Shown: positions 1 to 64,000 of the stretch, one piece after another
How the letters are laid out: every line of letters starts with the position of its first letter
How positions within the stretch are numbered: the stretch's first letter is position 1
Assembly: GCF_016862915.1 (NCBI RefSeq)
Contig: NZ_BONW01000011.1
Span: 1-64,000, forward strand
Length of the DNA: 64,000 nucleotides
Direction: 5' to 3'
Source of the DNA: Plantactinospora endophytica
GTDB taxonomy: Bacteria > Actinomycetota > Actinomycetes > Mycobacteriales > Micromonosporaceae
Translations under genes and position numbers: made by a program
The notes under the pieces: model-generated
What the model was told of the DNA's origin: nothing
Seen by the model: the letters and a program-made list of their open reading frames with translations, nothing else
The model's database searches: none

Positions 1-122
1 TCGCCGGCCCCGACGATCCCGTCCGGACCGCCGTCCTCGCCGGCCCCGACGATCCCGTCCGGACCGTCGTCCTCGCCGGCCCCGACGATCCCGTCCGGAC
101 CGTCGTCCTCGCCGGCCTCGAC
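1..122. repeat. 36-bp tandem repeat inside the sensor kinase gene
   Basis: About 3.4 near-identical 36-bp units (starting at 1, 37, 73 and a partial, diverging one at 109). The period is a multiple of three, so on the minus strand it encodes 12-residue Asp/Gly-rich units (GAGEDDGPDGIV) without breaking the kinase frame. The array continues beyond the left edge, so copy number is unknown. It sits in the catalytic ATPase domain just after the G2 box. Confidence 0.9.
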
Positions 123-1169
123 GATCCGGTACGCCACCAGGCCGCCCGCCTGGTCGGCGCGTTCCCGCAGCCCGGCCAGCCCGTGTCCGGGTACCGCCGA
201 CGGTCCGGTGTCCGGCTGCGCCCCGGGCGGCAGCGGGTTGTCGAGGGTGAGCAGCAGCGCGTCTGGTTCCCACTGGAGCCGTACCGTCACGGGCTGGCCG
301 GGGGCGTGCTTGAGGGCGTTCGTCAGCCCCTCCTCGACCACCCGGTACGCCGTCTGACCCGCCGGACCGGGCAGCGGACCGGGCGTACCGGCCTGGTGCA
401 GGGTCACCGGCATCCCGGCCGACCGGAACTCCGCCACCAGCGGGCCGATCCCGGCCAGGCCCGGTGACCGCTGGTCGGTCCCGTGGCCGCCGCGCAACGC
501 ACCGACCAACTCGTAGAGTTCGTCCAGCGCGCCACGCGCGGCGCCGGCGAGCTGGCGTACCGCCTGCCGCTGCACCGGCGGCAGCTCCGCCACCTCCAGC
601 GCGGCGGCCTGCACCGAGACGAGGCTGAGCCGGTGTCCGAGCGAGTCGTGCATGTCCCGGGCGATCCGCAGCCGCTCCCGGAGCTGCTCCTGCTCGGCCA
701 GCAGCTCCCGCTCCCGGCGGAGCTGCCGGTTGTGCCGGTCCAGGGTGGACACCAGCCGCTCGTGCTGGGCCAGGTAGCGCCCGGCCAGCACCGGTAGCAC
801 CGCGAAGACCAGGTACGTCGAGAGCAGGTTCGGGATCGTCCGGGGATCGGCCGGCGAGGTCACCAACTGGACGGCGAGCGATCCGGTGAGCGCCCCGGCC
901 AGCATCCCGGTGCCGGTGCGGGTCAACGACTCCCGACCCGCCTGGTAGGCGGCCCAGAGCAGCAGCACGTACCCGCCGTCGGAGAGCGCGACGAGCAGCA
1001 GCGCGGCCATCAGCGCGGCGACCGGCGCACGCTGGCGTACCAGGACGACCAGCGCCACCAGCGCGGCGTGCCCGACGATCGTCCAGGGCGAGACCCCGGC
1101 CCGCCCGCCGGCCAGCAGCATCGCGGTCTCGGCCAGCAGTACCAGCCCGGCCAGCAGGTGTCGGCGCAT
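1..1169 (-). CDS. Two-component sensor histidine kinase (HisKA_3 type), C-terminus cut by window edge
   Basis: Membrane sensor kinase of the NarL-partner class. Read from ATG at 1169 the protein opens with several hydrophobic segments (about residues 1-125), then a charged linker and the dimerisation/phosphoacceptor motif RDMHDSLGHRLSLV with the phospho-His near residue 174. The N box reads EEGLTNALKHA and a G box GHGLAGLRERA follows. After this point, where the last ATPase strands should come, the frame runs into a tandem repeat (DGPDGIVGAGED units) that continues to the window edge. A -10-like TAGCCT (1182-1177, minus strand) lies 7 nt before the ATG, so the mRNA is probably leaderless. It is divergent from an ABC exporter, which it may control through a response regulator lying to the left; that pairing is inference. 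The gene's end is not in the window. Confidence 0.85.
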   Translation of the reverse strand, partial: MRRHLLAGLVLLAETAMLLAGGRAGVSPWTIVGHAALVALVVLVRQRAPVAALMAALLLVALSDGGYVLLLWAAYQAGRESLTRTGTGMLAGALTGSLAVQLVTSPADPRTIPNLLSTYLVFAVLPVLAGRYLAQHERLVSTLDRHNRQLRRERELLAEQEQLRERLRIARDMHDSLGHRLSLVSVQAAALEVAELPPVQRQAVRQLAGAARGALDELYELVGALRGGHGTDQRSPGLAGIGPLVAEFRSAGMPVTLHQAGTPGPLPGPAGQTAYRVVEEGLTNALKHAPGQPVTVRLQWEPDALLLTLDNPLPPGAQPDTGPSAVPGHGLAGLRERADQAGGLVAYRIVEAGEDDGPDGIVGAGEDDGPDGIVGAGEDGGPDGIVGAG

Positions 1170-1283
1170 GCCAAGCAGGCTACGTCGGTCGACCACCGCC
1201 GGCACCGGCCGTCGACATTGGTGAACGCGGCCGGCGACTTTCGAGGACTGTCCCGGCGACCAGCGGTGCCTAGCGTGACGAGG
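1170..1283. promoter_or_regulatory. Divergent promoter region, both sides probably leaderless
   Basis: Between the kinase (minus) and the ABC ATPase (plus). On the plus strand TAGCGT at 1271-1276 is followed after 7 nt by GTG at 1284. On the minus strand TAGCCT (1182-1177) is followed after 7 nt by ATG at 1169. Neither start has a ribosome binding site upstream. The spacing TAnnnT-N7-start is the usual leaderless pattern of actinobacteria. Confidence 0.55.
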
Positions 1284-2288
1284 GTGATCGACGTGTGCAA
1301 TCTCAGCAAACGGTACGGGCGGATCCGTGCGGTCGACGACGTCTCCTTCACGGTCCGACCCGGTCAGGTGACCGGTTTCCTCGGACCGAACGGCGCGGGC
1401 AAGTCGACGACCATGCGGATGATGCTCGGCCTCGACCGGCCGAGCGCCGGACGGGTACTGATCGACGGTGTTCGCTATCCGGAGCAGGGCACCCCGCTGC
1501 GCCGGGTCGGCGCGCTGCTGGAGGCCCGGTCCGCGCACCCGGGACGCAGCGCGTACCACCACCTGCTGTGGCTGGCGCAGAGCAACGGGATCGGCCGTTC
1601 CCGGGTCGCCGAGGTGCTGACCCTGGTCGGCCTGGCGAGTGTGGCGAGGCGGCGGGTCGGCGGCTTCTCGCTCGGCATGGTGCAGCGGCTCGGCATCGCC
1701 GCCGCGCTGCTCGGGGACCCGCCGGTGCTGCTCTTCGACGAGCCGGTGAACGGGCTCGACCCGGAGGGCATCCGGTGGATCCGCGAGTTGATGCGAGGGC
1801 TCGCCGCGCAGGGGCGTACGGTCTTCGTCTCCAGCCACCTGATGAGCGAGATGGCGCTCACCGCCGACCACCTGGTGGTGATCGGTCGGGGCAGGCTGCT
1901 CGCCGACACCGGGATGCGGGAGTTCGTCGAGGCCAACTCCGGCTCGACCGTCCGGATCCGTACCCCGGAACCGGACCGGCTGCGGGCGGTACTGGTGGCG
2001 GCCGGTGTCCGGGTCGAGGCGGCGCCGGACGGGACGCTGCTGGCGTACGACAGCGAGGTTGCCCGGGTCGGCGAGCTGATCGCGGCCAACCGGCTCACCG
2101 TGCACGAGGTAGGCGTGCAGCGGGCCTCCCTGGAGGAGGCGTTCATGCGGCTCACCGCCTCGGCCGTGCACCACCGGGCGGAGTCGGATCCACGCGACGG
2201 CGGGAATGCCGTCGGAGACTTGGATCGACCTGGCGACGGGGATTCCGTCGGCGGCTCGGGTCGACCGGCCGGCGGGGCGCGGCGGTGA
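1284..2288 (+). CDS. ABC exporter ATP-binding protein
   Basis: ATPase subunit (334 aa) of a drug/bacitracin-type ABC exporter. Walker A GPNGAGKST is at about residues 35-43, the signature is FSLGMVQRL (a variant of LSGGM), and Walker B with the catalytic Glu is VLLFDEPVNGLDPEG. A switch His lies in FVSSHLMSE. A C-terminal extension of about 35 residues is Gly/Asp/Pro rich and repetitive. GTG 1284 is chosen because TAGCGT lies 7 nt upstream; GTG 1275 is in frame but overlaps that -10 element. The stop overlaps the permease start (GTGA), so the two are translationally coupled. Substrate is not predictable from sequence. Confidence 0.9.
   Translation: MIDVCNLSKRYGRIRAVDDVSFTVRPGQVTGFLGPNGAGKSTTMRMMLGLDRPSAGRVLIDGVRYPEQGTPLRRVGALLEARSAHPGRSAYHHLLWLAQSNGIGRSRVAEVLTLVGLASVARRRVGGFSLGMVQRLGIAAALLGDPPVLLFDEPVNGLDPEGIRWIRELMRGLAAQGRTVFVSSHLMSEMALTADHLVVIGRGRLLADTGMREFVEANSGSTVRIRTPEPDRLRAVLVAAGVRVEAAPDGTLLAYDSEVARVGELIAANRLTVHEVGVQRASLEEAFMRLTASAVHHRAESDPRDGGNAVGDLDRPGDGDSVGGSGRPAGGARR
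2180..2287 (+). repeat. Diverged 36-bp repeat in the ABC ATPase tail
   Basis: Three diverged units beginning GGATCCACGCG, GGATCGACCTGG and GGGTCGACCGG, about 36 bp apart, encode the Gly/Asp-rich tail of the ATPase. Unit length and residue composition resemble the 36-bp array in the divergent kinase gene at 1-122, but the units are far less alike. Confidence 0.55.
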
Positions 2289-3124
2289 CGGCGGCGACGG
2301 AACCGACGATGGCGGCGGGTGACCCGGCGCGGGGCGGGGCCGGCACGACCGGCACGGCCGGACTCGGCGCGGTGCTGCGGGCCGAGCTGACGAAGATCCG
2401 TACCGTCCGGTCGACCGTCTGGACCCTGCTGCCGACCTTCGTGGTCGGCGTCGGGATCAGCCTGCTGGCCGGGCTCAGCTTCGCCAGCCAGTCCCCGGAC
2501 CAGCAAAAGGGCTTCGACCCGCTGTTTCCCGCCTTCTACGGCCTGACGCTCGGGCAACTCCCCCTGGTGGTGTTCGGGGCGCTGGTGATGGCCGGCGAGT
2601 ACAGCTCCGGCACCATCCGGGCCACCCTGGTCGCGGTGCCGCGCCGGGGCCGCTGCTACGCCGGCAAGGTGCTCGCCACCGCCCTGTTCGCGTCCGCCGT
2701 CGCGCTGCCCACGGTGCTGGTCGGCTTCCTCGCCGCCCAGGCCGCGCTCGGCCGGTACGGTGTCGGCCTCGGCGCGGAGGGCGCGCTGCCCGCGCTGCTC
2801 GGCGGCTACCTGCACCTGGTGCTGCTCTGCCTGTTAGCCCTCGGAGTGGCGGCGATGCTGCGCAGCCCGGTGCGTTCGCTGGCGGTGCTGCTGCCGGTCT
2901 TCTTCCTCGGCTCGCAGGGCCTCGGCAACGTCCCCGGGGTACGCACCGTTACTCAGTACCTGCCGGACCAGACGAGCTGGGTGCTGCTGCACCTGGCCGG
3001 GTCGCAGGACGAGGCCCGCTGGGCCCGGGACTACGGCCCCTGGACCGGGCTCGGCCTCCTCGTGCTCTGGACCGCCGCCTCGCTGCTCGGCGGCTACCTG
3101 GTGTTGCGCCGCCGCGACGCCTGA
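2285..3124 (+). CDS. ABC exporter permease (ABC-2 type)
   Basis: Integral membrane partner (279 aa) of the preceding ATPase. The N-terminus is a short Ala/Gly-rich cytoplasmic stretch, then GAVLRAELTKIRTVRSTVWTLL, the hallmark start of ABC-2 permeases of actinobacteria. About six hydrophobic helices follow, with FYGLTLGQLPLVVFGALVMAGEYSSGTIRATL near residue 110, typical of the family. GTG 2285 overlaps the ATPase TGA; an ATG at 2309 is an alternative start. A 24-bp perfect palindrome 38 bp after the stop probably ends the operon. Confidence 0.88.
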   Translation: MTAATEPTMAAGDPARGGAGTTGTAGLGAVLRAELTKIRTVRSTVWTLLPTFVVGVGISLLAGLSFASQSPDQQKGFDPLFPAFYGLTLGQLPLVVFGALVMAGEYSSGTIRATLVAVPRRGRCYAGKVLATALFASAVALPTVLVGFLAAQAALGRYGVGLGAEGALPALLGGYLHLVLLCLLALGVAAMLRSPVRSLAVLLPVFFLGSQGLGNVPGVRTVTQYLPDQTSWVLLHLAGSQDEARWARDYGPWTGLGLLVLWTAASLLGGYLVLRRRDA

Positions 3125-3162
3125 CCGGCCCGGTTCCACCGGAGCCCGGAAACCCGACAAGG

Positions 3163-3186
3163 CCGGCCCCGGGCGCCCGGGGCCGG
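3163..3186. terminator. Perfect 24-bp GC palindrome, probable terminator
   Basis: Self-complementary stretch (arm CCGGCCCCGGGC) between the permease stop and the next gene. It could fold as a strong hairpin in RNA but has no loop spacer and no U tract, so termination is inferred from position only. Confidence 0.45.
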
Positions 3187-3210
3187 ACCGGGCCGGGGCA
3201 GGATGGGCGG

Positions 3211-3849
3211 ATGAGGGTCCGCCCGATCACGCCCGAACTGCTGGTGGAGGAGTTGGCCGGCCGGCTGGCCGGTGAACGTGGCGACGGCTGGCTGCGGGTC
3301 GCGGTGGACGGCCCGCCCGCCGCCGAGCCGGGTCGGCTCGCCGACGCGCTGGTCGACCCGCTGCGGGTGCGGGGCCGTCCGGCGGTACGGATCGACGCGG
3401 CGGACTTCCTCCGGCCGGCGTCGCTCCGCTACGAGCAGGGCCGGACCAACCCCGACGCGTACTACCTCGGCTGGCTGGACGAGGCGGGACTGCGCCGCGA
3501 GGTACTCGATCCCGCCGGGCCGGACGGTTCCGGACGGATCCTGCCGTCGCTGTGGAACGCCGAGACCGACCGGGCCACCCGGGCCGACTACCTCGTGCTG
3601 CCGCCGCACGGTGTGCTGCTGGTCAGCGGCCCGCTGCTGCTCGGCGGGGCCCTCCCGTTCGACCTCGCGGTCCACCTGGTGCTCTCGCCCGGCGCGCTGG
3701 CCCGGCGTACGCCCGCGGCGCAGCGCTGGACCCTGCCGGCGTTCGCCCGGTACGCCGACGAGGTCGGACCGGCGAGCTTCGCCGACGTGGTGGTCCGGCT
3801 GGACGACCCCCGGCATCCCGCACTTGTCGAACCGGAGACCGTCGGCTGA
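3211..3849 (+). CDS. Uridine kinase-like protein with degenerate P-loop
   Basis: 212-residue protein with the layout of the uridine kinase/nucleoside kinase family: a first strand RVAVDG, then DALVDPLR, the RIDAADFLRPAS block and the DAYYLGWLDEAGLRREVL block that follow the P-loop in actinobacterial homologues, and a late LLVSGPLLLGG strand. Where GxxxxGK[ST] should be, it reads DGPPAAEPGRLAD: the Gly-Lys-Ser/Thr is missing. Nucleotide phosphorylation by the usual mechanism is therefore doubtful. CAGGAT lies 6 nt before the ATG, so it is probably leaderless. It stands alone between the ABC operon and the DksA-like gene. Confidence 0.7.
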   Translation: MRVRPITPELLVEELAGRLAGERGDGWLRVAVDGPPAAEPGRLADALVDPLRVRGRPAVRIDAADFLRPASLRYEQGRTNPDAYYLGWLDEAGLRREVLDPAGPDGSGRILPSLWNAETDRATRADYLVLPPHGVLLVSGPLLLGGALPFDLAVHLVLSPGALARRTPAAQRWTLPAFARYADEVGPASFADVVVRLDDPRHPALVEPETVG

Positions 3850-4044
3850 CGCGTTCCGACCGTGCTGTCGGCGGGGCGCGGAGCGGGGCAGCACAGGCAG
3901 GGTCCACGGCAGGCCCGAGGGGCGGAAAAACCGGCGGTTTGCCGGCGACGGCGATGGGGTAATCGCGCTGCTCAGAACGGAGCGACCCGGACAGAACCGG
4001 CCAGCACCGCAGATCCGTTCCCACGACGGAAAGGCAGGCAGCGC

Positions 4045-4443
4045 ATGCTCGTCAACGAGGCAGTCGGCACCCGCCGCTCGGCGGTCGACAGCGACCAGAT
4101 CCGCCGCGCCCTCCAGTCGCGCTACGACGAGCTGACCGTCGAGTACGACGAGGCGTTGACGCAGAGCCAGGTACTGCGGCTGGTGGAGGTCGGCGACACG
4201 GCCGGCGACGACCAGGCGGACAGCGGTACGAAGACCGCCGAGCGGGACACCGCACAGTCACTGCTCCGGACGATCCTGGACCGGCGGGCCCAGTTCGAGC
4301 ACGCGCTGAACCGGCTCGCCGACGGCACGTACGGCTGGTGCGAGGGGTGCGGCGACTCGATCCCGGTGGAACGGCTGGAGATCTTCCCGTCCGCCACCAC
4401 CTGTGTCACCTGCAAGCAGTCGCGGGAACGCCGGGCGGCCTGA
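4045..4443 (+). CDS. DksA/TraR-type zinc-finger protein
   Basis: 132-residue protein. An N-terminal helical pair (about residues 15-90, with the acidic EYDEAL region between helices) precedes a four-Cys zinc finger: Cys99 and Cys102 (WCEGCGDSIP) and Cys120 and Cys123 (TCVTC). Family members bind RNA polymerase through the secondary channel and modulate transcription in stress. ATG 4045 has GGAAAGGCAG upstream as ribosome binding site. The coiled coil lacks the DxxDxA tip of enterobacterial DksA, so the precise role is open. Confidence 0.85.
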   Translation: MLVNEAVGTRRSAVDSDQIRRALQSRYDELTVEYDEALTQSQVLRLVEVGDTAGDDQADSGTKTAERDTAQSLLRTILDRRAQFEHALNRLADGTYGWCEGCGDSIPVERLEIFPSATTCVTCKQSRERRAA

Positions 4444-4516
4444 GCACGTCGGCCTGACCACGCAGGTGAATCCCGCCCGGCTTGCCCGCCCCGTCCGGGG
4501 CGGGTGAACTGGAGTC

Positions 4517-5386
4517 ATGGGGAACATAAAGGTCGGTACGGCGTCGTGGACCGATCGAACCCTGCTGGAGTCGGGCTGGTATCCGGCGAACGCGGACACC
4601 CCGGAGCGTCGGCTGGCCCACTACGCCACCCGGTTTCCGCTGGTCGAGGTCGACGCGACCTACTACTCGCCGCCCGCCGAGCGGACCGCCGAACTGTGGG
4701 TCGGGCGTACCCCGGGCGGGTTCACCTTCAACGTCAAGGCGTTCAGCCTGCTCACCGGGCACCCGACCCGGGTTTCCGCGCTCTACAAGGATCTGCGGCC
4801 GGAGACGGAGAAGAAGAACGTCTACCCGGGCGACCTGCCGGCACAGGCGTACGAGGAGGTGTGGACGCGGTTCCTCTCCGCGCTGGAGCCGCTGGCCGAG
4901 GCGGGCAAGCTCGGCGCGCTGCTGTTCCAGTTCCCGCCCTGGTTCACCATCCGGCGGGACAACAAGCAGTACCTGCTGGAGGTGCGGCGGCGCTGCGGCC
5001 CGCTCCGGCCGGTCTTCGAGTTCCGGCACGCCTCCTGGTTCGCCGAGGGCAACCGGGACGAGACGCTGGATTTCCTCCGCAAGCACGAGCTGGCGTACGT
5101 CTCGGTCGACATGCCGCAGGGGCACCGTTCCTCGATACCGCCGGTGCTGGCCGCCACCGCCGACCTGGCGGTGGTCCGGTTCCACGGGCACAGCGACAAG
5201 TGGACCAGCAAGGACATCTACCAGAAGTTCGGCTACCACTACTCGCAGCGGGAGATCGCGGACTGGGCCCCCAAACTGCGCAAACTGGCCGACGACGCGG
5301 CCGAGACGCACGTCCTGTTCAACAATTGCTACCGCGACTACGCACAGACGAACGCGGAACAGCTCAACGATCTCCTCAACGGCTGA
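4517..5386 (+). CDS. DUF72 (YecE-like) TIM-barrel protein, copy 1
   Basis: 289 aa. Starts KVGTASWTDRTLLESGWYP, the DUF72 signature, continues through FPLVEVDATYYSPP, TFNVKAF, LLFQFPPWF, PVFEFRHASWF and ends with VLFNNCYRDYAQTNA, all conserved strands of this barrel family. The family has no established biochemical activity. GGAG precedes ATG 4517. A second, shorter DUF72 gene lies 0.8 kb downstream on the opposite strand; the two differ much, so they belong to separate subfamilies rather than being a recent duplication. Confidence 0.88.
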   Translation: MGNIKVGTASWTDRTLLESGWYPANADTPERRLAHYATRFPLVEVDATYYSPPAERTAELWVGRTPGGFTFNVKAFSLLTGHPTRVSALYKDLRPETEKKNVYPGDLPAQAYEEVWTRFLSALEPLAEAGKLGALLFQFPPWFTIRRDNKQYLLEVRRRCGPLRPVFEFRHASWFAEGNRDETLDFLRKHELAYVSVDMPQGHRSSIPPVLAATADLAVVRFHGHSDKWTSKDIYQKFGYHYSQREIADWAPKLRKLADDAAETHVLFNNCYRDYAQTNAEQLNDLLNG

Positions 5387-5530
5387 CCCTTGGCCGCTGA
5401 CCCCTGACCCGCTGACCCCGCTCACCCCGCTGACTCCGCTGACCCTGCTGACCCCTGAACGGGGCTGGACGGCTGGACCGGCTGGACGGCTGGACGGTCC
5501 GGTCCCGGGTGCGGATTCACCCGTCCGGGG
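5387..5530. repeat. Short repeats CTGACC and GGCTGGAC in spacer
   Basis: Directly after the DUF72 stop come about eight imperfect copies of a CTGACCCC/CTGACTCC octamer-like unit (about 5389-5457), followed by GGCTGGAC units repeated about four times (about 5463-5496). No hairpin or coding potential is evident. Confidence 0.7.
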
Positions 5531-5604
5531 TGAATGGGCCTCACCCCGGGAACGGCGAGCATGGCAAGGGTGGGCAGTAGCCGAGACGGGACGGGGGATC
5601 AGTC

Positions 5605-6033
5605 GTGCCGAACAATTCGTACTCGGTCTTCGAGTCGTCACTGGACAAGACCAACCTCATCCTCAAGGACATCGAGCAGGCGTACGGGTGGCCGAAGGAG
5701 CGCCGCAACCAGTCGTACGCGGCCCTGCGGACCGTACTGCACCTGCTCCGGGACCGGCTGCCGGTGCAGGAGAGCGCGCACTTCGCGGCCCAGTTGCCGG
5801 CGCTGGTGCGCGGGATCTACTTCGAGGGCTGGGATCCGAGCGTCGTCCCGATCAAGCTGAACCGGGAGGAGTTCCTCTACGAGGTACGCGCCGGTTTCCC
5901 GTTCGACGTCGAGGGTGGCCCGGCGACCGTGGTGAACACGGTGCTGAACGCGTTGCGGCGGCACGTCACCGACGGCGAGTGGGACGACGTCAGGTCGACC
6001 ATGCCGAAGGACCTGACCACGATCATGCCGTAG
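5605..6033 (+). CDS. DUF2267 family protein
   Basis: 142 aa with the DUF2267 pattern: ILKDIEQAYGW near the start, a SYAALRTVLHLLRDRLPVQE helix, HFAAQLPALVRGIYFEGWDP in the middle and a final VLNALRRHVTDGEWDDVRSTMP helix pair. The family is small, helical and of unknown function, often found near stress genes in actinobacteria. Start GTG 5605 has ACGGGGGA about 5 nt upstream. It lies between two DUF72 genes and is convergent with the second; a hairpin at 6096-6116 separates them. Confidence 0.85.
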   Translation: MPNNSYSVFESSLDKTNLILKDIEQAYGWPKERRNQSYAALRTVLHLLRDRLPVQESAHFAAQLPALVRGIYFEGWDPSVVPIKLNREEFLYEVRAGFPFDVEGGPATVVNTVLNALRRHVTDGEWDDVRSTMPKDLTTIMP

Positions 6034-6095
6034 CCGGGGTCGCACCGGAGCGGGTCCGATTCCGGACCGGGTGCCGCCGTCCCGGTAACCGGACG

Positions 6096-6116
6096 CGGGG
6101 TGTGGCCAGCACCCCG
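6096..6116. terminator. Hairpin between convergent DUF2267 and DUF72 genes
   Basis: Stem CGGGGTG / CACCCCG (7 bp) around a 7-nt loop, placed between two converging stop codons. It can serve either direction. No U tract, as usual in this genome. Confidence 0.4.
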
Positions 6117-6150
6117 AGCCGGACCCGGATGGCCACGCGCCGGTCGGGTG

Positions 6151-6915
6151 TCACGGCGCCCGGCTGACCGGTACGCCCCGGCGCCGGGCGGTCGCGGCGA
6201 ACGTGCTCGCGTCGGTGATCGCGGCCCCGCCGGGGTCGTTGTTGAAGAAGACGAAGACCGGTTCGCCGCCCGGGGAGGCCGAGCCGGGGAAGGCCGTGCC
6301 GATCCGGTCGAGCCAGGAGCGCAGCGCCGTGCGGCCGTACCGTGGCCAGGGCTTGGCGCGGCCCTCGTGCAGCCGCAGGTAGCCGAAGTCGGCGGTCCGC
6401 CACAGCGGGGTGACCGGCCGGCCGCACCGGTCCGCCCAGCAGAGCGCCGCATTGTGCCGCTCCAGCACCTGCCGGGTCTGCGCCGTCCACCAGGACGCGT
6501 GCCTCGGCTCGACGGTCACCCGCACCTCGGCCGGGAACCGGGACAGCACCTCCGCCAGCGCCGCCGGGTTGGCCGGCAGGTTCGGTGGCAGCTGCAGCAG
6601 CACCGGACCGAGCCGGTCACCGAGTGCCCCGGCCCGGTCGAGGAACCGGGCCACCGGTTCGGCCGGTTCCCGCAGCCGCTTGATGTGCGTCAGGTACCGG
6701 CTCATCTTCACCCCGACGCAGAAGTCGTCCGGGGTACGCGAGCGCCAGCCGGCGAAGACGTCCCGTTCGGGCAGCCGGTAGAAGGCGTTGTTCACCTCGA
6801 CCGTGCCGAAGCGTTCGGCGTAGTGCTCCAGCCAGCGCCGTTGCGGCAGGCCGGTTGGATAGAACCGGCCCCGCCAGTCGCGGTACTGCCACCCGGAGGT
6901 GCCGACGAGGATCAT
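6151..6915 (-). CDS. DUF72 (YecE-like) TIM-barrel protein, copy 2
   Basis: 254 aa from ATG 6915. Begins MILVGTSGWQYRDWRGRFYP and carries VEVNNAFYRLP, CVGVKMSRYLTHIKRL, LLQLPPNLP, VTVEPRHASWW and FVFFNNDPGG, which are the conserved blocks of the standard DUF72 subfamily. Longer in-frame upstream sequence (to 7005) is Arg/Pro/Ser rich and overlaps a repeat, so it is excluded. Function in the family is unknown. It is convergent with the DUF2267 gene. Confidence 0.88.
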   Translation of the reverse strand: MILVGTSGWQYRDWRGRFYPTGLPQRRWLEHYAERFGTVEVNNAFYRLPERDVFAGWRSRTPDDFCVGVKMSRYLTHIKRLREPAEPVARFLDRAGALGDRLGPVLLQLPPNLPANPAALAEVLSRFPAEVRVTVEPRHASWWTAQTRQVLERHNAALCWADRCGRPVTPLWRTADFGYLRLHEGRAKPWPRYGRTALRSWLDRIGTAFPGSASPGGEPVFVFFNNDPGGAAITDASTFAATARRRGVPVSRAP

Positions 6916-6934
6916 CTCCGGCCAGTATGCCGGC

Positions 6935-7085
6935 TCGGCGCCGGATCCACCCGGCGACCGGTTCGGAGCCCGGCAGAGCGACCGGTTCGAAGGTGGGCGG
7001 AGCAACGATTCGAAGGTCGGCGGAGCGGCGGTTCGGAGGTCGTTGAGCGCCGGTCGGCGGAGCGGCGGTCGGAACGAGGAGATGC
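6935..7085. repeat. Imperfect tandem repeat upstream of DUF72 copy 2
   Basis: Units such as CGATTCGAAGGTCGGCGGAG and CGGTTCGAAGGTGGGCGGAG recur between the DUF72 start and the end of the GH3 gene, decaying to GGTCGGCGGAGCGGCGG units. It fills most of this 214-bp spacer, where the DUF72 promoter should be. Confidence 0.7.
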
Positions 7086-7129
7086 CCGGCGCACCGACCG
7101 CCGACCACCGGGGCGCCGGGCAGGCTCTG

Positions 7130-9676
7130 TCAGCGCAGCGTCACCTCGGCGACGAGTTGCCGGTGGTGGTCGACCCGGCGCTCCGGCCCGGTCAGCCGGA
7201 CCGGGACCGTGTGCCGGTGCTCGGCGCTGGAGGCGGAGACCCGCAACTCCAGGTCGCCCGGCTCGACCACCCGGTGTCCGAGCCGGCCGGTGAACGAGGA
7301 GAGGTCGGCGTGCACCCGGAAGTCGACCTGCCGGGTCTGGCCCGGCTCGAGCGGCACCCGGGCGTACCCGATCAGTCGGACCACCGGGCGGGTCACCTGG
7401 GCCACCGGGTCGTGCAGGTAGAGCTGCACCACCTCGGTGCCGGCCCGGTCGCCGTCGTTGCGGACCGCGATCGAGACGGTGACGGCGCCGTCCGTCGGCA
7501 CCTGCACCGGCTGGTCGGCGACCGGTGCCGCGCCGTCCACCCGGACCTCCGGCCAGGCGAACTCGGTGTACGACAGGCCGTGGCCGAACGGGAAGAGCGG
7601 GGTCGGGTCGACGCTGCTGACCTCGGTGCGCTGGCCCAGCACCGGATTGAGGTAGGTGTTCGGCTGCCCGCCCGGGGTGCGCGGCACGCTCACCGGCAGC
7701 CGCCCGGACGGGCAGACCGCGCCGCTGAGCACCCGGGCCACCGCCGGCCCGCCCTCCTCACCGGGGAAGAACGCCTGCACCACCGCTGCCAGCCGGTCGA
7801 CGGTGTCGCCGAGCGCGTACGGCCGGCCGGCGAGCAGCACCAGCACCACCGGGGTACCGGTGTCCAGCAGGGCCGCCAGCAGGTCCGCCTGGGCGCCGGG
7901 CAGCCGCAGGTCGTCGGCGTCGCAGCCCTCGCCGGAGGTACCCCGGCCGAAGAGTCCCGCCCGGTCGCCGAGTACCGCGACGCAGACGTCCGCCTCGGCG
8001 GCCACCGCCACCGCCGCGCTGATCGCCTCGGCGTCCAGCTCTGCCGGGCCGTCGACGGTGCCGCCGGGGGCGTACTTGATCGGGGTCTCCGGCAGCTCGG
8101 CCCGGAGCGCGGCCAGCAGGGTGCGGATCTCCACCCCGTCCGGCAGTTCCGGATGCTGCGGACCGACGTGACCGGGGAAGGTGTAGCAGCCGAGCATCCC
8201 GGCGATGTTGTCGGCGAGCGGCCCGACCATCGCGATCCGGCTCTCCGGGCGCAGCGGCAGCGCACCGGAGTTGGCCAGCAGCACCACCGACTCCTCGGCG
8301 AGTTCCCGGGCCAGGGCCCGGCTGGCCGGCGGGTCGAGGTCGATGGAGCCCTCGACGACGTCCGGCAGGTCGCCGTTGCTCCGCCCGGCGACGTCGGCGA
8401 AGGCGGGCGGCACCGGCGACCAGCCGGCGTCGAGCAGACCGAGTTCGCACTTCTGCCGCAGCACCCGGGTCACCGCCCGGTCGACCAGCGACTCCGGCAC
8501 CGTGCCGGCCCGGACCGCCTCGATCAGCGGTTCGCCGTAGGCGTGTGCCGCCGGCAGTTCGACGTCCACCCCGGCGGTGAGGGCGAGCACGGCGGCCTCG
8601 CCCAGGTCGGCGGCGACCTTGTGCAGCCGGTGCAGGAAGCTGATCGCGAAGTAGTCGCCGACGACGGTGCCGGCAAAGCCCCAGCGGTCCCGGAGCAGCG
8701 CGGTGAGCAGTTCCGGGTCGGCGGCCGGCGGGACGCCGTCGACCTCGTTGTAGGCGTGCATCACCGACCTGGCGCCGCCGTCGCGCAGCGCCATCTCGAA
8801 GGGCGGCAGCAGCACGTCGGCCAGCTCCCGGGGACCGGCGCCGACCGGCCCGTGGTTGCGGCCCGCCCGGGAGGCGGAGTATCCGACGAAGTGCTTCAGC
8901 GTGGCGACCACCCCGGCCGCCTCCAGCCCCCGGACGTACGCGGTGCCGATGGTGGCGACCAGGTAGGGGTCCTCGCCGATCGACTCCTCACAGCGCCCCC
9001 AACGCAGGTCCCGGATCACGTCCAGCACCGGCGCCAACCCCTGGTGTACGCCGACCGCCCGCAACGCCGAGCCGATCTGCCCGGCCATCCGCTCGACGAG
9101 CTCGGGGTCGAAGGTCGCGCCCCAGGCCAGCGGCGTGGGGTAGACGGTCGCCTTCCAGGTCATGAAGCCGGTCAGGCACTCCTCGTGCGCGATGGCCGGG
9201 ATGCCGAACCGGCTGGTGGCGACGATCTCCTCCTGCATCCGGGCCAGCGCCCGGGCGCCGAGGGCCGGGTCGACCGGAGCGGTGCCGAACGGCCTGGTGA
9301 GCTGGCCGAGGCCGGCGCTGATCAGGCTGCGCCATTCGGGTGCCCCGTCGGTCATCTCGTGCTGGTGCGGCGCCAGGTCCTCGCCGGTCGAGTCGCCGCC
9401 GACCCAGACGGCGTACAACTGCGCTATCTTCTCTTCGAGCGAGAGCCGGGTGACCAGGTCCTCGACCCGCCGCGCCACGGGCAGGCGCGGGTCCTGCCAG
9501 CACGGCGGGGCGCCGGGAGCGGGGCTGTCGCCGGGCGCTACGTTCTCCGCCGGGGTGGCCGCGGCCGTGCCGAGCGGTCCGTCGTGCGGATGCCCGTCGT
9601 GCACCCCCGTGACCTCAAGCCGCTCGACCCCGGTCGTGGTCCGACGGGCGTCGGCGGCGTTGCGGTTGCTGCTCAC
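7130..9676 (-). CDS. Glycoside hydrolase family 3 beta-glucosidase/beta-xylosidase
   Basis: 848-residue GH3 enzyme hydrolysing beta-linked gluco- or xylo-oligosaccharides. Order of domains: N-terminal TIM barrel (about 50-380, with IAHEECLTG, RDLRWGRCEESIGEDPYLV and KHFVGYS), the nucleophile Asp at about residue 338 in VVGDYFAIS, an alpha/beta sandwich (about 420-640, with EESVVLLANSGALPL and VLGDRAGLFGRGTSGEGCD), and a C-terminal FnIII-like domain (about 690-800). No signal peptide is visible, so it is probably intracellular. GTG 9676 is preceded by a strong AGGAGG at a spacing of about 6 nt. The long upstream region holds palindromic TTTCCGGAA-type motifs shared with the GH43/LacI locus. 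Confidence 0.92.
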   Translation of the reverse strand: MSSNRNAADARRTTTGVERLEVTGVHDGHPHDGPLGTAAATPAENVAPGDSPAPGAPPCWQDPRLPVARRVEDLVTRLSLEEKIAQLYAVWVGGDSTGEDLAPHQHEMTDGAPEWRSLISAGLGQLTRPFGTAPVDPALGARALARMQEEIVATSRFGIPAIAHEECLTGFMTWKATVYPTPLAWGATFDPELVERMAGQIGSALRAVGVHQGLAPVLDVIRDLRWGRCEESIGEDPYLVATIGTAYVRGLEAAGVVATLKHFVGYSASRAGRNHGPVGAGPRELADVLLPPFEMALRDGGARSVMHAYNEVDGVPPAADPELLTALLRDRWGFAGTVVGDYFAISFLHRLHKVAADLGEAAVLALTAGVDVELPAAHAYGEPLIEAVRAGTVPESLVDRAVTRVLRQKCELGLLDAGWSPVPPAFADVAGRSNGDLPDVVEGSIDLDPPASRALARELAEESVVLLANSGALPLRPESRIAMVGPLADNIAGMLGCYTFPGHVGPQHPELPDGVEIRTLLAALRAELPETPIKYAPGGTVDGPAELDAEAISAAVAVAAEADVCVAVLGDRAGLFGRGTSGEGCDADDLRLPGAQADLLAALLDTGTPVVLVLLAGRPYALGDTVDRLAAVVQAFFPGEEGGPAVARVLSGAVCPSGRLPVSVPRTPGGQPNTYLNPVLGQRTEVSSVDPTPLFPFGHGLSYTEFAWPEVRVDGAAPVADQPVQVPTDGAVTVSIAVRNDGDRAGTEVVQLYLHDPVAQVTRPVVRLIGYARVPLEPGQTRQVDFRVHADLSSFTGRLGHRVVEPGDLELRVSASSAEHRHTVPVRLTGPERRVDHHRQLVAEVTLR

Positions 9677-10311
9677 GAGCAGCCTCCTGTCGCTTGTTGC
9701 TGACCTCTTCAAGATCCGCCGCACGTCGTTGTGAGGATGTGGACGCGGGCGCACGTTACTTCCGACATGTTTCCGGAAAGTCCGGCCCGCGTCGAGAGGG
9801 TACTCAGACCGAAAGTAGCTCGCAAAGTTTCCGAAGGACGCCGCCCTTGACCGTTCGTTCACAGAGTCGTAGCGTGCGCCGCATCACGGCGAATTATCGG
9901 GCCGACACCGAAAGTTTGCGGATCGTTCGACTCCGCCCGGTCCGGGCGATGCCGGGTGCCACGAGCGCCTCGCACTCGCGGCGGTGCTCGGAAGGGATGA
10001 CGGCTCATGCGACGACCTCGGGAACAGCAGCACCGTATCCCACCGAGCCGGCTCGGCGAGAGTGATGATCATCTCCGATCGATCGGGCGGGCGTCCTGTC
10101 TGAACACCTTCAGGTGGGGCGTGGCCGTGCTCCGGTGACGGGCGGGCGGGGGAACCCGCCGAGGACGCGGGCGAGTCGGCCGGGCGGGGACTGGCTCGCC
10201 CGCCCTCGGTGGAGCTGATCTAGACCGCCCCCGACGGCGGTGATACATTGATAGTCATCTCTATCTCGTCGGGCAGTGGTGCCTGCGGAAGAGTCCGCCT
10301 GGAGGTGCGGC
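9677..10311. promoter_or_regulatory. 635-bp divergent regulatory region between GH3 and the PQQ dehydrogenase
   Basis: Non-coding by codon pattern on both strands and locally lower in G+C (9720-9930). It contains a perfect palindrome TTTCCGGAAA (9770-9779), a related TTTCCGAA (9828-9835), several CGAAAGT/GTTCG motifs up to 9935, a GC-rich structured stretch (10130-10215) and an inverted repeat GATAG-N6-CTATC (10250-10265) 46 bp before the dehydrogenase ATG. The first motifs suit a LacI-type repressor of the GH3 gene; the last suits control of the dehydrogenase. No regulator gene lies inside. Confidence 0.4.
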
Positions 10312-11814
10312 ATGAGGAGTAGTCGGCTTCTCGTCACGGGTACGGCGTTGGCCGTCGTACTCGGCGGCGCCGGATTCGCCGTCGCGGACACCACGTCCGG
10401 GCCCGGCGGCGGAGCGGGGGTGCTGGCCGCCGGCGAGTTCGACTTCAGCCGCCCGCAGACCGTCGCCACCAACCTCGCGGCGCCCTGGGGGATGGCCTTC
10501 CTGCCGGACGGCAGCGCGCTGGTCGCCGAGCGGGACACCGCCCGGGTCGTGCAGGTCCGCCCCGGGCAGACGGCACAGCAGGTGGCCACCATCTCCGGTG
10601 TCTCGCCGGGCGGCGAGGCCGGGCTGCTCGGCCTGGCGGTCTCGCCGACCTACGCCAGCGACCGCTACGTGTACGCGTACTTCACCTCGGCCAGCGACAA
10701 CCGGATCGTCCGGTTCCGGCTCGACGCCCCGCAGACCCAGACGCCGATCCTCACCGGGCTGGCCCGGGCCAACTTCCACGACGGTGGCCGGATCGCGTTC
10801 GGCCCCGACGGCATGCTCTACGCCGGTGTCGGCGACGCCGGCCAGACCGCCAACTCGCAGAACCCGTCCAGCCGGAACGGCAAGATCCTCCGGATGCGGC
10901 CGGACGGCAGCGCACCGCCGGACAACCCGACCGCCGGGTCGCTGGTCTACAGCCTTGGCCACCGCAACGTGCAGGGCCTCGCCTGGGACGCCCAGGGCCG
11001 GCTCTACGCCAGCGAGTTCGGGCAGAACAGCTGGGACGAGGTCAACTACATCGTGCCGGGCGGCAACTACGGCTGGCCCACAGTGGAGGGCCAGGGCAAC
11101 GACCCCCGGTTCCGCAACCCGATCGTCACCTGGACGACTGCCGAGGCGTCGCCGAGCGGTGCCACCATCGACGGCAACATGCTGTTCGTCGCCGCGCTGC
11201 GCGGCACCCGGCTCTGGCAGGTACCGCTCAACGGCAGCGGCGGGGTGGCCGGCAGCCCGACCGCCCAGCTCACCGGCCAGTACGGTCGGCTGCGTACCGT
11301 CGAACGCGCCCCCGACGGCTCGCTCTGGGTGGCCACCAGCAACCGGGACGGTCGCGGCTCGCCGGCCGCCACCGACGACCGGATCCTCCGCTTCCCGCCG
11401 GTCGGCGCCACCCCGACGCCGACCGGGCCCACCCGGCCGCCGACCACCTCGCCGACGCCGAGCGTCCCGCCGACAGTGCCGCCGACCACCACCCCGCCGC
11501 CGACCAGCGGTGCCTGCACCGCCACCTACCGCCAGGTCAACCAGTGGAACGGCGGCTTCCAGGGCGAGGTGACGGTACGCAACAACGGCACCGCCACGCT
11601 GAACGGCTGGACCGTACGCTGGACCTTCGCCAACGGCCAGACCATCAGCCAGCTCTGGAGCGGCCAACTGACCGCCAGCGGTTCCTCGATCACGGTCCGG
11701 AACGTGAGCTGGAACGGCACCCTCGGCGCCAACGGCTCGGCCACCTTCGGCTTCAACGGCTCGTGGACCGGGACGAACACCCCGCCGACCAACATCACCT
11801 GTACCAGCCCCTGA
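10312..11814 (+). CDS. Secreted PQQ-type sugar dehydrogenase with CBM2 cellulose-binding module
   Basis: 500 aa, exported. Signal peptide: MRSS, hydrophobic VTGTALAVVLGGAGFA, then a VADT cleavage region (about 1-26). Residues 45-360 form a six-blade propeller of the soluble aldose sugar dehydrogenase/GDSH type: APWGMAFLPDGSALVAERD, GGEAGLLGLAVSP, ANFHDGGRIAFGPDGMLYAGVGD, HRNVQGLAWD, GGNYGWP. A Pro/Thr linker (362-398) leads to a family 2 carbohydrate-binding module (400-500) with ATYRQVNQWNGGFQGEVTVRN and TCTSP end. It oxidises sugars or oligosaccharides at insoluble polysaccharide. Start ATG 10312 has TGGAGG about 6 nt upstream. A terminator follows at 11821-11857. Confidence 0.88.
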   Translation: MRSSRLLVTGTALAVVLGGAGFAVADTTSGPGGGAGVLAAGEFDFSRPQTVATNLAAPWGMAFLPDGSALVAERDTARVVQVRPGQTAQQVATISGVSPGGEAGLLGLAVSPTYASDRYVYAYFTSASDNRIVRFRLDAPQTQTPILTGLARANFHDGGRIAFGPDGMLYAGVGDAGQTANSQNPSSRNGKILRMRPDGSAPPDNPTAGSLVYSLGHRNVQGLAWDAQGRLYASEFGQNSWDEVNYIVPGGNYGWPTVEGQGNDPRFRNPIVTWTTAEASPSGATIDGNMLFVAALRGTRLWQVPLNGSGGVAGSPTAQLTGQYGRLRTVERAPDGSLWVATSNRDGRGSPAATDDRILRFPPVGATPTPTGPTRPPTTSPTPSVPPTVPPTTTPPPTSGACTATYRQVNQWNGGFQGEVTVRNNGTATLNGWTVRWTFANGQTISQLWSGQLTASGSSITVRNVSWNGTLGANGSATFGFNGSWTGTNTPPTNITCTSP

Positions 11815-11820
11815 GAACGT

Positions 11821-11857
11821 GGTCGGCGGTGGTCTGGGCGACCGGCCACCGCCGACC
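11821..11857. terminator. Terminator hairpin between converging genes
   Basis: Stem GGTCGGCGGTGG (11821-11832) pairs with CCACCGCCGACC (11846-11857) around a 13-nt loop, 6 bp after the dehydrogenase stop and before the converging MFS stop. Confidence 0.6.
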
Positions 11858-11895
11858 GGTCGGTTCCCCGCACCCGCGCTTTCCCGGGACCGCCG

Positions 11896-13200
11896 TCATC
11901 CCACAGTGGAGTCCGCCGCCCCTACCGGGACGAGTTCCGGGCGGGGCTGGCGGATCGGGGTGCGGGTGGCGACGGCGGCGATGCCGAGGCAGACCAGGCC
12001 GGCGGCGAGGCAGACCGGCGCGGTGCCGTACCGGGCCACCGCACCGGTCAGCACGGCCGCGCCGAGCGGGCCGAGCGCGGAGTGCAGAGTCCAGAACGCC
12101 GAGGTCACCCGGCCGAGCAACCGGTCCGGGGTGACCTGCTGGCGCAGCGACATCGAGCAGATCCCGGCCAGGCTGGTGCCGAACGTGTACCCGGCCACCA
12201 GCAGCGCCAGCGCCGGTACGTCCCGGGTCAGTCCGACCCCGGCCACCGCCAGTCCGCTCAGCGCGTACGCCCCGATCCAGCAGGCGCCGAAGCCCAGCGA
12301 CCGGCGTACCGGCGCGACCAGTAGCGCGGCCACGATCGTGCCGCCGGCCGCCGCCGCGAGTACCTGCCCGACGGCGCCGTCCGACCTCCCCAGGTCGTGC
12401 TTGACGTGGTAGATGAACACGTCGGTCAACCCGATGGTGAGGAAGGTCAGGAACGACAGCAGTACCGTCAGCGCCCGCAGCACCGGATGCCGCCAGAGGA
12501 ACCGCGCCCCGACCAGCAGATCCGACCAGCCGGCCCGACAATTCCGACCGGCCCGATCCGCCCCGTCCGCCCCGGCGGGCTCGTCGGCGTGATCGGCCGG
12601 AGGGGTTGCCGGGGCGCGGAGTCGGACGAGGCATAGGCCGAGCGCGGAGAGGGCGAAGGTGCCGGCGTCGACGGCGAGCGCGGTGGCCGGCCCGACTGCG
12701 GCGGAGAGCAGTCCGGCCAGTACCGGTCCGAGGATCCCGGCCGCCGCGTAGCTGGCGTAGAGCTGGCCGTTCGCCCGGGTGATCCGGTCCGGGGCGACCA
12801 GTGCCGGGACGGCGGCCACGTAGCCGACCTGGAAGACCATCCCGACGGCGGCGCAGGCCGGCGCGACCAGGTAGAGCAGCCAGAGCTGCGGCCCGAACAG
12901 CCAGACCAGCGGGATACTGGCGTACCCGACCGCCCGGAACAGGTCGCAGCCGAGCAGCAGTCGCCGCCGGTCCACCCGGTCGACCAGGTAGCCGGCGAAG
13001 ATCCCGGCCCCGACCGACGCCGCCCCGACCAGCCCGGTCAGCAGCCCCATCCGGGCCACCGACCCGGTCGCGTGCAGCACCAGCAGCGGTACGGCGAGCA
13101 GCGAGAACGAGTCGCCGAGGGCGGAGAGCGCCTGCCCGGCCCAGAACAGCGGGAAGTCGCGGCGGCGCAGTGCCCCGGCGCCCGGCGGTGCGGTGCTCAC
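11896..13200 (-). CDS. MFS transporter (DHA3/MefA-like)
   Basis: 434 aa with about 12 hydrophobic helices. N-terminal RRRDFPLFWAGQALSALGDSFSLLAVPLLV is typical of the DHA3 exporter family; YLVDRVDRRRLLLGCDLFRAV is the loop 2-3 motif. A central Asp/Ala/Gly-rich loop (about 210-225) joins the halves. GTG 13200 overlaps the TGA of the Clp-N/HTH gene by 4 bp, so both belong to one operon driven from the palindrome-bearing promoter at 13975-14026. It probably exports a compound sensed by its regulator; the substrate is unknown. Confidence 0.85.
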   Translation of the reverse strand: MSTAPPGAGALRRRDFPLFWAGQALSALGDSFSLLAVPLLVLHATGSVARMGLLTGLVGAASVGAGIFAGYLVDRVDRRRLLLGCDLFRAVGYASIPLVWLFGPQLWLLYLVAPACAAVGMVFQVGYVAAVPALVAPDRITRANGQLYASYAAAGILGPVLAGLLSAAVGPATALAVDAGTFALSALGLCLVRLRAPATPPADHADEPAGADGADRAGRNCRAGWSDLLVGARFLWRHPVLRALTVLLSFLTFLTIGLTDVFIYHVKHDLGRSDGAVGQVLAAAAGGTIVAALLVAPVRRSLGFGACWIGAYALSGLAVAGVGLTRDVPALALLVAGYTFGTSLAGICSMSLRQQVTPDRLLGRVTSAFWTLHSALGPLGAAVLTGAVARYGTAPVCLAAGLVCLGIAAVATRTPIRQPRPELVPVGAADSTVG

Positions 13201-13973
13201 CTGCCGGAGCTGGCCGACCGGGGCAGGCCACGGAGGGTGTCGACGATCCACTCCTCGGCTCGGTCCCGGGTCACGCCGAGCCCGACCAGGATCCGGGCGC
13301 CCGGCTCGTCCTCGGTGGCCAGCAGGCCGAGCAGGAGGTGCTCGGTGCCGACGTAGTTGTGGCCGAGCCGCAGCGCCTCCTGGAAGGTGCGGTCCCGGAC
13401 CCGCTTGGCCCCCGGGGAGAACGGCAGGTGGTCGGGAACAGCGGAGTCGGGCTGGTCGGTAGCGGAGGAGCCGGGCTCGGTAGCGCTCGCCCGGCCGGTG
13501 GCACTGGAGACGCCGGCCCGGATCTGCGCGGCGGAGACGCCCAGCGCGGTGATCGCCCGACCGGCCAGGCCGTCGGGTTCGTGCAGGATGCCCAGCAGCA
13601 GGTGTTCGGTGCCGACCTCGGCCCCGCCCGCGCTCCGGGCCTCGGCCTGCGCCTGCCGCACCACGTGCCGGGCCCGGTCGGTGAACCGGGCGAAGGCGCT
13701 GGCCGGGATCGGCTCGTCCTGCTCGGACTTCCGGGTCACGAAGCGCTTCTGCACGGCCTGCTTGGTGACGCCCATGTGCTGGCCGATCTCGGTCCACGAG
13801 GCGCCGGAACGCCGCGCCTGGTCGACGAAGTGTCCGATCAGGTGGTCGGCGAGATCGCCGAGGTACTCGCCGACCAGCACCGCGTCGGTGAGCCGCTCCA
13901 GGGCGTCGCCGCCGGGGTGCTGGCGGCGGACGTACGCGATGAGGTCGTCGAGGCGTACCGGCAGTCGCTCCAT
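13197..13973 (-). CDS. Clp N-domain protein with HTH, probable autoregulated transcription factor
   Basis: 258 aa. Residues 1-50 are helical; SWTEIGQHMGVTKQAVQKRF (about 58-78) is a helix-turn-helix. Two Clp N-repeat blocks follow: FTDRARHVVRQAQAEARSAGGAEVGTEHLLLGIL (about 97-130) and FSPGAKRVRDRTFQEALRLGHNYVGTEHLLLGLL (about 192-225). No ATPase domain is present, so it is not a Clp chaperone. Two palindromes with GTCAACC arms lie immediately upstream and overlap the deduced -35 and -10 elements, which argues for autorepression. It is first gene of an operon with an MFS exporter. The ligand or signal is unknown. Confidence 0.8.
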   Translation of the reverse strand: MERLPVRLDDLIAYVRRQHPGGDALERLTDAVLVGEYLGDLADHLIGHFVDQARRSGASWTEIGQHMGVTKQAVQKRFVTRKSEQDEPIPASAFARFTDRARHVVRQAQAEARSAGGAEVGTEHLLLGILHEPDGLAGRAITALGVSAAQIRAGVSSATGRASATEPGSSATDQPDSAVPDHLPFSPGAKRVRDRTFQEALRLGHNYVGTEHLLLGLLATEDEPGARILVGLGVTRDRAEEWIVDTLRGLPRSASSGR

Positions 13974-13974
13974 G

Positions 13975-14026
13975 CGTCAACCGTAGGTTGACGACAGGCG
14001 CATCGTCAACCCGTGGTTGACGATGC
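13975..14026 (-). promoter_or_regulatory. Two palindromic operators overlapping a leaderless promoter
   Basis: Operator 1: CGTCAACC, 3 nt, GGTTGACG (13975-13993). Operator 2: the same arms at 14004-14022, extended outward to perfect 12-nt arms (14000-14026, arm GCATCGTCAACC). Centres are 29 bp apart. On the minus strand TTGACG (14009-14004) and TACGGT (13985-13980) are 18 nt apart, placing the transcription start at or next to the ATG at 13973. The -35 lies in operator 2 and the -10 in operator 1, so binding would block the promoter. Confidence 0.7.
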
Positions 14027-14075
14027 GAGTCCTGGAGTCATGCCGGTAGGACGGACGACCCCTTGCCGCCCGGAG

Positions 14076-14564
14076 TCAGGCAGGTACGACGGACGATCCC
14101 CGCCGCCCGGCGGACGCCTCCCGCAGCCCCCGGACGGCGAGCTGGTCCGCCCGCTCGTTCTCGGGATGCCCGGCGTGCCCCTTCACCCAGTGCCAGCGCA
14201 CCTGGTGACGGCCGGCGGCGGCCTCCAGCCGCTGCCACAGGTCGGCGTTCTTGACCGGCTGCTTCGCGGCGGTCTGCCAGCCGTTGCGCTTCCAGTTCGG
14301 CAGCCACTTGGTGATGCCGTCCCGCACGTACGTGCTGTCGACGTAGATCTGCACCGACACCGGGCGGGTCAGGCTCTCCAGGGCCTGGATCGCCGCCATC
14401 AGCTCCATCCGGTTGTTGGTGGTGGGCGTCGCCTCGCCACCGCAGATCTCCCGCTCCCGGGTGCCGTACCGGAGCACCGCGCCCCAGCCGCCCGGGCCGG
14501 GGTTGCCGCTGCACGCGCCGTCGGTGTAGATCTGCACGACCTGTTCGGCCCCGTGGTCTGTCAC
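14076..14564 (-). CDS. rnhA: Ribonuclease HI
   Basis: 162-residue RNase HI that cleaves the RNA strand of RNA-DNA hybrids. The catalytic set is complete: Asp15 in [17 protein letters not shown], Glu54 in [10 protein letters not shown], Asp76 in IYVDSTYV, Asp140 in ENERADQLA, plus the flexible-loop His130 in [14 protein letters not shown]. The basic-protrusion region reads [23 protein letters not shown] 14564 follows TATCGT by 6 nt, so it is leaderless. It stands alone between the Clp-N/HTH operon and the GH1 operon. Confidence 0.95.
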
Positions 14565-14680
14565 CCCGGCACGATACCCAGTCCGCTCCGGACGGGGTCG
14601 GGTGCCCGTCCGCGCGGGGGTTCCCGGGTGGAGCGCGGCGGACTACAGTGCGAGGAACTTTCATGTCCTAGGGGTGGTGA

Positions 14681-15964
14681 ATGGCGTTCACCTGGGGCGT
14701 TTCCACGTCCGCGTACCAGATCGAGGGCGGGGTGACCGTCGGCGGTCGCGGGCCGTCGATCTGGGACACCTTCACCCACCGGCCCGGCCGGGTGCGCGAC
14801 GGCAGCACCGGCGACGTCGCCTGCGACCACCTGCACCGGTACGCCGACGACGTCGAACTGATGGCCGGACTGGGCGTGTCGGCGTACCGGTTCTCGGTCG
14901 CCTGGCCGCGCATCCAGCCGGACGGCACCGGCCCGGCCAACCCGGCGGGCCTGGCGTTCTACGACCGGCTGGTGGACACCCTGCTGGCCAACGGCATCGA
15001 CCCGGTCCTGACCCTCTACCACTGGGATCTGCCGCAGGCGCTGGAAGCCGACGGCGGCTGGCTGAACCGGGACACCGCGTACCGCTTCGCCGACTACGCC
15101 GGACTGGTCGCGACGGCGCTCGGCGACCGGATCCGGCTCTGGATCACGCTCAACGAGCCGTTCATCCACCTGAGCCTCGGCTACGGCACCGGCGAGTACG
15201 CCCCCGGCCACACGCACCTCTTCGACGCGCTGCCGGTGGCCCACCACCAACTGCTGGGCCACGGGCTGGCCGTCGCCGCGCTGCGGGACCGGGGCGCGGC
15301 GGCGGTGGGCATCACCAACAACTACACGCCGGTCTGGCCGCAGGGGGAGACCGAGGCCGACCTGGTCGCCGCGGCGACGTACGACGCCCTGCACAACCGG
15401 CTCTGCACCGACCCGCTGTTCGGGCGTGGCTACCCCGCGCTGGGACTCGACGCCCCGGTCGTCCGGGACGGCGACCTCGACCTCATCGCCGCGCCACTCG
15501 ACATGCTGGGCGTCAACTACTACAACCCGACCGGAATCCGGGCGCCGTCGTCCCCGGAGAGCCCGATGCCGTTCGAGATCGTGCCGCTGACCGGCTATCC
15601 GACGACCGACTTCGGCTGGCCCGTCGTCCCGGACGGGCTGACCGAACTGCTCCTCGGACTCGCCGGGGAGTACGGCGACGCCCTGCCGCCGATCTACGTC
15701 ACCGAGAGCGGCTGCGCGTACGACGGCGTCGACGACCCGCAGCGGGTGAGCTATCTGGACGGTCACGTCCGGGCCGTCCGGTCCGCGATGGCGGCCGGTG
15801 TCGACGTACGCGGCTACTTCGTCTGGTCCCTGCTCGACAACTTCGAGTGGGCGGAGGGCTTCACCAAACGGTTCGGGCTGGTACACGTCGACTTCGAGAC
15901 ACAGGTGCGTACCCCGAAGACCTCGTACGCCTGGTACCGGGATCTCATCAGAGCCTCCCGATGA
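14681..15964 (+). CDS. Glycoside hydrolase family 1 beta-glucosidase
   Basis: 427-residue intracellular GH1 TIM-barrel enzyme. FTWGVSTSAYQIEGGV is the N-terminal signature; acid/base Glu at about residue 159 in TLNEPF; nucleophile Glu at about residue 341 in YVTESGCAYDG (usually TENG; the Ser is a known variation). WSLLDNFEWAEGFTKRFGLVHVDF is the C-terminal block binding the glycone sugar. GGGGTGGTGA gives the ribosome binding site before ATG 14681. Its TGA overlaps the ATG of the next gene, a sugar-type transporter, so imported beta-glucosides are probably split by this enzyme. Confidence 0.95.
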   Translation: MAFTWGVSTSAYQIEGGVTVGGRGPSIWDTFTHRPGRVRDGSTGDVACDHLHRYADDVELMAGLGVSAYRFSVAWPRIQPDGTGPANPAGLAFYDRLVDTLLANGIDPVLTLYHWDLPQALEADGGWLNRDTAYRFADYAGLVATALGDRIRLWITLNEPFIHLSLGYGTGEYAPGHTHLFDALPVAHHQLLGHGLAVAALRDRGAAAVGITNNYTPVWPQGETEADLVAAATYDALHNRLCTDPLFGRGYPALGLDAPVVRDGDLDLIAAPLDMLGVNYYNPTGIRAPSSPESPMPFEIVPLTGYPTTDFGWPVVPDGLTELLLGLAGEYGDALPPIYVTESGCAYDGVDDPQRVSYLDGHVRAVRSAMAAGVDVRGYFVWSLLDNFEWAEGFTKRFGLVHVDFETQVRTPKTSYAWYRDLIRASR

Positions 15965-17226
15965 GGGTCGAGGTCCCGCTCCCGGCGGCGCTCGCCGAGC
16001 CCACCGCACCCGTCCGGCGCGGCTGGATCACGCTGTTCTTCGGCGCGAACCTCGGGGTCTGGATGGCCTTCTACACGCCCCTCCAGGTGCTGCTGCCCAC
16101 CCAGGTCGAGTCGATCGCCCCGGCCGACAAGGAGGCGATGTTCGGCCTGGTGACCGGCCTCGGCGCACTCGCCGCCGTGGTGGCCAACCCGCTGGTCGGC
16201 GCGCTCTCCGACCGTACCTGCCTGCGGGTGGGCGACCGCGAGTACGGCCGGCGGCACGTCTGGACACTGTCCAGCACGATCCTCGGCGCGGTGTCGCTGG
16301 CGCTCCTCGGCCAGCAGCGCACGATCGTCGGCGTCGCGGTGTACTGGGTACTCGCCCAGATCTGCTTCAACGCCGCCCTCGCCACGTTGACCGCGGCCGT
16401 ACCCGACCGGGTGCCGGTCGCACAACGCGGCCGGGTCTCCGGCTGGGTCGGCATCCCGCAGTCGCTCGGCCTCGTCGTCGGGGCGGTGCTGGTCACCGCC
16501 GTGTTCACCGGCAACGCGGCCGGTTACCTGGCCACGGCGGCGGTCGTACTCGTGCTGGCGCTGCCGTTCGCGCTGGTCACCCCGGACGACGTGCTGCCGC
16601 GTACGCACCGGAGTCCGATCCGCCCGGCCGCACTGCTGCGGAGCATGTGGATCAGCCCGCGCGGGTACCCCGACTTCGCCTGGGCCTGGGGCACCCGGTT
16701 CCTCGTCCAGGTCGGCAACGCGCTCGGCACGCTCTACCTGCTCTACTTCCTCAAGGACGGGGTGCGGTACGCCGACCCCGAGAACGGCCTGCTCGTCCTC
16801 ATCCTGATCTACACCGCCGGCATGATGGCCACGGCGGTCACCGCCGGCCGGCTGTCCGACCGGTCCGGCCGCCGCAAAATCTTCGTCGTCTGGTCCGGCG
16901 CGATCATGGCGTTGGCGGCGCTGCTGCTCGCGATCTGGCCGTTGTGGCCCACCGCGATGGTCGCCGCCGTGCTGCTCGGCGCCGGGTACGGCGTCTACCT
17001 CTCCGTCGACGCCGCGTTGGTCTCCCAGGTCCTGCCGCAGGCCACCGACCGGGCGAAGGACCTCGGCGTCATCAACATCGCGAACTCGGCACCCCAGGTG
17101 CTCGGGCCGGCCATCTCCACCCCGGTCGTCGTGCACCTCGGCGGCTACCCGACCCTGTACGCCCTCACCGCCGGGGTCACCCTGCTGGGCAGCGTGTTCG
17201 TGCTACGGATCCGTTCCGTCCGCTGA
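15961..17226 (+). CDS. MFS transporter coupled to GH1 (SLC45/GPH-like sugar transporter)
   Basis: 421 aa with 12 predicted helices. WITLFFGANLGVWMAFYTPLQVLLP opens the protein; NPLVGALSDRTCLRVGDREYGRRHVW is the loop 2-3 motif in the form seen in SLC45/GPH-type disaccharide transporters, repeated in the second half as AGRLSDRSGRRKIF. ATG 15961 overlaps the GH1 stop (ATGA), indicating translational coupling. Import of cellobiose or another beta-glucoside is inferred from the coupling; no direct evidence for substrate. Confidence 0.85.
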   Translation: MRVEVPLPAALAEPTAPVRRGWITLFFGANLGVWMAFYTPLQVLLPTQVESIAPADKEAMFGLVTGLGALAAVVANPLVGALSDRTCLRVGDREYGRRHVWTLSSTILGAVSLALLGQQRTIVGVAVYWVLAQICFNAALATLTAAVPDRVPVAQRGRVSGWVGIPQSLGLVVGAVLVTAVFTGNAAGYLATAAVVLVLALPFALVTPDDVLPRTHRSPIRPAALLRSMWISPRGYPDFAWAWGTRFLVQVGNALGTLYLLYFLKDGVRYADPENGLLVLILIYTAGMMATAVTAGRLSDRSGRRKIFVVWSGAIMALAALLLAIWPLWPTAMVAAVLLGAGYGVYLSVDAALVSQVLPQATDRAKDLGVINIANSAPQVLGPAISTPVVVHLGGYPTLYALTAGVTLLGSVFVLRIRSVR

Positions 17227-17339
17227 CTGCGCTGTCCGCTGATCGCTCCCGGCTCGGGGCCGTGGGGGAGCGGCCGGCGGGACCGTCGGATTGACGATGG
17301 TGTGCCGGTGTTGGCGGTGGTGTGCCCGGCGTTGTCGGT

Positions 17340-17360
17340 TTGATCAGTGATCCTGATCAA
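17340..17360. promoter_or_regulatory. Perfect 8-5-8 dyad upstream of the flavin oxidase gene
   Basis: TTGATCAG, 5 nt, CTGATCAA, 106 bp before the start of the FAD oxidase. Such spacing fits a homodimeric repressor (TetR, GntR or similar). No regulator is next to it and no other copy was noticed in the window. Confidence 0.5.
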
Positions 17361-17466
17361 TGGCGATGTCGAGTTCCGTCGCCTCCGCCCGGGGGTATCG
17401 GGCGATCATTTCGCGCCGGAGGTACCTCCGACGCGCCAGCGGTACCTCCGAGCAGAGGGGATCGAG

Positions 17467-19161
17467 ATGGCTCTCACCCGACGCGGCTTCCTGGAAGCGT
17501 CCGCCGTGACGGCATTCGGCACACTGTGGACGCCCGGCAGCCGGCCGGCTCCGCCGGACTTTCCGGCGGACGTACCCGTCGAGCGCGAGGCGTACCGCAA
17601 CTGGGCCGGCGAGATCCAGGCCGACGGCGTCTGGACCTGCACCCCGAGGACGGCGGCCGACGTCGTCACCGTGACCAACTGGGCGTACCGGCACGGCTAC
17701 TCGGTACGTGCCCGGGGCTACCGGCACACCTGGGCGCCGCTGACCGTACCGGCCGACGGCGCCGCCGACCGGACCATCCTGGTGGACACCACCCGGCACC
17801 TGACCTCGATGACGGTGCTCTCCGCCGCACCCGCCGCAGCGGTACGCGTGCAGACCGGCGCGTCGATGGAGGACTTCCTCGGCTTCCTGGAGCAGCACGG
17901 GCTCGGCGTCACCAACACCCCCGCCCCCGGCGACCTCAGCGTCGGCGGAGTGCTGGCGATCAACGGGCACGGCACCAGCGTCCCCGCCGACGGCGAGACC
18001 CGGGCGCCTGGACACACCTACGGCTCGCTGAGCAACCTGATCCTCTCGCTCACCGCCGTCGTCTGGGACGCGGCGGCCGGCGGCTACGTGCTGCGTACCT
18101 TCGACCGGGCCGACCCGGACTGCGCGGCACTGCTCACCCACGTCGGCCGGGCGTTCGTCACCGAGGTGACGCTGCGGGTCGGCGCCAACCAGAATCTGCG
18201 GTGCGTCAGTCGGGTGGACATCCCCGCCACCGAACTCTTCGCCGCGCCCGGCACCGGCGGCCGTACCCTGACCAGCTTCGTGGCGGCGGCCGGCCGGGTG
18301 GAGGCGATCTGGTTCGCCTTCACCGACAACCCGTGGCTGAAGGTCTGGAGCGTCAGGCCGACCCGACCGCTGACCTCCCGGCCGGTCGTCACGCCGTACA
18401 ACTACGTCTTCTCCGACAACGTCCCCGAGCCGGTCTCCGAACTGGCCGAGCAACTCCTGAACGGAGCGTGGGCGCTGACCCCGACGTTCGGGCAGGTGCA
18501 GTACACCACCGCCGCCGCCGGGCTGACCGGCACGCTCGCGGGCGACCTGTGGGGGCCGTCGAAGAACCTGTTGCTCTACGTCAAGCCGACCACGCTGCGG
18601 GAGACCGCCAACGGGTACGCGGTGCACACCAGCCGGGCCTCGGTGCAGCGGGTGGTGCACGAGTTCGCCGTGTTCTACCGGCGGCAGCTCGCCGCCTACC
18701 AGGGTCGGGGCGAGTTCCCGGTCACCGGTCAGGTGGAGATCCGGGTCGCCGGGGTGGACCGGGCCGCCGACGTCGGCGTACCCGGGGCGGAGCCGCCGGC
18801 ACTGTCCGCGGCCCGGCCCCGGGTCGACCACCCGGAGTGGGACTGCGTCGTCTGGTTCGACGTGCTCACCTTCCCGACCGCGCCCCGGGCGCACGCCTTC
18901 TACCGGGAGATGGAGGTCTTCTTCTTCACCAACTACACCGGCTCGTACGCCGCCAGCCGGGTCGAGTGGTCGAAGGGCTGGGGTTACACCGACTCCGCCG
19001 CCTGGGCCGACCCGACCATGCTGACCAGGACGGTGCCGGACTCCTACCGGCACGCACCCGATCCGACCTGGGACCAGGCGGTCGGGCAACTGAACGACCT
19101 CGACCCGCACCGGGTGTTCAGCAACGCCTTCCTCGACGTCCTGCTACCCGGTACACCCTGA
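17467..19161 (+). CDS. FAD-linked oxidase, class II cholesterol oxidase-like, Tat-exported
   Basis: 564 aa. The N-terminus TRRGFLEASAVTAFG is a twin-arginine signal; cleavage is probably near residue 28. A PCMH/VAO-type FAD domain follows, with RGYRHTW whose His87 matches the covalent FAD ligand position of class II (Brevibacterium-type) cholesterol oxidases, and DLSVGGVLAINGHGTSVP binding the pyrophosphate. The second half (about 215-480) has the composition of the cholesterol-oxidase substrate-binding domain. Substrate could be a sterol or another secondary alcohol. ATG 17467 has AGAGGGG 5-6 nt upstream. A dyad at 17340-17360 suggests repression. Confidence 0.78.
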   Translation: MALTRRGFLEASAVTAFGTLWTPGSRPAPPDFPADVPVEREAYRNWAGEIQADGVWTCTPRTAADVVTVTNWAYRHGYSVRARGYRHTWAPLTVPADGAADRTILVDTTRHLTSMTVLSAAPAAAVRVQTGASMEDFLGFLEQHGLGVTNTPAPGDLSVGGVLAINGHGTSVPADGETRAPGHTYGSLSNLILSLTAVVWDAAAGGYVLRTFDRADPDCAALLTHVGRAFVTEVTLRVGANQNLRCVSRVDIPATELFAAPGTGGRTLTSFVAAAGRVEAIWFAFTDNPWLKVWSVRPTRPLTSRPVVTPYNYVFSDNVPEPVSELAEQLLNGAWALTPTFGQVQYTTAAAGLTGTLAGDLWGPSKNLLLYVKPTTLRETANGYAVHTSRASVQRVVHEFAVFYRRQLAAYQGRGEFPVTGQVEIRVAGVDRAADVGVPGAEPPALSAARPRVDHPEWDCVVWFDVLTFPTAPRAHAFYREMEVFFFTNYTGSYAASRVEWSKGWGYTDSAAWADPTMLTRTVPDSYRHAPDPTWDQAVGQLNDLDPHRVFSNAFLDVLLPGTP

Positions 19162-19226
19162 TCCCCTCGATCCGGTAGCACCGCGCCCCTGGTGTCCCCG
19201 GCCGGCTTGCGCCCACCGCCGACCGT

Positions 19227-20129
19227 TCATGCGCCGTCGGTGTCGGTGTCGGTGTCGCTGGCCGGGCGGTCGGCGGTCGGGCGGTGGTCGGTGCCGAGCA
19301 CCCGCAGTGCGGCGTCGTGCAGCTCGCCGGTCCGGGCGAACAGCGACGGTCCGGGCGCCGGGCGGGACCGGCCGTCGAATCCGCTGTACCGGCCGCCGGC
19401 CTCGGCGACGATCAGCGAGGTGGCGGCGAAGTCCCACACCTGTCCCCGGGTCTGCACCGCCAGGTCAAGCTCGCCGCGCGCCACCAGCAACGCGGCGTGG
19501 GTACGCCACGGCGTGACGGTGCTGACCGCCGCCAGCGGTGCGATCATCTCGCGTTCCGCCGGATAGACCTGCTCGTCCGGCGGCACCACGCCGAGCCGGC
19601 TGCCGGAGAGCAGGTCGACCGAATCGGTGCGGCGCAGCTCGCTGCCCGAGAGCCGGTCGATCGGGGCGGTGCGGCTGTCGAGACGCCGTTCACCGGTCAC
19701 CCGGCCCGCCGAGATCTCGGCCTCGTACGTCCCGCCGCCGCGCCGGGCCCACCAGATCCGCCCCTGCGCCGGCACTACGGCCACCCCGACGACGATCTCG
19801 CCGGCCTGCTCCAGCGCGACGAGTACCAGCCAGCGGTCGTCACCGGCGACGAACTGCGCCGTACCGTCGATCGGGTCGACGATCCAGCGCCGGTCGGCCC
19901 GGCCGGTCTGTCCGACCTCCTCGCCCAGGATCGCGTCGTCGGGCCGGGCGCCGGCCAGTACGTCCCGGATCGCGGCCTCGACCGCCCGGTCGGCTTCGGT
20001 CACCACGCTGCCGTCCGACTTGTGCTCCCGGTCGAGCCGACCGAGGTCCGCGAAGTACCGGAGGCCGACGGCGGCGCCGGTCAGCGCGGCGTGCCGGGCG
20101 AGGAGAAGATCGTCTTCCACGGGATCCAT
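19227..20129 (-). CDS. Inositol monophosphatase family phosphatase
   Basis: 300 aa. The Mg-binding motifs are complete: GEE at 69-71, DPIDGT with Asp85 and Asp88, and WDFAATSLIVAEAGG near the end. KSDGSVVTEADRAVE (37-51) is the N-terminal conserved block. The family includes inositol-1-phosphatase, histidinol-phosphatase (HisN) and 3'-phosphoadenosine phosphatase; sequence alone does not decide between them. The last residues are a DTDTDTDG tract coded by a hexamer repeat (about 19232-19257). Confidence 0.88.
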   Translation of the reverse strand: MDPVEDDLLLARHAALTGAAVGLRYFADLGRLDREHKSDGSVVTEADRAVEAAIRDVLAGARPDDAILGEEVGQTGRADRRWIVDPIDGTAQFVAGDDRWLVLVALEQAGEIVVGVAVVPAQGRIWWARRGGGTYEAEISAGRVTGERRLDSRTAPIDRLSGSELRRTDSVDLLSGSRLGVVPPDEQVYPAEREMIAPLAAVSTVTPWRTHAALLVARGELDLAVQTRGQVWDFAATSLIVAEAGGRYSGFDGRSRPAPGPSLFARTGELHDAALRVLGTDHRPTADRPASDTDTDTDGA

Positions 20130-20217
20130 CCTTGCCGGTACCGCTGTCCGGGACGCGGCCGGGTGGCGGACCGGTGCGGAAGAGAGCCCTCCGCACCGGT
20201 GAACGAACGCCGACGAC

Positions 20218-21687
20218 TCAGCCGTTGGCCGAGGTCAACCGCAGCGCCAGGGCGGGGCACATGCGTACCGCCTTGCGGGTGCCCGCCTCCAGCCAGGTCG
20301 GTACGGGGGTGGACGGGAACGACGGGAAGCCGTTCGCGTCCAGCCGGATGAACTCCGGTGCCACGTGGGCGCAGAGTCCGTGCCCGTCACACCGCGACCA
20401 GTCGACCAGCAGCTTCGAGGTCGGGGCGTCGGCCGCGTTGGGCAGCCCGAGTACGCCCTTCACCTTCTTGCCGCAGGTCCCCCGGGCGGCGTGCGCCTCC
20501 AGGTCCTCGGTGAAGATCTCCAGTGCCGAGGTGGCGAACCGGGCGGTACCGTCCGGATGGCTGCACGCGCCACGTCCCTTCACCGCACCGGCCGCCGCCC
20601 GGACCACCTCGGCGGCGGCGCTGCCGCCCACGATCAGGTCCAGCGACCGGGCCAGGTCCGGCAGGCCGAGTCGGCACGGGCCGCACTGCCCGGCCGACTC
20701 GCCGGCCAGGTAGGTGACGACCTGGGCGGCCTCGCCGAGCGGGCAGACCTCGGCGCTGAGCGGCATGATGATGCCGGCACCGAGCGAGCCGCCGACCTTG
20801 GCGAACCCGGCCCGGGACACCTCGGCGGTGGCAGCACCCTCCGCACTGATCCACTGGCCGTGGTAACCGCCGGTGAGTACGCCCGGACCCTCCGGCGCCT
20901 CGCAGAGTTCGAGTACGTCCTTCAGCGGTATCCCGGTCGGGCACTCCACGACGGCCGGCCGGCCGGCGGCTCCGGTGACGGTGAGCAGCACCGTACCGGG
21001 CTCGTCGGCGGTGCCGACCGTGCCGTACTCGTACGGGCCGAGTCGGGCGGCCAGCGCGAGTTGTGCGTACGTCTCGGCGTTGGAGAGCAGCGTCGGCAGC
21101 CCGCCCACCCCGGTGTCGCTGGCCCGCACCTTGCGCCCCGGCGGGATGTGCGCCTCACCGTTGATGCCCCGGACGAGTGCGCCGCCCTCACCGGAGATGA
21201 ACCGGTGCGGCACGGTGACGATGCCGGTACGTACCGGCATCCGCCGCTCGGCGAGCGCGGCGGTCAGCGACGCCTCGCCGATACCGTCGTCGGCGACCCC
21301 GATGACGATCTCGTCGGCGTCCAGGGCGTAGGCGGCGATCGCGGCACCGTCGAGGATCAGGTGCGGCGCCCGGGTGAGCAGCGCCTTGTCCTTCCAGGCA
21401 CCCGGCTCACCCTCGGTCGCGTTCACCACCACCACGGTCGGCAGGTCCTGCCGGTCCGCCGACTCGAGTACGGCCCGGAACTTGCGCGCGAACGGGAACC
21501 CGGCGCCGCCCTTGCCCTTGAGTTCGATCCCCTCGACCAGCCGCAGCAGCCCCTTCGGGGAGAGCGGGTTGACGGCACCGTGCACCATCTCGTGCGCGGT
21601 CAGGTCGAGCCGGCCGAACTCGTCGAACCCGGCGGTGAGCCGGGGTTCGCCGAAGCAGGCGACCGGGGGTACGGCGGTCAGGCTCAC
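20218..21687 (-). CDS. NuoF-like flavoprotein fused to a C-terminal ferredoxin
   Basis: 489 aa. Residues 50-330 match the 51-kDa (NuoF) NADH/FMN domain: KGKGGAGFPFARKF, VVVNATEGEPGAWKDK, SGEGGALVRGINGEAHIPPGRK, LLSNAETYAQL. The SLBB part and iron-sulfur region follow; the N3-type motif reads ESAGQCGPCRLG, so the first of the usual Cys is Ala, with a later Cys in GACSHPDG. From about 415 a ferredoxin module has C-x5-C (RCDGHGLC) and a final CP, the three-Cys pattern of [3Fe-4S] ferredoxins. GTG 21687 overlaps the stop of the ferric-reductase-like gene. Likely passes electrons from NAD(P)H to that haem protein. Confidence 0.82.
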   Translation of the reverse strand: MSLTAVPPVACFGEPRLTAGFDEFGRLDLTAHEMVHGAVNPLSPKGLLRLVEGIELKGKGGAGFPFARKFRAVLESADRQDLPTVVVVNATEGEPGAWKDKALLTRAPHLILDGAAIAAYALDADEIVIGVADDGIGEASLTAALAERRMPVRTGIVTVPHRFISGEGGALVRGINGEAHIPPGRKVRASDTGVGGLPTLLSNAETYAQLALAARLGPYEYGTVGTADEPGTVLLTVTGAAGRPAVVECPTGIPLKDVLELCEAPEGPGVLTGGYHGQWISAEGAATAEVSRAGFAKVGGSLGAGIIMPLSAEVCPLGEAAQVVTYLAGESAGQCGPCRLGLPDLARSLDLIVGGSAAAEVVRAAAGAVKGRGACSHPDGTARFATSALEIFTEDLEAHAARGTCGKKVKGVLGLPNAADAPTSKLLVDWSRCDGHGLCAHVAPEFIRLDANGFPSFPSTPVPTWLEAGTRKAVRMCPALALRLTSANG

Positions 21688-23471
21688 CGCGCTTCACCTT
21701 TCAGGCTGGTCCAGTACGCGCCCTCCTCGGCCTCGTCGCCCGAATCCTTCCGCCGGGTGGACCGGCTGGGCGGGTCGTCGGACCGGCGGGTCCGCCGGGC
21801 GCCGAGGTCGATCAGGGCAGGCTTGTCGTCATCGTCGTCGTCCGCCCCGGCCACCAGGTTGGGCTCGTACCGGGCGGCCCGACCCCACTCGGCGGTGCTC
21901 TCCTCGGGGTCGGCGTCGGCGTCCTTCCGGCCCCGGCTGTGCCGTCCGGAGCGTTCGGTCGACCGGTCTGCGGCCGGGTCCTCGTCGGCGGCCCGCCGCC
22001 GGCCGGCCCGGGTGGCACCGGTCGTCGGCTCGTCCTCGGGCTCCCGCCACGACCGCCGGCCCGATCCGTCGGTGTTGTCCCGTCGCGACCGCCGGCCCTC
22101 ACCGGGTTCGTCGCGGTCGGTACCGGCCGACGTGTCGTCCCAGGCGCGCGGGCGGCGGTACACCTCGTCCGTGCCGCGCTGCGGGCCCTCGTCCGGCTCG
22201 TCGCCGGCCCACCGTCGGGGGCTGTCCCAGGGCAGCTCGGCGTTGCCAACCGCGTCGTCCCGGTCGCCCGACATGCTTCCGGGCGGCGGCACCTCGGGTA
22301 CGGCGAACCGGTCGGACCGGTCGGACCGGCTCCGGGGTGCGTAGGTGCTGTCGAGTTCGCCGGCCCGGGCCCAGGCGTCGATCGCCGACTCCGAGCCGCC
22401 GCGAAGGTCGGTGAGGCTCTCCCGACGCCGCCGGCCGCCGCCCTGGGTGTCGTCCATCCGGCCGCCGGACGTGTCACGGCCGGTGGTCCGGGCCCCCCAC
22501 TCGCCGCGCCGGCCGCTGGCGGCGTCCTGGTCGTCCCAGCGGTTGTCCCGACCGCTGCGCCGGCCGGCGGAGGTGTCCTCGTCCCACCGGCTGCGTCGGC
22601 TGCTCCGGCCGCTGTCCCGACCGCCGGAGCTGGCCCGGCTGGCCCGGATCTCGTCGGCGGTACGGCGCTTGGCGGGCGCCATGGAGCTGGTCCGGCCGGA
22701 GGCACTCGGCTTCCCGCCCCGGCCCGGCTTGCCGGGGCGGCCGACGGGGGAGAGTGCGGCGCTGGTCTGGCCCTGCTCCTCGCGCTTGCGACCCAGCGTG
22801 ACCGAGAGCCGGACACCCAGCAACGCCAACACCAGGGCCATACAGAGCAGGTAACTGAGCGTTACCCAGGTGGGTGCGGCCCGACCGGCCTGGAGGCCGT
22901 GCACCAGCGCGACCGGCCAGGCGGCGTACGAGATGCTGTGCAGTCCCCGCCACAGCCAGGGCTTGCCGACCCCGGCGAACCGGGCCCGGACCAGGCCGGT
23001 CCAGAGTACGGCCACCATCATCGCCCCGGCCACGGTGCCGAGCCCGACATAGACGTCGCCGCCGCTGATGAACGGCAACAGGGCCTTGTTCGCGCTGACG
23101 TGCCCGGCCGAGATCTTGGTCAGCACGTGCAGCACCAGGGAGAAGACAGCGACGATCCCGATCGACCGGTGCGCCGACTGGAGCAGTACCCGGTGCCGGA
23201 TCAACAGGACGATCCGGTCGGTCGCCACCAGACCGATCATCACGGTCAGGCTCAGCGATACCAGGGTGGCCGGCCCGGCGAAGAATGTCAGGAACACGAA
23301 CATGTAGGCGTTGATCAGCCCACCGATCGGGCTCAACATCGCCGTCGCCCACACCGCCGCCAGCATCGAGATGACGAGCAGGGCGGCAGCACCCTGCGGC
23401 CTATGTGTGCTTCCCCGGCTGGTGAAGCTCATGGGGACACTGGCACGCTGAATCTGTCTCGTCCGGGCCAT
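21684..23471 (-). CDS. Ferric-reductase-like transmembrane haem protein with long disordered tail
   Basis: 595 aa. Residues about 25-230 form six hydrophobic helices. Two helices carry spaced His pairs that fit bis-His haem ligation: AHRSIGIVAVFSLVLHVLTK and GLHSISYAAWPVALVHGL. The remaining 340 or so residues are Arg/Asp/Ser/Gly rich, with no predicted fold, ending in the compact motif EGAYWTSLKGEAR. No FAD or NADPH domain is present; those functions are probably supplied by the coupled NuoF-like gene. ATG 23471 has GAGGAG just upstream; ATG 23432 is an alternative. Role: transmembrane electron transfer, acceptor unknown. Confidence 0.78.
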   Translation of the reverse strand: MARTRQIQRASVPMSFTSRGSTHRPQGAAALLVISMLAAVWATAMLSPIGGLINAYMFVFLTFFAGPATLVSLSLTVMIGLVATDRIVLLIRHRVLLQSAHRSIGIVAVFSLVLHVLTKISAGHVSANKALLPFISGGDVYVGLGTVAGAMMVAVLWTGLVRARFAGVGKPWLWRGLHSISYAAWPVALVHGLQAGRAAPTWVTLSYLLCMALVLALLGVRLSVTLGRKREEQGQTSAALSPVGRPGKPGRGGKPSASGRTSSMAPAKRRTADEIRASRASSGGRDSGRSSRRSRWDEDTSAGRRSGRDNRWDDQDAASGRRGEWGARTTGRDTSGGRMDDTQGGGRRRRESLTDLRGGSESAIDAWARAGELDSTYAPRSRSDRSDRFAVPEVPPPGSMSGDRDDAVGNAELPWDSPRRWAGDEPDEGPQRGTDEVYRRPRAWDDTSAGTDRDEPGEGRRSRRDNTDGSGRRSWREPEDEPTTGATRAGRRRAADEDPAADRSTERSGRHSRGRKDADADPEESTAEWGRAARYEPNLVAGADDDDDDKPALIDLGARRTRRSDDPPSRSTRRKDSGDEAEEGAYWTSLKGEAR

Positions 23472-23721
23472 CTGCTCCTCGATCTTCCGCCTCGGCGCCC
23501 ACCACCGCGCCCCGCCTGCCGCTCGTCGCGCGACGAGCACGGCCGCCTATTGTGCCCCGTCCCGATCGCGCCACTTTGGGCGGAGTCGTACCGCCGCGCG
23601 TCACTCGACGGCGGTCCGACCCCCATCAGGTACGGGAAAACGGGCCGGGGGGATGAGTCCCGTGCCGATTATGTTTCACGATCGGTGGAGTTGGCTCCCC
23701 CTGGGGGTGGGCAATCCGGCG

Positions 23722-23844
23722 TTAACCGGTGAAGAGTTTCGCCGCGGTGATGACAGTCTGTACAACGCCGTACCCGAGGAGTGCCGCGACCAGTAGCCAC
23801 GAGATCCAGAGGCGGCCGGACTGGCCGTTCGGTTGCCCGGTCAT
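23722..23844 (-). CDS. MFS transporter small subunit (40 aa)
   Basis: Very short protein: a polar N-terminus MTGQPNGQSGR and a single membrane helix LWISWLLVAALLGYGVVQTV, then ITAAKLFTG. Its ATG (23844-23842) overlaps the TGA of the OFA-type MFS gene. Short one-helix proteins of this shape are found beside oxalate/formate-antiporter-family MFS genes and are annotated as MFS small subunits. Position, overlap and sequence all support it. Confidence 0.75.
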   Translation of the reverse strand: MTGQPNGQSGRLWISWLLVAALLGYGVVQTVITAAKLFTG

Positions 23845-25373
23845 CGGGTGGTGCTCCTCTCGGTGTCGGTCGCATCGCCGCTGGTGACGGCGACCGTCTC
23901 GGTGCCCGGTCCGGTGATCGGGTTGCCCGGTCCGTCGGTCGCGGTGCCTGGTCCGTCGGTCGCGGTGCCTGGTCCGTCGGGCGCAGTGCCTGGTCCGTCG
24001 GTCGCGGTGGCCGGTTCGTGGAAGCGGTCCGGCACCGGGCGGATCAGCAGGTTCGCCACGAACCCGATGGCCAGTACGCCGACCATGGTGAACAGTGCCG
24101 GTTGGTAGGCGGAGGCGGTGAGGGTACCCGGCTTGCCCTGGGCGTCCAGGAAACCGTTGATGATCAGTGGTCCGGCGATACCGGCCGCGGACCAGGCGGT
24201 CAGCAGCCGCCCGTGGATCGCACCGACCTGGTAGGTGCCGAACAGGTCCCGCAGGTACGCCGGCACGGTGGCGAAACCGCCGCCGTAGAAGGACAGGATC
24301 ACGCAGGCCAGCAGCACGAACAGGGCGGTGGCGGTGGAGCCGACGACGGCCAGCAGCGCGTACAGCACCATGCCGACGCCGAGGTAGACCATGTAGATCG
24401 GTTTACGCCCGATCACGTCCGATGTGGACGACCAGACGAACCGGCCGGCCATGTTGAACAGCGACAGCAGTCCGACGAAGCCGCCGGCCGCCGCGATGGT
24501 GACGGTCGAGGTGCCACCGTCCCGGAAGAAGTCCTGGATCATCGGGCTGGCCTGTTCGAGGATGCCGATCCCGGCGGTGACGTTGCAGAACAGCACGACC
24601 CAGAGCAGCCAGAAGGAGCGGGTGCGGATCGCGTTCGACGCCGACACGTGCGCCGTGGTGACCAGGGGCTTGGCGGCCACCGTACCCGGATCGAAGCCGG
24701 CGGGGCGCCAGCCCGGCGCCGGCACCCGGACGTTGAACACCCCGAACATCATGATGGCGAAGTAGCCGATGCCGAGGGTGACGAAGAGCCCGACCAGGGC
24801 GCCGCCGGAGGCGACCGAGGCGGAGTTGGTCGGGTCGTAGTTCGGGTCGTAGAACGAGAGCAACTGCCGGGACAGCGGGCTGGCCAGCATCGCGCCGCCG
24901 CCGAAACCCATGATGGCCAGGCCGGTCGCCAGGCCGGGGCGGTCCGGGAACCACTTGATCAGCGTGGAGACCGGCGAGATGTACCCGATGCCGAGGCCGA
25001 TGCCGCCGAGGAAGCCGTAGCCGAGGTAGACCAGCCACAGTTGCCCGGTCGCGATGCCGAGCGCGCCGACCAGGAAGCCGGCCGCCCAGAACGACGCCGA
25101 GACGAACATCGCCTTGCGCGGTCCGTTCGACTCCACCCAGGTACCGCCGAGCGCCGCCGACAGGCCGAGCATCACGATGGCGATGCTGAAGATGACCCCG
25201 ATGGCGGTCTGGCTGGCGTCGAAGTGCGCGATCAGCGAGTTCTTGTAGACGCTTGTCGCGTACGCCTGGCCGATGCACAGGTGCACGGAGAGCGCCGCAG
25301 GCGGGATCAGCCAGCGGCTGTACCCCGGTGGCGCGACGGTGTGCTGGTGGTCGAGTGCGGACAGCAGCGGCAC
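23841..25373 (-). CDS. OFA-family MFS transporter (oxalate/formate antiporter-like)
   Basis: 510 aa with 12 helices. SRWLIPPAALSVHLCIGQAYATSVYKNSL, GGIGLGIGYISPVSTLIKWFPDRPGLATGLAIMGFGGGAM and FNMAGRFVWSSTSDVIGRKPIYMVYLG are OFA-family blocks; NAIRTRSFWLLWVVLFCNVTAGIGILEQASPM is the middle marker. Probably moves small carboxylates. The C-terminal 65 residues contain four to five TATDGPG heptads coded by a 21-bp tandem repeat. GTG 25373 has GCGAGG about 7 nt upstream. It is cotranscribed with its small subunit; a TetR-type dyad lies 172 bp upstream. Confidence 0.88.
   Translation of the reverse strand: MPLLSALDHQHTVAPPGYSRWLIPPAALSVHLCIGQAYATSVYKNSLIAHFDASQTAIGVIFSIAIVMLGLSAALGGTWVESNGPRKAMFVSASFWAAGFLVGALGIATGQLWLVYLGYGFLGGIGLGIGYISPVSTLIKWFPDRPGLATGLAIMGFGGGAMLASPLSRQLLSFYDPNYDPTNSASVASGGALVGLFVTLGIGYFAIMMFGVFNVRVPAPGWRPAGFDPGTVAAKPLVTTAHVSASNAIRTRSFWLLWVVLFCNVTAGIGILEQASPMIQDFFRDGGTSTVTIAAAGGFVGLLSLFNMAGRFVWSSTSDVIGRKPIYMVYLGVGMVLYALLAVVGSTATALFVLLACVILSFYGGGFATVPAYLRDLFGTYQVGAIHGRLLTAWSAAGIAGPLIINGFLDAQGKPGTLTASAYQPALFTMVGVLAIGFVANLLIRPVPDRFHEPATATDGPGTAPDGPGTATDGPGTATDGPGNPITGPGTETVAVTSGDATDTERSTTR
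23928..24011. repeat. 21-bp tandem repeat (4 copies) in the MFS tail
   Basis: Units of 21 bp (TGGTCCGTCGGTCGCGGTGCC and close variants) at 23928, 23949, 23970 and 23991. They code in frame for seven-residue TATDGPG units in the cytoplasmic C-terminus of the transporter. Confidence 0.9.
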
Positions 25374-25544
25374 GACGTACCTCGCTTGCGGGCAGGGCGG
25401 GCGTGGCGCGGTGGTACGTACGGGTGGGTCGTCCCGCGTCGACGGAGCCGCGGTGGCTTTCTCTTCCGCCCGGAACCTAGTCCTCGGGTCGAGCCCCCTT
25501 GATCATCGATGCCGCGTCGATCGCCGGACGGTCGATCGGCTGAG

Positions 25545-25560
25545 ACGAACGGTCGTTCGT
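25545..25560. promoter_or_regulatory. TetR-type dyad upstream of the OFA transporter
   Basis: ACGAACG, 2 nt, CGTTCGT: a perfect inverted repeat in the 203-bp gap between the transporter start (25373) and the sirtuin stop (25577). GAACG-type arms with short spacing are common for TetR-family repressors. No TetR gene is in the window. Confidence 0.5.
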
Positions 25561-25576
25561 ATACCGTACGCGGTCG

Positions 25577-26350
25577 TCAGTTCCTCTGCGTGGCGGACGC
25601 GGTGAGGGCGGCGGCGATCCGGGGCAGCGCGGTACCGATCGGTTCCCGGACCACCTCGGCGGCCAGCCCGTCGTAGGGCGTCGGATCCCGGTTCACCACC
25701 ACCAGGCGGGCACCGGCCCGCACCGCGACCTCGCAGAGCGAGGCGGCCGGTTCGACCAGCAGCGAACTGCCGACCGCGAGCAGGAGCTGACTCGCCGCCG
25801 CGATCCGCCGGGCCTGGTCGAGAACGTCCTCGTCGAGGTACTGCCCGAACAGCACCACGCCGAGCTGGAGGATGCCGCCACAGTCCCGGCAGGTCGGATC
25901 GGACTCGCCGGCCGCCACCCGGTCCAGGGTCGCCTGCGCGTCCGACCGCGCCCGACAGCCGGTGCAGACCACCGAACGCATGCTGCCGTGCAACTCCAAC
26001 ACCTTGCGGGGCGCGATCCCGGCCAACTGGTGCAGGCCGTCGACGTTCTGGGTCAGGATCCGCACCGCCAGCCCGGCCCGGTCCAGCTCGGCGAGCGCGC
26101 GGTGCGCGGCGTTCGGCTCGGCCCGCCAGGCGGCATGCCCGAGATAGGTGTGCCAGAACCGGGCCCGTACCTGCGGGTCGGCCATGAACCGGTCACGGGT
26201 GAACGCGTCCGCGAGCTTCGGATCCCGGGTCCAGACACCGTCGGGTCCACGGTAGTCGGGAATGCCGGAGTCGGTGGAGATGCCGGCCCCGGTGAGCACC
26301 GCCACCCGGCGTACGTCCCGGCACCAGTCGGGGATCTCCACAGCGTCCAT
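25577..26350 (-). CDS. Sirtuin NAD-dependent protein deacylase
   Basis: 257 aa. GAGIS (21-25) binds NAD, QNVD (101-104) and catalytic His121 in LELHGS are intact, and the zinc ligands are Cys129/Cys132 and Cys154/Cys157. GVVLFGQYLDEDVLDQA and GSSLLVEPAASL complete the Rossmann part. It removes acyl groups from lysines with NAD consumption. ATG 26350 is preferred; upstream in-frame sequence lacks family features. It is a monocistronic gene divergent from devS. Confidence 0.93.
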   Translation of the reverse strand: MDAVEIPDWCRDVRRVAVLTGAGISTDSGIPDYRGPDGVWTRDPKLADAFTRDRFMADPQVRARFWHTYLGHAAWRAEPNAAHRALAELDRAGLAVRILTQNVDGLHQLAGIAPRKVLELHGSMRSVVCTGCRARSDAQATLDRVAAGESDPTCRDCGGILQLGVVLFGQYLDEDVLDQARRIAAASQLLLAVGSSLLVEPAASLCEVAVRAGARLVVVNRDPTPYDGLAAEVVREPIGTALPRIAAALTASATQRN

Positions 26351-26562
26351 GACCGGCGATGCTAGGCGGGAGTGCCCGACGAGGGCGACGTGATTACCGG
26401 CCCGCTCGACGCGCTCCGCCGACGAACGCATGGCCGTGCGGTGGTCGCGCGTTGGTCGCGCTTCTTCATGGTCCAGGAGGGTTTGGCTCGTCAGGGCAGG
26501 CCGAACTCTCCTGGATCACGGACGAGCCGACAGTCTGCCGGGGCGGCCGGTCACGGCGATAG

Positions 26563-28299
<1,737 letters not shown>

Positions 28300-28361
28300 C
28301 TGTCCGGCGCCCACCCGCCCCGCGACTACCTGTCCGGCGCTCCGCGTTCGGCGACTACCCG

Positions 28362-29000
28362 TCAGTGGCGTTCGCCGAGCAGGCGGGTGGCCAGCACCGC
28401 CGCCTGGGTGCGCCGTTCCAGTCCGAGCTTGGCCAGCAGGCTGGAGACGTAGTTCTTCACGGTCTTCTCGGCCAGGAACATCTTGCCGGCGATCTCCCGG
28501 TTGGTGAGCCCCTCCGCGACGTACTCCAGGATCCGCCGCTCCTGCTCGGTCAGCGACTGGAACTCGCGGGGCTGCTCGACGCCGGTGCGGATCCGGTCCA
28601 GCACCCGGGCGGTGACCGCCGGGTCCAGCAGCGACTGGCCGGCGGCCACCCGGCGGACCGCGTCGACCAGGTCGGTGCCGCGGATCTGCTTGAGGACGTA
28701 CCCGGCGGCGCCGGCCATGATCGCCGCGAACAGCGCCTCGTCGTCCTCGTACGAGGTCAGGATCAGGCCCTTGATCGTGGAGTCGACGGCCCGCACGTCC
28801 CGGCAGACGTCGATGCCGTTGCCGTCCGGCAGCCGCGCGTCCAGGATCGCCACGTCCGGGCGGAGCGCCGGGATCCGGCGTGCCGCCTCCTGCGCGGAGC
28901 CGGACTCGCCGACCACCTCGATGTCACCGTCGCTCTGTAGCAGACCCGCCAGGCCGCGCCGGACCACCTCGTGGTCGTCGAGCAGGAAGACTCTGATCAC
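28362..29000 (-). CDS. DevR/DosR-like response regulator
   Basis: 212 aa. Receiver domain with MIRVFLLDDHEVVRRGL, phospho-acceptor Asp54 in AILDARLPDG, and YVLK; LuxR-type HTH (about 148-205) with LTEQERRILEYVAEGLTNREIAGKMFLAEKTVKNYVSSLL, close to DosR. It should be phosphorylated by the converging DevS-like kinase and bind DosR-like boxes. One such box lies 37-50 bp upstream of its own GTG start, implying autoregulation; another precedes the divergent nitroreductase gene. Confidence 0.9.
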   Translation of the reverse strand: MIRVFLLDDHEVVRRGLAGLLQSDGDIEVVGESGSAQEAARRIPALRPDVAILDARLPDGNGIDVCRDVRAVDSTIKGLILTSYEDDEALFAAIMAGAAGYVLKQIRGTDLVDAVRRVAAGQSLLDPAVTARVLDRIRTGVEQPREFQSLTEQERRILEYVAEGLTNREIAGKMFLAEKTVKNYVSSLLAKLGLERRTQAAVLATRLLGERH

Positions 29001-29036
29001 CGTTCCTTCCTATCCGCTCCACGGCCCCGGCGGACA

Positions 29037-29050
29037 GGGCCGAAGGTCCC
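29037..29050. promoter_or_regulatory. DosR-like box upstream of devR
   Basis: Minus-strand reading GGGACCTTCGGCCC, a good fit to the GGGACTWWAGTCCC core recognised by DosR, within a longer conserved context (29032-29053, GGACAGG...GGTCCCGAA). Distance to the devR start is 37 bp. Confidence 0.55.
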
Positions 29051-29186
29051 GAACGGCCGACCCGGCCGAAGCGGCACCGCCACCCGTCGCACAGATCGAG
29101 GTCATCCACGGCCCACCGGCCGTCGACTGCCTCGACCTGTTCCCGAACGGCCCGCCCCGGAGCGGGGGATTGCGGCCCGGGACGAC

Positions 29187-29201
29187 GGGACCTGCGGCCC
29201 T
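29187..29201. promoter_or_regulatory. DosR-like box upstream of the Acg-type nitroreductase
   Basis: GGGACCTGCGGCCCT on the plus strand, 62 bp before the nitroreductase ATG. Same layout as the devR-side box: GGGAC, 4-5 nt, GGCCC. Confidence 0.55.
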
Positions 29202-29263
29202 GCCGGGGCGGCCGGGCCTCGACACATCGTGGTGGACGCAGCCAGCGGACGAGGAGGAGTGCG

Positions 29264-30331
29264 ATGACCACCAACCCGAGCGCCGGACCGAGGGCCGGAT
29301 CGAGCGCCGGACCGAGCCCCGGATCGAGGGCCGCCGACGGTGCGCCCGTGCCGGTCGTCGAGGTCCGCGCCGCGTTCGAGGACGCCGCCGGGTACGCGTT
29401 GCTGGCGCCCTCGGTCTTCAACACCCAGCCCTGGCGCTGGCGGATCGGCCCCGGGCCGGCGCTGACCCTGCGGGCCGACCCGTCGCGGCAGGTCGACAGC
29501 GTCGACGCGGATCGGCGGCTGCTGTTGGTGAGCTGCGGGGCGGCCCTGCACCACGCCCGGCTGGCGCTCGCCGTCTCCGGCTACCGCACCGAGGTCGTCC
29601 GCTTCCCGGACGGCGCCGCCGAGCCGGACCTGCTGGCCCGGATCACGGTGACCGGGCGGCAGGAACCCGATCCGGAGCAGCGGCGACAGCACGGGGCGGG
29701 CCTGCGGCGCCGCACCGACCGACGGGCCTTCGGCGACCGGCCCGTGGCCGTGCAGACCCTGCACCGGCTCCGCGAGGTGGTCGAGGCCGAGGGTGCCTTC
29801 CTGCACCTGGTCCGGGACGACCAGATGCCGATGCTGGCCGTCGCGACCGCGCACGCGGCCACGAGTGAACTCGACGACCCCGCGTACCGGTCGGACCTGC
29901 ACCGATGGACCAATCGTCCGCCGGGAAGCCGGGACGGCGTACCTGCCGCCTCGGCGGTCCGGCCCGGGGTGCGTAGGGTGCCGATCCGCGAGCACGCGCT
30001 CGGCGGCACGCCCGGCCTGGAGGTCGGCGACGCGATGGACCGGGGTGCCGCGTACGCGATCCTGTTCGGTCGTGGCGACGCGCCCGACGAACTGCTCGCC
30101 GGTGGTGAGGCCCTCTCCGCGCTGCTGCTGAGCGCCGTCGCGGACGGTCTCGCCACCGCCCCGCTGAGCGACCCGATCGAGCTGGAGTGGCCGCGCTGGC
30201 TGATGCGCAACCTGCTCGCCGACGTCGGTGAGCCGTACGTGGTGGTCCGGCTGGGCTTCGCCGCCGACCCGACCCCGCTTCCGCCGGTCCTGCGGCGGCA
30301 CCCGGACGACGTGATCGAGTACGCCGACTGA
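29264..30331 (+). CDS. Acg-type nitroreductase-family protein
   Basis: 355 aa of the Acg/Rv3131-like nitroreductase family, a classical member group of mycobacterial DosR regulons. Markers: ALLAPSVFNTQPWRWRI near residue 47, LLLVSCGAALHHARLALAVSGY, RRTDRRAFGDRPV, and a C-terminal LLSAVADGLATAPLSDPIELEWPRWLMRNLLADVGEPYVVVRLGF. Family proteins bind FMN but are thought to lack classical nitroreductase activity. The first 27 residues are a low-complexity Gly/Ser/Pro tail from a repeated GGACCGAG-type sequence. A DosR-like box precedes it. Confidence 0.85.
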   Translation: MTTNPSAGPRAGSSAGPSPGSRAADGAPVPVVEVRAAFEDAAGYALLAPSVFNTQPWRWRIGPGPALTLRADPSRQVDSVDADRRLLLVSCGAALHHARLALAVSGYRTEVVRFPDGAAEPDLLARITVTGRQEPDPEQRRQHGAGLRRRTDRRAFGDRPVAVQTLHRLREVVEAEGAFLHLVRDDQMPMLAVATAHAATSELDDPAYRSDLHRWTNRPPGSRDGVPAASAVRPGVRRVPIREHALGGTPGLEVGDAMDRGAAYAILFGRGDAPDELLAGGEALSALLLSAVADGLATAPLSDPIELEWPRWLMRNLLADVGEPYVVVRLGFAADPTPLPPVLRRHPDDVIEYAD

Positions 30332-30439
30332 GGCCGGCGTACCACCGAACTGCTCCGGGACGGCACGGCCAACGATCTCGATCATCGGAAGGTCGACGCA
30401 GCGGTCGTTGCCACCGTCGGGACAGCGAGGAGGAAGGCG

Positions 30440-31050
30440 ATGGGCGGTCCGGCGCGCTATCTGCGGCCAGACCTGGAACGGGCGATCGCCGCCGCGTCCC
30501 GGGCGACCGGTCCGGAGGAGGGGCGGCCGTGGCTGCGGCTGCGCGACGGCGCCATCGACGTGCTGGTCACGCCGCCCGGGGCGGGACCGGCCGCCGCCCA
30601 GGGCGCTCGGGTCGCTCGGCTCGGCGGCGGAGCCGGGCTGTTCAACGTACGACTGGCACTGGCGGCGTCCGGCCGGCCGGCGCTGGTACGACTGCGCCCG
30701 TACCACGACGAGCCGGACCTGTTGGCGCGCCCGAGCCGGTGGTGGCCGTACTCGGCAGTTCGTCGGACACCCCGGGCGATCAGGTGCGCGCCGGGCAGGC
30801 GTTGCAGCGCGTACTGCTGACCGCCGCCGCTGCCGGGTTGACGGCGTGCCTCCAGACACAGGTGATCGCGGTACCGGCGGCCCGCGAGCAGGTCCGCCTG
30901 GCGCTCGGGCGGTTCGGCTGGCCGCAGGTGGTGCTGCGGATCGGCTACCGGCACCCCGGCCCGGGCCCGCTGCTCGGGCCCCCGGCACCGCGCCGGGTGT
31001 CCCGGGCCGGACCCGCACCCTGGGCGCCCGCTCCGGATGTCCCGGGATGA
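30440..31050 (+). pseudogene. Decayed Acg-type nitroreductase (internal deletion plus frameshift)
   Basis: From ATG 30440 (GAGGAGG upstream) the frame codes for the family N-terminus: LRPDLERAIAAASRATG, FNVRLALAASGRPALVRLRPYHDEPDLLAR. At about 30727-30733 the match stops, and the family C-terminus continues in another frame (APEPVVAVLGSSSD, LQRVLLTAAAAGLTACLQTQVI, EQVRLALGRFGWPQVVLRIGYRHPG) to the TGA at 31048-31050. Compared with the intact neighbour (355 aa), roughly 140 central residues are missing and the frame is shifted. A short truncated product of 126 residues could still be made. Sequencing or assembly error is possible but would need a loss of several hundred bases. Confidence 0.75.
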
Positions 31051-31119
31051 CCCGCAGCGTGTGTCCTGGAATGACGCGCAGCGTGTGTCGCAGGACGACC
31101 CGCGCCGTGTGTCCTGTGA

Positions 31120-31140
31120 GGACAGGTCGAAGGTCCCGAC
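31120..31140. promoter_or_regulatory. DosR-like element upstream of the DoxX gene
   Basis: GGACAGGTCGAAGGTCCCGA: shares GGACAGG and GAAGGTCCCGA with the box beside devR (29032-29053), one base shorter in between. It lies about 100 bp before the DoxX start. The second half-site is weak, so direct DevR control is less sure here. Confidence 0.4.
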
Positions 31141-31241
31141 GGAGAGCGGTCCGCCGGCCCTGCCCCGACCGGTGGTCGGCGGCGTCGAATGGAGGTAGCC
31201 GCGAGGGAACAGCGCGGAGGACACGAGAGGACGTGACGACA

Positions 31242-31805
31242 ATGATGGCGCTGCGCCACCCGCCCGTCGCCGGCGAGACCGCCCCGACGGCTGCTCCGGT
31301 CGGTGCCGAGACCGCCGCCCGACGTGCCACCCGGTACGTCTTCGCGGGCATCCGGCTGGCCCTGGGCTGGACCTTCCTGTGGGCGTTCCTCGACAAGACC
31401 CTCGGGCTCGGTCACGCTACGGAGAGCAAGGCGGCCTGGATCAACGGTGGGAGCCCGACGAAGGGCTTCCTGGCGTTCGGGGCGGAGGGGCCGTTCCAGG
31501 GCTTCTACCACGGGATCGCCGGTACGGCCTGGGCCGACGTGCTGTTCATGGTCGGTCTCGCCGCCATCGCCGTCGCGCTGCTGGCCGGGATCGGTCTCCG
31601 CGTCGCGGCGGTGGCCGGCGGCCTGCTGTACGTGCTGATGTGGACCGTCGTGCTGCCTCCGGAGAACAACCCGGTCCTGGACGAGCACCTCGTCAACGCC
31701 GCGCTGCTGGCAGGCTTGGCACTGGTCGGCGCGGGCGACACCTGGGGACTCGGCCGGATCTGGGCGCGACTGCCGATCGTGCGCCGTCAACCCTGGCTGA
31801 GGTGA
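31242..31805 (+). CDS. DoxX family membrane protein
   Basis: 187 aa with four hydrophobic helices. RYVFAGIRLALGWTFLWAFLDKTLGLGH is the DoxX N-terminal block; GFYHGIAGTAWADVLFMVGLAAIAVALLAGIGLR and NPVLDEHLVNAALLAGLALVGAGDTWGLG match thiosulfate:quinone oxidoreductase DoxD/DoxX-like proteins. Such proteins are linked to redox or respiratory homeostasis. ATG 31242 with upstream GAGAGG is chosen; GTG 31233 is also in frame. It lies within the DevR-associated cluster and ends at a strong hairpin. Confidence 0.82.
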   Translation: MMALRHPPVAGETAPTAAPVGAETAARRATRYVFAGIRLALGWTFLWAFLDKTLGLGHATESKAAWINGGSPTKGFLAFGAEGPFQGFYHGIAGTAWADVLFMVGLAAIAVALLAGIGLRVAAVAGGLLYVLMWTVVLPPENNPVLDEHLVNAALLAGLALVGAGDTWGLGRIWARLPIVRRQPWLR

Positions 31806-31851
31806 GGGCCGAGCGACTGGCCTCGGCGAACCGAAGCCGATAGGTGAATTA

Positions 31852-31885
31852 CGGCGGGTGCCACCGGCAGGTGTGGCACCCGCCG
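31852..31885 (+). terminator. Strong hairpin after the DoxX gene
   Basis: Stem CGGCGGGTGCCAC (31852-31864) pairs perfectly with GTGGCACCCGCCG (31873-31885) around an 8-nt loop, 46 bp after the stop. Confidence 0.65.
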
Positions 31886-31997
31886 CGTCGTCGGGGTGTG
31901 AGCCCGCTCGCTGCTGGAAACTGGTCGGGGCAGGATCGACCGGGTGAGCGCTACGGTCTGGTCTGGCGGGAAGCGTGCAGGTCCAGCCCGGCACGGT

Positions 31998-32160
31998 CCG
32001 ACGTCGAAGCGACGGACTGACGTCGAGGAGACGGACGTTGTCGACGCGACGGACTGATGTCGAGGGGACGGACGACGTCGAGGGGACGGACGACGTCGAA
32101 GCGACGGGCCGACGTCGAGGAGACCGATCGATGTCGAAGAGACTGACCGATGCGAGGAGA
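31998..32160. repeat. About eight copies of an 18-20 bp GACGTCGA repeat
   Basis: Units of the form GACGTCGAGGGGACGGAC recur from about 31998; two central copies are identical, others differ at a few bases (GACGTCGAAGCGACGGACT, GATGTCGAAGAGACTGACC). Each begins with GA(C/T)GTCGA. The array ends at the AGGAGAAGGA ribosome binding site of the SDR gene, so it occupies the promoter/leader. Confidence 0.85.
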
Positions 32161-32169
32161 AGGAATCGG

Positions 32170-32970
32170 ATGACCGTGCAGATCGACCTGACCGGCCGTA
32201 CCGCGCTGGTGACTGGCTCGACCCAGGGCATCGGGGCCGCGATCGCCGCCGGGCTGGCCCGGGCCGGCGCCCGGGTGGCGGTGAACGGGCGTACCTCCGA
32301 CAGTGTCGCGCGGGCGGCGGCGGAGTTGCGGGCCGAGGTGCCGGGCGCCGAGGTGGTCGAGGTGGCGGCCGACGTCGCCACCGAACAGGGTACGGCCGAC
32401 GCCCTCGCCCTGCTGCCCACCGTCGACATCCTGGTCAACAACCTGGGAATCTTCGAGGCCCGGCCGGCACTGGAGATCGACGATCGGGAGTGGCGCCGCT
32501 ACTTCGAGGTCAACGTGCTGGCCGCCGTACGGCTGACCCGCAGCTACCTGCCGGGCATGATCGGGCGGGGCTGGGGCCGGGTGCAGTACATCGCCAGCGA
32601 CTCCGCAGTCGTCATCCCGGCCGAGATGATCCACTACGGGGTCTCCAAGACGGCGCTGCTCGGCGTCTCCCGAGGGTTCGCCAAGGCCGCCGCCGGTACC
32701 GGCGTGACGGTCAACTCGGTGATCGCCGGCCCGACCCACACCGGGGGTGTGGAGGACTTCGTCTACCAGCTCGTCGACCGGAGCCTGCCGTGGGACGAGG
32801 CGCAGCGCGAGTTCATGCGGCTGCACCGGCCGCAGTCGCTGATCCAGCGGCTGATCGAGCCCGTCGAGATCGCCAACATGGTCACCTATCTGGCCTCGCC
32901 GCTCGCCTCGGCCACCACCGGCGCGGCGGTACGCGTCGACGGCGGGTACGTCGACGCCATCGTTCCCTAG
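32170..32970 (+). CDS. Short-chain dehydrogenase/reductase
   Basis: 266 aa classical SDR. TGSTQGIG (15-22) is the nucleotide-binding motif, NNLG follows strand 4, the catalytic Ser lies in YIASDSAV and the YxxxK pair (about Tyr156/Lys160) in HYGVSKTALLGVS. NGRTSDS after strand 2 suggests NADP preference. C-terminus: ASATTGAAVRVDGGYVDAIVP, as in 3-oxoacyl-ACP-reductase-like members. ATG 32170 has GGAGAAGGA upstream. Substrate cannot be told. It is monocistronic, preceded by a repeat block. Confidence 0.9.
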   Translation: MTVQIDLTGRTALVTGSTQGIGAAIAAGLARAGARVAVNGRTSDSVARAAAELRAEVPGAEVVEVAADVATEQGTADALALLPTVDILVNNLGIFEARPALEIDDREWRRYFEVNVLAAVRLTRSYLPGMIGRGWGRVQYIASDSAVVIPAEMIHYGVSKTALLGVSRGFAKAAAGTGVTVNSVIAGPTHTGGVEDFVYQLVDRSLPWDEAQREFMRLHRPQSLIQRLIEPVEIANMVTYLASPLASATTGAAVRVDGGYVDAIVP

Positions 32971-33091
32971 CCCGGCATCCGGAGCCGCATCGCCTGCCGG
33001 TGACCGTGACCGGCCGGCGAGGCTGACCCACCCTCACACCGGCCGTGGTCCGTGCCTCCTGCATCGGGCTCCCGTCATCCAATCACCGACA

Positions 33092-33132
33092 AAATTTTCT
33101 GTCTTGACAATAGAAGCCGTCGGCTACAGGAT
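33092..33132 (+). promoter_or_regulatory. Promoter with -35 TTGACA, -10 CAGGAT and overlapping dyads
   Basis: TTGACA (33104-33109) and CAGGAT (33127-33132) are 17 nt apart, the housekeeping consensus of actinobacteria. The -35 overlaps the palindrome TGTC-TT-GACA, and an A/T run (AAAATTTT) just upstream is unusual for this GC-rich genome. The reductase gene starts 128 bp downstream, implying a long leader or another start site. Confidence 0.5.
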
Positions 33133-33260
33133 TGTCGGCGGACGCGAGAGCGCGGTGCGGGTCCCCGCCACCGGGCGATCGGTCCCACGTTCGTTCTGCC
33201 GAGAGCCGAGAGATGCCGATCCGCCGCACGGCCGGGGGATCCGATGAGAGGAGACCGAAG

Positions 33261-33872
33261 ATGAGGAAGCTGGTCGTGAGCGCGTTCGTCACCCTCGACG
33301 GCGTCGTGCAGGCGCCGGGTGGGCCGGGCGAGGACGACGACAACGGTTTCGCGTACGGGGGCTGGATGGTCAACTACTGGGACGACCAGGTCGGCGAGGC
33401 CATGACCGACCTGATGGGCAAGCCGTTCGACCTCGTTCTCGGTCGCCGGACCTACGACATCTTGGCGGCGTACTGGCCGCACGCCTCGGAGGAGGACGGC
33501 GCCGGGCCGCTCAACCGCGCCACCAAGTACGTCGCCTCGCGGGGTCGCCCCACTCTGAGCTGGGACAAGTCCGTGCTGCTCGAGGGCGACGTCGCCGAGT
33601 CGGTCGCCGCGCTCAAGAAGGAGGACGGACCCGAGTTACAGGTGCACGGCAGCGCCGACCTGATCCAGACGCTGCTGCGGCACAACCTCGTCGACGAGTT
33701 CCGCTTGTTGATCTTCCCGGTCGTCCTCGGCGCGGGCAAGCGGCTCTTCGCGGACGGCACCGTACCCGCCGGCCTGAAGCTGGTGCACAGCACGGTCACG
33801 CCCAGCGGCGCCATGATCGGCCGGTACGAGCCGGCCGGCGAACTCGCCATCGGCACGTTCGGGCAGGACTGA
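33261..33872 (+). CDS. RibD C-terminal/dihydrofolate reductase-like protein
   Basis: 203 aa. MRKLVVSAFVTLDGVVQAPGG is the start typical of the YyaP/RibD-C family; DLVLGRRTYDILAAYWP, KYVASRG, LQVHGSADLIQTLLRHNLVDEFRLLIFPVVLGAGKRLF and a final GxxGRYE-like strand complete the DHFR-fold. It is presumed to be an NAD(P)H-dependent reductase; substrate unknown. GAGAGGAGACC gives the ribosome binding site. Confidence 0.88.
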   Translation: MRKLVVSAFVTLDGVVQAPGGPGEDDDNGFAYGGWMVNYWDDQVGEAMTDLMGKPFDLVLGRRTYDILAAYWPHASEEDGAGPLNRATKYVASRGRPTLSWDKSVLLEGDVAESVAALKKEDGPELQVHGSADLIQTLLRHNLVDEFRLLIFPVVLGAGKRLFADGTVPAGLKLVHSTVTPSGAMIGRYEPAGELAIGTFGQD

Positions 33873-34067
33873 TCCGCGCGGCACCAGCAGCGCCGATTCC
33901 GGCAGCGGCGGGTCCCAACGGCCACGCTATGAGCACTCGCGTGACCGCCGGCCCTGGCGCCGCCGGCCCCGGCACCCGGCAAGTCCTGGCAGCCAGCAGT
34001 CCTGGTACCGGCAGCTTTGGCGGCGGTGCGCCCGGTCCGGCGGCGCGTGCACCGTGGGCGGTTCGGG

Positions 34068-34127
34068 GGCGAGGTCTCGGTGCCGATGGTCGTGGACGAG
34101 GATGACCATCGGCGCCGAGACCTCGCC
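34068..34127 (+). other. Large 24-bp-stem hairpin in the leader of the ABM gene
   Basis: Left arm 34068-34091 (GGCGAGGTCTCGG...), right arm 34104-34127, loop 12 nt. All 24 positions pair in RNA, one as a G-U pair; in DNA only one position is mismatched. It lies 195 bp after the reductase stop and 38 bp before the ABM start. It has no U tract. It may be a terminator, an attenuator or a protein-binding site. Confidence 0.75.
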
Positions 34128-34164
34128 GACCGAGTCTTCGGGCCGTTGCGAAGGGAACGTTGTC

Positions 34165-34464
34165 ATGACCGAACTGCTAGTCATCGCGCACTGGACGATC
34201 GCCCCTGGGCAGGAGGAGACGGTCCGGGGACTACTGCCCGAGTTCCTCGCGGCGAGCAACGCCGAGCCGGGCTGTATCTCCTTCGTCGGCTACCAGCAGT
34301 TGGACGATGCCCGCACCATCGTGCTGATCGAGCGGTACGCGTCCCGCGAGGCGTTCGAGGCGCACCGCGACACGCCCCACTTCAAGGAGTTGGCGCTGGA
34401 CCAGATCGTGCCGCGCCTGGAGCGTCGCGTCGTCGACACCTACGACGTACCCGCTGCCGGGTAG
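34165..34464 (+). CDS. Antibiotic biosynthesis monooxygenase (ABM) domain protein
   Basis: 99 aa. Ferredoxin-like ABM fold: LLVIAHWTIAPGQEETVRGLLPEFLAAS, EPGCISFVGYQQL, TIVLIERYASREAFEAHRDTPHFKEL and a last strand RRVVDTYDV. The His of the AHRDTPHF block is typical. Family members are small cofactor-free oxygenases or quinone-related enzymes (YgiN-like); substrate unknown. ATG 34165 has GAAGGGAACG upstream. A large hairpin precedes it. Confidence 0.85.
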   Translation: MTELLVIAHWTIAPGQEETVRGLLPEFLAASNAEPGCISFVGYQQLDDARTIVLIERYASREAFEAHRDTPHFKELALDQIVPRLERRVVDTYDVPAAG

Positions 34465-34479
34465 CGTCGTCGTCGGCAG

Positions 34480-34580
34480 AAGACAACGAGGTAGCGGACG
34501 ACGACGCAGAGGACAACGAGGCGGGCACAACGACGCGAGGGACGACGAGGCGGGGAACGACGAGGCGGCGGCGGGCGACG
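34480..34580. repeat. GACGAGGCGGGG-type repeats before the winged helix gene
   Basis: Degenerate units such as GACAACGAGGCGGGCACAAC, GGACGACGAGGCGGGGAAC and GACGAGGCGGCGG fill the gap between the ABM gene and the next start. Confidence 0.65.
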
Positions 34581-34590
34581 AGGAGTGGCG

Positions 34591-35766
34591 GTGCGGATCG
34601 AGGTGAGTCAGCGGCGGGCCAGGATCGGCCGGCGGCACCGACTGGCGGCCGCGGCTCGGGCCGACGACCCGGTCGAGGTGGCCCGGGACCTGGTGGCACT
34701 GCACGCCTCCGACCCGCCCACGGTCTACCTGGCGCTCTTCGCCCGGATGGCGGCCAACGCCGACGTCGAGACCGTCGACCGGGCGCTCTACGAGGACCGG
34801 ACCCTGGTCCGGATGCTCGCGATGCGCCGGACCATGTTCGTGACCCCCGTCGAGGCCGTACCGCTGCTGCACGAGGCGGCGGCGCGCACCGTCGCCGGCC
34901 GGGAACGCCGCAAGCTGCTCGGATTCCTCGCCGAGGCGGGCGTGGCCGACGACGTCGAACGCTGGCTCGCCGAGGTCGAGGCGGTGGCGCTGCGGGCGAT
35001 CGAGGTACGCGGCGAGGTGACCTCGGCAGAACTGGCCGAGGAGGACGAGCGGCTCCGCCAGCCGCTGGTACTGGCCAGGGGCAAGTCGTACGAGGGTCGG
35101 CAGCGGGTGGTCGCCCGACTGCTCCTGCTGCTCGCCGCCGAGGGTCGGATCGTCCGGGGCCGGCCGCGCAGCACCTGGCGGTACAGCCCGTACCGGTGGT
35201 CGCTGGCGCAGCGGTGGTATCCCGGGCCGCTTGAGCCGTGGTCGGCAGAGGACGCCGAGGTCGAACTGGCCCGACGCTGGCTGGCCCGGTACGGGCCGGC
35301 GCCGGCCGAGGATCTGCGCTGGTGGACCGGGTGGACGGTCGGGCAGGTACGTCGGGCACTGGCCGGGATCAAGCCCGTCGAGGTCGAGTTGGACGGCGGC
35401 ACCGGACTGCTGCTTTCCGACGACCTCGATCCGGTGCCTCCGGTCGAGCCGTGGGCCGCGCTGCTGCCCGGCCTGGATCCGACCCCGATGGGCTGGTCGC
35501 GACGGGACTGGTTCCTCGGCGGGTACGGACCCCGGCTCTTCGATCGGAACGGCAACATCGGCCCGACCGTGTGGTGGGACGGCCGGATCGTCGGAGGCTG
35601 GGCCCAGCGCGGGAACGGCGAGATCGCGTACCAGCTTCTCGAGGACGTCGGCGCCGAGGCGGTCGCCGCGATCGAGATGGCGGCGGCGGAGCTGCACGGG
35701 CGGCTGGGCGAGGCCCGGATCACGCCACAGTTCCGTACCCCGCTGGAGCGGGAACTTTCCGCCTGA
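34591..35766 (+). CDS. Winged helix DNA-binding domain protein (HTH_42/YcaQ-AlkX superfamily)
   Basis: 391 aa. LVALHASDPPTVYLALFARM (about 27-46) and DRALYEDRTLVRMLAMRRTMFVTPVE (about 60-85) are the N-terminal hallmarks; GEVTSAELAEE, RVVARLLLLLAAEGRIVRGRP and LARRWLARYGPAPAEDLRWWTGWTVGQVRRAL are the tandem winged helix blocks. Relatives include the YcaQ/AlkX interstrand-crosslink glycosylases; whether this one is a glycosylase is not established here. GTG 34591 has AGGAG 5 nt upstream; GTG 34585 is in frame but inside that site. Confidence 0.8.
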   Translation: MRIEVSQRRARIGRRHRLAAAARADDPVEVARDLVALHASDPPTVYLALFARMAANADVETVDRALYEDRTLVRMLAMRRTMFVTPVEAVPLLHEAAARTVAGRERRKLLGFLAEAGVADDVERWLAEVEAVALRAIEVRGEVTSAELAEEDERLRQPLVLARGKSYEGRQRVVARLLLLLAAEGRIVRGRPRSTWRYSPYRWSLAQRWYPGPLEPWSAEDAEVELARRWLARYGPAPAEDLRWWTGWTVGQVRRALAGIKPVEVELDGGTGLLLSDDLDPVPPVEPWAALLPGLDPTPMGWSRRDWFLGGYGPRLFDRNGNIGPTVWWDGRIVGGWAQRGNGEIAYQLLEDVGAEAVAAIEMAAAELHGRLGEARITPQFRTPLERELSA

Positions 35767-35969
35767 CCCGTCGTACACGGGACGACCCGGCGCGGATGCG
35801 GCCGGACCGGACCGGGCCGGTGTGCGGCCGGACTATCGGGGTAGGCGTGCCCCGCACAGCGACCCGGGCAGGCGTGCCGGGACGACGGCGTCCGGCGGGT
35901 GAGCGCCGCACGACAGCGTCCGGCGGGTGTGCGCCGCACGACAGTGGCACCGGCAGAGCGGAGCGACCG

Positions 35970-36440
35970 ATGAACGTGTCCCATCTTCCGTTGCGCGTCG
36001 CGATCGGCGCGTTCGTCCTGAACTCGGGCGTGTCGAAGTGGAACCTCGAGGGCGAGGGGGCGGCGGGCATGCACGGGATGGCGGTCGCGGCGATCCCGCC
36101 GCTCAAGCGGGTACCGCCGAGCGAGTTCGCCAGGCTGCTGTCCGGGACCGAACTGGCGCTCGGCACCGCCCTGCTGCTGCCGTTCGTCCCGTCCGCGCTG
36201 GCGGGTCTGGGTCTGCTCGGCTTCGGCGGCGGGCTGATGCGGCTCTACTGGGCTACTCCCGGTATGCACGAGCCGGGCAGTCCTCGGCCGACCCAGCAGG
36301 GCGTGCCGTTCGCCAAGGACAGTTGGCTGATCGGGGCCGGCCTCACCCTGCTGCTCGACGACGTACTCGGCCGGATGGCCGGCCGGCGCCGGGGCCTGGG
36401 GCGGCAGATCGCCCGCCGATGCGGAAGGCGTCGCGGCTGA
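35970..36440 (+). CDS. Small DoxX-like membrane protein
   Basis: 156 aa with three to four hydrophobic segments. LPLRVAIGAFVLNSGVSKWN at the start, LLSGTELALGTALLLPFVPSALAGLGLLGFGGGLMRLYW in the middle and DSWLIGAGLTLLLDDVLGRM near the end resemble DoxX-type membrane proteins. The C-terminus is Arg rich. ATG 35970 with GGAG about 6 nt upstream. The 200-bp spacer before it contains GTCCGGCGGGTG-type repeats. Confidence 0.65.
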   Translation: MNVSHLPLRVAIGAFVLNSGVSKWNLEGEGAAGMHGMAVAAIPPLKRVPPSEFARLLSGTELALGTALLLPFVPSALAGLGLLGFGGGLMRLYWATPGMHEPGSPRPTQQGVPFAKDSWLIGAGLTLLLDDVLGRMAGRRRGLGRQIARRCGRRRG

Positions 36441-36504
36441 CGGGGGCGGCGAGCCGGCCGAGCCCGTCCGGCGCCTGTTTCGACGCGGCTGCTCCGGGTA
36501 CGCG

Positions 36505-36665
36505 CCAGGCACAGCCGAGCGGCGCGGTTCGCACCAGGCACGGCGGCGCGGTTCGCACCAGGCACGGCCGAGCGGTTCTCGTCGGGTAAGGCCGAGCGGT
36601 GCGGTCGCGTCAGGTATGGCGGCGCGGTTCGCCAGTTGCGGCCGAGCGGCGCCAGCGGCGCGGTC
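36505..36665. repeat. About five copies of a 25-28 bp repeat
   Basis: Units of the form GCGGTTCGCACCAGGCACGG separated by C(C/G)GAGCG or CGGCG recur between 36505 and 36665, with increasing divergence. This is most of the spacer before the PEBP gene; only the last 50 bp with GGAGGAGGG are repeat-free. Confidence 0.75.
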
Positions 36666-36712
36666 CGCCGGTGGGCGTTTGGGAAGGTCTTCGACCGGGA
36701 GGAGGGCGAGCC

Positions 36713-37165
36713 ATGGCCGGAATTCTGATGCGCAGCCGCGCCTTCAACGACCACGACCGGTTGCCGGACAGGTTCTCCCGGTCCGGCGGCAACATCTCGC
36801 CGCCGCTGGAGTGGTCCGACGTTCCCGAGGAGGCGACCGAGCTGATCCTGCTGGTCGAAGACCGGGACGCGGGCCGGACTCCGCTGCTGCACTGGCTGGT
36901 GACCGGCATCGAGGCGACCTCCGGCGGTGTCGACGAGGGTCAGACGCCGGCGGGTGGCCGAGTCTGGACGAACGGCTTCGGTACGGCCGGCTGGGCCGGC
37001 CCGCATCCGCCGATGAACGACGATCCGCACCGGTACTTCTTCCGGCTCTACGCCGTGAACCGCCCCCTGGAGCTGCCCGGCGCACCGCAGTCGCCGGACG
37101 TGCACGCCGCGATCGAGGAGCTGGAACTGGCCAGCGGCAACATGGTCGGCACCTTCGCCCGCTGA
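36713..37165 (+). CDS. YbhB/YbcL-family (PEBP, Raf kinase inhibitor-like) protein
   Basis: 150 aa. RSRAFNDHDRLPDRFSRSGGNISPPLEWSDVPEEATELILLVEDRDA contains the ligand-pocket Asp and Pro-rich block of bacterial PEBPs; LLHWLVTGI, GWAGPHPPMNDDPHRYFFRLYAVNRPLELP is the second family block (the usual PCPP-x-H-Y is PHPPMNDDPHRY). The function of bacterial members is unclear. Strong GGAGGAGGG ribosome binding site before ATG 36713. Confidence 0.9.
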   Translation: MAGILMRSRAFNDHDRLPDRFSRSGGNISPPLEWSDVPEEATELILLVEDRDAGRTPLLHWLVTGIEATSGGVDEGQTPAGGRVWTNGFGTAGWAGPHPPMNDDPHRYFFRLYAVNRPLELPGAPQSPDVHAAIEELELASGNMVGTFAR

Positions 37166-37205
37166 CAGCACCAGCCGATCCCGCTCGTTCATTTCGGCTC
37201 GCTCC

Positions 37206-37260
37206 GCTCGAACGACGCCGCTCGAACGACGCCGCTCGAACGACGCCGCTCGGCGACGCC
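37206..37260. repeat. 14-bp tandem repeat, three perfect copies
   Basis: GCTCGAACGACGCC at 37206, 37220 and 37234, followed by a decayed fourth unit. It lies in the 150-bp gap between the PEBP and GNAT genes. Confidence 0.9.
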
Positions 37261-37315
37261 CCGCAGGCGCGAAAATCAGCGGCGCAGCGCGAGCGCCCGG
37301 GGTTAGATGCTCGGC

Positions 37316-38293
37316 ATGCAACTGCCCCCGGGCTGGTCGGTGCGCCGCCCTACCCTCGACGACGTGCCGGCGATCCTGGCCGTCGTACACGCCAGCGACA
37401 TCGCGGCGCTCGGCCGTCCCGACTTCAGCGCCGAAGACGTACGCGAGGTGTTGACCGCGCCCGACCTCGACCTGGCCCGGGACACCTGGCTGGCGCTCGA
37501 CCCGGCCGGCGAGGTACGCGGCTGGAGCTACCTGGAGGACTCCAACCGGGGGCCCCGGGAGACTGTCGAGGTGTACGTGCACCCCGAGCACGGGCTGCCG
37601 GCCCAGGTGCCGCTGCTGACCATGCAACTCGCCCGGTCCGCCGAGCGCGCCGCCGAGTTCGGCCTCGCCGAGCTGACCGTGCGGGCCCTCGCGCTGCCCA
37701 CCGAGGAGCGCTGGATCGGGGTACTCCGGGACGCCGGATTCGAGTTCGTCAAGCGGTACGCCCGGATGCGCCGGCCGCTGGCCGGGGTGACCGCCGAGCC
37801 GCCGCCCCCGCCGCCCGGGGTACTGGTCCGGCCGGTGCGCCCGACCGACGACGCCGAGCTGCGGACCTTCCACCGGATTCTGGACGCCGCCTTTCGGGAC
37901 ACCCCGGACTACCAGCCGGCCAGCTACGAGCAGTGGCGGGCGCAGGTGGCCGCACTGCCGAGCGTCGCCTGGGACGAGTGGTTCGTGGCCGAGGTCGACG
38001 GCGAGCCGGTGGGCATCCTCCAGTCCGCCGACCAGACCCTGGACCAGAACGAGGGCTGGGTGAAACAGTTGGCGGTGCTGCGGGCGTACCGGCGGCGGGG
38101 GGTCGGCGCGGCGCTGCTCGCCCGGGCGTTCGCCTGCTACGCCGGCAAGGGCCGGGAGTACGCCGGGCTCGGCGTCGACCTGGCGAACCCGGTCGAACCA
38201 GTCCGGCTCTACCGGTCGGTGGGGATGACTCCGCTCTACGAGGCGGTCGTCTTCGAACGGACGGTGCGCGCGGCCGTCCCCGACGCCGGGTAG
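37316..38293 (+). CDS. Tandem GNAT acetyltransferase
   Basis: 325 aa with two GNAT-like halves. First half (about 1-155) has SVRRPTLDDVPAILAVVHASD and TVEVYVHPEHG but no clear acetyl-CoA loop, so it is probably structural. A Pro-rich linker (PPPPPPG) leads to the second half with VRPVRPTDDAELRTFHRILDAAF, GWVKQLAVLRAYRRRGVGAALLARAF (motif A, RRGVG) and VDLANPVEPVRLYRSVGM (motif B). Acceptor unknown. ATG 37316 is 6 nt after TAGATG, hinting at a leaderless start; ATG 37307 is the alternative. Confidence 0.82.
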   Translation: MQLPPGWSVRRPTLDDVPAILAVVHASDIAALGRPDFSAEDVREVLTAPDLDLARDTWLALDPAGEVRGWSYLEDSNRGPRETVEVYVHPEHGLPAQVPLLTMQLARSAERAAEFGLAELTVRALALPTEERWIGVLRDAGFEFVKRYARMRRPLAGVTAEPPPPPPGVLVRPVRPTDDAELRTFHRILDAAFRDTPDYQPASYEQWRAQVAALPSVAWDEWFVAEVDGEPVGILQSADQTLDQNEGWVKQLAVLRAYRRRGVGAALLARAFACYAGKGREYAGLGVDLANPVEPVRLYRSVGMTPLYEAVVFERTVRAAVPDAG

Positions 38294-38305
38294 GAGCGGC
38301 TCGGG

Positions 38306-39838
38306 TCAGGCGTCGACGAGGTCGTCGTCGACCACCTCGGCCCGGTCCAGCGAGCCGAGGCAGCGGTAGTCGTACCAGTCGACTCCGATCGCGTCGACGG
38401 TCGCGTAGCAGCCGATCACCCGGCCGGTGAAGCCGCCGGCGACCTCGGTGGAGAGGTAGCGGCCGTCGAGTTCGGCGAGGACGACGAACCCGCCGTCCGG
38501 GGCCTCGTAGCCGAGCCGCACCACGTCCGGCTCCTGCCGGGGATGGTCCATCCCCGGCCCCGAGGACCAGGTCTCGACGCGCAGCACCACCGGACCGTCG
38601 ACCGGACGGCTCCCGATCCGCTGGGACAGCGGCCCGATCCGGGCGCGTACCCAGACCTTGCCGCCGCCCAGCTCCACGGCGTAGTGGTGCGCCTCGTCGA
38701 GGCGTACCGCCAGGCCACCCCGGCCGGCCCCGGGGTCGACCAGTGCGCGTACCCGGACGTCGTGCCGGTCCTGCCGGCGTCCCAGGAAGGTCACCGTCGG
38801 GTCGTCGAGCGATCCACCCCTTGCCCGCAGGGTCAGCCAGCCGGGGCGCTCGATCAGCGAGACGTCCTCCGGCGGTCGGGTCCGGACCGAGATCCAACAG
38901 GGGTGCAGGTCCGGGCCGTCGAAGTCGTCCCGCGCCGGCGCGGCACCCACCGGCGCGGGAAACCGGGCGGGGGTACGCGGCCCGGTGGCGATCGGCCCGA
39001 CCACCGGCCAGCCGTCGGACCAGGTGACCGGGGCGAGGAAGGTCTCCCGGCCGAGTACGTGCCAGCCGGGCGTGCCGCCGCGGGCGCGTACCCCGAGGAA
39101 GACCAGCCACCACGAACCGTCGGCGGCCTGGACGAGGTCGCCGTGTCCGGTGTTCTGGATCGGGTGGTCGGTGCTGCGGTGGCTGAGGATCGGGTTGGCC
39201 GGGCACGGCTCGAACGGGCCGTCCGGGGCCGGCGCCCGGGCCACCGAGATGCCGTGGCCGCGCTCGGTGCCCCCCTCGGCGATCAGCAGATACCAGGTGC
39301 CGTCGACCTGGTAGAGGTGCGGCGCCTCGGGGGCCTGCGCGCCGGGGGTGCCGGACCAGATCCGCTTCGGTCGGCTCAGCGCCGTCCCCCGGACCGGGTC
39401 GATCCGCAACTGGTCGATGCCGGCGACGGTGCACCAGCAGGTGCCGTCGTCGTCCCAGGCCAGGTCCGGGTCGATGCCGAGCACGTCGGGCAGGTGCACC
39501 GGCTCCGACCAGCGACCGGCCGGGTCCTCGGCGGTGACCAGCAGGGTGCCGCCGTGCGGGACGTTCGAGGTGATCAGCCAGAACCGGCCGTCGTGGTGCC
39601 GCAGTGTGGGCGCGTAGACCCCGCCGGAGGAGGGGGTGCCGGGCGGCAGGACGAGTTGGCTGGGCCGGTCGAGGGCGTTGCCGAGCTGGGTCCAGTTGAC
39701 CAGGTCCCGGCTGTGCAGGATGGGTACGCCCGGGAAGTATTCGAAGCTGGAGCACGCCAGGTAGTAGTCGTCGCCGACCCGGCAGACGCTCGGGTCCGGG
39801 TAGAAGCCGGCGACGACCGGCTCGCTGGAGGTCGCCAT
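38306..39838 (-). CDS. Glycoside hydrolase family 43 beta-xylosidase/arabinofuranosidase
   Basis: 510 aa. Five-blade propeller (about 5-300): general base Asp in AGFYPDPSVCRVGDDYYL, pKa-modulating Asp in IDPDLAWDDDGTCW, acid Glu in GAQAPEAPHLYQ, and GHGDLVQAADGSWW. A beta-sandwich C-terminal domain (about 320-500) follows, with LDEAHHYAVELGGGKVWVRARIG, as in GH43 xylosidases. No signal peptide, hence intracellular action on imported xylo- or arabino-oligosaccharides. It is divergent from a LacI regulator, its likely repressor. Its stop is only 12 bp from the GNAT stop. Confidence 0.9.
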   Translation of the reverse strand: MATSSEPVVAGFYPDPSVCRVGDDYYLACSSFEYFPGVPILHSRDLVNWTQLGNALDRPSQLVLPPGTPSSGGVYAPTLRHHDGRFWLITSNVPHGGTLLVTAEDPAGRWSEPVHLPDVLGIDPDLAWDDDGTCWCTVAGIDQLRIDPVRGTALSRPKRIWSGTPGAQAPEAPHLYQVDGTWYLLIAEGGTERGHGISVARAPAPDGPFEPCPANPILSHRSTDHPIQNTGHGDLVQAADGSWWLVFLGVRARGGTPGWHVLGRETFLAPVTWSDGWPVVGPIATGPRTPARFPAPVGAAPARDDFDGPDLHPCWISVRTRPPEDVSLIERPGWLTLRARGGSLDDPTVTFLGRRQDRHDVRVRALVDPGAGRGGLAVRLDEAHHYAVELGGGKVWVRARIGPLSQRIGSRPVDGPVVLRVETWSSGPGMDHPRQEPDVVRLGYEAPDGGFVVLAELDGRYLSTEVAGGFTGRVIGCYATVDAIGVDWYDYRCLGSLDRAEVVDDDLVDA

Positions 39839-39917
39839 CAGATGTCGGACTCGGCCGGATCGTCGGTCGTCCGGGCCGGTGCGATCGTGGGCGCGGCGGC
39901 GGGAGGGTGCATTGACG

Positions 39918-39953
39918 ATCCTCTCCGGCGAAAACTTTCCGGAACTATTCCGT
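39918..39953. promoter_or_regulatory. Palindromic elements in the GH43/LacI divergent promoter
   Basis: CGGAA-CTA-TTCCG (39940-39952) is a perfect 5-3-5 dyad overlapping TTTCCGGAA (39936-39944); CGAAAACTTTC lies just before. A second CGAAA-N4-TTTCG-like element is at about 40052-40064. TTTCCGGAA also occurs upstream of the GH3 gene (9770-9779). Likely LacI-family operators. Confidence 0.45.
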
Positions 39954-40098
39954 AACTCGATCGGAACGTTATGGCCCTCCGTCCGGTCAGTCAACCCCGG
40001 AATCTGGGGCAAAATACTGGGAGGGCGCGCGACGGACGCCGGTGCAGCCTCGAAATTGTTTCGGTCGTAGGCTGGAGCCTCAACGAAGGAGCTGCCTC

Positions 40099-41121
40099 GT
40101 GACGGTCGACGAAGGACGCAGGATTACCATCACCGCCATCGCCCAGGAGGCGGGCGTGTCGGTGCCGACGGTCTCCCGGGTACTCAACGGCCGCAACGAC
40201 GTGGCGCCGCAGACCCGGGAACGGGTGGAGGAACTCCTCCGCCGGCACGGCTACCGCCGTCGGGCGACCCGACCCCGGGCCGGCGCGAGCCTGATCGACC
40301 TGATCTTCAACGACCTGGACAGCCCCTGGGCGGTCGAGATCATCCGAGGTGTGGAGGACGTCGCGCACGCCTCCGGGGTCGGCACCGTTGTCTCGGCGAT
40401 CCACCGCCGGTCGACCTCCACCCGGCAGTGGTTGCAGAACCTGCGTACCCGGGCCACCGACGGCGTGATCCTGGTCGCCAGCGATCTCGCCCCGCCGGTG
40501 CACGCCGAGCTGCGTCGGCTGAACGTGCCGATGGTGCTCGTCGACCCGGCCGGAGTGCCCAATCTGGACATACCGACGATCGGCGCGACGAACTGGGCCG
40601 GCGGGCTGCGCGCCACCGAGCACCTGCTCTCGCTCGGGCACCGCCGGATCGGCTTCATCGCCGGCCCGCCGCGACTGCTGTGCAGCCGGGCCCGGCTGGA
40701 CGGCTACCGGGCCGCCCTGGACGCCGCCGGCATTCCGATGCGCGACGAGCTGATCGTGCCCGGCGACTTCTACCACGAGTCCGGATACTCCGGCGGCGCC
40801 GCGCTGCTCGACCTCGACGAGCCGCCGACGGCGATCTTCGCCTCCAGCGACCAGATGGCGTTCGGCGCGTACGAGGCGGTCCGGCGGCGCGGGCTCCGGG
40901 TTCCCGACGACGTCAGCGTGGTCGGCTTCGACGACCTGCCGGAGGCGCGCTGGGCGTCACCCCCGCTCACCACCGTCCGGCAGCCGCTGGCCGAGATGGG
41001 ATTGCTGGCCGCCCGCACGGTGCTCCGGCTGGCCCAGGGCGAGTCGCTCGACACCCCCCGCATCGAACTCTCCACCGACCTGGTCGTCCGGGACAGCTCG
41101 GCGCCGTACGCCGGCAAGTGA
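40099..41121 (+). CDS. LacI-family transcriptional regulator
   Basis: 340 aa. HTH ITITAIAQEAGVSVPTVSRVLNGRNDVAPQTRERV (9-45) with the hinge helix up to residue 55; periplasmic-binding-protein-like effector domain with LIDLIFNDLDSPWAVEIIRGVEDVA, TEHLLSLGHRRIGFIAGPP and FASSDQMAFGAYEAVRRRGLRVPDDVSVVGFDDLPEA. It probably represses the divergent GH43 gene and itself, and is released by a xylan-derived or related sugar. GTG 40099 has AAGGAG 7 nt upstream. Confidence 0.92.
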   Translation: MTVDEGRRITITAIAQEAGVSVPTVSRVLNGRNDVAPQTRERVEELLRRHGYRRRATRPRAGASLIDLIFNDLDSPWAVEIIRGVEDVAHASGVGTVVSAIHRRSTSTRQWLQNLRTRATDGVILVASDLAPPVHAELRRLNVPMVLVDPAGVPNLDIPTIGATNWAGGLRATEHLLSLGHRRIGFIAGPPRLLCSRARLDGYRAALDAAGIPMRDELIVPGDFYHESGYSGGAALLDLDEPPTAIFASSDQMAFGAYEAVRRRGLRVPDDVSVVGFDDLPEARWASPPLTTVRQPLAEMGLLAARTVLRLAQGESLDTPRIELSTDLVVRDSSAPYAGK

Positions 41122-41382
41122 TCCCGGCGTCGCCGGACCGGTGCCGGCGGCCGTGGATCAAATTACCGGGAGATTTCCGGTAGAACTCGGGATGCCATTT
41201 GCCCCGGACCGTGCTGTCTGCCGTACCACGGCACCCGCCAGCGGTCCGCTGGGTCGCGGAGTCACCCCAGCAGCGGAGCGGACCGGTTTGCCGGGTTAGA
41301 GGTGATCGGGCGCGGGGTACCACCACCGCCGTAGCGACGCCCGGCCGCGCGAAGGCGGGCGCTGGACCCGAGGGAGCACCCG

Positions 41383-41685
41383 ATGAGACTCGACGACGAC
41401 GACATCCGGACCACGGGCGGCGGCGGGGAGGGTCCGGCCGACGGCGGGGCCAACCCGATGGGCCGGGACGGTGGCGCCGACGGTGCCGCCGAGGGTCCGG
41501 CCGACGCCGGAGCCACGGCGGGCCAGCACGACGGCGGAGCCGACGGCAGCGCCGAAGGACCGGCCGACGGTGGCGCGACCCCGGGCCAGCACGACGGCGG
41601 GGCGGACGGCAGCGCCGAGGGCCCGGCCGACGCGGGCGCGACCCCGGGGCGGCAGGACGGCGGCGCCGACAGCGGCGCCCGGTAA
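41383..41685 (+). CDS. Asp/Gly-rich 4 x 21-residue repeat peptide (candidate modified-peptide precursor)
   Basis: 100 aa, not recognised as a characterised protein. A 15-residue leader-like N-terminus (MRLDDDDIRTTGGGG) is followed by four tandem 21-residue units starting at about 16, 37, 58 and 79, each EGPAD(A/G)GAT-PGQHDGGADGSA-like. DNA units are 63 bp and highly alike. There is no membrane segment, signal peptide, Cys or aromatic residue. AGGGAG is 6 nt before ATG 41383. The stop is 15 bp before the JmjC oxygenase start, so the pair is an operon. Similar GGADGGAD-rich proteins in actinobacteria carry uninformative names. A role as substrate of the oxygenase is inference. Confidence 0.75.
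   Translation: MRLDDDDIRTTGGGGEGPADGGANPMGRDGGADGAAEGPADAGATAGQHDGGADGSAEGPADGGATPGQHDGGADGSAEGPADAGATPGRQDGGADSGAR
41428..41685 (+). repeat. 63-bp tandem repeat, four units
   Basis: Units begin near 41428, 41491, 41554 and 41617 with GAGGGTCCGGCCGACG or GAAGGACCGGCCGACG, coding for the 21-residue repeats of the Asp/Gly-rich peptide. The period keeps the reading frame. Confidence 0.85.
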
Positions 41686-41700
41686 CGCCGGCCACCCGAG

Positions 41701-43080
41701 ATGACCGAGTACGACGGGTCGACCGGCACGGTCGCGGAAGAACGCCCGCCGGACGCGCCGCAGGCGGGCCTGCCGGACGCGCTGTCGGTGGACCGGGTAC
41801 CCCTACTGTCCCGGTCCACCGGCCCGGCCGTGCGGACCGGCCCCGGTCGACCCGCGCTGGCCCGATGCGTGGCGGTCGAGCCGACGAAGTTCGCCGCCGC
41901 GTACTGGGGGCGGGCGCCGCTGCTGTCCCGGGCCGCCGAACTCGGCAACCCGGACGGGTTCACCGACCTGCTCGGCCCGGCCGACGCCGACGAACTGCTC
42001 AGCCGGCGCGGACTGCGTACCCCGTTCCTGCGGGCGGCGAAGAACGGGCAGGTGCTGCCGACCGGGCAGTACACCGGTAGCGGCGGTGCCGGGGCCGAGA
42101 TCGCCGACCAGGTACTCGACGAGCGGGTCCTCGGCCTCTACGCCGACGGCGCCACGCTGGTGCTCCAGGGACTGCACCGGACCTGGCCGCCACTGATCGA
42201 CTTCACCCGCGAGCTGAGCCTGGTCCTCGGCCAACCGCTTCAGGTGAACGCCTACCTGACCCCGCCGGGAAACCAGGGCTTCGCCACCCACTACGACACC
42301 CACGACGTCTTCGTGCTCCAGGTCGACGGGCACAAGCACTGGCAGATCCACGAGCCGGTGCTGCCCGACCCGCTGGAGCGGCAGCCGTGGGGCGGCCGGG
42401 CCGACGAGGTCGGGGCGGTCGCCGACGGGCCACCCGCACTGGACGTGGTACTCGGCCCCGGTGACGCGCTCTACCTGCCCCGGGGTTGGCTGCACAGCGC
42501 CCGGGCGCAGGACGACAGCAGCCTGCACCTGACCGTCGGCGTCCGGGCACTCACCCGGTACGCGATGGTCGAGGCGCTGCTGGAACTGGCCGCCGAGGAC
42601 CGGCGACTGCGCGCCCCGCTGCCGTTCGGGATGGACGTCGCCGAGGTCGACCAGGTCGAACCGGAACTCACCGAGACCGTCGAGGCGCTGCGGGACTGGC
42701 TGCTCCGGGCCGATCCGGCCGCGGTCGCCGCCCGGCTGCGGAACCGGGCCTGGCCGGCGGCCCGCCCCGCGCCGATCCGTCCACTCGCCCAGGCGGCGGC
42801 GATCCGGACGCTGCACGTCGACACCCGGATCGCCCCTCGGGAGGGCCTGCGCTGGCAGTTGACGGCCCAGCCGCCGGACGGGGCGGACGGCCCGGGTGAG
42901 GTGCTGCTGGCGCTCTTCGACCGGACGCTGACCTTTCCGGCCCAGTGCGCGCTGGCCGTCCGGGCGTTCCTCGCAGGCGGAGTGCACCGGGTCGGTGACC
43001 TGCCCGGACTCGACGACGACGCCGACCGGATCGTGCTGGCCCGGCGCCTGCTCCGCGAGGCGGTCGCCGTCCCGACCTGA
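41701..43080 (+). CDS. JmjC/cupin Fe(II)/2-oxoglutarate-dependent oxygenase (ribosomal-oxygenase-like)
   Basis: 459 aa. FAAAYWGRAPLLSRA (about 64-78) and LVLQGLHRTWPPLIDFTRELSLVLGQPLQVNAYLTPPGNQGFATHYDTHDVFVLQVDGHKHWQI show the JmjC core; iron ligands are His197 and Asp199 (HYD) and His265 in LPRGWLHSA. A C-terminal winged-helix-like region (about 330-459) resembles the YcfD/ROXA type of ribosomal oxygenase, which hydroxylates Arg or His of ribosomal proteins. Here the preceding gene encodes a repeat peptide only 15 bp away, so that peptide is an alternative substrate. No clear ribosome binding site before ATG 41701, consistent with coupling. Confidence 0.85.
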   Translation: MTEYDGSTGTVAEERPPDAPQAGLPDALSVDRVPLLSRSTGPAVRTGPGRPALARCVAVEPTKFAAAYWGRAPLLSRAAELGNPDGFTDLLGPADADELLSRRGLRTPFLRAAKNGQVLPTGQYTGSGGAGAEIADQVLDERVLGLYADGATLVLQGLHRTWPPLIDFTRELSLVLGQPLQVNAYLTPPGNQGFATHYDTHDVFVLQVDGHKHWQIHEPVLPDPLERQPWGGRADEVGAVADGPPALDVVLGPGDALYLPRGWLHSARAQDDSSLHLTVGVRALTRYAMVEALLELAAEDRRLRAPLPFGMDVAEVDQVEPELTETVEALRDWLLRADPAAVAARLRNRAWPAARPAPIRPLAQAAAIRTLHVDTRIAPREGLRWQLTAQPPDGADGPGEVLLALFDRTLTFPAQCALAVRAFLAGGVHRVGDLPGLDDDADRIVLARRLLREAVAVPT

Positions 43081-43247
43081 GCCGCCGTGCCGTCCCGCGG
43101 TGCCGTCCGCCGTGCGCAGCCGGCCCGACCCGCCGTGCCGTCCGGCGTGGGCAACCGGTCCGATTCGACCTGGGCGACCGTGCCGGCCCGCCTTGCACGG
43201 CCGGCCTCGACCTCGGCAAACCGGGCCGGCCGTGCGCCGCGTGGCAG

Positions 43248-43916
43248 TCAGCGGAGCAGGCCGAACAGCGCCCCGGTGGTGACCAGCCCGGCGACCACGA
43301 CCGTCAGGGCGGAGCGTACGTCCAGGCCGGCGTGCCGGCGGTCGGCGAGTACCCGGGCCGGCGCCAGCCCGACGACCGGGCCGACCAGCGTCACCAGCAG
43401 TCCGAGCACCGGCATCGCCACCGCCAGGTCGCCGCCGTACCGGGTGCCGAGCGCCCGGGCGGCCAACCCGAGGGCGTACGCGGCGGCGGCGCCGAGCACG
43501 CCGAACAGCGCCAGCAACGGCCGGGTGGCCGGCGGCAGCTCGCCCGGGTTCCGAGCCCGGTCCAACAGCTCCCGTACCCCGTCGAGCAGCGCCTCCACGT
43601 CGGCCGGTACGCCGTTGCGGGGCACCGGCGGCTCGCCGACGCGCCGGTCGTTCGCACCGAGTTGGCCGCGCAGGATGCTCCACAGGTGCACCGACTCGGC
43701 CTCGGTACGGTCGACCTCCTCCTGGGCCGCCGACACCTCCGCCTCGGCCCGGCGTACCGACTGCTCCGCGTCGTGCACCGCCCGGTCGGCGGCGGCGCAC
43801 TGGCGGTCGTACCAGCCGTCCGCCTCGGCGCGTTCCGCCTCGGCCCGGCCGGTCAGCTCGGCGAGCCGCCGGATCGCCCGGGCGTAACTGAGGTCGCGTT
43901 CCAGGTCACCGCTCAT
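43248..43916 (-). CDS. Coiled-coil membrane protein, last gene of the FtsK-like cassette
   Basis: 222 aa, no recognised family. Residues 5-85 are charged and heptad-like (RAIRRLAELTGRAEAERAEAD, AVHDAEQSVRRAEAEVSAAQEEVDRTEAE), a probable coiled coil. Three hydrophobic helices fill the C-terminal half: LLALFGVLGAAAAYALGLAA, LAVAMPVLGLLVTLVGPVVGL and ALTVVVAGLVTTGALFGLL. ATG 43916 overlaps the FtsK-like gene stop (ATGA). As the ATPase has no membrane segment, this protein is the likely membrane anchor or channel partner. Confidence 0.7.
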   Translation of the reverse strand: MSGDLERDLSYARAIRRLAELTGRAEAERAEADGWYDRQCAAADRAVHDAEQSVRRAEAEVSAAQEEVDRTEAESVHLWSILRGQLGANDRRVGEPPVPRNGVPADVEALLDGVRELLDRARNPGELPPATRPLLALFGVLGAAAAYALGLAARALGTRYGGDLAVAMPVLGLLVTLVGPVVGLAPARVLADRRHAGLDVRSALTVVVAGLVTTGALFGLLR

Positions 43917-46720
43917 CGGGACGGTCCATAAGGGATGATCACTTGGCCGGTGCGGTGCACCGAACGGTCGAAGAAGAGCCCGCGCCACGGCCGTGGGTAC
44001 CAGTCCGGGCCGCCGCCGGCTCCCGGGTAGAGCGCGGAGGTGAGTTCCGCACCCTGCACGTCGAGCGCCACCCAGGCACCGATCTGGTCGGTACGCGACG
44101 CCGGGCCGCCGAGGTCCACCCGCATCCGGGCCACCCCACGCCACCAGGCCAGCGTGTGGGTACGCCGCTCCGGCCCGTTGTGCAGCACGTGCCGTAGGTG
44201 GTCCAGTCCGGAGCGCCCGCCGACGCTGGTGCCGAGCTGGCCGGCTGCCGCGTCGACCGCGTACAGCAGCAGGTAGTGCGGTTCGCCGGGGGCGCTGCCG
44301 GAGCCGAGCCCGTTGGCCGTCTCGGCCATCAGTTCGCCGATGTCGTCCTCGGAGTACCAGGCGGCGTCGGTGCCGAGCGCCTCGTAGAGTGCCCGGGCGG
44401 CGGTGTCGGCGTCCGGGTCCAGACAGGCGATGGAGAACCGGGCGGTACCGGGCCGGTGCTGGCGGCGCAGCGACCGGGCCGCCGCGTCCAGCACGGCGCA
44501 CGCCTCGTCCACTCCGGTGCCGAGTACCGCCAGGTTCCGTCCCGGTGCCCGCGGCAGCCGCAGCCCGGCCGACCTGGCCTGCACGTCGATGATCTCGCCG
44601 AGCAGCGCCACCGGGCCGCGCGCCCCGCCGGTGGTCCGCTCCGGTCCGCCGGGCCGGTCGGCGCCGGTCGGCGGTGCGGTGTGCTCCGGCCCCACCCCCT
44701 CGGGCCAGATCGCCCCGCCGGCCGCGCGGTCGCCGGCACGGGCCGGTACGGGTTCGCCGGCCGGACGCAGCGCGACGAAGTCCGGTGCCTCGTCCAGCCG
44801 GGGGATCGCGTCGCCGTCGAAGAGCCGGGCCGGCGCCGCGTCCGGCGGTCGCATCCGCCACAGCCGGTGCTGGAGATCGCTCCAGGTACCCCAGTCGCTG
44901 GCCGCCGGGATCCGGGCCACCTGGTTGCCCTCGGCCATCCCGGACTCGGCGTTGACGATCGCGTGGTGCCGGGGCAGCACCTGGGCGGCGTCGTTGCGCT
45001 CGGCCAGGATGCGCAGTGCCTTGGGCAGCGCGATCCGCAACGTGAACTGGGCGACCAGCGCCGGCCGGCCCCACAGCGCCTCGATGCCCCGGACGTCCTG
45101 CGAGGCCAGCACCAGGTGGATGCCCTGGGAGCGGCCCCGCCGGGCCAGGTCCTCCAGCAGGTCGGCGGCCTCCCGGGCCACCGCGTCCCGGCCGGCGAGC
45201 AGCATCTGGAACTCGTCCACCACGGCGACGATCCTCGGCCAGCGGCCGGTCGGGTCCACCGCCCGCAGCTCGGACAGCTTGGTCACCTCGTGCCGCTTGG
45301 CGGCGTCCGCCCGACGGCGCAGCTCCTCGGCGAGGAACCGCAGCAGGGCCAGCCCGAACTCCCGGTCCGTGTTGACATTGATCCCGACCAGCCGCATGTG
45401 CGGCAGCCAGCTCGGGTCGCGGCGGCCCTGGGCGAACCGGGCGAAGGACACCCCCTCCTTGAAGTCGAGCAGATAGAACTCCAGCTCGGCTGGGGAGTAG
45501 CGGGAGGCGAGCGAGCCGATCCAGGCGAAGATCAGATTCGTCTTGCCGGTGCCGGACGGGCCGCCGATCAACGCGTGCGGCGGATAGTCGCCGAGGGTCA
45601 GCGTCACCGGCCGGCCCTGCGGACCGTCCCCGATCGGTGCGACCAGACTGACGGCAGAGTCCTCCCGCCACATCTCGTCGAGCGGCGGCAGCAGGTCGGT
45701 GAAGGGGGTCGGCGGCGGGCCGGCGTTCACCCGGGTCGCCACCTCCCGGCAGGTCTCGGTGACCAGGTGGGCCGGCGGCGCCGGGTCGGGGCGGACGAGG
45801 AGGTCGGGGCAGGTGTCCAGCCGGGCGCCGTCGCCGTCGACCACCGCCCGGTGCACGTCCGGCTCGTCGGGCAGCGCGATGCCGCGTACCACCAGGTGTA
45901 CGCCGCAGGCGGCGCCGGTCCGGGCCACCCGGTCGAGTTGCCCCCGTTCGTGCCGGGACAACTCGTCGCCGCCGAGCAGTACCGCCACCCGCCACGGTTC
46001 GGGGCGCCGGCCGGTCGCGGCGGCCAGCTCGCGCAGCGAGGCGTACTCGCCGGCCAGCACGGTTTCGTTGATGCGGCGGATCTGGTCGACGAGGTCGTCG
46101 AGGAGTCGGGCCAGCCCGCCCGGCCCGACGAAGGTCAGCAGCCCGGCGGTGGAGAGCGGGGCGAACCCGGCCAGCCCGCCGCCGAGGTGCTCGGGGTCGT
46201 AGCCGACCAGGCGTACCGAGCCGGGATCGGCCCGGCCGAGGGACCGGAGCAGCAGCGCGGCGACGACGGCGTCGGAGCCGGCCCGGTCGGCCCCGGACAG
46301 GTGCACGTGCCCGGCGTCGAGCAGCGGTACCAGCGCGGGTACCGGCACGCTGCCGGGCAGGTGCACGGTGCCGATCCGCAACGGTCCCGGTGCCTCGCCC
46401 CGGACCACGGGGGTGGGCCGCCAGCCCTGCCAGTCGGTGCCGGCGGCGCCGGGTGCCTCCCGGGTGGCGGCGTCGGCGGCCCGGGCGGCGAGCCGGGTGA
46501 TCTCCGCCCCGTACCGGTCGGCCAGGTCGGCGATCCGGCGGTCCCGTTCCGCACCGACCCGGGCGGGTACCCGGGTGGCGGCGTCCCGGATCCGGCGCAG
46601 CCGCTCCTCGGCGCTGCCGAGTTCGGTCCGCGCCGCCGCGAGGCGGGACCGGGACGCGCCCAGCGCGTGCGACAGCATGGTGCGGACCCGGTCGACGAGC
46701 TGGGTCCGTACGTCAGGCAT
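43913..46720 (-). CDS. FtsK/SpoIIIE-type (EccC-like) ATPase with three RecA-like domains
   Basis: 935 aa. Residues 1-85 are an Arg/Ala-rich coiled coil. Domain 1 (about 105-345) has a degenerate P-loop (HLSGADRAGSDAVV) and a Walker-B-like VAVLLGGDE. Domain 2 (about 350-600) is canonical FtsK/SpoIIIE: Walker A GGPSGTGKTN at about 384-393, LLDFKEGVSFARF, Walker B IVAVVDEFQ at about 492-500, and ASQDVRGIE. Domain 3 (about 680-930) is again degenerate (NLAVLGTGVDEAC, YLLLYAVDAA). This order resembles EccC of type VII secretion, though no membrane segment is present. ATG 46720 overlaps the previous gene by 8 bp. Role: nucleotide-driven translocation of protein or DNA; which one is open. Confidence 0.78.
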   Translation of the reverse strand: MPDVRTQLVDRVRTMLSHALGASRSRLAAARTELGSAEERLRRIRDAATRVPARVGAERDRRIADLADRYGAEITRLAARAADAATREAPGAAGTDWQGWRPTPVVRGEAPGPLRIGTVHLPGSVPVPALVPLLDAGHVHLSGADRAGSDAVVAALLLRSLGRADPGSVRLVGYDPEHLGGGLAGFAPLSTAGLLTFVGPGGLARLLDDLVDQIRRINETVLAGEYASLRELAAATGRRPEPWRVAVLLGGDELSRHERGQLDRVARTGAACGVHLVVRGIALPDEPDVHRAVVDGDGARLDTCPDLLVRPDPAPPAHLVTETCREVATRVNAGPPPTPFTDLLPPLDEMWREDSAVSLVAPIGDGPQGRPVTLTLGDYPPHALIGGPSGTGKTNLIFAWIGSLASRYSPAELEFYLLDFKEGVSFARFAQGRRDPSWLPHMRLVGINVNTDREFGLALLRFLAEELRRRADAAKRHEVTKLSELRAVDPTGRWPRIVAVVDEFQMLLAGRDAVAREAADLLEDLARRGRSQGIHLVLASQDVRGIEALWGRPALVAQFTLRIALPKALRILAERNDAAQVLPRHHAIVNAESGMAEGNQVARIPAASDWGTWSDLQHRLWRMRPPDAAPARLFDGDAIPRLDEAPDFVALRPAGEPVPARAGDRAAGGAIWPEGVGPEHTAPPTGADRPGGPERTTGGARGPVALLGEIIDVQARSAGLRLPRAPGRNLAVLGTGVDEACAVLDAAARSLRRQHRPGTARFSIACLDPDADTAARALYEALGTDAAWYSEDDIGELMAETANGLGSGSAPGEPHYLLLYAVDAAAGQLGTSVGGRSGLDHLRHVLHNGPERRTHTLAWWRGVARMRVDLGGPASRTDQIGAWVALDVQGAELTSALYPGAGGGPDWYPRPWRGLFFDRSVHRTGQVIIPYGPSR

Positions 46721-47579
46721 GGGTGTCCCGGGGTGCGCGAGCGGTGACCGGACGCTGGTCGACGCCGAGCCGGCGCATCAGCAGTCCGGTGAGGACCCCG
46801 GCGGCGACCGCCGGATCGGCCGGATGCGGCTGCTCCACCGGCTCCTTCGGCGGCGGCATCCGGCAGACCCGGCTGAGCAGGGTGTCCAGCACCCCCGGCG
46901 GCAGGTTGGGCACCAGCTCCTGGACCTGCCCGGTGACCTCGCGGCGCAGCCTCGGCAGGTCGGCCGCCCGGGGCTGGTGGCCGAGCAGCGCGCCGGCCAG
47001 GTCGCGGAGCATCGGCGGGGCCACCGAGGCGAGTCCCAGCCCGACGTTCGCCTCCACCGCCCGCAGCTCGGTGTGCAGCCGGGTCCGGTCGCCGGAACGG
47101 ACCCCGTCGGTCACCCGGCGGAGCAACTCCTCGGCGTCGGTGATCTCGTGGTCCGGCTTCGGTGCCGGGGTGTCCCGCCGGTCGAACAGCTCGGCCACCC
47201 GGACCGACCACCAGCCGCCGGTCGCCGCCGGGGCGACCTTGCGGACCGGCCCGGACGAGTCGTCGGCGGTACCGGCGCCGCGGCTGGGCGGCGGTCGCTC
47301 CGGCCCGGGGGCGGGGCTGCCGTCCCGGGCCAGGCCGATCGCCGCCAGGTAGGTCGCGAACTGGTCCTGGGCGAGCCGCAGGGCGTGACCGGCGGTCTCC
47401 AGGTGCTCCGTGGCGGCCGAGAGTTCGGGTACGCCCATCGGGTCGGCCGACTCCTGCCGGACCCAGCGCAGCCGCTCGGAGGCGAGTTTGAGGTGGTCGA
47501 GTGCCTTGATCACCAACTCGACCGGCAGCTCGTCGGAGGCGGCCCGGACCCGGGCGCCCAACTCCTCGATGATGGACAT
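46713..47579 (-). CDS. Helical cassette protein of unknown function
   Basis: 288 aa, unrecognised. The N-terminus is helical (MSIIEELGARVRAASDELPVELVIKALDHLKLASERLRWVRQ, ATEHLETAGHALRLAQDQFATYLAAIGL), reminiscent of WXG/ESX-type helical hairpins. A Pro/Ser/Gly-rich linker (about 87-110) separates it from a second helical part (about 140-260). It contains no membrane segment. It starts 10 bp after the small helical protein stop and overlaps the FtsK-like gene by 8 bp, so it belongs to the same operon and may bridge substrate and ATPase. Confidence 0.65.
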   Translation of the reverse strand: MSIIEELGARVRAASDELPVELVIKALDHLKLASERLRWVRQESADPMGVPELSAATEHLETAGHALRLAQDQFATYLAAIGLARDGSPAPGPERPPPSRGAGTADDSSGPVRKVAPAATGGWWSVRVAELFDRRDTPAPKPDHEITDAEELLRRVTDGVRSGDRTRLHTELRAVEANVGLGLASVAPPMLRDLAGALLGHQPRAADLPRLRREVTGQVQELVPNLPPGVLDTLLSRVCRMPPPKEPVEQPHPADPAVAAGVLTGLLMRRLGVDQRPVTARAPRDTHA

Positions 47580-47588
47580 CCGCGTGCT

Positions 47589-47849
47589 CTACAGCGTCGA
47601 GACGTAGAGCTGGGCGTGTTCGACGGCGGCCAGCGTCGCGGCGAGGCACTCCTCCAACTCCTGGGCGGCCTGCGAGAGCGACGCCTGCGCGGCGTCGACA
47701 GTGGAGTGTCCACTTCCCTCCAACGCCCCGGCCAGGGTCTGCTGCGCCTCGGCGAGCTTGTCGCTGGCGGCCTGCACCGCAGCCTGGCCGTCACCGATCT
47801 GCTGCAGTGCGGCGTCGATGGCCGCTTTCAGCTCGGCGACACTCGCCAC
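47589..47849 (-). CDS. Small WXG100-like helical protein, first gene of the FtsK-like cassette
   Basis: 86 aa, almost entirely helical: ELKAAIDAALQQIGDGQAAVQAASDKLAEAQQTLAGAL, a turn GSGHST (about 45-50), then VDAAQASLSQAAQELEECLAATLAAVEHAQLYVSTL. Size and helix-turn-helix layout match ESX/WXG100 substrates, but the WXG motif and any Trp are missing, so membership is inferred from shape and from the neighbouring EccC-like ATPase. GTG 47849 has GGAGG about 8 nt upstream. Confidence 0.65.
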   Translation of the reverse strand: MASVAELKAAIDAALQQIGDGQAAVQAASDKLAEAQQTLAGALEGSGHSTVDAAQASLSQAAQELEECLAATLAAVEHAQLYVSTL

Positions 47850-47875
47850 GGCGAAACCTCCAGGGGGCGGGGAGG

Positions 47876-47889
47876 GCTCTTATTAGAGC
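47876..47889. promoter_or_regulatory. Dyad in the FtsK-cassette promoter region
   Basis: GCTCT-TATT-AGAGC, an AT-containing inverted repeat 27 bp before the cassette start, with a TAAGCT -10-like sequence (minus strand) just upstream of it. Possible operator. Confidence 0.4.
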
Positions 47890-48087
47890 TTATCCCGATC
47901 AGCGGTCCACAGCGCCCCGGGCGTTTGCTGCCCGGCTGTCCGATCCCAGGTGGTCCGGCCGACAGCGGACATAGGCCGACCTTCCTCCCACTTTGGGCCA
48001 CCGGGCGGTTACTCAGTCGGATCCCTGACAGTTGTCTGGCCGAACCGGCGAGATCCGGCTCAACCGTGGAAGTTCCGGCTGGCGGGA

Positions 48088-48492
48088 TCACTCCGGCGTC
48101 GCCGTACCGGTCGGCCGGTCGGGCAGCCAGCGCGGTCCGCGTACCTGCGCACCGAGGGCGGTGACGCGGTCCCGCAGCGCCCGGTCGGCGGTGACCACGA
48201 CGCAGCTCCGGTCGGCGCGCTCGGCCCGGACCAGGCCGACGATGGCGTCGTCGCCGGAGCCCTCCGCCGCGACCACCCGGACCCCCTCGGCCGGCTCCAC
48301 CCGGCGGGCCGCGCCCTCCACCACCAGTACCACCTCGACCGGCGGCGCCAGCCCGGGCAGGCCGTACCGGGAGATCGGCGCCAGCCGGTCCCGCAGCCGG
48401 ACGGTCGCCCCGGCCCGGTCCCGCCACCAGCCGTCCGGCCGGGAGCCGACCACGTTGGCGGCGTCCACGACGAGGAGAGGTTCGGCAACCAT
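48088..48492 (-). CDS. NYN/PIN-like domain protein
   Basis: 134 aa. LLVVDAANVVGSRPDGWWRDR carries the N-terminal acidic motif of NYN (Nedd4-BP1/YacP) nucleases, VVLVVEGAARRV and EGSGDDAIVGLV supply a second acidic cluster, and SCVVVTADRALRDRVTALGAQV is the final strand-helix with Asp. These Asp residues could coordinate metal for RNA cleavage; activity is not proven. ATG 48492 follows CAGGCT by 6 nt (leaderless). Divergent from the ClpC-like gene. Confidence 0.72.
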   Translation of the reverse strand: MVAEPLLVVDAANVVGSRPDGWWRDRAGATVRLRDRLAPISRYGLPGLAPPVEVVLVVEGAARRVEPAEGVRVVAAEGSGDDAIVGLVRAERADRSCVVVTADRALRDRVTALGAQVRGPRWLPDRPTGTATPE

Positions 48493-48603
48493 CCGCCCAG
48501 CCTGCCACCCCGACCGCCGCACCTGTGGTTACGCCGCGTTTGTCGGGCCTTCCGCCGGGTAGCCGAGGTGACGCCAGCGCCCGCGCCCGTGAGGGGGACG
48601 AAG

Positions 48604-51180
48604 ATGACGCAGGGACCCGGCGACCTCGGCCCCGACCCGTGGGACGAGTTTCTCGCCCGGTACTTCGGCCGGGGGGAGAACCGCCGGCAGGGGCAGCGGG
48701 TGGACATCACCCGGCTGATGACGGCGGACGCGCGGGAGATGCTGGCGGACGCGGCACGTCGAGCGGCCCAGGCCAACAGCAGTGACCTGGACACCGACCA
48801 CCTGCTCTGGGCGGCCCTGCAACGGGAACCGCTGCGGGACCTGATAAGCCGGGCCGGCGCCGACCCGGAGGCGCTGCTCGGCGCGCTCGGCGGCGAGCAG
48901 CGGGTGGAACGGCCGGCCAAGCACGGCCAGGTGCCGTCGAACATGTCGCTCACCCCGGCGGCGAAGCGGGCGCTGCTCGACGCGCACCAGCTCTCCCGGG
49001 CGATGAGCGCCTCCTACATCGGGCCGGAGCACATCCTGATGGCCCTGCCGCTCAACCCGGAGTCACCGGCCGGCCGGATGCTGGCGGCGGGCCGGATCCA
49101 GCCGCAGTCGTTGCAGGCCGCCAGCGCCAGCGGTGGCGGCGGCGGCAACGGCGGTGCGAAGCCGGACCGGGGCACCCCGACCCTCGACCAGTACGGCCAG
49201 GACCTCACCGACCTGGCCCGGGCCGACGAGATCGACCCGGTGATCGGCCGGATGGACGAGATCGAGCAGGCAGTGGAGATCCTGTCCCGGCGTACCAAGA
49301 ACAACCCGGTGCTGATCGGCGAGGCCGGGGTCGGCAAGACCGCGATCGTCGAGGGACTCGCCGAACGGATCGCCGACGGGGACGTACCGCAGACGCTGAT
49401 CGGCAAGCGGGTGGTGCAGTTGGACCTCGCCCGGCTGGTGGCCGGCACCCGCTACCGGGGCGACTTCGAGGAGCGGCTGAAGAAGCTGCTCGACGAGATC
49501 CGGGCGCACAGCGACGAGCTGATCATCTTCCTGGACGAGTTGCACACCCTGGTCGGCGCGGGCGGGGCCGGTGCCGAGGGCGGGATGGACGCCAGCAACA
49601 TGCTCAAGCCGGCGCTGGCCCGAGGCCAGATGCGGGTGGTCGGCGCCACCACGCTGAACGAGTACCGGCGCAACATCGAGAAGGACGCTGCCCTCGCCCG
49701 GCGGTTCCAGCCGATCCTGGTGCCGGAGCCCACCGTGGACGACACCGTCGCCATCCTGCGCGGGCTGCGCGACCGGTACGAGGCGCACCACCAGGTCCGG
49801 TTCACCGACGAGGCGCTGGTCGCCGCCGCCGAACTATCCGACCGGTACGTCACCGACCGGTTCCTGCCGGACAAGGCGATCGACCTGATCGACCAGGCCG
49901 GTGCCCGGGTCCGGCTGCGTACCCGGACACCCGCCGGAGACGTCCGCGAGCTGGAACGGGAACTGGAGGAGGTACGGCGGGAGAAGGACCAGGCGGTCGC
50001 CGACGAGCAGTACGAGCGCGCCTCGGACCTGCGCGACCGGCTGCACGACATCCGCGAGCGGCTGCACACGGCGAACGGCAACGGCGACCAGCCGGCGGTG
50101 CCCGAGGTGGGGCCGCAGGAGATCGCCGAGGTGGTCTCCCGGGCCACCGGCATCCCGGCCAGCCAGCTCACCGAGGAGGAACGGGACCGACTGCTCCGGC
50201 TGGAGGGGCACCTGCACGAGCGGGTGGTCGGTCAGGACGACGCGGTGAGCGCGGTCGCCGAGGCGGTCCGGCGGTCCCGTACCGGGCTGGCCGACCCGGA
50301 CCGGCCGATGGGCAGCTTCCTGTTCCTCGGCCCGACCGGGGTGGGCAAGACCGAACTGGCCCGGGCGCTGGCCGAGGCGCTCTTCGGCGAGCAGGACCGG
50401 ATGGTCCGGCTGGACATGAGCGAGTTCCAGGAGCGGCACACGGTGAGTCGGCTGGTCGGGGCTCCGCCCGGCTACGTCGGGTACGAGGAGGCGGGGCAGC
50501 TCACCGAGGCGGTCCGGCGCCGCCCGTACGCGGTGGTGCTGCTCGACGAGATCGAGAAGGCGCACCCGGACGTCTTCAACATCCTGTTGCAGGTACTCGA
50601 GGACGGGCGGCTCACCGACAGCCAGGGCCGGACGGTGAACTTCCGGAACAGCGTGCTGATCATGACCAGCAACCTCGGCTCCGAGCTGATCACCGGTACG
50701 CAGCGCAGCGTCGGCTTCGGCGGCGGTGCGGGAGGCGGCGCCGACGAGGAGAACGACGAGCTGCGGGACCGGCTGATGCGCCGGTTGCAGGAGCAGTTCC
50801 GTCCCGAGTTCCTCAACCGGATCGACGAGGTGATCATCTTCCGTCGGCTGGAGGAGCAGCAGCTCCGGGAGATCACCGAACTGCTGCTCGGCGAGACCCG
50901 GCGGCGGCTGCGGGCCCAGGACATCGGCGTCGAGTTCACCACCGAGGGGGTGGACTGGATCGCCGAGCACGGCTACGAGCCGCAGTTCGGCGCCCGGCCG
51001 CTGCGCCGGACGATCCAGCGGGAGGTCGACAACCGGCTCTCCCGGATGCTGCTGGACGGCACCGTGACGCCGGGACAGCGGGTCACGGTCGGCGCCCGGC
51101 AGGGCGAGTTGACCTTCGACGTGTCGACGGAGGAGCGGTCCGGCGGCCGTAGCCCGGCCACCGCGACGCACGGCCGCTGA
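48604..51180 (+). CDS. ClpC-type AAA+ unfoldase
   Basis: 858 aa. N-domain with two repeats (about 35-165; [30 protein letters not shown] and [33 protein letters not shown]), a Gly-rich linker (about 178-186), AAA-1 with Walker [10 protein letters not shown] (about 240-248) and [12 protein letters not shown], a short UVR-like middle domain (about 455-490), AAA-2 with GPTGVGKTE (about 577-585), [14 protein letters not shown] and sensor NRIDEVI. The short UVR M-domain indicates ClpC rather than ClpB. It unfolds proteins for ClpP, in principle; the ClpP-docking tripeptide was not located. ATG 48604 has GAGGGGGACG upstream. Confidence 0.9.
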
Positions 51181-51302
51181 GCCGCCCCGGCGCCGGACGG
51201 TCACCCCGGCGGCTGCCTGAGCCGTCCGGTAGCCGTTCGAGCCGTCCCGGCAGCGGTCCGAGTCATCCCGGTAGCCCGCCGGGACGAGAGGAGGGGAGTG
51301 GC

Positions 51303-51470
51303 GTGAGCCAGCCCGAGGAGAACCGCGAGAAGAGCGCCAAGACCGACGCCGTACTGCGACCACCGGCCGCCACCCCCGGGCCGGCGCGGCCCCGGCCACC
51401 GCAGGGCACCCGGCCGCGTACCGCCGACGAGCCGACCCCGCCCGCGTCGCAGCCGGAGGAGGAGGCGTGA
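51303..51470 (+). CDS. Small Pro-rich protein (55 aa)
   Basis: Unrecognised. Charged N-terminus (VSQPEENREKSAKTDAVL) and a Pro/Arg/Thr-rich remainder ending PEEEA; no fold expected. GTG 51303 has a very strong GAGGAGGGGAG site 5 nt upstream, and its TGA overlaps the ATG of the DUF3140 gene by one base (TGATG), so it is translated and coupled. It follows the ClpC-like gene by 122 bp and may be part of that unit. Confidence 0.6.
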   Translation: MSQPEENREKSAKTDAVLRPPAATPGPARPRPPQGTRPRTADEPTPPASQPEEEA

Positions 51471-51820
51471 TGGCCCGACAGCAACGGGTGGAGCCGGAGG
51501 TGGAGGAGCTGTGGCAGGACTTCCACGCCCGCGTCAACGTCACCTCGGAGCAGCTCCGTAGCTGGCTGCTCACCCAGGGGTCGGGCGAGCAGGCGTTCGG
51601 CGCCGACCCGGATCTCGGGCTGCCGGAGCCGGGCCGGCGGATCCTCGCCATCCTCGGCAAGCGCAAGGTCGACCTGACCGGCGACGACATCCAGGTGATG
51701 CGGGAGACGGTCGACGAGATCCAGGACCTGCTCGACACCCGGCCGGACGGCGGGCTGACCGACGAGAACTGGCGCCGGTCCCTGCTCGACCTCGGGCACG
51801 ACCCGCTGACCGCACGCTAG
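51470..51820 (+). CDS. DUF3140 family protein
   Basis: 116 aa. VEELWQDFHARVNVTSEQLRSWLLT and GRRILAILGKRKVDLTGDDIQVMRETVDEIQDLL, then WRRSLLDLGHDPL, are the conserved parts of DUF3140, a helical family often associated with DNA-related or stress genes in actinobacteria; function unknown. GGAGGAGGAGG precedes ATG 51470. Confidence 0.8.
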   Translation: MARQQRVEPEVEELWQDFHARVNVTSEQLRSWLLTQGSGEQAFGADPDLGLPEPGRRILAILGKRKVDLTGDDIQVMRETVDEIQDLLDTRPDGGLTDENWRRSLLDLGHDPLTAR

Positions 51821-51865
51821 CCGGGCCGGCCGGCGGGTTGCCGGCCGGCCTCTTCCGGTACCTGC

Positions 51866-52102
51866 CTACGCGCCGCCGATGGTCGGGACGCCCAGTCCGG
51901 CCGCCTCGGCGGCGTCGGTCCGCTCGGTGCGGAGCGCCTCCTCCCGGGCCAGCAGCGCCGCGTACTCGGCGACGTCCTCCGGGCTGGGCAGCTCCGGGAC
52001 CTGACGCAGGAAGGCCTCCACGTCGCGGGAGGCGGCGGTGTGCGCGGCGGCGATCTGCCGTGCGGTCTCCCGGTCGTCCGCCGGCGGGATCATGTCGGTC
52101 AT
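51866..52102 (-). CDS. Small conserved helical protein
   Basis: 78 aa, unrecognised. DDRETARQIAAAHTAASRDVEAFLRQVPELPSPEDVAEYAALLAREEALRTERTDAAEAAG forms two to three helices with a Pro-rich break. ATG 52102 is chosen as the first Met in the region of good codon usage. It is convergent with DUF3140. Confidence 0.6.
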   Translation of the reverse strand: MTDMIPPADDRETARQIAAAHTAASRDVEAFLRQVPELPSPEDVAEYAALLAREEALRTERTDAAEAAGLGVPTIGGA

Positions 52103-52338
52103 ACCGCTACCGGTACCCGCTTCCCGCCGCTTCGCACCGACCCGACCGAGGTAGCTGCCCGAACCACGCCTGCCACGAACCAGCTGAACCGGCCGTGTCC
52201 GGTCGAGATGGCGGACGTGGCCACGCCCGGTCGACCTTGCTGGGCTCCGGGAACGCCGCCGGGCTCCCCGCGTGGCGCGCGCGGGGAGCCCGGTCCGATC
52301 GGGGCGGGACCGCCGGTGGCGGTCACCCGGCCCGCCGG

Positions 52339-54298
<1,960 letters not shown>

Positions 54299-55597
54299 GT
54301 GTCCGTTCCCCGACCTGCCCGGCGGCCGGTGGTCCTGCTGGCCTACGCCGCGTTCGTCCTGGTCGGCCTGAGCGCTGGGGTCGGTGGGGTACTGCTGCCG
54401 GCCCAGATCGACGACTACGGGGTGGACAAGGCGACCATCGGCGTCACCTTCTTCACCTTCTCCGCCGGTTTCCTGCTGGCCGGATTCACCACCGGCGGGC
54501 TGATCGACCGCCTCGGTACCCGGGCCGCGCTGGCGGTCGGCGCCGGTGCCTTCGTCCTGGCCGGTCTCTACACGGCGGTCCGCCCGCCGTTCCTGGCCTT
54601 CGTGGCCGTGCAGGTGCTGGCCGGCTACGGCATCGGGGTACTCGAGTCGGTGCTCAACGCCCACCTCAGCGAGCTGTCCGGGGCCACCACGCTGTTGAAC
54701 CGGCTGCACGCCTTCTTCGGCGTCGGGGCGTTGCTGGCGCCCGCGCTGGCCGCCTGGCTGCTGCGGTCGCTGCCGTGGACGGCCGTGTGGCTGGTACTCG
54801 CGCTGGCCTGTCTGCCGCTGGTCGCCGGCTTCCTGCTGGCGTACCCGCCGCGCCGGCACGCCGCCGACGGACCGGACCCGGTGGCCGACGACGGCGGTCC
54901 GGCGGACGGCAGGCTGGCACCCGGCGCTCCGGCAACCGACGGCGCGGCCCCGGCACCCGACGCCCCGCCGGGCCGGTCCCGCAGCGGCAACGGCAACGGC
55001 AGCCTGCTGGGCGCGGCGCTGCGGCAGCCGGCGGTGGTGCTGGCGGCGGTCTTCCTCGCCGTCTACGTCGGCCTCGAGATCAGCGTCGGCAACTGGGCCT
55101 TCAGCCTGCTGGTCGACGGGTACGGCCAGTCGGGGGTGCTGGCCGGCTACGCGGTCAGCGGCTACTGGCTGGGCCTGACGGCGGGCCGGTTCCTGATCAG
55201 TCCGCTGGCCACCCGGGCCCGGCTGACCCCGGTCGCCACCAGCATGGGTTGCCTGGTCGGGGTCACGGTCAGCGCGGTACTGGCCTGGCTGGTACCGGTC
55301 GCGGCGGTGGCCAGCGTCGGGCTGGTACTGCTCGGGTTCTTCCTCGGGCCGCTCTTCCCGACCGCGATGGCGATGGTGCCCCGGCTGACCGCGACCCGCC
55401 TGGTGCCGACCGCGATCGGCCTGATGAACGGCGTCTCGGTGCTCGGCGGTGCGGTCTTCCCCTGGCTGGCCGGCGCGGTCGCCCAGGGGATCGGGGTGTG
55501 GACCCTGCTGCCGTTCGCCGTGACGCTGGCGGTCGGCCAACTCGCGATCTGGTGGCGACTGGCCCGACGGATCACCCCGGCCCGGCAGCCGGCCTGA
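54299..55597 (+). CDS. MFS transporter (FucP/YbjJ-like)
   Basis: 432 aa with 12 helices split by a Pro/Ala/Gly/Asp-rich loop of about 45 residues (about 185-230). FFTFSAGFLLAGFTTGGLIDRLGTRAAL is the loop 2-3 motif; GYGIGVLESVLNAHLSELSGATTLLNRLHAFFGVGALLAPALAAWL and YVGLEISVGNWAFSLLVDGYG are typical for FucP/YbjJ-like MFS proteins, which transport sugars or related solutes. GTG 54299 has GAGGAG 5 nt upstream. Confidence 0.85.
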   Translation: MSVPRPARRPVVLLAYAAFVLVGLSAGVGGVLLPAQIDDYGVDKATIGVTFFTFSAGFLLAGFTTGGLIDRLGTRAALAVGAGAFVLAGLYTAVRPPFLAFVAVQVLAGYGIGVLESVLNAHLSELSGATTLLNRLHAFFGVGALLAPALAAWLLRSLPWTAVWLVLALACLPLVAGFLLAYPPRRHAADGPDPVADDGGPADGRLAPGAPATDGAAPAPDAPPGRSRSGNGNGSLLGAALRQPAVVLAAVFLAVYVGLEISVGNWAFSLLVDGYGQSGVLAGYAVSGYWLGLTAGRFLISPLATRARLTPVATSMGCLVGVTVSAVLAWLVPVAAVASVGLVLLGFFLGPLFPTAMAMVPRLTATRLVPTAIGLMNGVSVLGGAVFPWLAGAVAQGIGVWTLLPFAVTLAVGQLAIWWRLARRITPARQPA

Positions 55598-55634
55598 GCC
55601 TTTCCGGCCCCCGCGCCCCGCCGCGCGCCGGCGG

Positions 55635-55664
55635 CCCTCGGCGCCTACCTCGGACTGCCGAGGG
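55635..55664. terminator. Hairpin between converging MFS and LysR genes
   Basis: CCCTCGGC (55635-55642) pairs with GCCGAGGG (55657-55664) around a 14-nt loop, between the two stop codons. Confidence 0.45.
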
Positions 55665-55736
55665 CGGAGCGCCGGCAGCGTCGGACGCTGGACGGAGCGG
55701 CGCCGCTCCGGACGGACCCGCGACGCGGCCGAGCGG

Positions 55737-56708
55737 TCAGGCGGCGGCGAGGTCCTGGGCGCCGAAGTTCGGGTTGCGGGACAGCCAGGCGAGGTAGTTC
55801 GGGTTGCGGGACAGCGAGTCGGTGTAGGCGGCGATGGCGTGCCCGAGCACCCGGTCGGCGATGTCGGCCGCCGGAGCGTCCGGATGCCAGCCGAGCAGCA
55901 GCCGCCAGCGCAGCGGCGTGTGCGCCAGCGGACGGGTGACCAGCCCGGAGACCGGCCGGAAGGTCGCCTGGGCCAACGCGATCGCCTCGCCCGCCTCGAC
56001 CAGGTCGATGCAGCTCCGGATGTCGGTCTCGTAGATCTTCGCCGGGGTGAAACCGGCCCGGGCGCAGGCAGCGACGAAGCAGTCGGCGAAGCAGCCGTCG
56101 CCGGGCGCCGCCGCCCAGCGCTCGTCGGCGAGCGCCGCCAGGTGCACCTCGGCGTTCGCGGCCAGCGGATGTGCCTCCGGCAACAGTACGAAGACCGCGT
56201 CGACCGCCACCGCCCGCCAGGTCAGCCCGAACTCCGCCGACGGAACGGCGTCCCCGCAGACGCCGGAGAGGACGAAGTCGAGCCGGCCGCTGAGCACCAT
56301 CTGGGCCAGCTCGTCCACCGACCACGAGGCATGGGTGCTGATCTGCGCGTGTGGCTGGTCGGCGGCGAGCCGGTGCACCAGTCCACCGAGGATCGGGCTG
56401 TTCACCCCGCCGAACCGGAACCGGGTCATCGTGGTGCCGGTACCGGCCAGCCGGGCGGCCTCGTCCTGCAGGCCCTTCATCGCGGGCAGCAGTACCCGGG
56501 CCCGGGCCAGCACCAGCTCGCCCAGCGCGGTCGGTCGGGCACCGCGACGATCCCGCTCGAACAGCGGGCCGCCGAGCGTGCGCTCGATGCGCTGGAGCTG
56601 TGCGGTGAGCGCCGGCTGTGCCAGGCCCAGTGTCGAGGCCGCCTTCGTCACGCTGCCCGTCTCCGCGATCGCGCAGACCACCTTGAGGTGACGCAGCTCC
56701 AGGTTCAT
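55737..56708 (-). CDS. LysR-family transcriptional regulator
   Basis: 323 aa. HTH in LELRHLKVVCAIAETGSVTKAASTLGLAQPALTAQLQRIERTLGGPLFERDRRGARPTALGE (3-66); effector domain about 92-300. The C-terminus has an internal echo: SLSRNPNYLAWLSRNPNFGAQ, coded by a repeated GTTCGGGTTGCGGGACAGC (about 55765 and 55796). The usual divergent target gene is absent: upstream lies the ThuA-like gene in the same orientation. An inverted repeat CCTTTGG/CCAAAGG at 56747-56775 could be its autoregulatory site. Confidence 0.9.
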   Translation of the reverse strand: MNLELRHLKVVCAIAETGSVTKAASTLGLAQPALTAQLQRIERTLGGPLFERDRRGARPTALGELVLARARVLLPAMKGLQDEAARLAGTGTTMTRFRFGGVNSPILGGLVHRLAADQPHAQISTHASWSVDELAQMVLSGRLDFVLSGVCGDAVPSAEFGLTWRAVAVDAVFVLLPEAHPLAANAEVHLAALADERWAAAPGDGCFADCFVAACARAGFTPAKIYETDIRSCIDLVEAGEAIALAQATFRPVSGLVTRPLAHTPLRWRLLLGWHPDAPAADIADRVLGHAIAAYTDSLSRNPNYLAWLSRNPNFGAQDLAAA

Positions 56709-56746
56709 AGCGTGACGGTAGGACCCGAAAGGGATTCACGGGAAGA

Positions 56747-56775
56747 CCTTTGGCCAGTGAAAGATCCCCCAAAGG
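56747..56775. promoter_or_regulatory. CCTTTGG-N15-CCAAAGG inverted repeat upstream of lysR
   Basis: Seven-base perfect arms separated by 15 nt, 39 bp before the LysR start codon and just after the ThuA-like stop. Long-spaced arms are compatible with a LysR tetramer site. Confidence 0.4.
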
Positions 56776-56802
56776 AAACCCAAACTGCGACCGAACGGAC
56801 AC

Positions 56803-57477
56803 CTAATTCTGACGGGCGGCCCAGATCAGGCCCCGCTCGGTGATCCGCCGGATCGGCGGCAGGGTCAGGTCGTCCAGCTTGTGGCCGACCGTCGAGACGA
56901 AGACCCGGCCGGCGCCCCAGGATCTGGTCCACACCGCCGGCAGGGTCACCGACCGGTCCCACGGGCTCGCTCCGGCCGGTGCGGTGGCCGGCTCAGGCTC
57001 GAAGGTCACCGTCGCGAGTACGTCGTTGAGCGGGTCGGTCAGCACCCAGTACTTCTCGGTGTGCAGGCGTACCGACCCGATGTCCCGGACGATCGGATGG
57101 TCGGCCCGGTCCGGTGACACCGTCAGCTCGTGGTCGACGAAGCCCGCCGGATGGTGCACGAAGACCCCGCCGGTGAGCTGGTGGTACGCGTTGTGGTGGA
57201 AGGCGCCCACGATTCCGCCGTGCCACCCCGCGAATCCGGTACCGGCCCGGACCGCCGCGATCAGGCCCGTCGCCTGCGCCTCGCTGATCGTGCCGATGGA
57301 CCAGCACTGCACCACCAGGTCGGCGGCGGCCATCCGGTCCGGATCGGCGTAGACGGCGAGGTCGTCGTGCACCTCCACGGCGAAGCCCGCCGACCGGAGG
57401 AACGGGACGAACACCTCGGTCGCCGCCACCGGTACGTGGCCCTCCCAGCCACCCCGGACCACCAGAGCGTCTCGCAC
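56803..57477 (-). CDS. ThuA-like protein (glutamine amidotransferase-like fold)
   Basis: 224 aa. ALVVRGGWEGHVPVAATEVFVPFLRSAGFAVEVHDD, CWSIGTISEAQATGLIAAVRAGTGFAGWHGG, GAFHHNAYHQLTGGVFVHHPAG and a terminal GRVFVSTVGHKLDD...RGLIWAAR are ThuA blocks. ThuA of rhizobia takes part in trehalose/disaccharide catabolism; other relatives are of unknown activity. No nucleophilic Cys of amidotransferases is present. GTG 57477 has GGAGG 5 nt upstream. Confidence 0.85.
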   Translation of the reverse strand: MRDALVVRGGWEGHVPVAATEVFVPFLRSAGFAVEVHDDLAVYADPDRMAAADLVVQCWSIGTISEAQATGLIAAVRAGTGFAGWHGGIVGAFHHNAYHQLTGGVFVHHPAGFVDHELTVSPDRADHPIVRDIGSVRLHTEKYWVLTDPLNDVLATVTFEPEPATAPAGASPWDRSVTLPAVWTRSWGAGRVFVSTVGHKLDDLTLPPIRRITERGLIWAARQN

Positions 57478-57743
57478 GGCATCCTCCGTCCACCAGCGCC
57501 TCGGCCCGGGGGGTCCACACCGGGCCGAGCAGGATCATGACATCCCGGGATCCGGCGCGTCGCCCGGATCCGGCGCGGCCCCACCCCGCCGTACCGTCCG
57601 CCGCCGTCGACGGACCCCGTGGACCGGTCCGCGTCCGTACACGTCCGCCTGCGGTCCCGTGCAGGACCTTGTCCGGCCAGTTCGCCCTTCGGACCATGGA
57701 AATACGCCCGCCAACGCAATTCCGGATTCCACTGGAGACCGTC

Positions 57744-57983
57744 ATGAACCGCTCGCGTATACCGGCATCCGTCGGCTGCACGCTGTCGGAAATGGCCGGC
57801 CTGCTCGCACCGTCCCTGCTGGTCGTCGCGGCCGGGATCGCGGAACTCGGAAACTGCCAGAAGACCGCGCTGCTGCTCGGCGTGACGTCCGCCCTGATCC
57901 AACTCCGGGGCGATGTCCGGCGCAGGAGAATGGCTCGTACGGGGTCCGACGACGTTTCGGACCCGACCGACGCGGACGGCTGA
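57744..57983 (+). CDS. Small hypothetical protein with one hydrophobic segment
   Basis: 79 aa, unrecognised. Central MAGLLAPSLLVVAAGIAELG could be a membrane or buried helix; the C-terminus is Arg rich then acidic (RRRRMARTGSDDVSDPTDADG). CTGGAGACC is a good ribosome binding site before ATG 57744. The region just upstream is less GC-rich than usual, compatible with a promoter. Confidence 0.5.
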   Translation: MNRSRIPASVGCTLSEMAGLLAPSLLVVAAGIAELGNCQKTALLLGVTSALIQLRGDVRRRRMARTGSDDVSDPTDADG

Positions 57984-58108
57984 TCCCGCTCGTTCGCCCA
58001 CCTGTCGAGAATCGCGTCATCCAGAATTGAAAGTCCGTCCCCGACCGCATGTCGCGGAGGTGGCGGATCCGGGTGGAGGCCGCCGGGCGCCCGGCGGCCT
58101 CCCACGGC

Positions 58109-59422
58109 TCAACCGAGGACGTTCGGAAGTGACGTACGGCCGAACCCCTCGATCGTCTCCTGCAGGTCCCGGGACTCGGCGCTGTCGAACCGGTTCAGGC
58201 TCCGGTGCACCAGGTGCATCGTCCGGACCAGGTCGTGGATGCGCTTCTCCGGCGGCAACGCCAGCACCGGCCGCAGCGAGTCGGCGACGCCGTCCAACTC
58301 GCCCCGGGACACCCGGGCCAGCGCCAGGCTGATGTGCGAGTCGGCCAGGCAGGTGAAGTCCCAGCCGGGCTGGTCACGATCCTGGTACGCCCGTACCGCC
58401 TGGCTGGAGAGCCGGTCCGCGTCGTCCGACTCGGTCGGCAGGGTGGCCAGGGCGCGACCGGCGTAGTAGAGGAGCTTCGGGCGGCCGAAGACGCAGAGCC
58501 CGCCCATCTCGTCCAGTTCGTCCCCCCGGGCCCGCTCCTGGGCCTCCTCGGCCCGCTGGATGTTCGCCCTGGCCTGCTCGGCGTTGCCCAGCGACGCCCA
58601 GGCACGGGCCTGACCGGCGTAGAGCCAGGCGGAGGCCGTACCGGTCGTCTGGGGAGTCGTCTGGGCGCCGAGGTCGGCGTAGCGGAGCGCCTCGCGGGAC
58701 CGGTCGGCCCAGAAGCAGATGTAGGACTGTAGGCCACGGACCCAGGTGCGCAGCCCGTCGTGGCCGGTGTAGTCGGCCCAGAGGTACGCGGTGCGGGCGT
58801 GGGTGAGCGCCAGGTCGGGCTTGGAGACGTCGTTGGCCGCGTTGGCGAGCAGGGCGCCGACGATGGTGGCCAGGAAGTACAGCTCGCGGGCGTTGGCCGG
58901 GGTCTGCCGCCGTTCCAGGAACGACAGGATGGTGCCCTGCGCGGCCACCAGCCGGCCGAGGATCGTCGGCAGGGGCTGCGTGCCGTACAGGTTGGCGAGG
59001 TCGCGTACCTCCTCGTGCAACCCCTCGATCACCTCACCGCTCATCGGCAGGTCCCGGTCCAGCGCGAAACGACGCGATTCTTCGGCGGCCATCTCCAGCA
59101 ACTCCACTTCCGTCTGCGACGCCGGTACGACCACGGCGGCGCGGGACGGATCGACGAGTTGATCTCCGCCCCACGGCCGCAGCAACTCGTCGACCGGCAG
59201 GTTGAACATGGCGTGCAGTACGCGACGGGTCGCGGGTGTGGTGCCGGACCGCTCGCCCGAGGCGAGCCGGCGCAGGTGCCGGGCGGTGATGCTCAGCCCC
59301 CGTTCGCCGAGGGTCCGGGCCAGCCGTTCGAACTCGGCCGCCACCTCTTCGTAGGTGCGGTCCTGCTGTCGCAACAGTTGTTCGAGGACGGTTCTCGCCT
59401 CCCCGACGTTTCGACCGGCCAT
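58109..59422 (-). CDS. HTH (XRE-like) regulator with TPR-type repeats
   Basis: 437 aa. The N-terminus (about 5-75) is a helical HTH-like domain: ARTVLEQLLRQQDRTYEEVAAEFERLA, LSITARHLRRLASGERSGTTPATRRVLHAMFNLPVDELL. The rest is an all-helical solenoid of TPR type (about 110-420), including ASAWLYAGQARAWASLGNAEQARANIQRAEEA and SHISLALARVSRGELDGVADSLRPVLAL. Such actinobacterial regulators control secondary metabolism or development through signals that are mostly unknown. ATG 59422 has GAGGAGACGG upstream. Confidence 0.8.
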   Translation of the reverse strand: MAGRNVGEARTVLEQLLRQQDRTYEEVAAEFERLARTLGERGLSITARHLRRLASGERSGTTPATRRVLHAMFNLPVDELLRPWGGDQLVDPSRAAVVVPASQTEVELLEMAAEESRRFALDRDLPMSGEVIEGLHEEVRDLANLYGTQPLPTILGRLVAAQGTILSFLERRQTPANARELYFLATIVGALLANAANDVSKPDLALTHARTAYLWADYTGHDGLRTWVRGLQSYICFWADRSREALRYADLGAQTTPQTTGTASAWLYAGQARAWASLGNAEQARANIQRAEEAQERARGDELDEMGGLCVFGRPKLLYYAGRALATLPTESDDADRLSSQAVRAYQDRDQPGWDFTCLADSHISLALARVSRGELDGVADSLRPVLALPPEKRIHDLVRTMHLVHRSLNRFDSAESRDLQETIEGFGRTSLPNVLG

Positions 59423-59724
59423 CTTCCGTCTCCTCACGCGCTGCACGACTAATCATGCGGATGTGGTGGAGCGCCCGAAAGGGTAAAAGGGGCCTGGTCC
59501 GCATGTGGTCCCACACTGGTCCATAACGGGTCCACGGCCGGCCACGGCGAATGGATCTCGGGGGTACTGTCCGACTATTCGACGATACGGCACAGCGGCG
59601 TCGACAATGGAATACTTTCCGGCGGCCGAACGGCCGGTGGCCCCGTCGACTACGACGGGGCCACCGGCCGTTCGCGCTACGGTTCCGTGGCACGTCCCGG
59701 ACGGGGACGGCCGGACGGGTCGGT
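59423..59724. other. 302-bp spacer with one strong hairpin
   Basis: It contains the terminator hairpin at 59627-59674 and, between it and the XRE/TPR start, about 200 bp of moderately AT-richer sequence where that gene's promoter must lie; no clear -35/-10 pair was identified. Confidence 0.5.
59627..59674 (-). terminator. Perfect 22-bp-stem hairpin after the hemerythrin-like gene
   Basis: Left arm 59627-59648 (CGAACGGCCGGTGGCC...) and right arm 59653-59674 pair without mismatch around ACTA. It lies 50 bp after the stop of the minus-strand hemerythrin-like gene. No U tract. Confidence 0.65.
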
Positions 59725-60363
59725 TCAGGTCGCTGCCGGCGGGGTCAGGTCGTCGACGTACGTCGGCCGGCCACTGACCGCGTCCCGCACCTTGTCGACC
59801 ACGCCGAGGGCGGGCTCGACCACCCGGTTCCACGGCGGCGCCGTCGGGGCGTCCGGATGCGGCCGGGTCGGCGCGGCCTCCTCGGCGATCTCCACCCGGT
59901 TGCCGAGCCGGATCAGGTCGGCACTGCTCGCCGCCGCCCGCAACGCGGGGAAGATCTCCGTCGACGCGGTCGACGCGTGCCGGCGGAGCTGGCCGGTGAC
60001 CTCGTCGGCGAGCTGGGCGAACCGGGGCTCGGTCGGCGTGACGTGCGCGAGTTCGCGGAGCGTACGCAGCAGGTGGGTGTCGGCCGCGATCTCCCGGTCG
60101 GCCAGCGGCCCGCCGTCGGGCAGTGCGCTGCGTACGGTGGGGTAGAGGTACTGCTCCTCGCCGGACAGGTGCCGGGCGACGGTCGCGGTCAACACCTCGG
60201 CGACCTGGCTGCGCCGCTCCGGGGCGCTGTCGTCGGTCAGCTCACCGCAGAGCGCCACGATCTGGTCGTGCTCCTCGGCGAGCAGTTCCACCATGCTGCG
60301 CCCGCCGGGCCGGTAGTCCTCGTCCTCACCGGTCGGGGGCAGCGGGGGAAGTGGCACACTCAC
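59725..60363 (-). CDS. Hemerythrin-like (HHE) domain protein
   Basis: 212 aa. Four-helix HHE pattern: MVELLAEEHDQIVALCGEL, VARHLSGEEQYLYPTVRSAL, DTHLLRTLREL and LRRHASTASTEIFPALRAAA. The His and Glu residues (EEHD, RHxxGEE, THLL, RRH...E) can bind a di-iron centre and so O2, NO or iron. The C-terminus is Pro rich, ending in RDAVSGRPTYVDDLTP. GTG 60363 has AGGAGG 7 nt upstream. Divergent from the M20 peptidase. Function in redox/NO stress is inferred from the family. Confidence 0.82.
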   Translation of the reverse strand: MSVPLPPLPPTGEDEDYRPGGRSMVELLAEEHDQIVALCGELTDDSAPERRSQVAEVLTATVARHLSGEEQYLYPTVRSALPDGGPLADREIAADTHLLRTLRELAHVTPTEPRFAQLADEVTGQLRRHASTASTEIFPALRAAASSADLIRLGNRVEIAEEAAPTRPHPDAPTAPPWNRVVEPALGVVDKVRDAVSGRPTYVDDLTPPAAT

Positions 60364-60523
60364 GGTCGGCCTCCTCACTGGCTGGTCCGCCGCGATCCGG
60401 TGCCGGATCCATCGACCGGCACTGCTCGCGGACAACCGCAGGTACCCGGCGGTCCAGACGGCGAAACCCGACACCGGGTGGGGGCGGAACGCGCCGGGCC
60501 GCCCGGCTGGTATGAAGAACCGC

Positions 60524-61852
60524 ATGAGTAGCCAGCCCGCGTCCACCCATCCGAGCGCCACCGACGAGGTCGTCGAGCTGTGCCGGGACCTGCTCCGGAT
60601 CGACACCAGCAACACCGGGGACCCCGAGACGAGTGCCGGCGAACGGGTCGCCGCGGAGTACGTGGCGGAGAAGCTCGCCGAGGTCGGCGTCGAGGCGCAG
60701 CTACGCGAGTCGGCCCCGGGGCGGACCAGCCTGGTCGCCCGGATCCCCGGTACCGACCCGGGCCGGGGCGCCCTGCTGGTGCACGGGCACCTGGACGTCG
60801 TACCGGCCGAGGCGAGCGAGTGGTCGGTGCACCCGTTCTCCGGCGAGATCGCCGACGGCTACCTCTGGGGCCGGGGCGCGATCGACATGAAGGACTTCGA
60901 CGCGATGGTGCTCGCGGTGGTCCGGGACTGGCAGCGCACCGGGGTACGCCCACCGCGTGACCTGGTACTCGCCTTCACCGCCGACGAGGAGGCCGGTGGC
61001 GAGTACGGCGCGCACTTCCTGGTCGACCGGCACCCGGAGCTGCTGGAGGGCTGCACCGAGGCGATCGGCGAGGTCGGCGGCTTCTCCTACACCGTCAGCC
61101 CGGACCTGCGGCTCTACCTGATCGAGACGGCGGAGAAGGGCCTGGAGTGGCTGCGGCTGCACGCCCGGGGCCGGCCCGGCCACGGCTCGATGGTGCACGA
61201 CGACAACGCCGTCACCGCGCTGGCCGAGGCGGTGGCCCGGGTCGGCCGGCACCGGTTCCCGATCGTCGTCACCCCGACCGTGCGGGCGTTCCTGGAGCAG
61301 GTCTCCGAGGCGCTCGGCATCGAACTCGACCCGGACGACCCGGAGTTGGCGATCAGCAAGCTCGGGCCGATCGCCAACCTGATCGGCGCGACGGTCCGGA
61401 ACACCGCCAACCCGACCCGGCTGGCCGCCGGCTACAAGGACAACGTGATCCCCAGCCGGGCCAGCGCCACCATCGACTGCCGGAGCCTTCCCGGCCAGGC
61501 GGAACTCTTCCTGGAGCAGTTGCGCGAGGTGGTCGGGCCGGACATCGAGATCGAGCACATCCAGCGGCAGCCGGCGCTGGAGACCAGCTTCGACGGCGAC
61601 CTGGTGGACGCGATGGCGGCGGCGCTGCGGGCCGAGGACCCGGGTGCCCGGCCGGTGCCGTACATGCTCTCCGGCGGCACCGACGCCAAGGCGTTCGCCA
61701 AGCTCGGCATCCGCTGCTTCGGCTTCGCGCCGCTGCGGCTGCCGGCCGACCTGAACTTTTCCGCACTCTTCCACGGCATCGACGAGCGGGTGCCGGTCGA
61801 CGGACTACAGTTCGGCGTGCGCGTGCTCGACCGGTTCCTCCGCCAGAGCTGA
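60524..61852 (+). CDS. M20 family metallopeptidase
   Basis: 442 aa from ATG 60524. Metal ligands and catalysis: HGHLDVVP (His89, Asp91), WGRGAIDMKDFDA, and TADEEAGGEYGAHFL with the catalytic Glu pair; dimerisation domain about 190-310 (ARGRPGHGSMVHDDNAV), final His in FHGIDERVP. It resembles the ArgE/DapE/CPG2-like group that removes acyl or peptide groups from amino acids. TATGAA lies 7 nt before ATG 60524, so a leaderless start is plausible; ATG 60512 is the alternative. Exact substrate unknown. Confidence 0.9.
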   Translation: MSSQPASTHPSATDEVVELCRDLLRIDTSNTGDPETSAGERVAAEYVAEKLAEVGVEAQLRESAPGRTSLVARIPGTDPGRGALLVHGHLDVVPAEASEWSVHPFSGEIADGYLWGRGAIDMKDFDAMVLAVVRDWQRTGVRPPRDLVLAFTADEEAGGEYGAHFLVDRHPELLEGCTEAIGEVGGFSYTVSPDLRLYLIETAEKGLEWLRLHARGRPGHGSMVHDDNAVTALAEAVARVGRHRFPIVVTPTVRAFLEQVSEALGIELDPDDPELAISKLGPIANLIGATVRNTANPTRLAAGYKDNVIPSRASATIDCRSLPGQAELFLEQLREVVGPDIEIEHIQRQPALETSFDGDLVDAMAAALRAEDPGARPVPYMLSGGTDAKAFAKLGIRCFGFAPLRLPADLNFSALFHGIDERVPVDGLQFGVRVLDRFLRQS

Positions 61853-62031
61853 CCACCCGTCCGCCTGGCACACCGGGACGGTACTCGTCTACGGTTCCCC
61901 GGTTGATCCATCTACTTCCGGTTCCACCTAATCTCGGTCCGTCAACGCCGGCCCCCGTCGGCGTCGACTCCCCGCCCGCGCGGCAGTCGGCCGGCGGCCG
62001 GTGACATCGCACTGAAGGGACAGGCCACACC

Positions 62032-62700
62032 ATGACCGACCAGCACGCCGAGCTGGACGTCGCCCTGGAACGGGTCATCGAGACCGCCCGGGCGCACCTC
62101 GCCGCGGTCCGGGCCGCCGAGGGCCGGATCGACGACGATGCCGTCTGGCAGGCGTACGTCGAGCTCAACAACGCGTCGTTCGAGTACGACGAGCAACTGC
62201 TCGACGCCTTCGGCGAGGTCACGCCGTGGGACGTGGAGGCGATCGACCCGGACGAGGCGGACGAGCGCTTCGGGGTGGGCCTGGGCGGTGCCGACGGTAC
62301 CGAGCCCGGCGACCCGCACCCGCTGGTCCTCTCGGTACGCCACCGGCGCGACTACCGGGTGCCGAGCGTCGCCGCCCTGCTGCGGGTCGCCCAGGCCGCT
62401 CGTCGGGCCGCCGTACCGGACGAGGAGGAGTCGCCGGCGGTGGAGGGTGTCGGCGAGGCGGTGCTGGAGCTGTTGCAGACCGGGGACGGGTCGCTCGGCG
62501 CCCTGGACATTCCGGAGCTGGAGCCGCTCGACGGCGTGGTGATGGTCAGCGAGGTCTCCGTACCGCTCGACCTGGAGTCCTTCGACGACGAGGACAGCAG
62601 CGGGCCGTTCACGCCGGGCGCCGACGACCGGCTCGTCGGCCGGCTGGACGAGCACCCGTTCCTGTCCGAGGTCGACGGGGAGACCGAGGGGGCCCGCTAG
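62032..62700 (+). CDS. Acidic hypothetical protein conserved in type
   Basis: 222 aa, strongly acidic (many DD/EE pairs), unrecognised. A helical N-terminus (LDVALERVIETARAHLAAVRAAEGRIDDDAVWQAYVELNNASFEYDEQLLDAFGEVTPWDVEAI) is followed by HPLVLSVRHRRDYRVPSVAALLRVAQAAR and an acidic tail with PFTPGADDRLVGRLDEHPFLSEVDG. No membrane segment or catalytic motif seen. GAAGGGACAGG gives a ribosome binding site about 8 nt upstream. Confidence 0.7.
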   Translation: MTDQHAELDVALERVIETARAHLAAVRAAEGRIDDDAVWQAYVELNNASFEYDEQLLDAFGEVTPWDVEAIDPDEADERFGVGLGGADGTEPGDPHPLVLSVRHRRDYRVPSVAALLRVAQAARRAAVPDEEESPAVEGVGEAVLELLQTGDGSLGALDIPELEPLDGVVMVSEVSVPLDLESFDDEDSSGPFTPGADDRLVGRLDEHPFLSEVDGETEGAR

Positions 62701-62773
62701 CGGGCGTACGCCGGGCCGGGCCGACGCGTCGCGGGGATCCTTCGCGATGGCTCGGTCCGGATGGCTCGGAGGG

Positions 62774-62965
62774 TCAGTAGGAGAGGCCCGGTTGCGACTG
62801 GTTGACCACGCGACGCCGCAGCACCACCTGCCGCGTACCGTCACGGAACAGTCGCACCCGGGCCAGCTCCCAGCCGGAGAACTCGGCTTGGATCGCCAGT
62901 TGCGCCGTTGCGGTCATCCGGTCGACATTCGGCGGTAACCGCAATGGCGCGTATTCGTAGTCCAT
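62774..62965 (-). CDS. DUF5703 family small protein
   Basis: 63 aa. MDYEYAPLRLPPNVDRMTATAQLAIQAEFSGWELARVRLFRDGTRQVVLRRRV is the pattern of this small actinobacterial family of unknown function. ATG 62965 lies 7 nt after CAGGAT, indicating a leaderless start; GTG 62983 is an in-frame alternative. Confidence 0.75.
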   Translation of the reverse strand: MDYEYAPLRLPPNVDRMTATAQLAIQAEFSGWELARVRLFRDGTRQVVLRRRVVNQSQPGLSY

Positions 62966-63041
62966 GTCCTCTATCCTGCCCACGTCGGCTGGGCGACACC
63001 AGTCCTTCTCCTCGGTGAGCTGCGCGGTGTCCGCTTCGCGG

Positions 63042-64000
63042 TTAGCTGTCCCGTTCCGGGTAGCCGACCGGGACCGCCGAGACGTCGTCCAGGGCCCGGG
63101 TGATCTCCAACGGCAGCGTCATCCGTTCCACCTGGAGCGCGCCGAGCAGTTGGCCGACCGTGCGGGCGCCGAGGATCGGGGCGACCACGCCGGGCCGGTC
63201 CCGCACCCAGGCCAGGGCCACCTCCAGCGGTGACACGCCCAGGCCGCCGGCCGCGGTGGCCACCGCCTCCACGATGCTGGAGCAGCGCGGTTCGAGATAG
63301 CGGGCGACGAACGGCTCGAAGTGCGCCGAGGCGGCCCGCGAGTCGGCCGGGCGGCCGTGCCGGTACTTCCCGGTCAGCACTCCGCGTCCGAGCGGCGACC
63401 AGGGCAGCACACCGAGCCCGAGGCCCTCGCAGGCGGGCAGCAGTTCCCGCTCGATGCCGCGTTCGAGGAGCGAGTACTCCACCTGGGCGGCGACCACCGG
63501 TGCCCGGCCCGGGAAGGCGGCCTGCCAGGTGGCGGCCTGGGCGGTCTGCCAGCCGGCGAAGTTGGAGACGCCGACGTACCGGACCCGGCCGCTGGTCACC
63601 GCGTGGTCGAGCGCGCCCAGCGTCTCCTCCAGCGGGGTGGCCGGGTCGTAGCCGTGCACCTGCCACAGGTCGACGTGGTCGGTGCCGAGCCGGCGCAGCG
63701 AGGCGTCCAGGGTGCGGAGCAGGTGGCCCCGGGAGGTGTCCCGGCGGCGGCCGGCGCCCGGTCGCAGCCCCGCCTTGGTGGCGATCAGCAGGTCGTCCCG
63801 GGGCACCAGGGCGCCGAGCAGCGAGCCGATCACCGCCTCGGCGTCACCGTCGCCGTAGACGTCGGCCGTGTCGACGAGGTTGCCCCCGGCGTCCAGGTAA
63901 CTCTTCAGTTGGGCGGCAGCGTCGTCCGCATCGGTGTCCCGACCCCAGGTCATGGTGCCGAGCGCGAGCCGGGAAACCGCCAGCCCGCTTCGGCCGAGCG
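63042..64000 (-). CDS. Aldo/keto reductase, N-terminus beyond window edge
   Basis: At least 319 residues. The reading frame continues to the window edge with LGRSGLAVSRLALGTMTWG, the usual AKR beginning, so only a few residues are missing. Catalytic tetrad: Asp and Tyr in DTADVYGDG, Lys in IATKAGLR, His in LWQVHGYDP. GVSNFAGWQ, EYSLLERGIERELLPACEGLGLGVLPWSPLGRGVLTGKY and GARTVGQLLGAL are AKR blocks. NADPH-dependent reduction of aldehydes or ketones; natural substrate unknown. Confidence 0.92.
   Translation of the reverse strand, partial: LGRSGLAVSRLALGTMTWGRDTDADDAAAQLKSYLDAGGNLVDTADVYGDGDAEAVIGSLLGALVPRDDLLIATKAGLRPGAGRRRDTSRGHLLRTLDASLRRLGTDHVDLWQVHGYDPATPLEETLGALDHAVTSGRVRYVGVSNFAGWQTAQAATWQAAFPGRAPVVAAQVEYSLLERGIERELLPACEGLGLGVLPWSPLGRGVLTGKYRHGRPADSRAASAHFEPFVARYLEPRCSSIVEAVATAAGGLGVSPLEVALAWVRDRPGVVAPILGARTVGQLLGALQVERMTLPLEITRALDDVSAVPVGYPERDS

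Follow-up and report, generated by a model that had tools for sequence, protein, structure and literature searches.

We report that a four-gene operon of Plantactinospora endophytica encodes an EccC/EssC-like ATPase, two helical hairpins and a separate membrane protein, and the evidence tips slightly towards this cassette being a minimal type VII-like translocase that acts on the pair of hairpins. The operon lies on the minus strand (43248-47849) of the window, the 64,000-nucleotide stretch of contig NZ_BONW01000011.1 that was analysed, with the genes in the order Esx86, 288-aa protein, 935-aa ATPase and 222-aa membrane protein (Table 1). The Esx86 gene is separated from the 288-aa gene by a gap of 9 bp. 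The 288-aa gene overlaps the ATPase gene by 8 bp, and the ATPase gene overlaps the membrane gene by 4 bp (ATGA). The minus-strand open reading frames bear out the coupled operon with these two overlaps that had been proposed in a preliminary description of the sequence. The motif TA[AG]GCTCTAAT is nearly invariant across 37 aligned upstream regions of the cassette.

Table 1. Features of the cassette, in window coordinates
Feature	Position	Strand	Basis
Esx86, 86-aa helical hairpin	47589..47849	-	ORF; GTG start; RBS GGAGG at 47857-47861
Hairpin turn G45-S46-G47-H48 of Esx86	47706..47717	-	35-row alignment
Conserved Tyr82 of Esx86 (YxxxL end)	47604..47606	-	35/35 aligned rows
288-aa protein: N-terminal hairpin domain and C-terminal helical domain	46713..47579	-	ORF
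Second hairpin domain, residues 1-86 of 288-aa protein	47322..47579	-	Profile comparison with Esx86
C-terminal part of 288-aa protein, residues 118-275, probably helical	46755..47228	-	Conservation
935-aa EccC/EssC-like ATPase without TM helices	43913..46720	-	Pfam, NCBIfam and PDB matches
N-terminal long helix of ATPase, residues 2-88, presumed coiled coil	46457..46720	-	AlphaFold2 helix
N block of ATPase, degenerate RecA-like domain	45716..46438	-	Profile comparison
Middle block of ATPase, predicted active, EccC D1-type	44771..45715	-	Profile comparison
Walker A GPSGTGKT, ATPase residues 387-394	45539..45562	-	46-member alignment
Walker B VAVVDE, ATPase residues 498-503	45212..45229	-	46-member alignment
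C block of ATPase, degenerate RecA-like domain	43916..44653	-	Profiles; colinear in full alignment
222-aa membrane protein: presumed coiled coil, then three C-terminal TM segments	43248..43916	-	Hydropathy
Conserved upstream element ATAAGCTCTAAT, putative, promoter-like	47882..47893	-	Aligned upstream regions

The ATPase has one predicted active block

The cassette ATPase matched Pfam FtsK_SpoIIIE (1.2e-22), PDB 4nh0 (9.8e-21) and the NCBIfam EccCa model (6.5e-24, below its cut-off), compared with 6.4e-6 for the FtsK model; the TIGR03924 score of 84.6 bits lies below the cut-off of 509. Judged by these scores, EccC is its nearest curated family. By profile comparison the whole protein is colinear with EccC over residues 124-872 (99.9%, 4.7e-34), the best register being DUF-D1-D2. 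A shifted register, which places the N, middle and C blocks on D1, D2 and D3, also scores (6.3e-21), and it is therefore not certain which EccC block is missing. Individually, the middle block matched EccC D1 (99.9%, 1.3e-32). The N block matched EccC D2 (93.3%), D1 (90.2%) and the middle block of the same protein (95.9%), with only 8.9% to the EccC DUF, and the C block matched EccC D2 (78.5%) and the N block (95.5%).

Intact Walker A and Walker B (DE) motifs are present in the middle block of 45 of the 46 aligned family members, and not one of the 46 has GxxxxGK[ST] at the corresponding positions of its outer blocks. Profiles and alignment agree with the earlier suggestion of three RecA-like blocks of which the middle one alone would carry Walker motifs. 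Structure prediction of the ATPase gave no usable fold (AlphaFold2, 23 sequences, mean pLDDT 39.3), and so the RecA nature of the blocks rests on their profile matches to EccC and to each other. The sole part of this low-confidence model that we used was the N-terminal helix, residues 2-88, which is of moderate confidence (10-residue means 47-81). Pfam gave no FHA match in the ATPase, and hydropathy predicted no transmembrane segments in the ATPase, Esx86 or the 288-aa protein.

Two related hairpins that appear to derive from the WXG form

AlphaFold2 modelled Esx86 as two helices, residues 4-45 and 48-85 (pLDDT 85, pTM 0.59), and the sequence contains no Trp, both as previously described. All 45 orthologues are 86 aa long, and Esx86 is the most conserved member of the cassette, with 84-100% identity to the window protein among relatives and a mean column identity of 96%. 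In a 35-row hairpin alignment, which leaves out the DUF6244 member at locus L170, Gly45 is present in every row, G-[ST] in 34 and GxxH in 30. Tyr82, the fifth residue counted from the C-terminus, is also found in all 35. A single row carries Trp43; in this orthologue, L133, W-D-G stands in register, and the best match of the protein is Pfam WXG100 (3.3e-4). Because Gly45 and Tyr82 are invariant and W-D-G is retained in one orthologue, the cassette hairpins would appear to descend from the WXG form, Gly45 being the Gly of the former WXG and the Trp having been lost. The WXG100-like character previously suggested for Esx86 holds as a weak, consistent similarity (TIGR03930 matched 31 of 32 orthologues at E <= 0.05), but the WXG100 scores of Esx86 itself fall under the curated cut-offs of Pfam and NCBIfam. 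PADLOC returned weak ZorA matches for Esx86, at 0.001 and worse, and nothing for the other three proteins submitted alongside it and the ATPase. The type VII secretion signal is YxxxD/E, and neither Esx86 nor the 288-aa protein contains it.

Compared with solved structures using VIA-align and Foldseek, the Esx86 model matched long helices and helical hairpins of many unrelated proteins. Foldseek gave 495 matches at E <= 10 and none at E <= 0.001. No ESX or HP0062 chain was among the 50 rows listed for either search, and the predicted two-helix fold is not diagnostic of the expected ESX hairpin. PDB chain 3q4h_B ('Low molecular weight protein antigen 7') we take to be EsxH.

Residues 1-86 of the 288-aa protein matched Esx86 by profile comparison (89.6%, P 1.9e-6, 80 columns). 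The real score was not attained in any of 60 column shuffles, and the reversed profile and other coiled coils scored low; 2 of 26 circular rotations did reach it, although we think that these only move the tail. The 288-aa protein therefore opens with a second hairpin related to Esx86. This N-terminal domain refines the earlier description of the protein as a helical linker. Its C-terminal part gave no Pfam match better than 0.4 and none in NCBIfam or PADLOC to E 1. Identity of the 288-aa protein to that of the window is 55-90% among relatives.

A separate membrane protein is encoded behind the ATPase

Hydropathy analysis of the 222-aa protein revealed three C-terminal hydrophobic segments (134-152, 164-182 and 200-218), confirming the three-helix membrane protein on a separate polypeptide, with the coiled coil presumed. 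Its sole Pfam match was to intermediate filament (0.0024), and identity among relatives is 51-93%. Such a gene lies directly behind the ATPase gene in 40 of 43 loci, or 40 of 42 among actinobacterial loci, and the proteins encoded there have the same topology.

The cassette is conserved and syntenic in Micromonosporaceae

The ATPase (78-93% identical to the window protein among relatives) retrieved 56 loci in Micromonosporaceae. Of these, 45 carry the 86-aa gene, 46 carry the 288-aa gene and 55 carry the membrane gene; the absent genes fall where the available sequence stretch ends or begins. This co-occurrence is far beyond chance. The cassette is chromosomal and syntenic, and 94 of the 121 genomes of the family have a hairpin match better than 1e-16, with a weak match in a further genome.

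Pfam revealed no EccB, EccD, EccE or mycosin in the cassette or in the 12 flanking genes scanned, in line with the preliminary description. A full ESX locus was ruled out on this absence, the EccB genes of the host genome lying on contigs C16 and C32. As for embedding in ESX or conjugation loci, Pfam scans found no gene of either kind around the window cassette; the distant loci that we read appear stand-alone, with few of their neighbours scanned.

Of 20 loci that ATPase matches retrieved beyond the window type, 15 have a gene for an 86-88 aa hairpin within ~1.7 kb. Twelve were found with a Micromonosporaceae-only profile and two (L163, L164) by reading and alignment; in the last, L169, the hairpin-sized protein is WXG100-like, just under the Pfam cut-off. 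Pfam gave no WXG100 match for the related-cassette hairpins of L155, L149, L163 and L203, and that of L164 matched WXG100_2 alone (0.29). Single-sequence comparisons of accessory proteins of L163, L164, L169, L203 and L204 with the 288-aa domains and Esx86 gave nothing, nor did the WXG proteins of L169 and L204 match Esx86. The remaining five loci (L165-L168 and L171) lack an 86-88 aa hairpin gene, as do the paralogous loci L010 and L012 of the same genome, and these count against a translocase.

Relation to described systems

Operons of WXG100-linked, coiled-coil EssC-like ATPases have been described in TerY-P and Type III-A CoCoNuT loci as 'mobile versions of T7SS' (PMC3482391, PMC11090510). 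In the parts of these accounts that we consulted, the ATPases have three RecA/HerA blocks with the middle alone active, an N-terminal coiled coil in place of TM/FHA and small WXG100-like genes nearby, all in common with the cassette. Residues 139-931 of our ATPase matched the ATPase of a Caballeronia locus (L204) at 8.9e-62 by profile, and an 89-aa neighbour there passes the Pfam WXG100 cut-off (3.6e-7). In the tree the cassette ATPase falls with L204, L210 and L211 on one side of a 97/86 branch, with long branches flagged. These results point to shared ancestry. The likening to EccC stands as to homology and colinearity, but the published TerY-P/CoCoNuT ATPases are closer to this protein than EccC is, and the general kind is therefore not new; the cassette is a variant of its own of this predicted kind.

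The window type differs in being chromosomal and syntenic, with a coupled 3-TM protein and Trp-less hairpins, one of them joined to an additional domain; among the neighbouring genes scanned, none was a TerY-P, McrBC or nuclease gene. What is new is the TM protein directly behind the ATPase, the related second hairpin, the apparent derivation of both from the WXG form, and the synteny in Micromonosporaceae of a cassette whose hairpin is its most conserved protein. The authors of the CoCoNuT study, in the part consulted, expected TM-less EssC-like ATPases to work differently, their membrane domains being missing (PMC11090510), and the TM protein supplies that part. This gives a four-gene system, three-gene in other lineages, for testing minimal type VII-like transport.

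The cassette shares with ESX/T7SSa and T7SSb-j the EccC-like core of the ATPase and a helical hairpin, or possibly a hairpin pair. ESX/T7SSa has EccB/D/E/MycP, none of which was found among the genes scanned here. According to the portion of PMC11217815 seen, the T7SS ATPases that have been described sit in the membrane and have four predicted NTPase domains, whereas ours has three blocks and no TM. HP0062 of the Helicobacter pylori HP0062/HP0066 'WXG100 secretion system', likened by description from extracts (PMC4978471, PMC3397514), keeps its W (WRD), unlike Esx86.

Proposed mechanism and alternatives

The translocase model starts from what the sequences give directly: homology, domain order, active-site state, gene coupling, TM hydropathy, hairpin relatedness and conservation. 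The ATPase, an N-terminal helix followed by two degenerate RecA-like blocks flanking one active block, would be tethered to the membrane by the TM protein, the two together standing in for one EccC polypeptide minus one ATPase block. Esx86 may pair with the hairpin domain of the 288-aa protein, like EsxA/EsxB, and the pair would offer a Tyr-containing C-terminal end to the ATPase, so that ATP hydrolysis in the middle block might thread or remodel it at or across the membrane with the remainder of the 288-aa protein as passenger. A hexamer, coiled-coil docking, hairpin pairing, the signal role of the Tyr and translocation itself are steps that we infer, as is a housekeeping function connected with the envelope or growth of filamentous actinomycetes. 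The lack of YxxxD/E, the lack of Trp in Esx86 and one ATPase block fewer than in EccC count against a translocase. D3 of EccC is the signal-binding domain, and its absence, if D3 is the missing block, would count likewise.

An intracellular, membrane-tethered machine, in which the ATPase would extract, assemble or disassemble a hairpin complex (septa and growing tips being possible sites) and export nothing, seems to us unlikely but worth keeping in view. The lack of EccB/D/E pore parts among the genes scanned fits it, as do the strong conservation and synteny expected of housekeeping. SmeA-SffA, a small-membrane-protein/FtsK-like pair of sporulation septa, offers a precedent by description; the section seen places it in streptomycetes, Kitasatospora and Catenulispora and not in the other actinobacteria considered there (PMC4255298). 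Nevertheless, WXG100-like genes accompany the ATPase family, and L203, L204, L169 and L211 have longer coiled-coil proteins with, by eye, an apparent extra C-terminal domain, which fits passengers; for L169 and L203 Pfam named no domain in that part.

The earlier suggestion of a role in defence, or in inter-bacterial conflict as proposed for the TerY-P/CoCoNuT relatives, finds little support. It draws on the nearest described relatives sitting in such loci (L204; PMC11090510, seen in part) and on matches of the ATPase domain to PADLOC mad8 (1.1e-18) and SspH (1.6e-17). That domain alone gave these matches, with no MADS/Ssp components beside it among the cassette proteins, and Pfam, NCBIfam and PADLOC revealed no other defence gene or toxin domain in the cassette. 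A syntenic cassette whose hairpin is its most conserved protein, hardly diversified and present in most of the family genomes, is unlike a toxin or defence system, and we regard this role as improbable. Movement of DNA by an FtsK/TraB-like translocase, also raised earlier, is less probable still. The middle block does belong to the FtsK/SpoIIIE superfamily, but FtsK scores far below the EccC/EssC models and structures, and on these scores the reading was rejected; the FtsK equivalog gave 24 bits against a cut-off of 1566, Pfam found no FtsK gamma domain, and L007, presumably the FtsK of the host genome, lies outside the ATPase clade on a very long branch.

Building on the translocase reading, the cassette could represent a distinct and smallest complete type VII class, a possibility that we take seriously without calling it probable. 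A separate TM protein would replace the membrane part of EccC, two Trp-less hairpins, one free and one passenger-fused, would be the substrate, and the whole would act as a housekeeping exporter conserved in filamentous actinomycetes rather than as a mobile conflict element. How the simplest type VII-like machine works might be learned from a version such as this, whose membrane part is a polypeptide of its own. Pfam DUF6244 (PF19757), an 87-aa family, and the related 86-87 aa hairpins also gain genomic context: Esx86 matches this family weakly over its length (0.17, far below cut-off), and in L170 the neighbour of the paralogous ATPase gene encodes a member (2.1e-27) that differs from Esx86 in having neither the terminal Tyr nor the GSxH turn.

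Architecture of the ATPase

The four-gene cassette is best accounted for as a minimal type VII-like translocase, on the grounds of its homology, the order of its domains, its separate membrane subunit and its hairpin partner; transport itself is something we infer. The middle block (M) of the 935-residue ATPase matched Pfam FtsK_SpoIIIE at 1.2e-22. Curated models for EccCa (6.5e-24), EssC (8.8e-22) and EccCb (7e-16) scored far ahead of FtsK (6.4e-6), each under its own cut-off. The top solved structure was 4nh0 (9.8e-21), titled 'Cell division FtsK/SpoIIIE' and presumably T. curvata EccC, followed by YukB and EccC5, with FtsK at 5e-6. A profile of 46 family members aligned colinearly with a profile built from 16 EccC proteins, spanning the DUF block to D2 (99.9, 4.7e-34), and a register moved along by one domain (N-D1, M-D2, C-D3) gave 6.3e-21.

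Taken singly, M scored 99.9 against D1. The N block scored 93.3 against D2, 90.2 against D1 and 8.9 against DUF, with 95.9 and 95.5 against M and C, and the C block 78.5, 62 and 41 against D2, DUF and D3. From these single-block and colinear scores we read the outer blocks as, most likely, degenerate RecA domains; their putative assignment to particular EccC blocks rests on colinearity. Fold prediction of the ATPase gave no confirmation of RecA-like blocks. Both Walker motifs of the middle block are intact in 45 of the 46 aligned members.

Hairpin proteins

Esx86, the 86-residue protein, is predicted to form helices 4-45 and 48-85 (pLDDT 85). The WXG100 model TIGR03930 matched 31/32 orthologues, weakly, and among 177,635 PDB sequences the top match to the Esx86 profile was an ESX protein, 3q4h_B, gap-free and in register but not significant alone (E 0.065). 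A 35-row alignment showed the WXG glycine and Tyr82 in every row, G-[ST] in 34 and GxxH in 30. None of 46 window-type rows has a Trp, and W-D-G falls exactly at the WXG place in one of the 35, an orthologue (L133) in the same four-gene setting. The conserved Gly and Tyr82, with this in-register W-D-G, make descent from a WXG100 ancestor that lost its Trp the simplest reading of the sequences. The WXG-bearing relatives L169, L204 and L211 also carry a Tyr near the C-terminal end. The DUF6244 member L170, left out of the alignment, has neither the WXG-place Gly and turn nor the terminal Tyr. The first 86 residues of the 288-residue protein form a hairpin related to Esx86 (profile comparison 89.6%, P 1.9e-6), with control helices from the ATPase and membrane protein below 1%.

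Gene order, occurrence and linkage

Four closely coupled genes on the minus strand were confirmed at the position given in the preliminary description. Codon-position GC detected three of them, missing the membrane gene because its frame continues into the ATPase; conservation across loci supports all four as real. The same order, with an NYN/PIN-like gene upstream of the cassette and a JmjC_2 cupin gene at its other end, recurred in Micromonospora, Salinispora, Verrucosispora and Plantactinospora, with the cupin gene more distant in some. This gene is often syntenic with the cassette, and no functional link between the two was found. The element upstream of Esx86 is probably a promoter.

Coordinates of features in the window and related loci
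Feature	Position	Remarks
NYN/PIN-like gene		144 aa; upstream of cassette; weak Pfam matches
JmjC_2 cupin gene	window 41701-43080	convergent with cassette, on other side from NYN/PIN-like gene; Pfam 2e-29
Element TA[AG]GCTCTAAT	window 47882-47893	5' of Esx86; nearly invariant in 37 aligned loci
Esx86 orthologue	L133:10037-10297	true W-D-G (WXG) turn; another genus of family
Paralogous ATPase	L171:5947-8868	frame still open
ATPase/membrane-protein pair L010	G000:C22:134239-136590	own genome
ATPase/membrane-protein pair L012	G000:C1:175391-176995	own genome
Esx86 and 288-aa genes	L142:8973-10069	
Chaperone genes and ATPase/hairpin cassette	L203:3526-10396	Rhodococcus plasmid
Coiled-coil protein	L169:4883-5899	
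Coiled-coil protein	L211:6667-7611	

A genome scan with the ATPase gave 57 loci. L069 was excluded, being a shorter TM-bearing FtsK-like protein with its match confined to 348-541. The remaining 56 held Esx86 in 45, the 288-residue gene in 46 and the membrane gene in 55, the absent genes being those that fall at the start or end of the available stretch. At 1e-30 the ATPase profile matched 38/246 class genomes (three candidates scored per genome); the 288-residue profile matched three of the 246, all from the host's own family. Esx86 was matched in 95 of 121 family genomes (94 better than 1e-16, one at 0.005). Strong conservation and synteny speak for a housekeeping role, not conflict.

In 20 ATPase-fetched regions outside the window type, among 48 matches listed, 15 have an 86-88 aa hairpin gene, and L165-L168 have longer coiled-coil proteins in its place. 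L171 has no hairpin gene, and its ATPase, having lost both the Lys of Walker A and the Glu of Walker B, is by sequence apparently a dead motor. Two paralogous ATPase/membrane-protein pairs occur in the host genome, neither ATPase with an adjoining hairpin gene, and no ATPase lay within the 3.2 kb seen near the DUF6244 gene on contig C29. A sample of 20 Esx86-fetched regions, biased towards that gene, held an ATPase in 16 and the 288-residue gene in all of 17 strong matches, and a paralogous ATPase in two of three weak ones. We also observed Esx86 and 288-residue genes without adjoining ATPase or membrane gene, in L142. Simple hydropathy with approximate starts predicted a protein with C-terminal hydrophobic segments immediately 3' of the ATPase in 41/43 loci, of which 40 were counted (in L204 the segment belongs to a CARF protein), a likeness in topology and position.

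Relatives beyond the window type

Stand-alone WXG100/FtsK operons were reportedly covered by Anantharaman in 2012. We found no description of the four-gene cassette in the open-access literature, searched largely without full texts. A T7SSa-j survey is concerned with ATPases that are bound to the membrane and have four predicted NTPase domains (PMC11217815), and a type VII list for M. lupini gives three clusters and one eccC outside them (PMC4182475).

Searching plasmids with tblastn gave six records, five of which were examined. The Caballeronia locus L204, of the TerY-P/CARF kind, contains a WXG100 gene; its ATPase matched the window family across 139-931 at 8.9e-62 and the EccC profile, the smaller of the two, at 3.1e-15. 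Genes that are WXG100-like, under Pfam's cut-off, occur downstream in L210 (Deinococcus), where an upstream gene encodes a C-terminal hydrophobic segment, and in L211 (Rhodococcus), which has TerD neighbours as well. In L203 (Rhodococcus) the ATPase is accompanied by a 1-TM protein together with an 86-aa hairpin; Hsp70, TPR and GrpE genes immediately 5' of this cassette suggest a chaperone link. In a 36-row middle-domain tree, with long branches flagged, a 97/86 branch separates L203, L204, L210, L211 and the actinobacterial families from EccC, the host's presumed FtsK (L007) and Rothia L212.

The coiled-coil proteins of L169 and L211 have a C-terminal domain in common that by eye resembles a ParB-like nuclease; Pfam, run on the L169 protein, found no domain in this region. 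L169 also has a rifampin ADP-ribosyltransferase gene (Arr) nearby.
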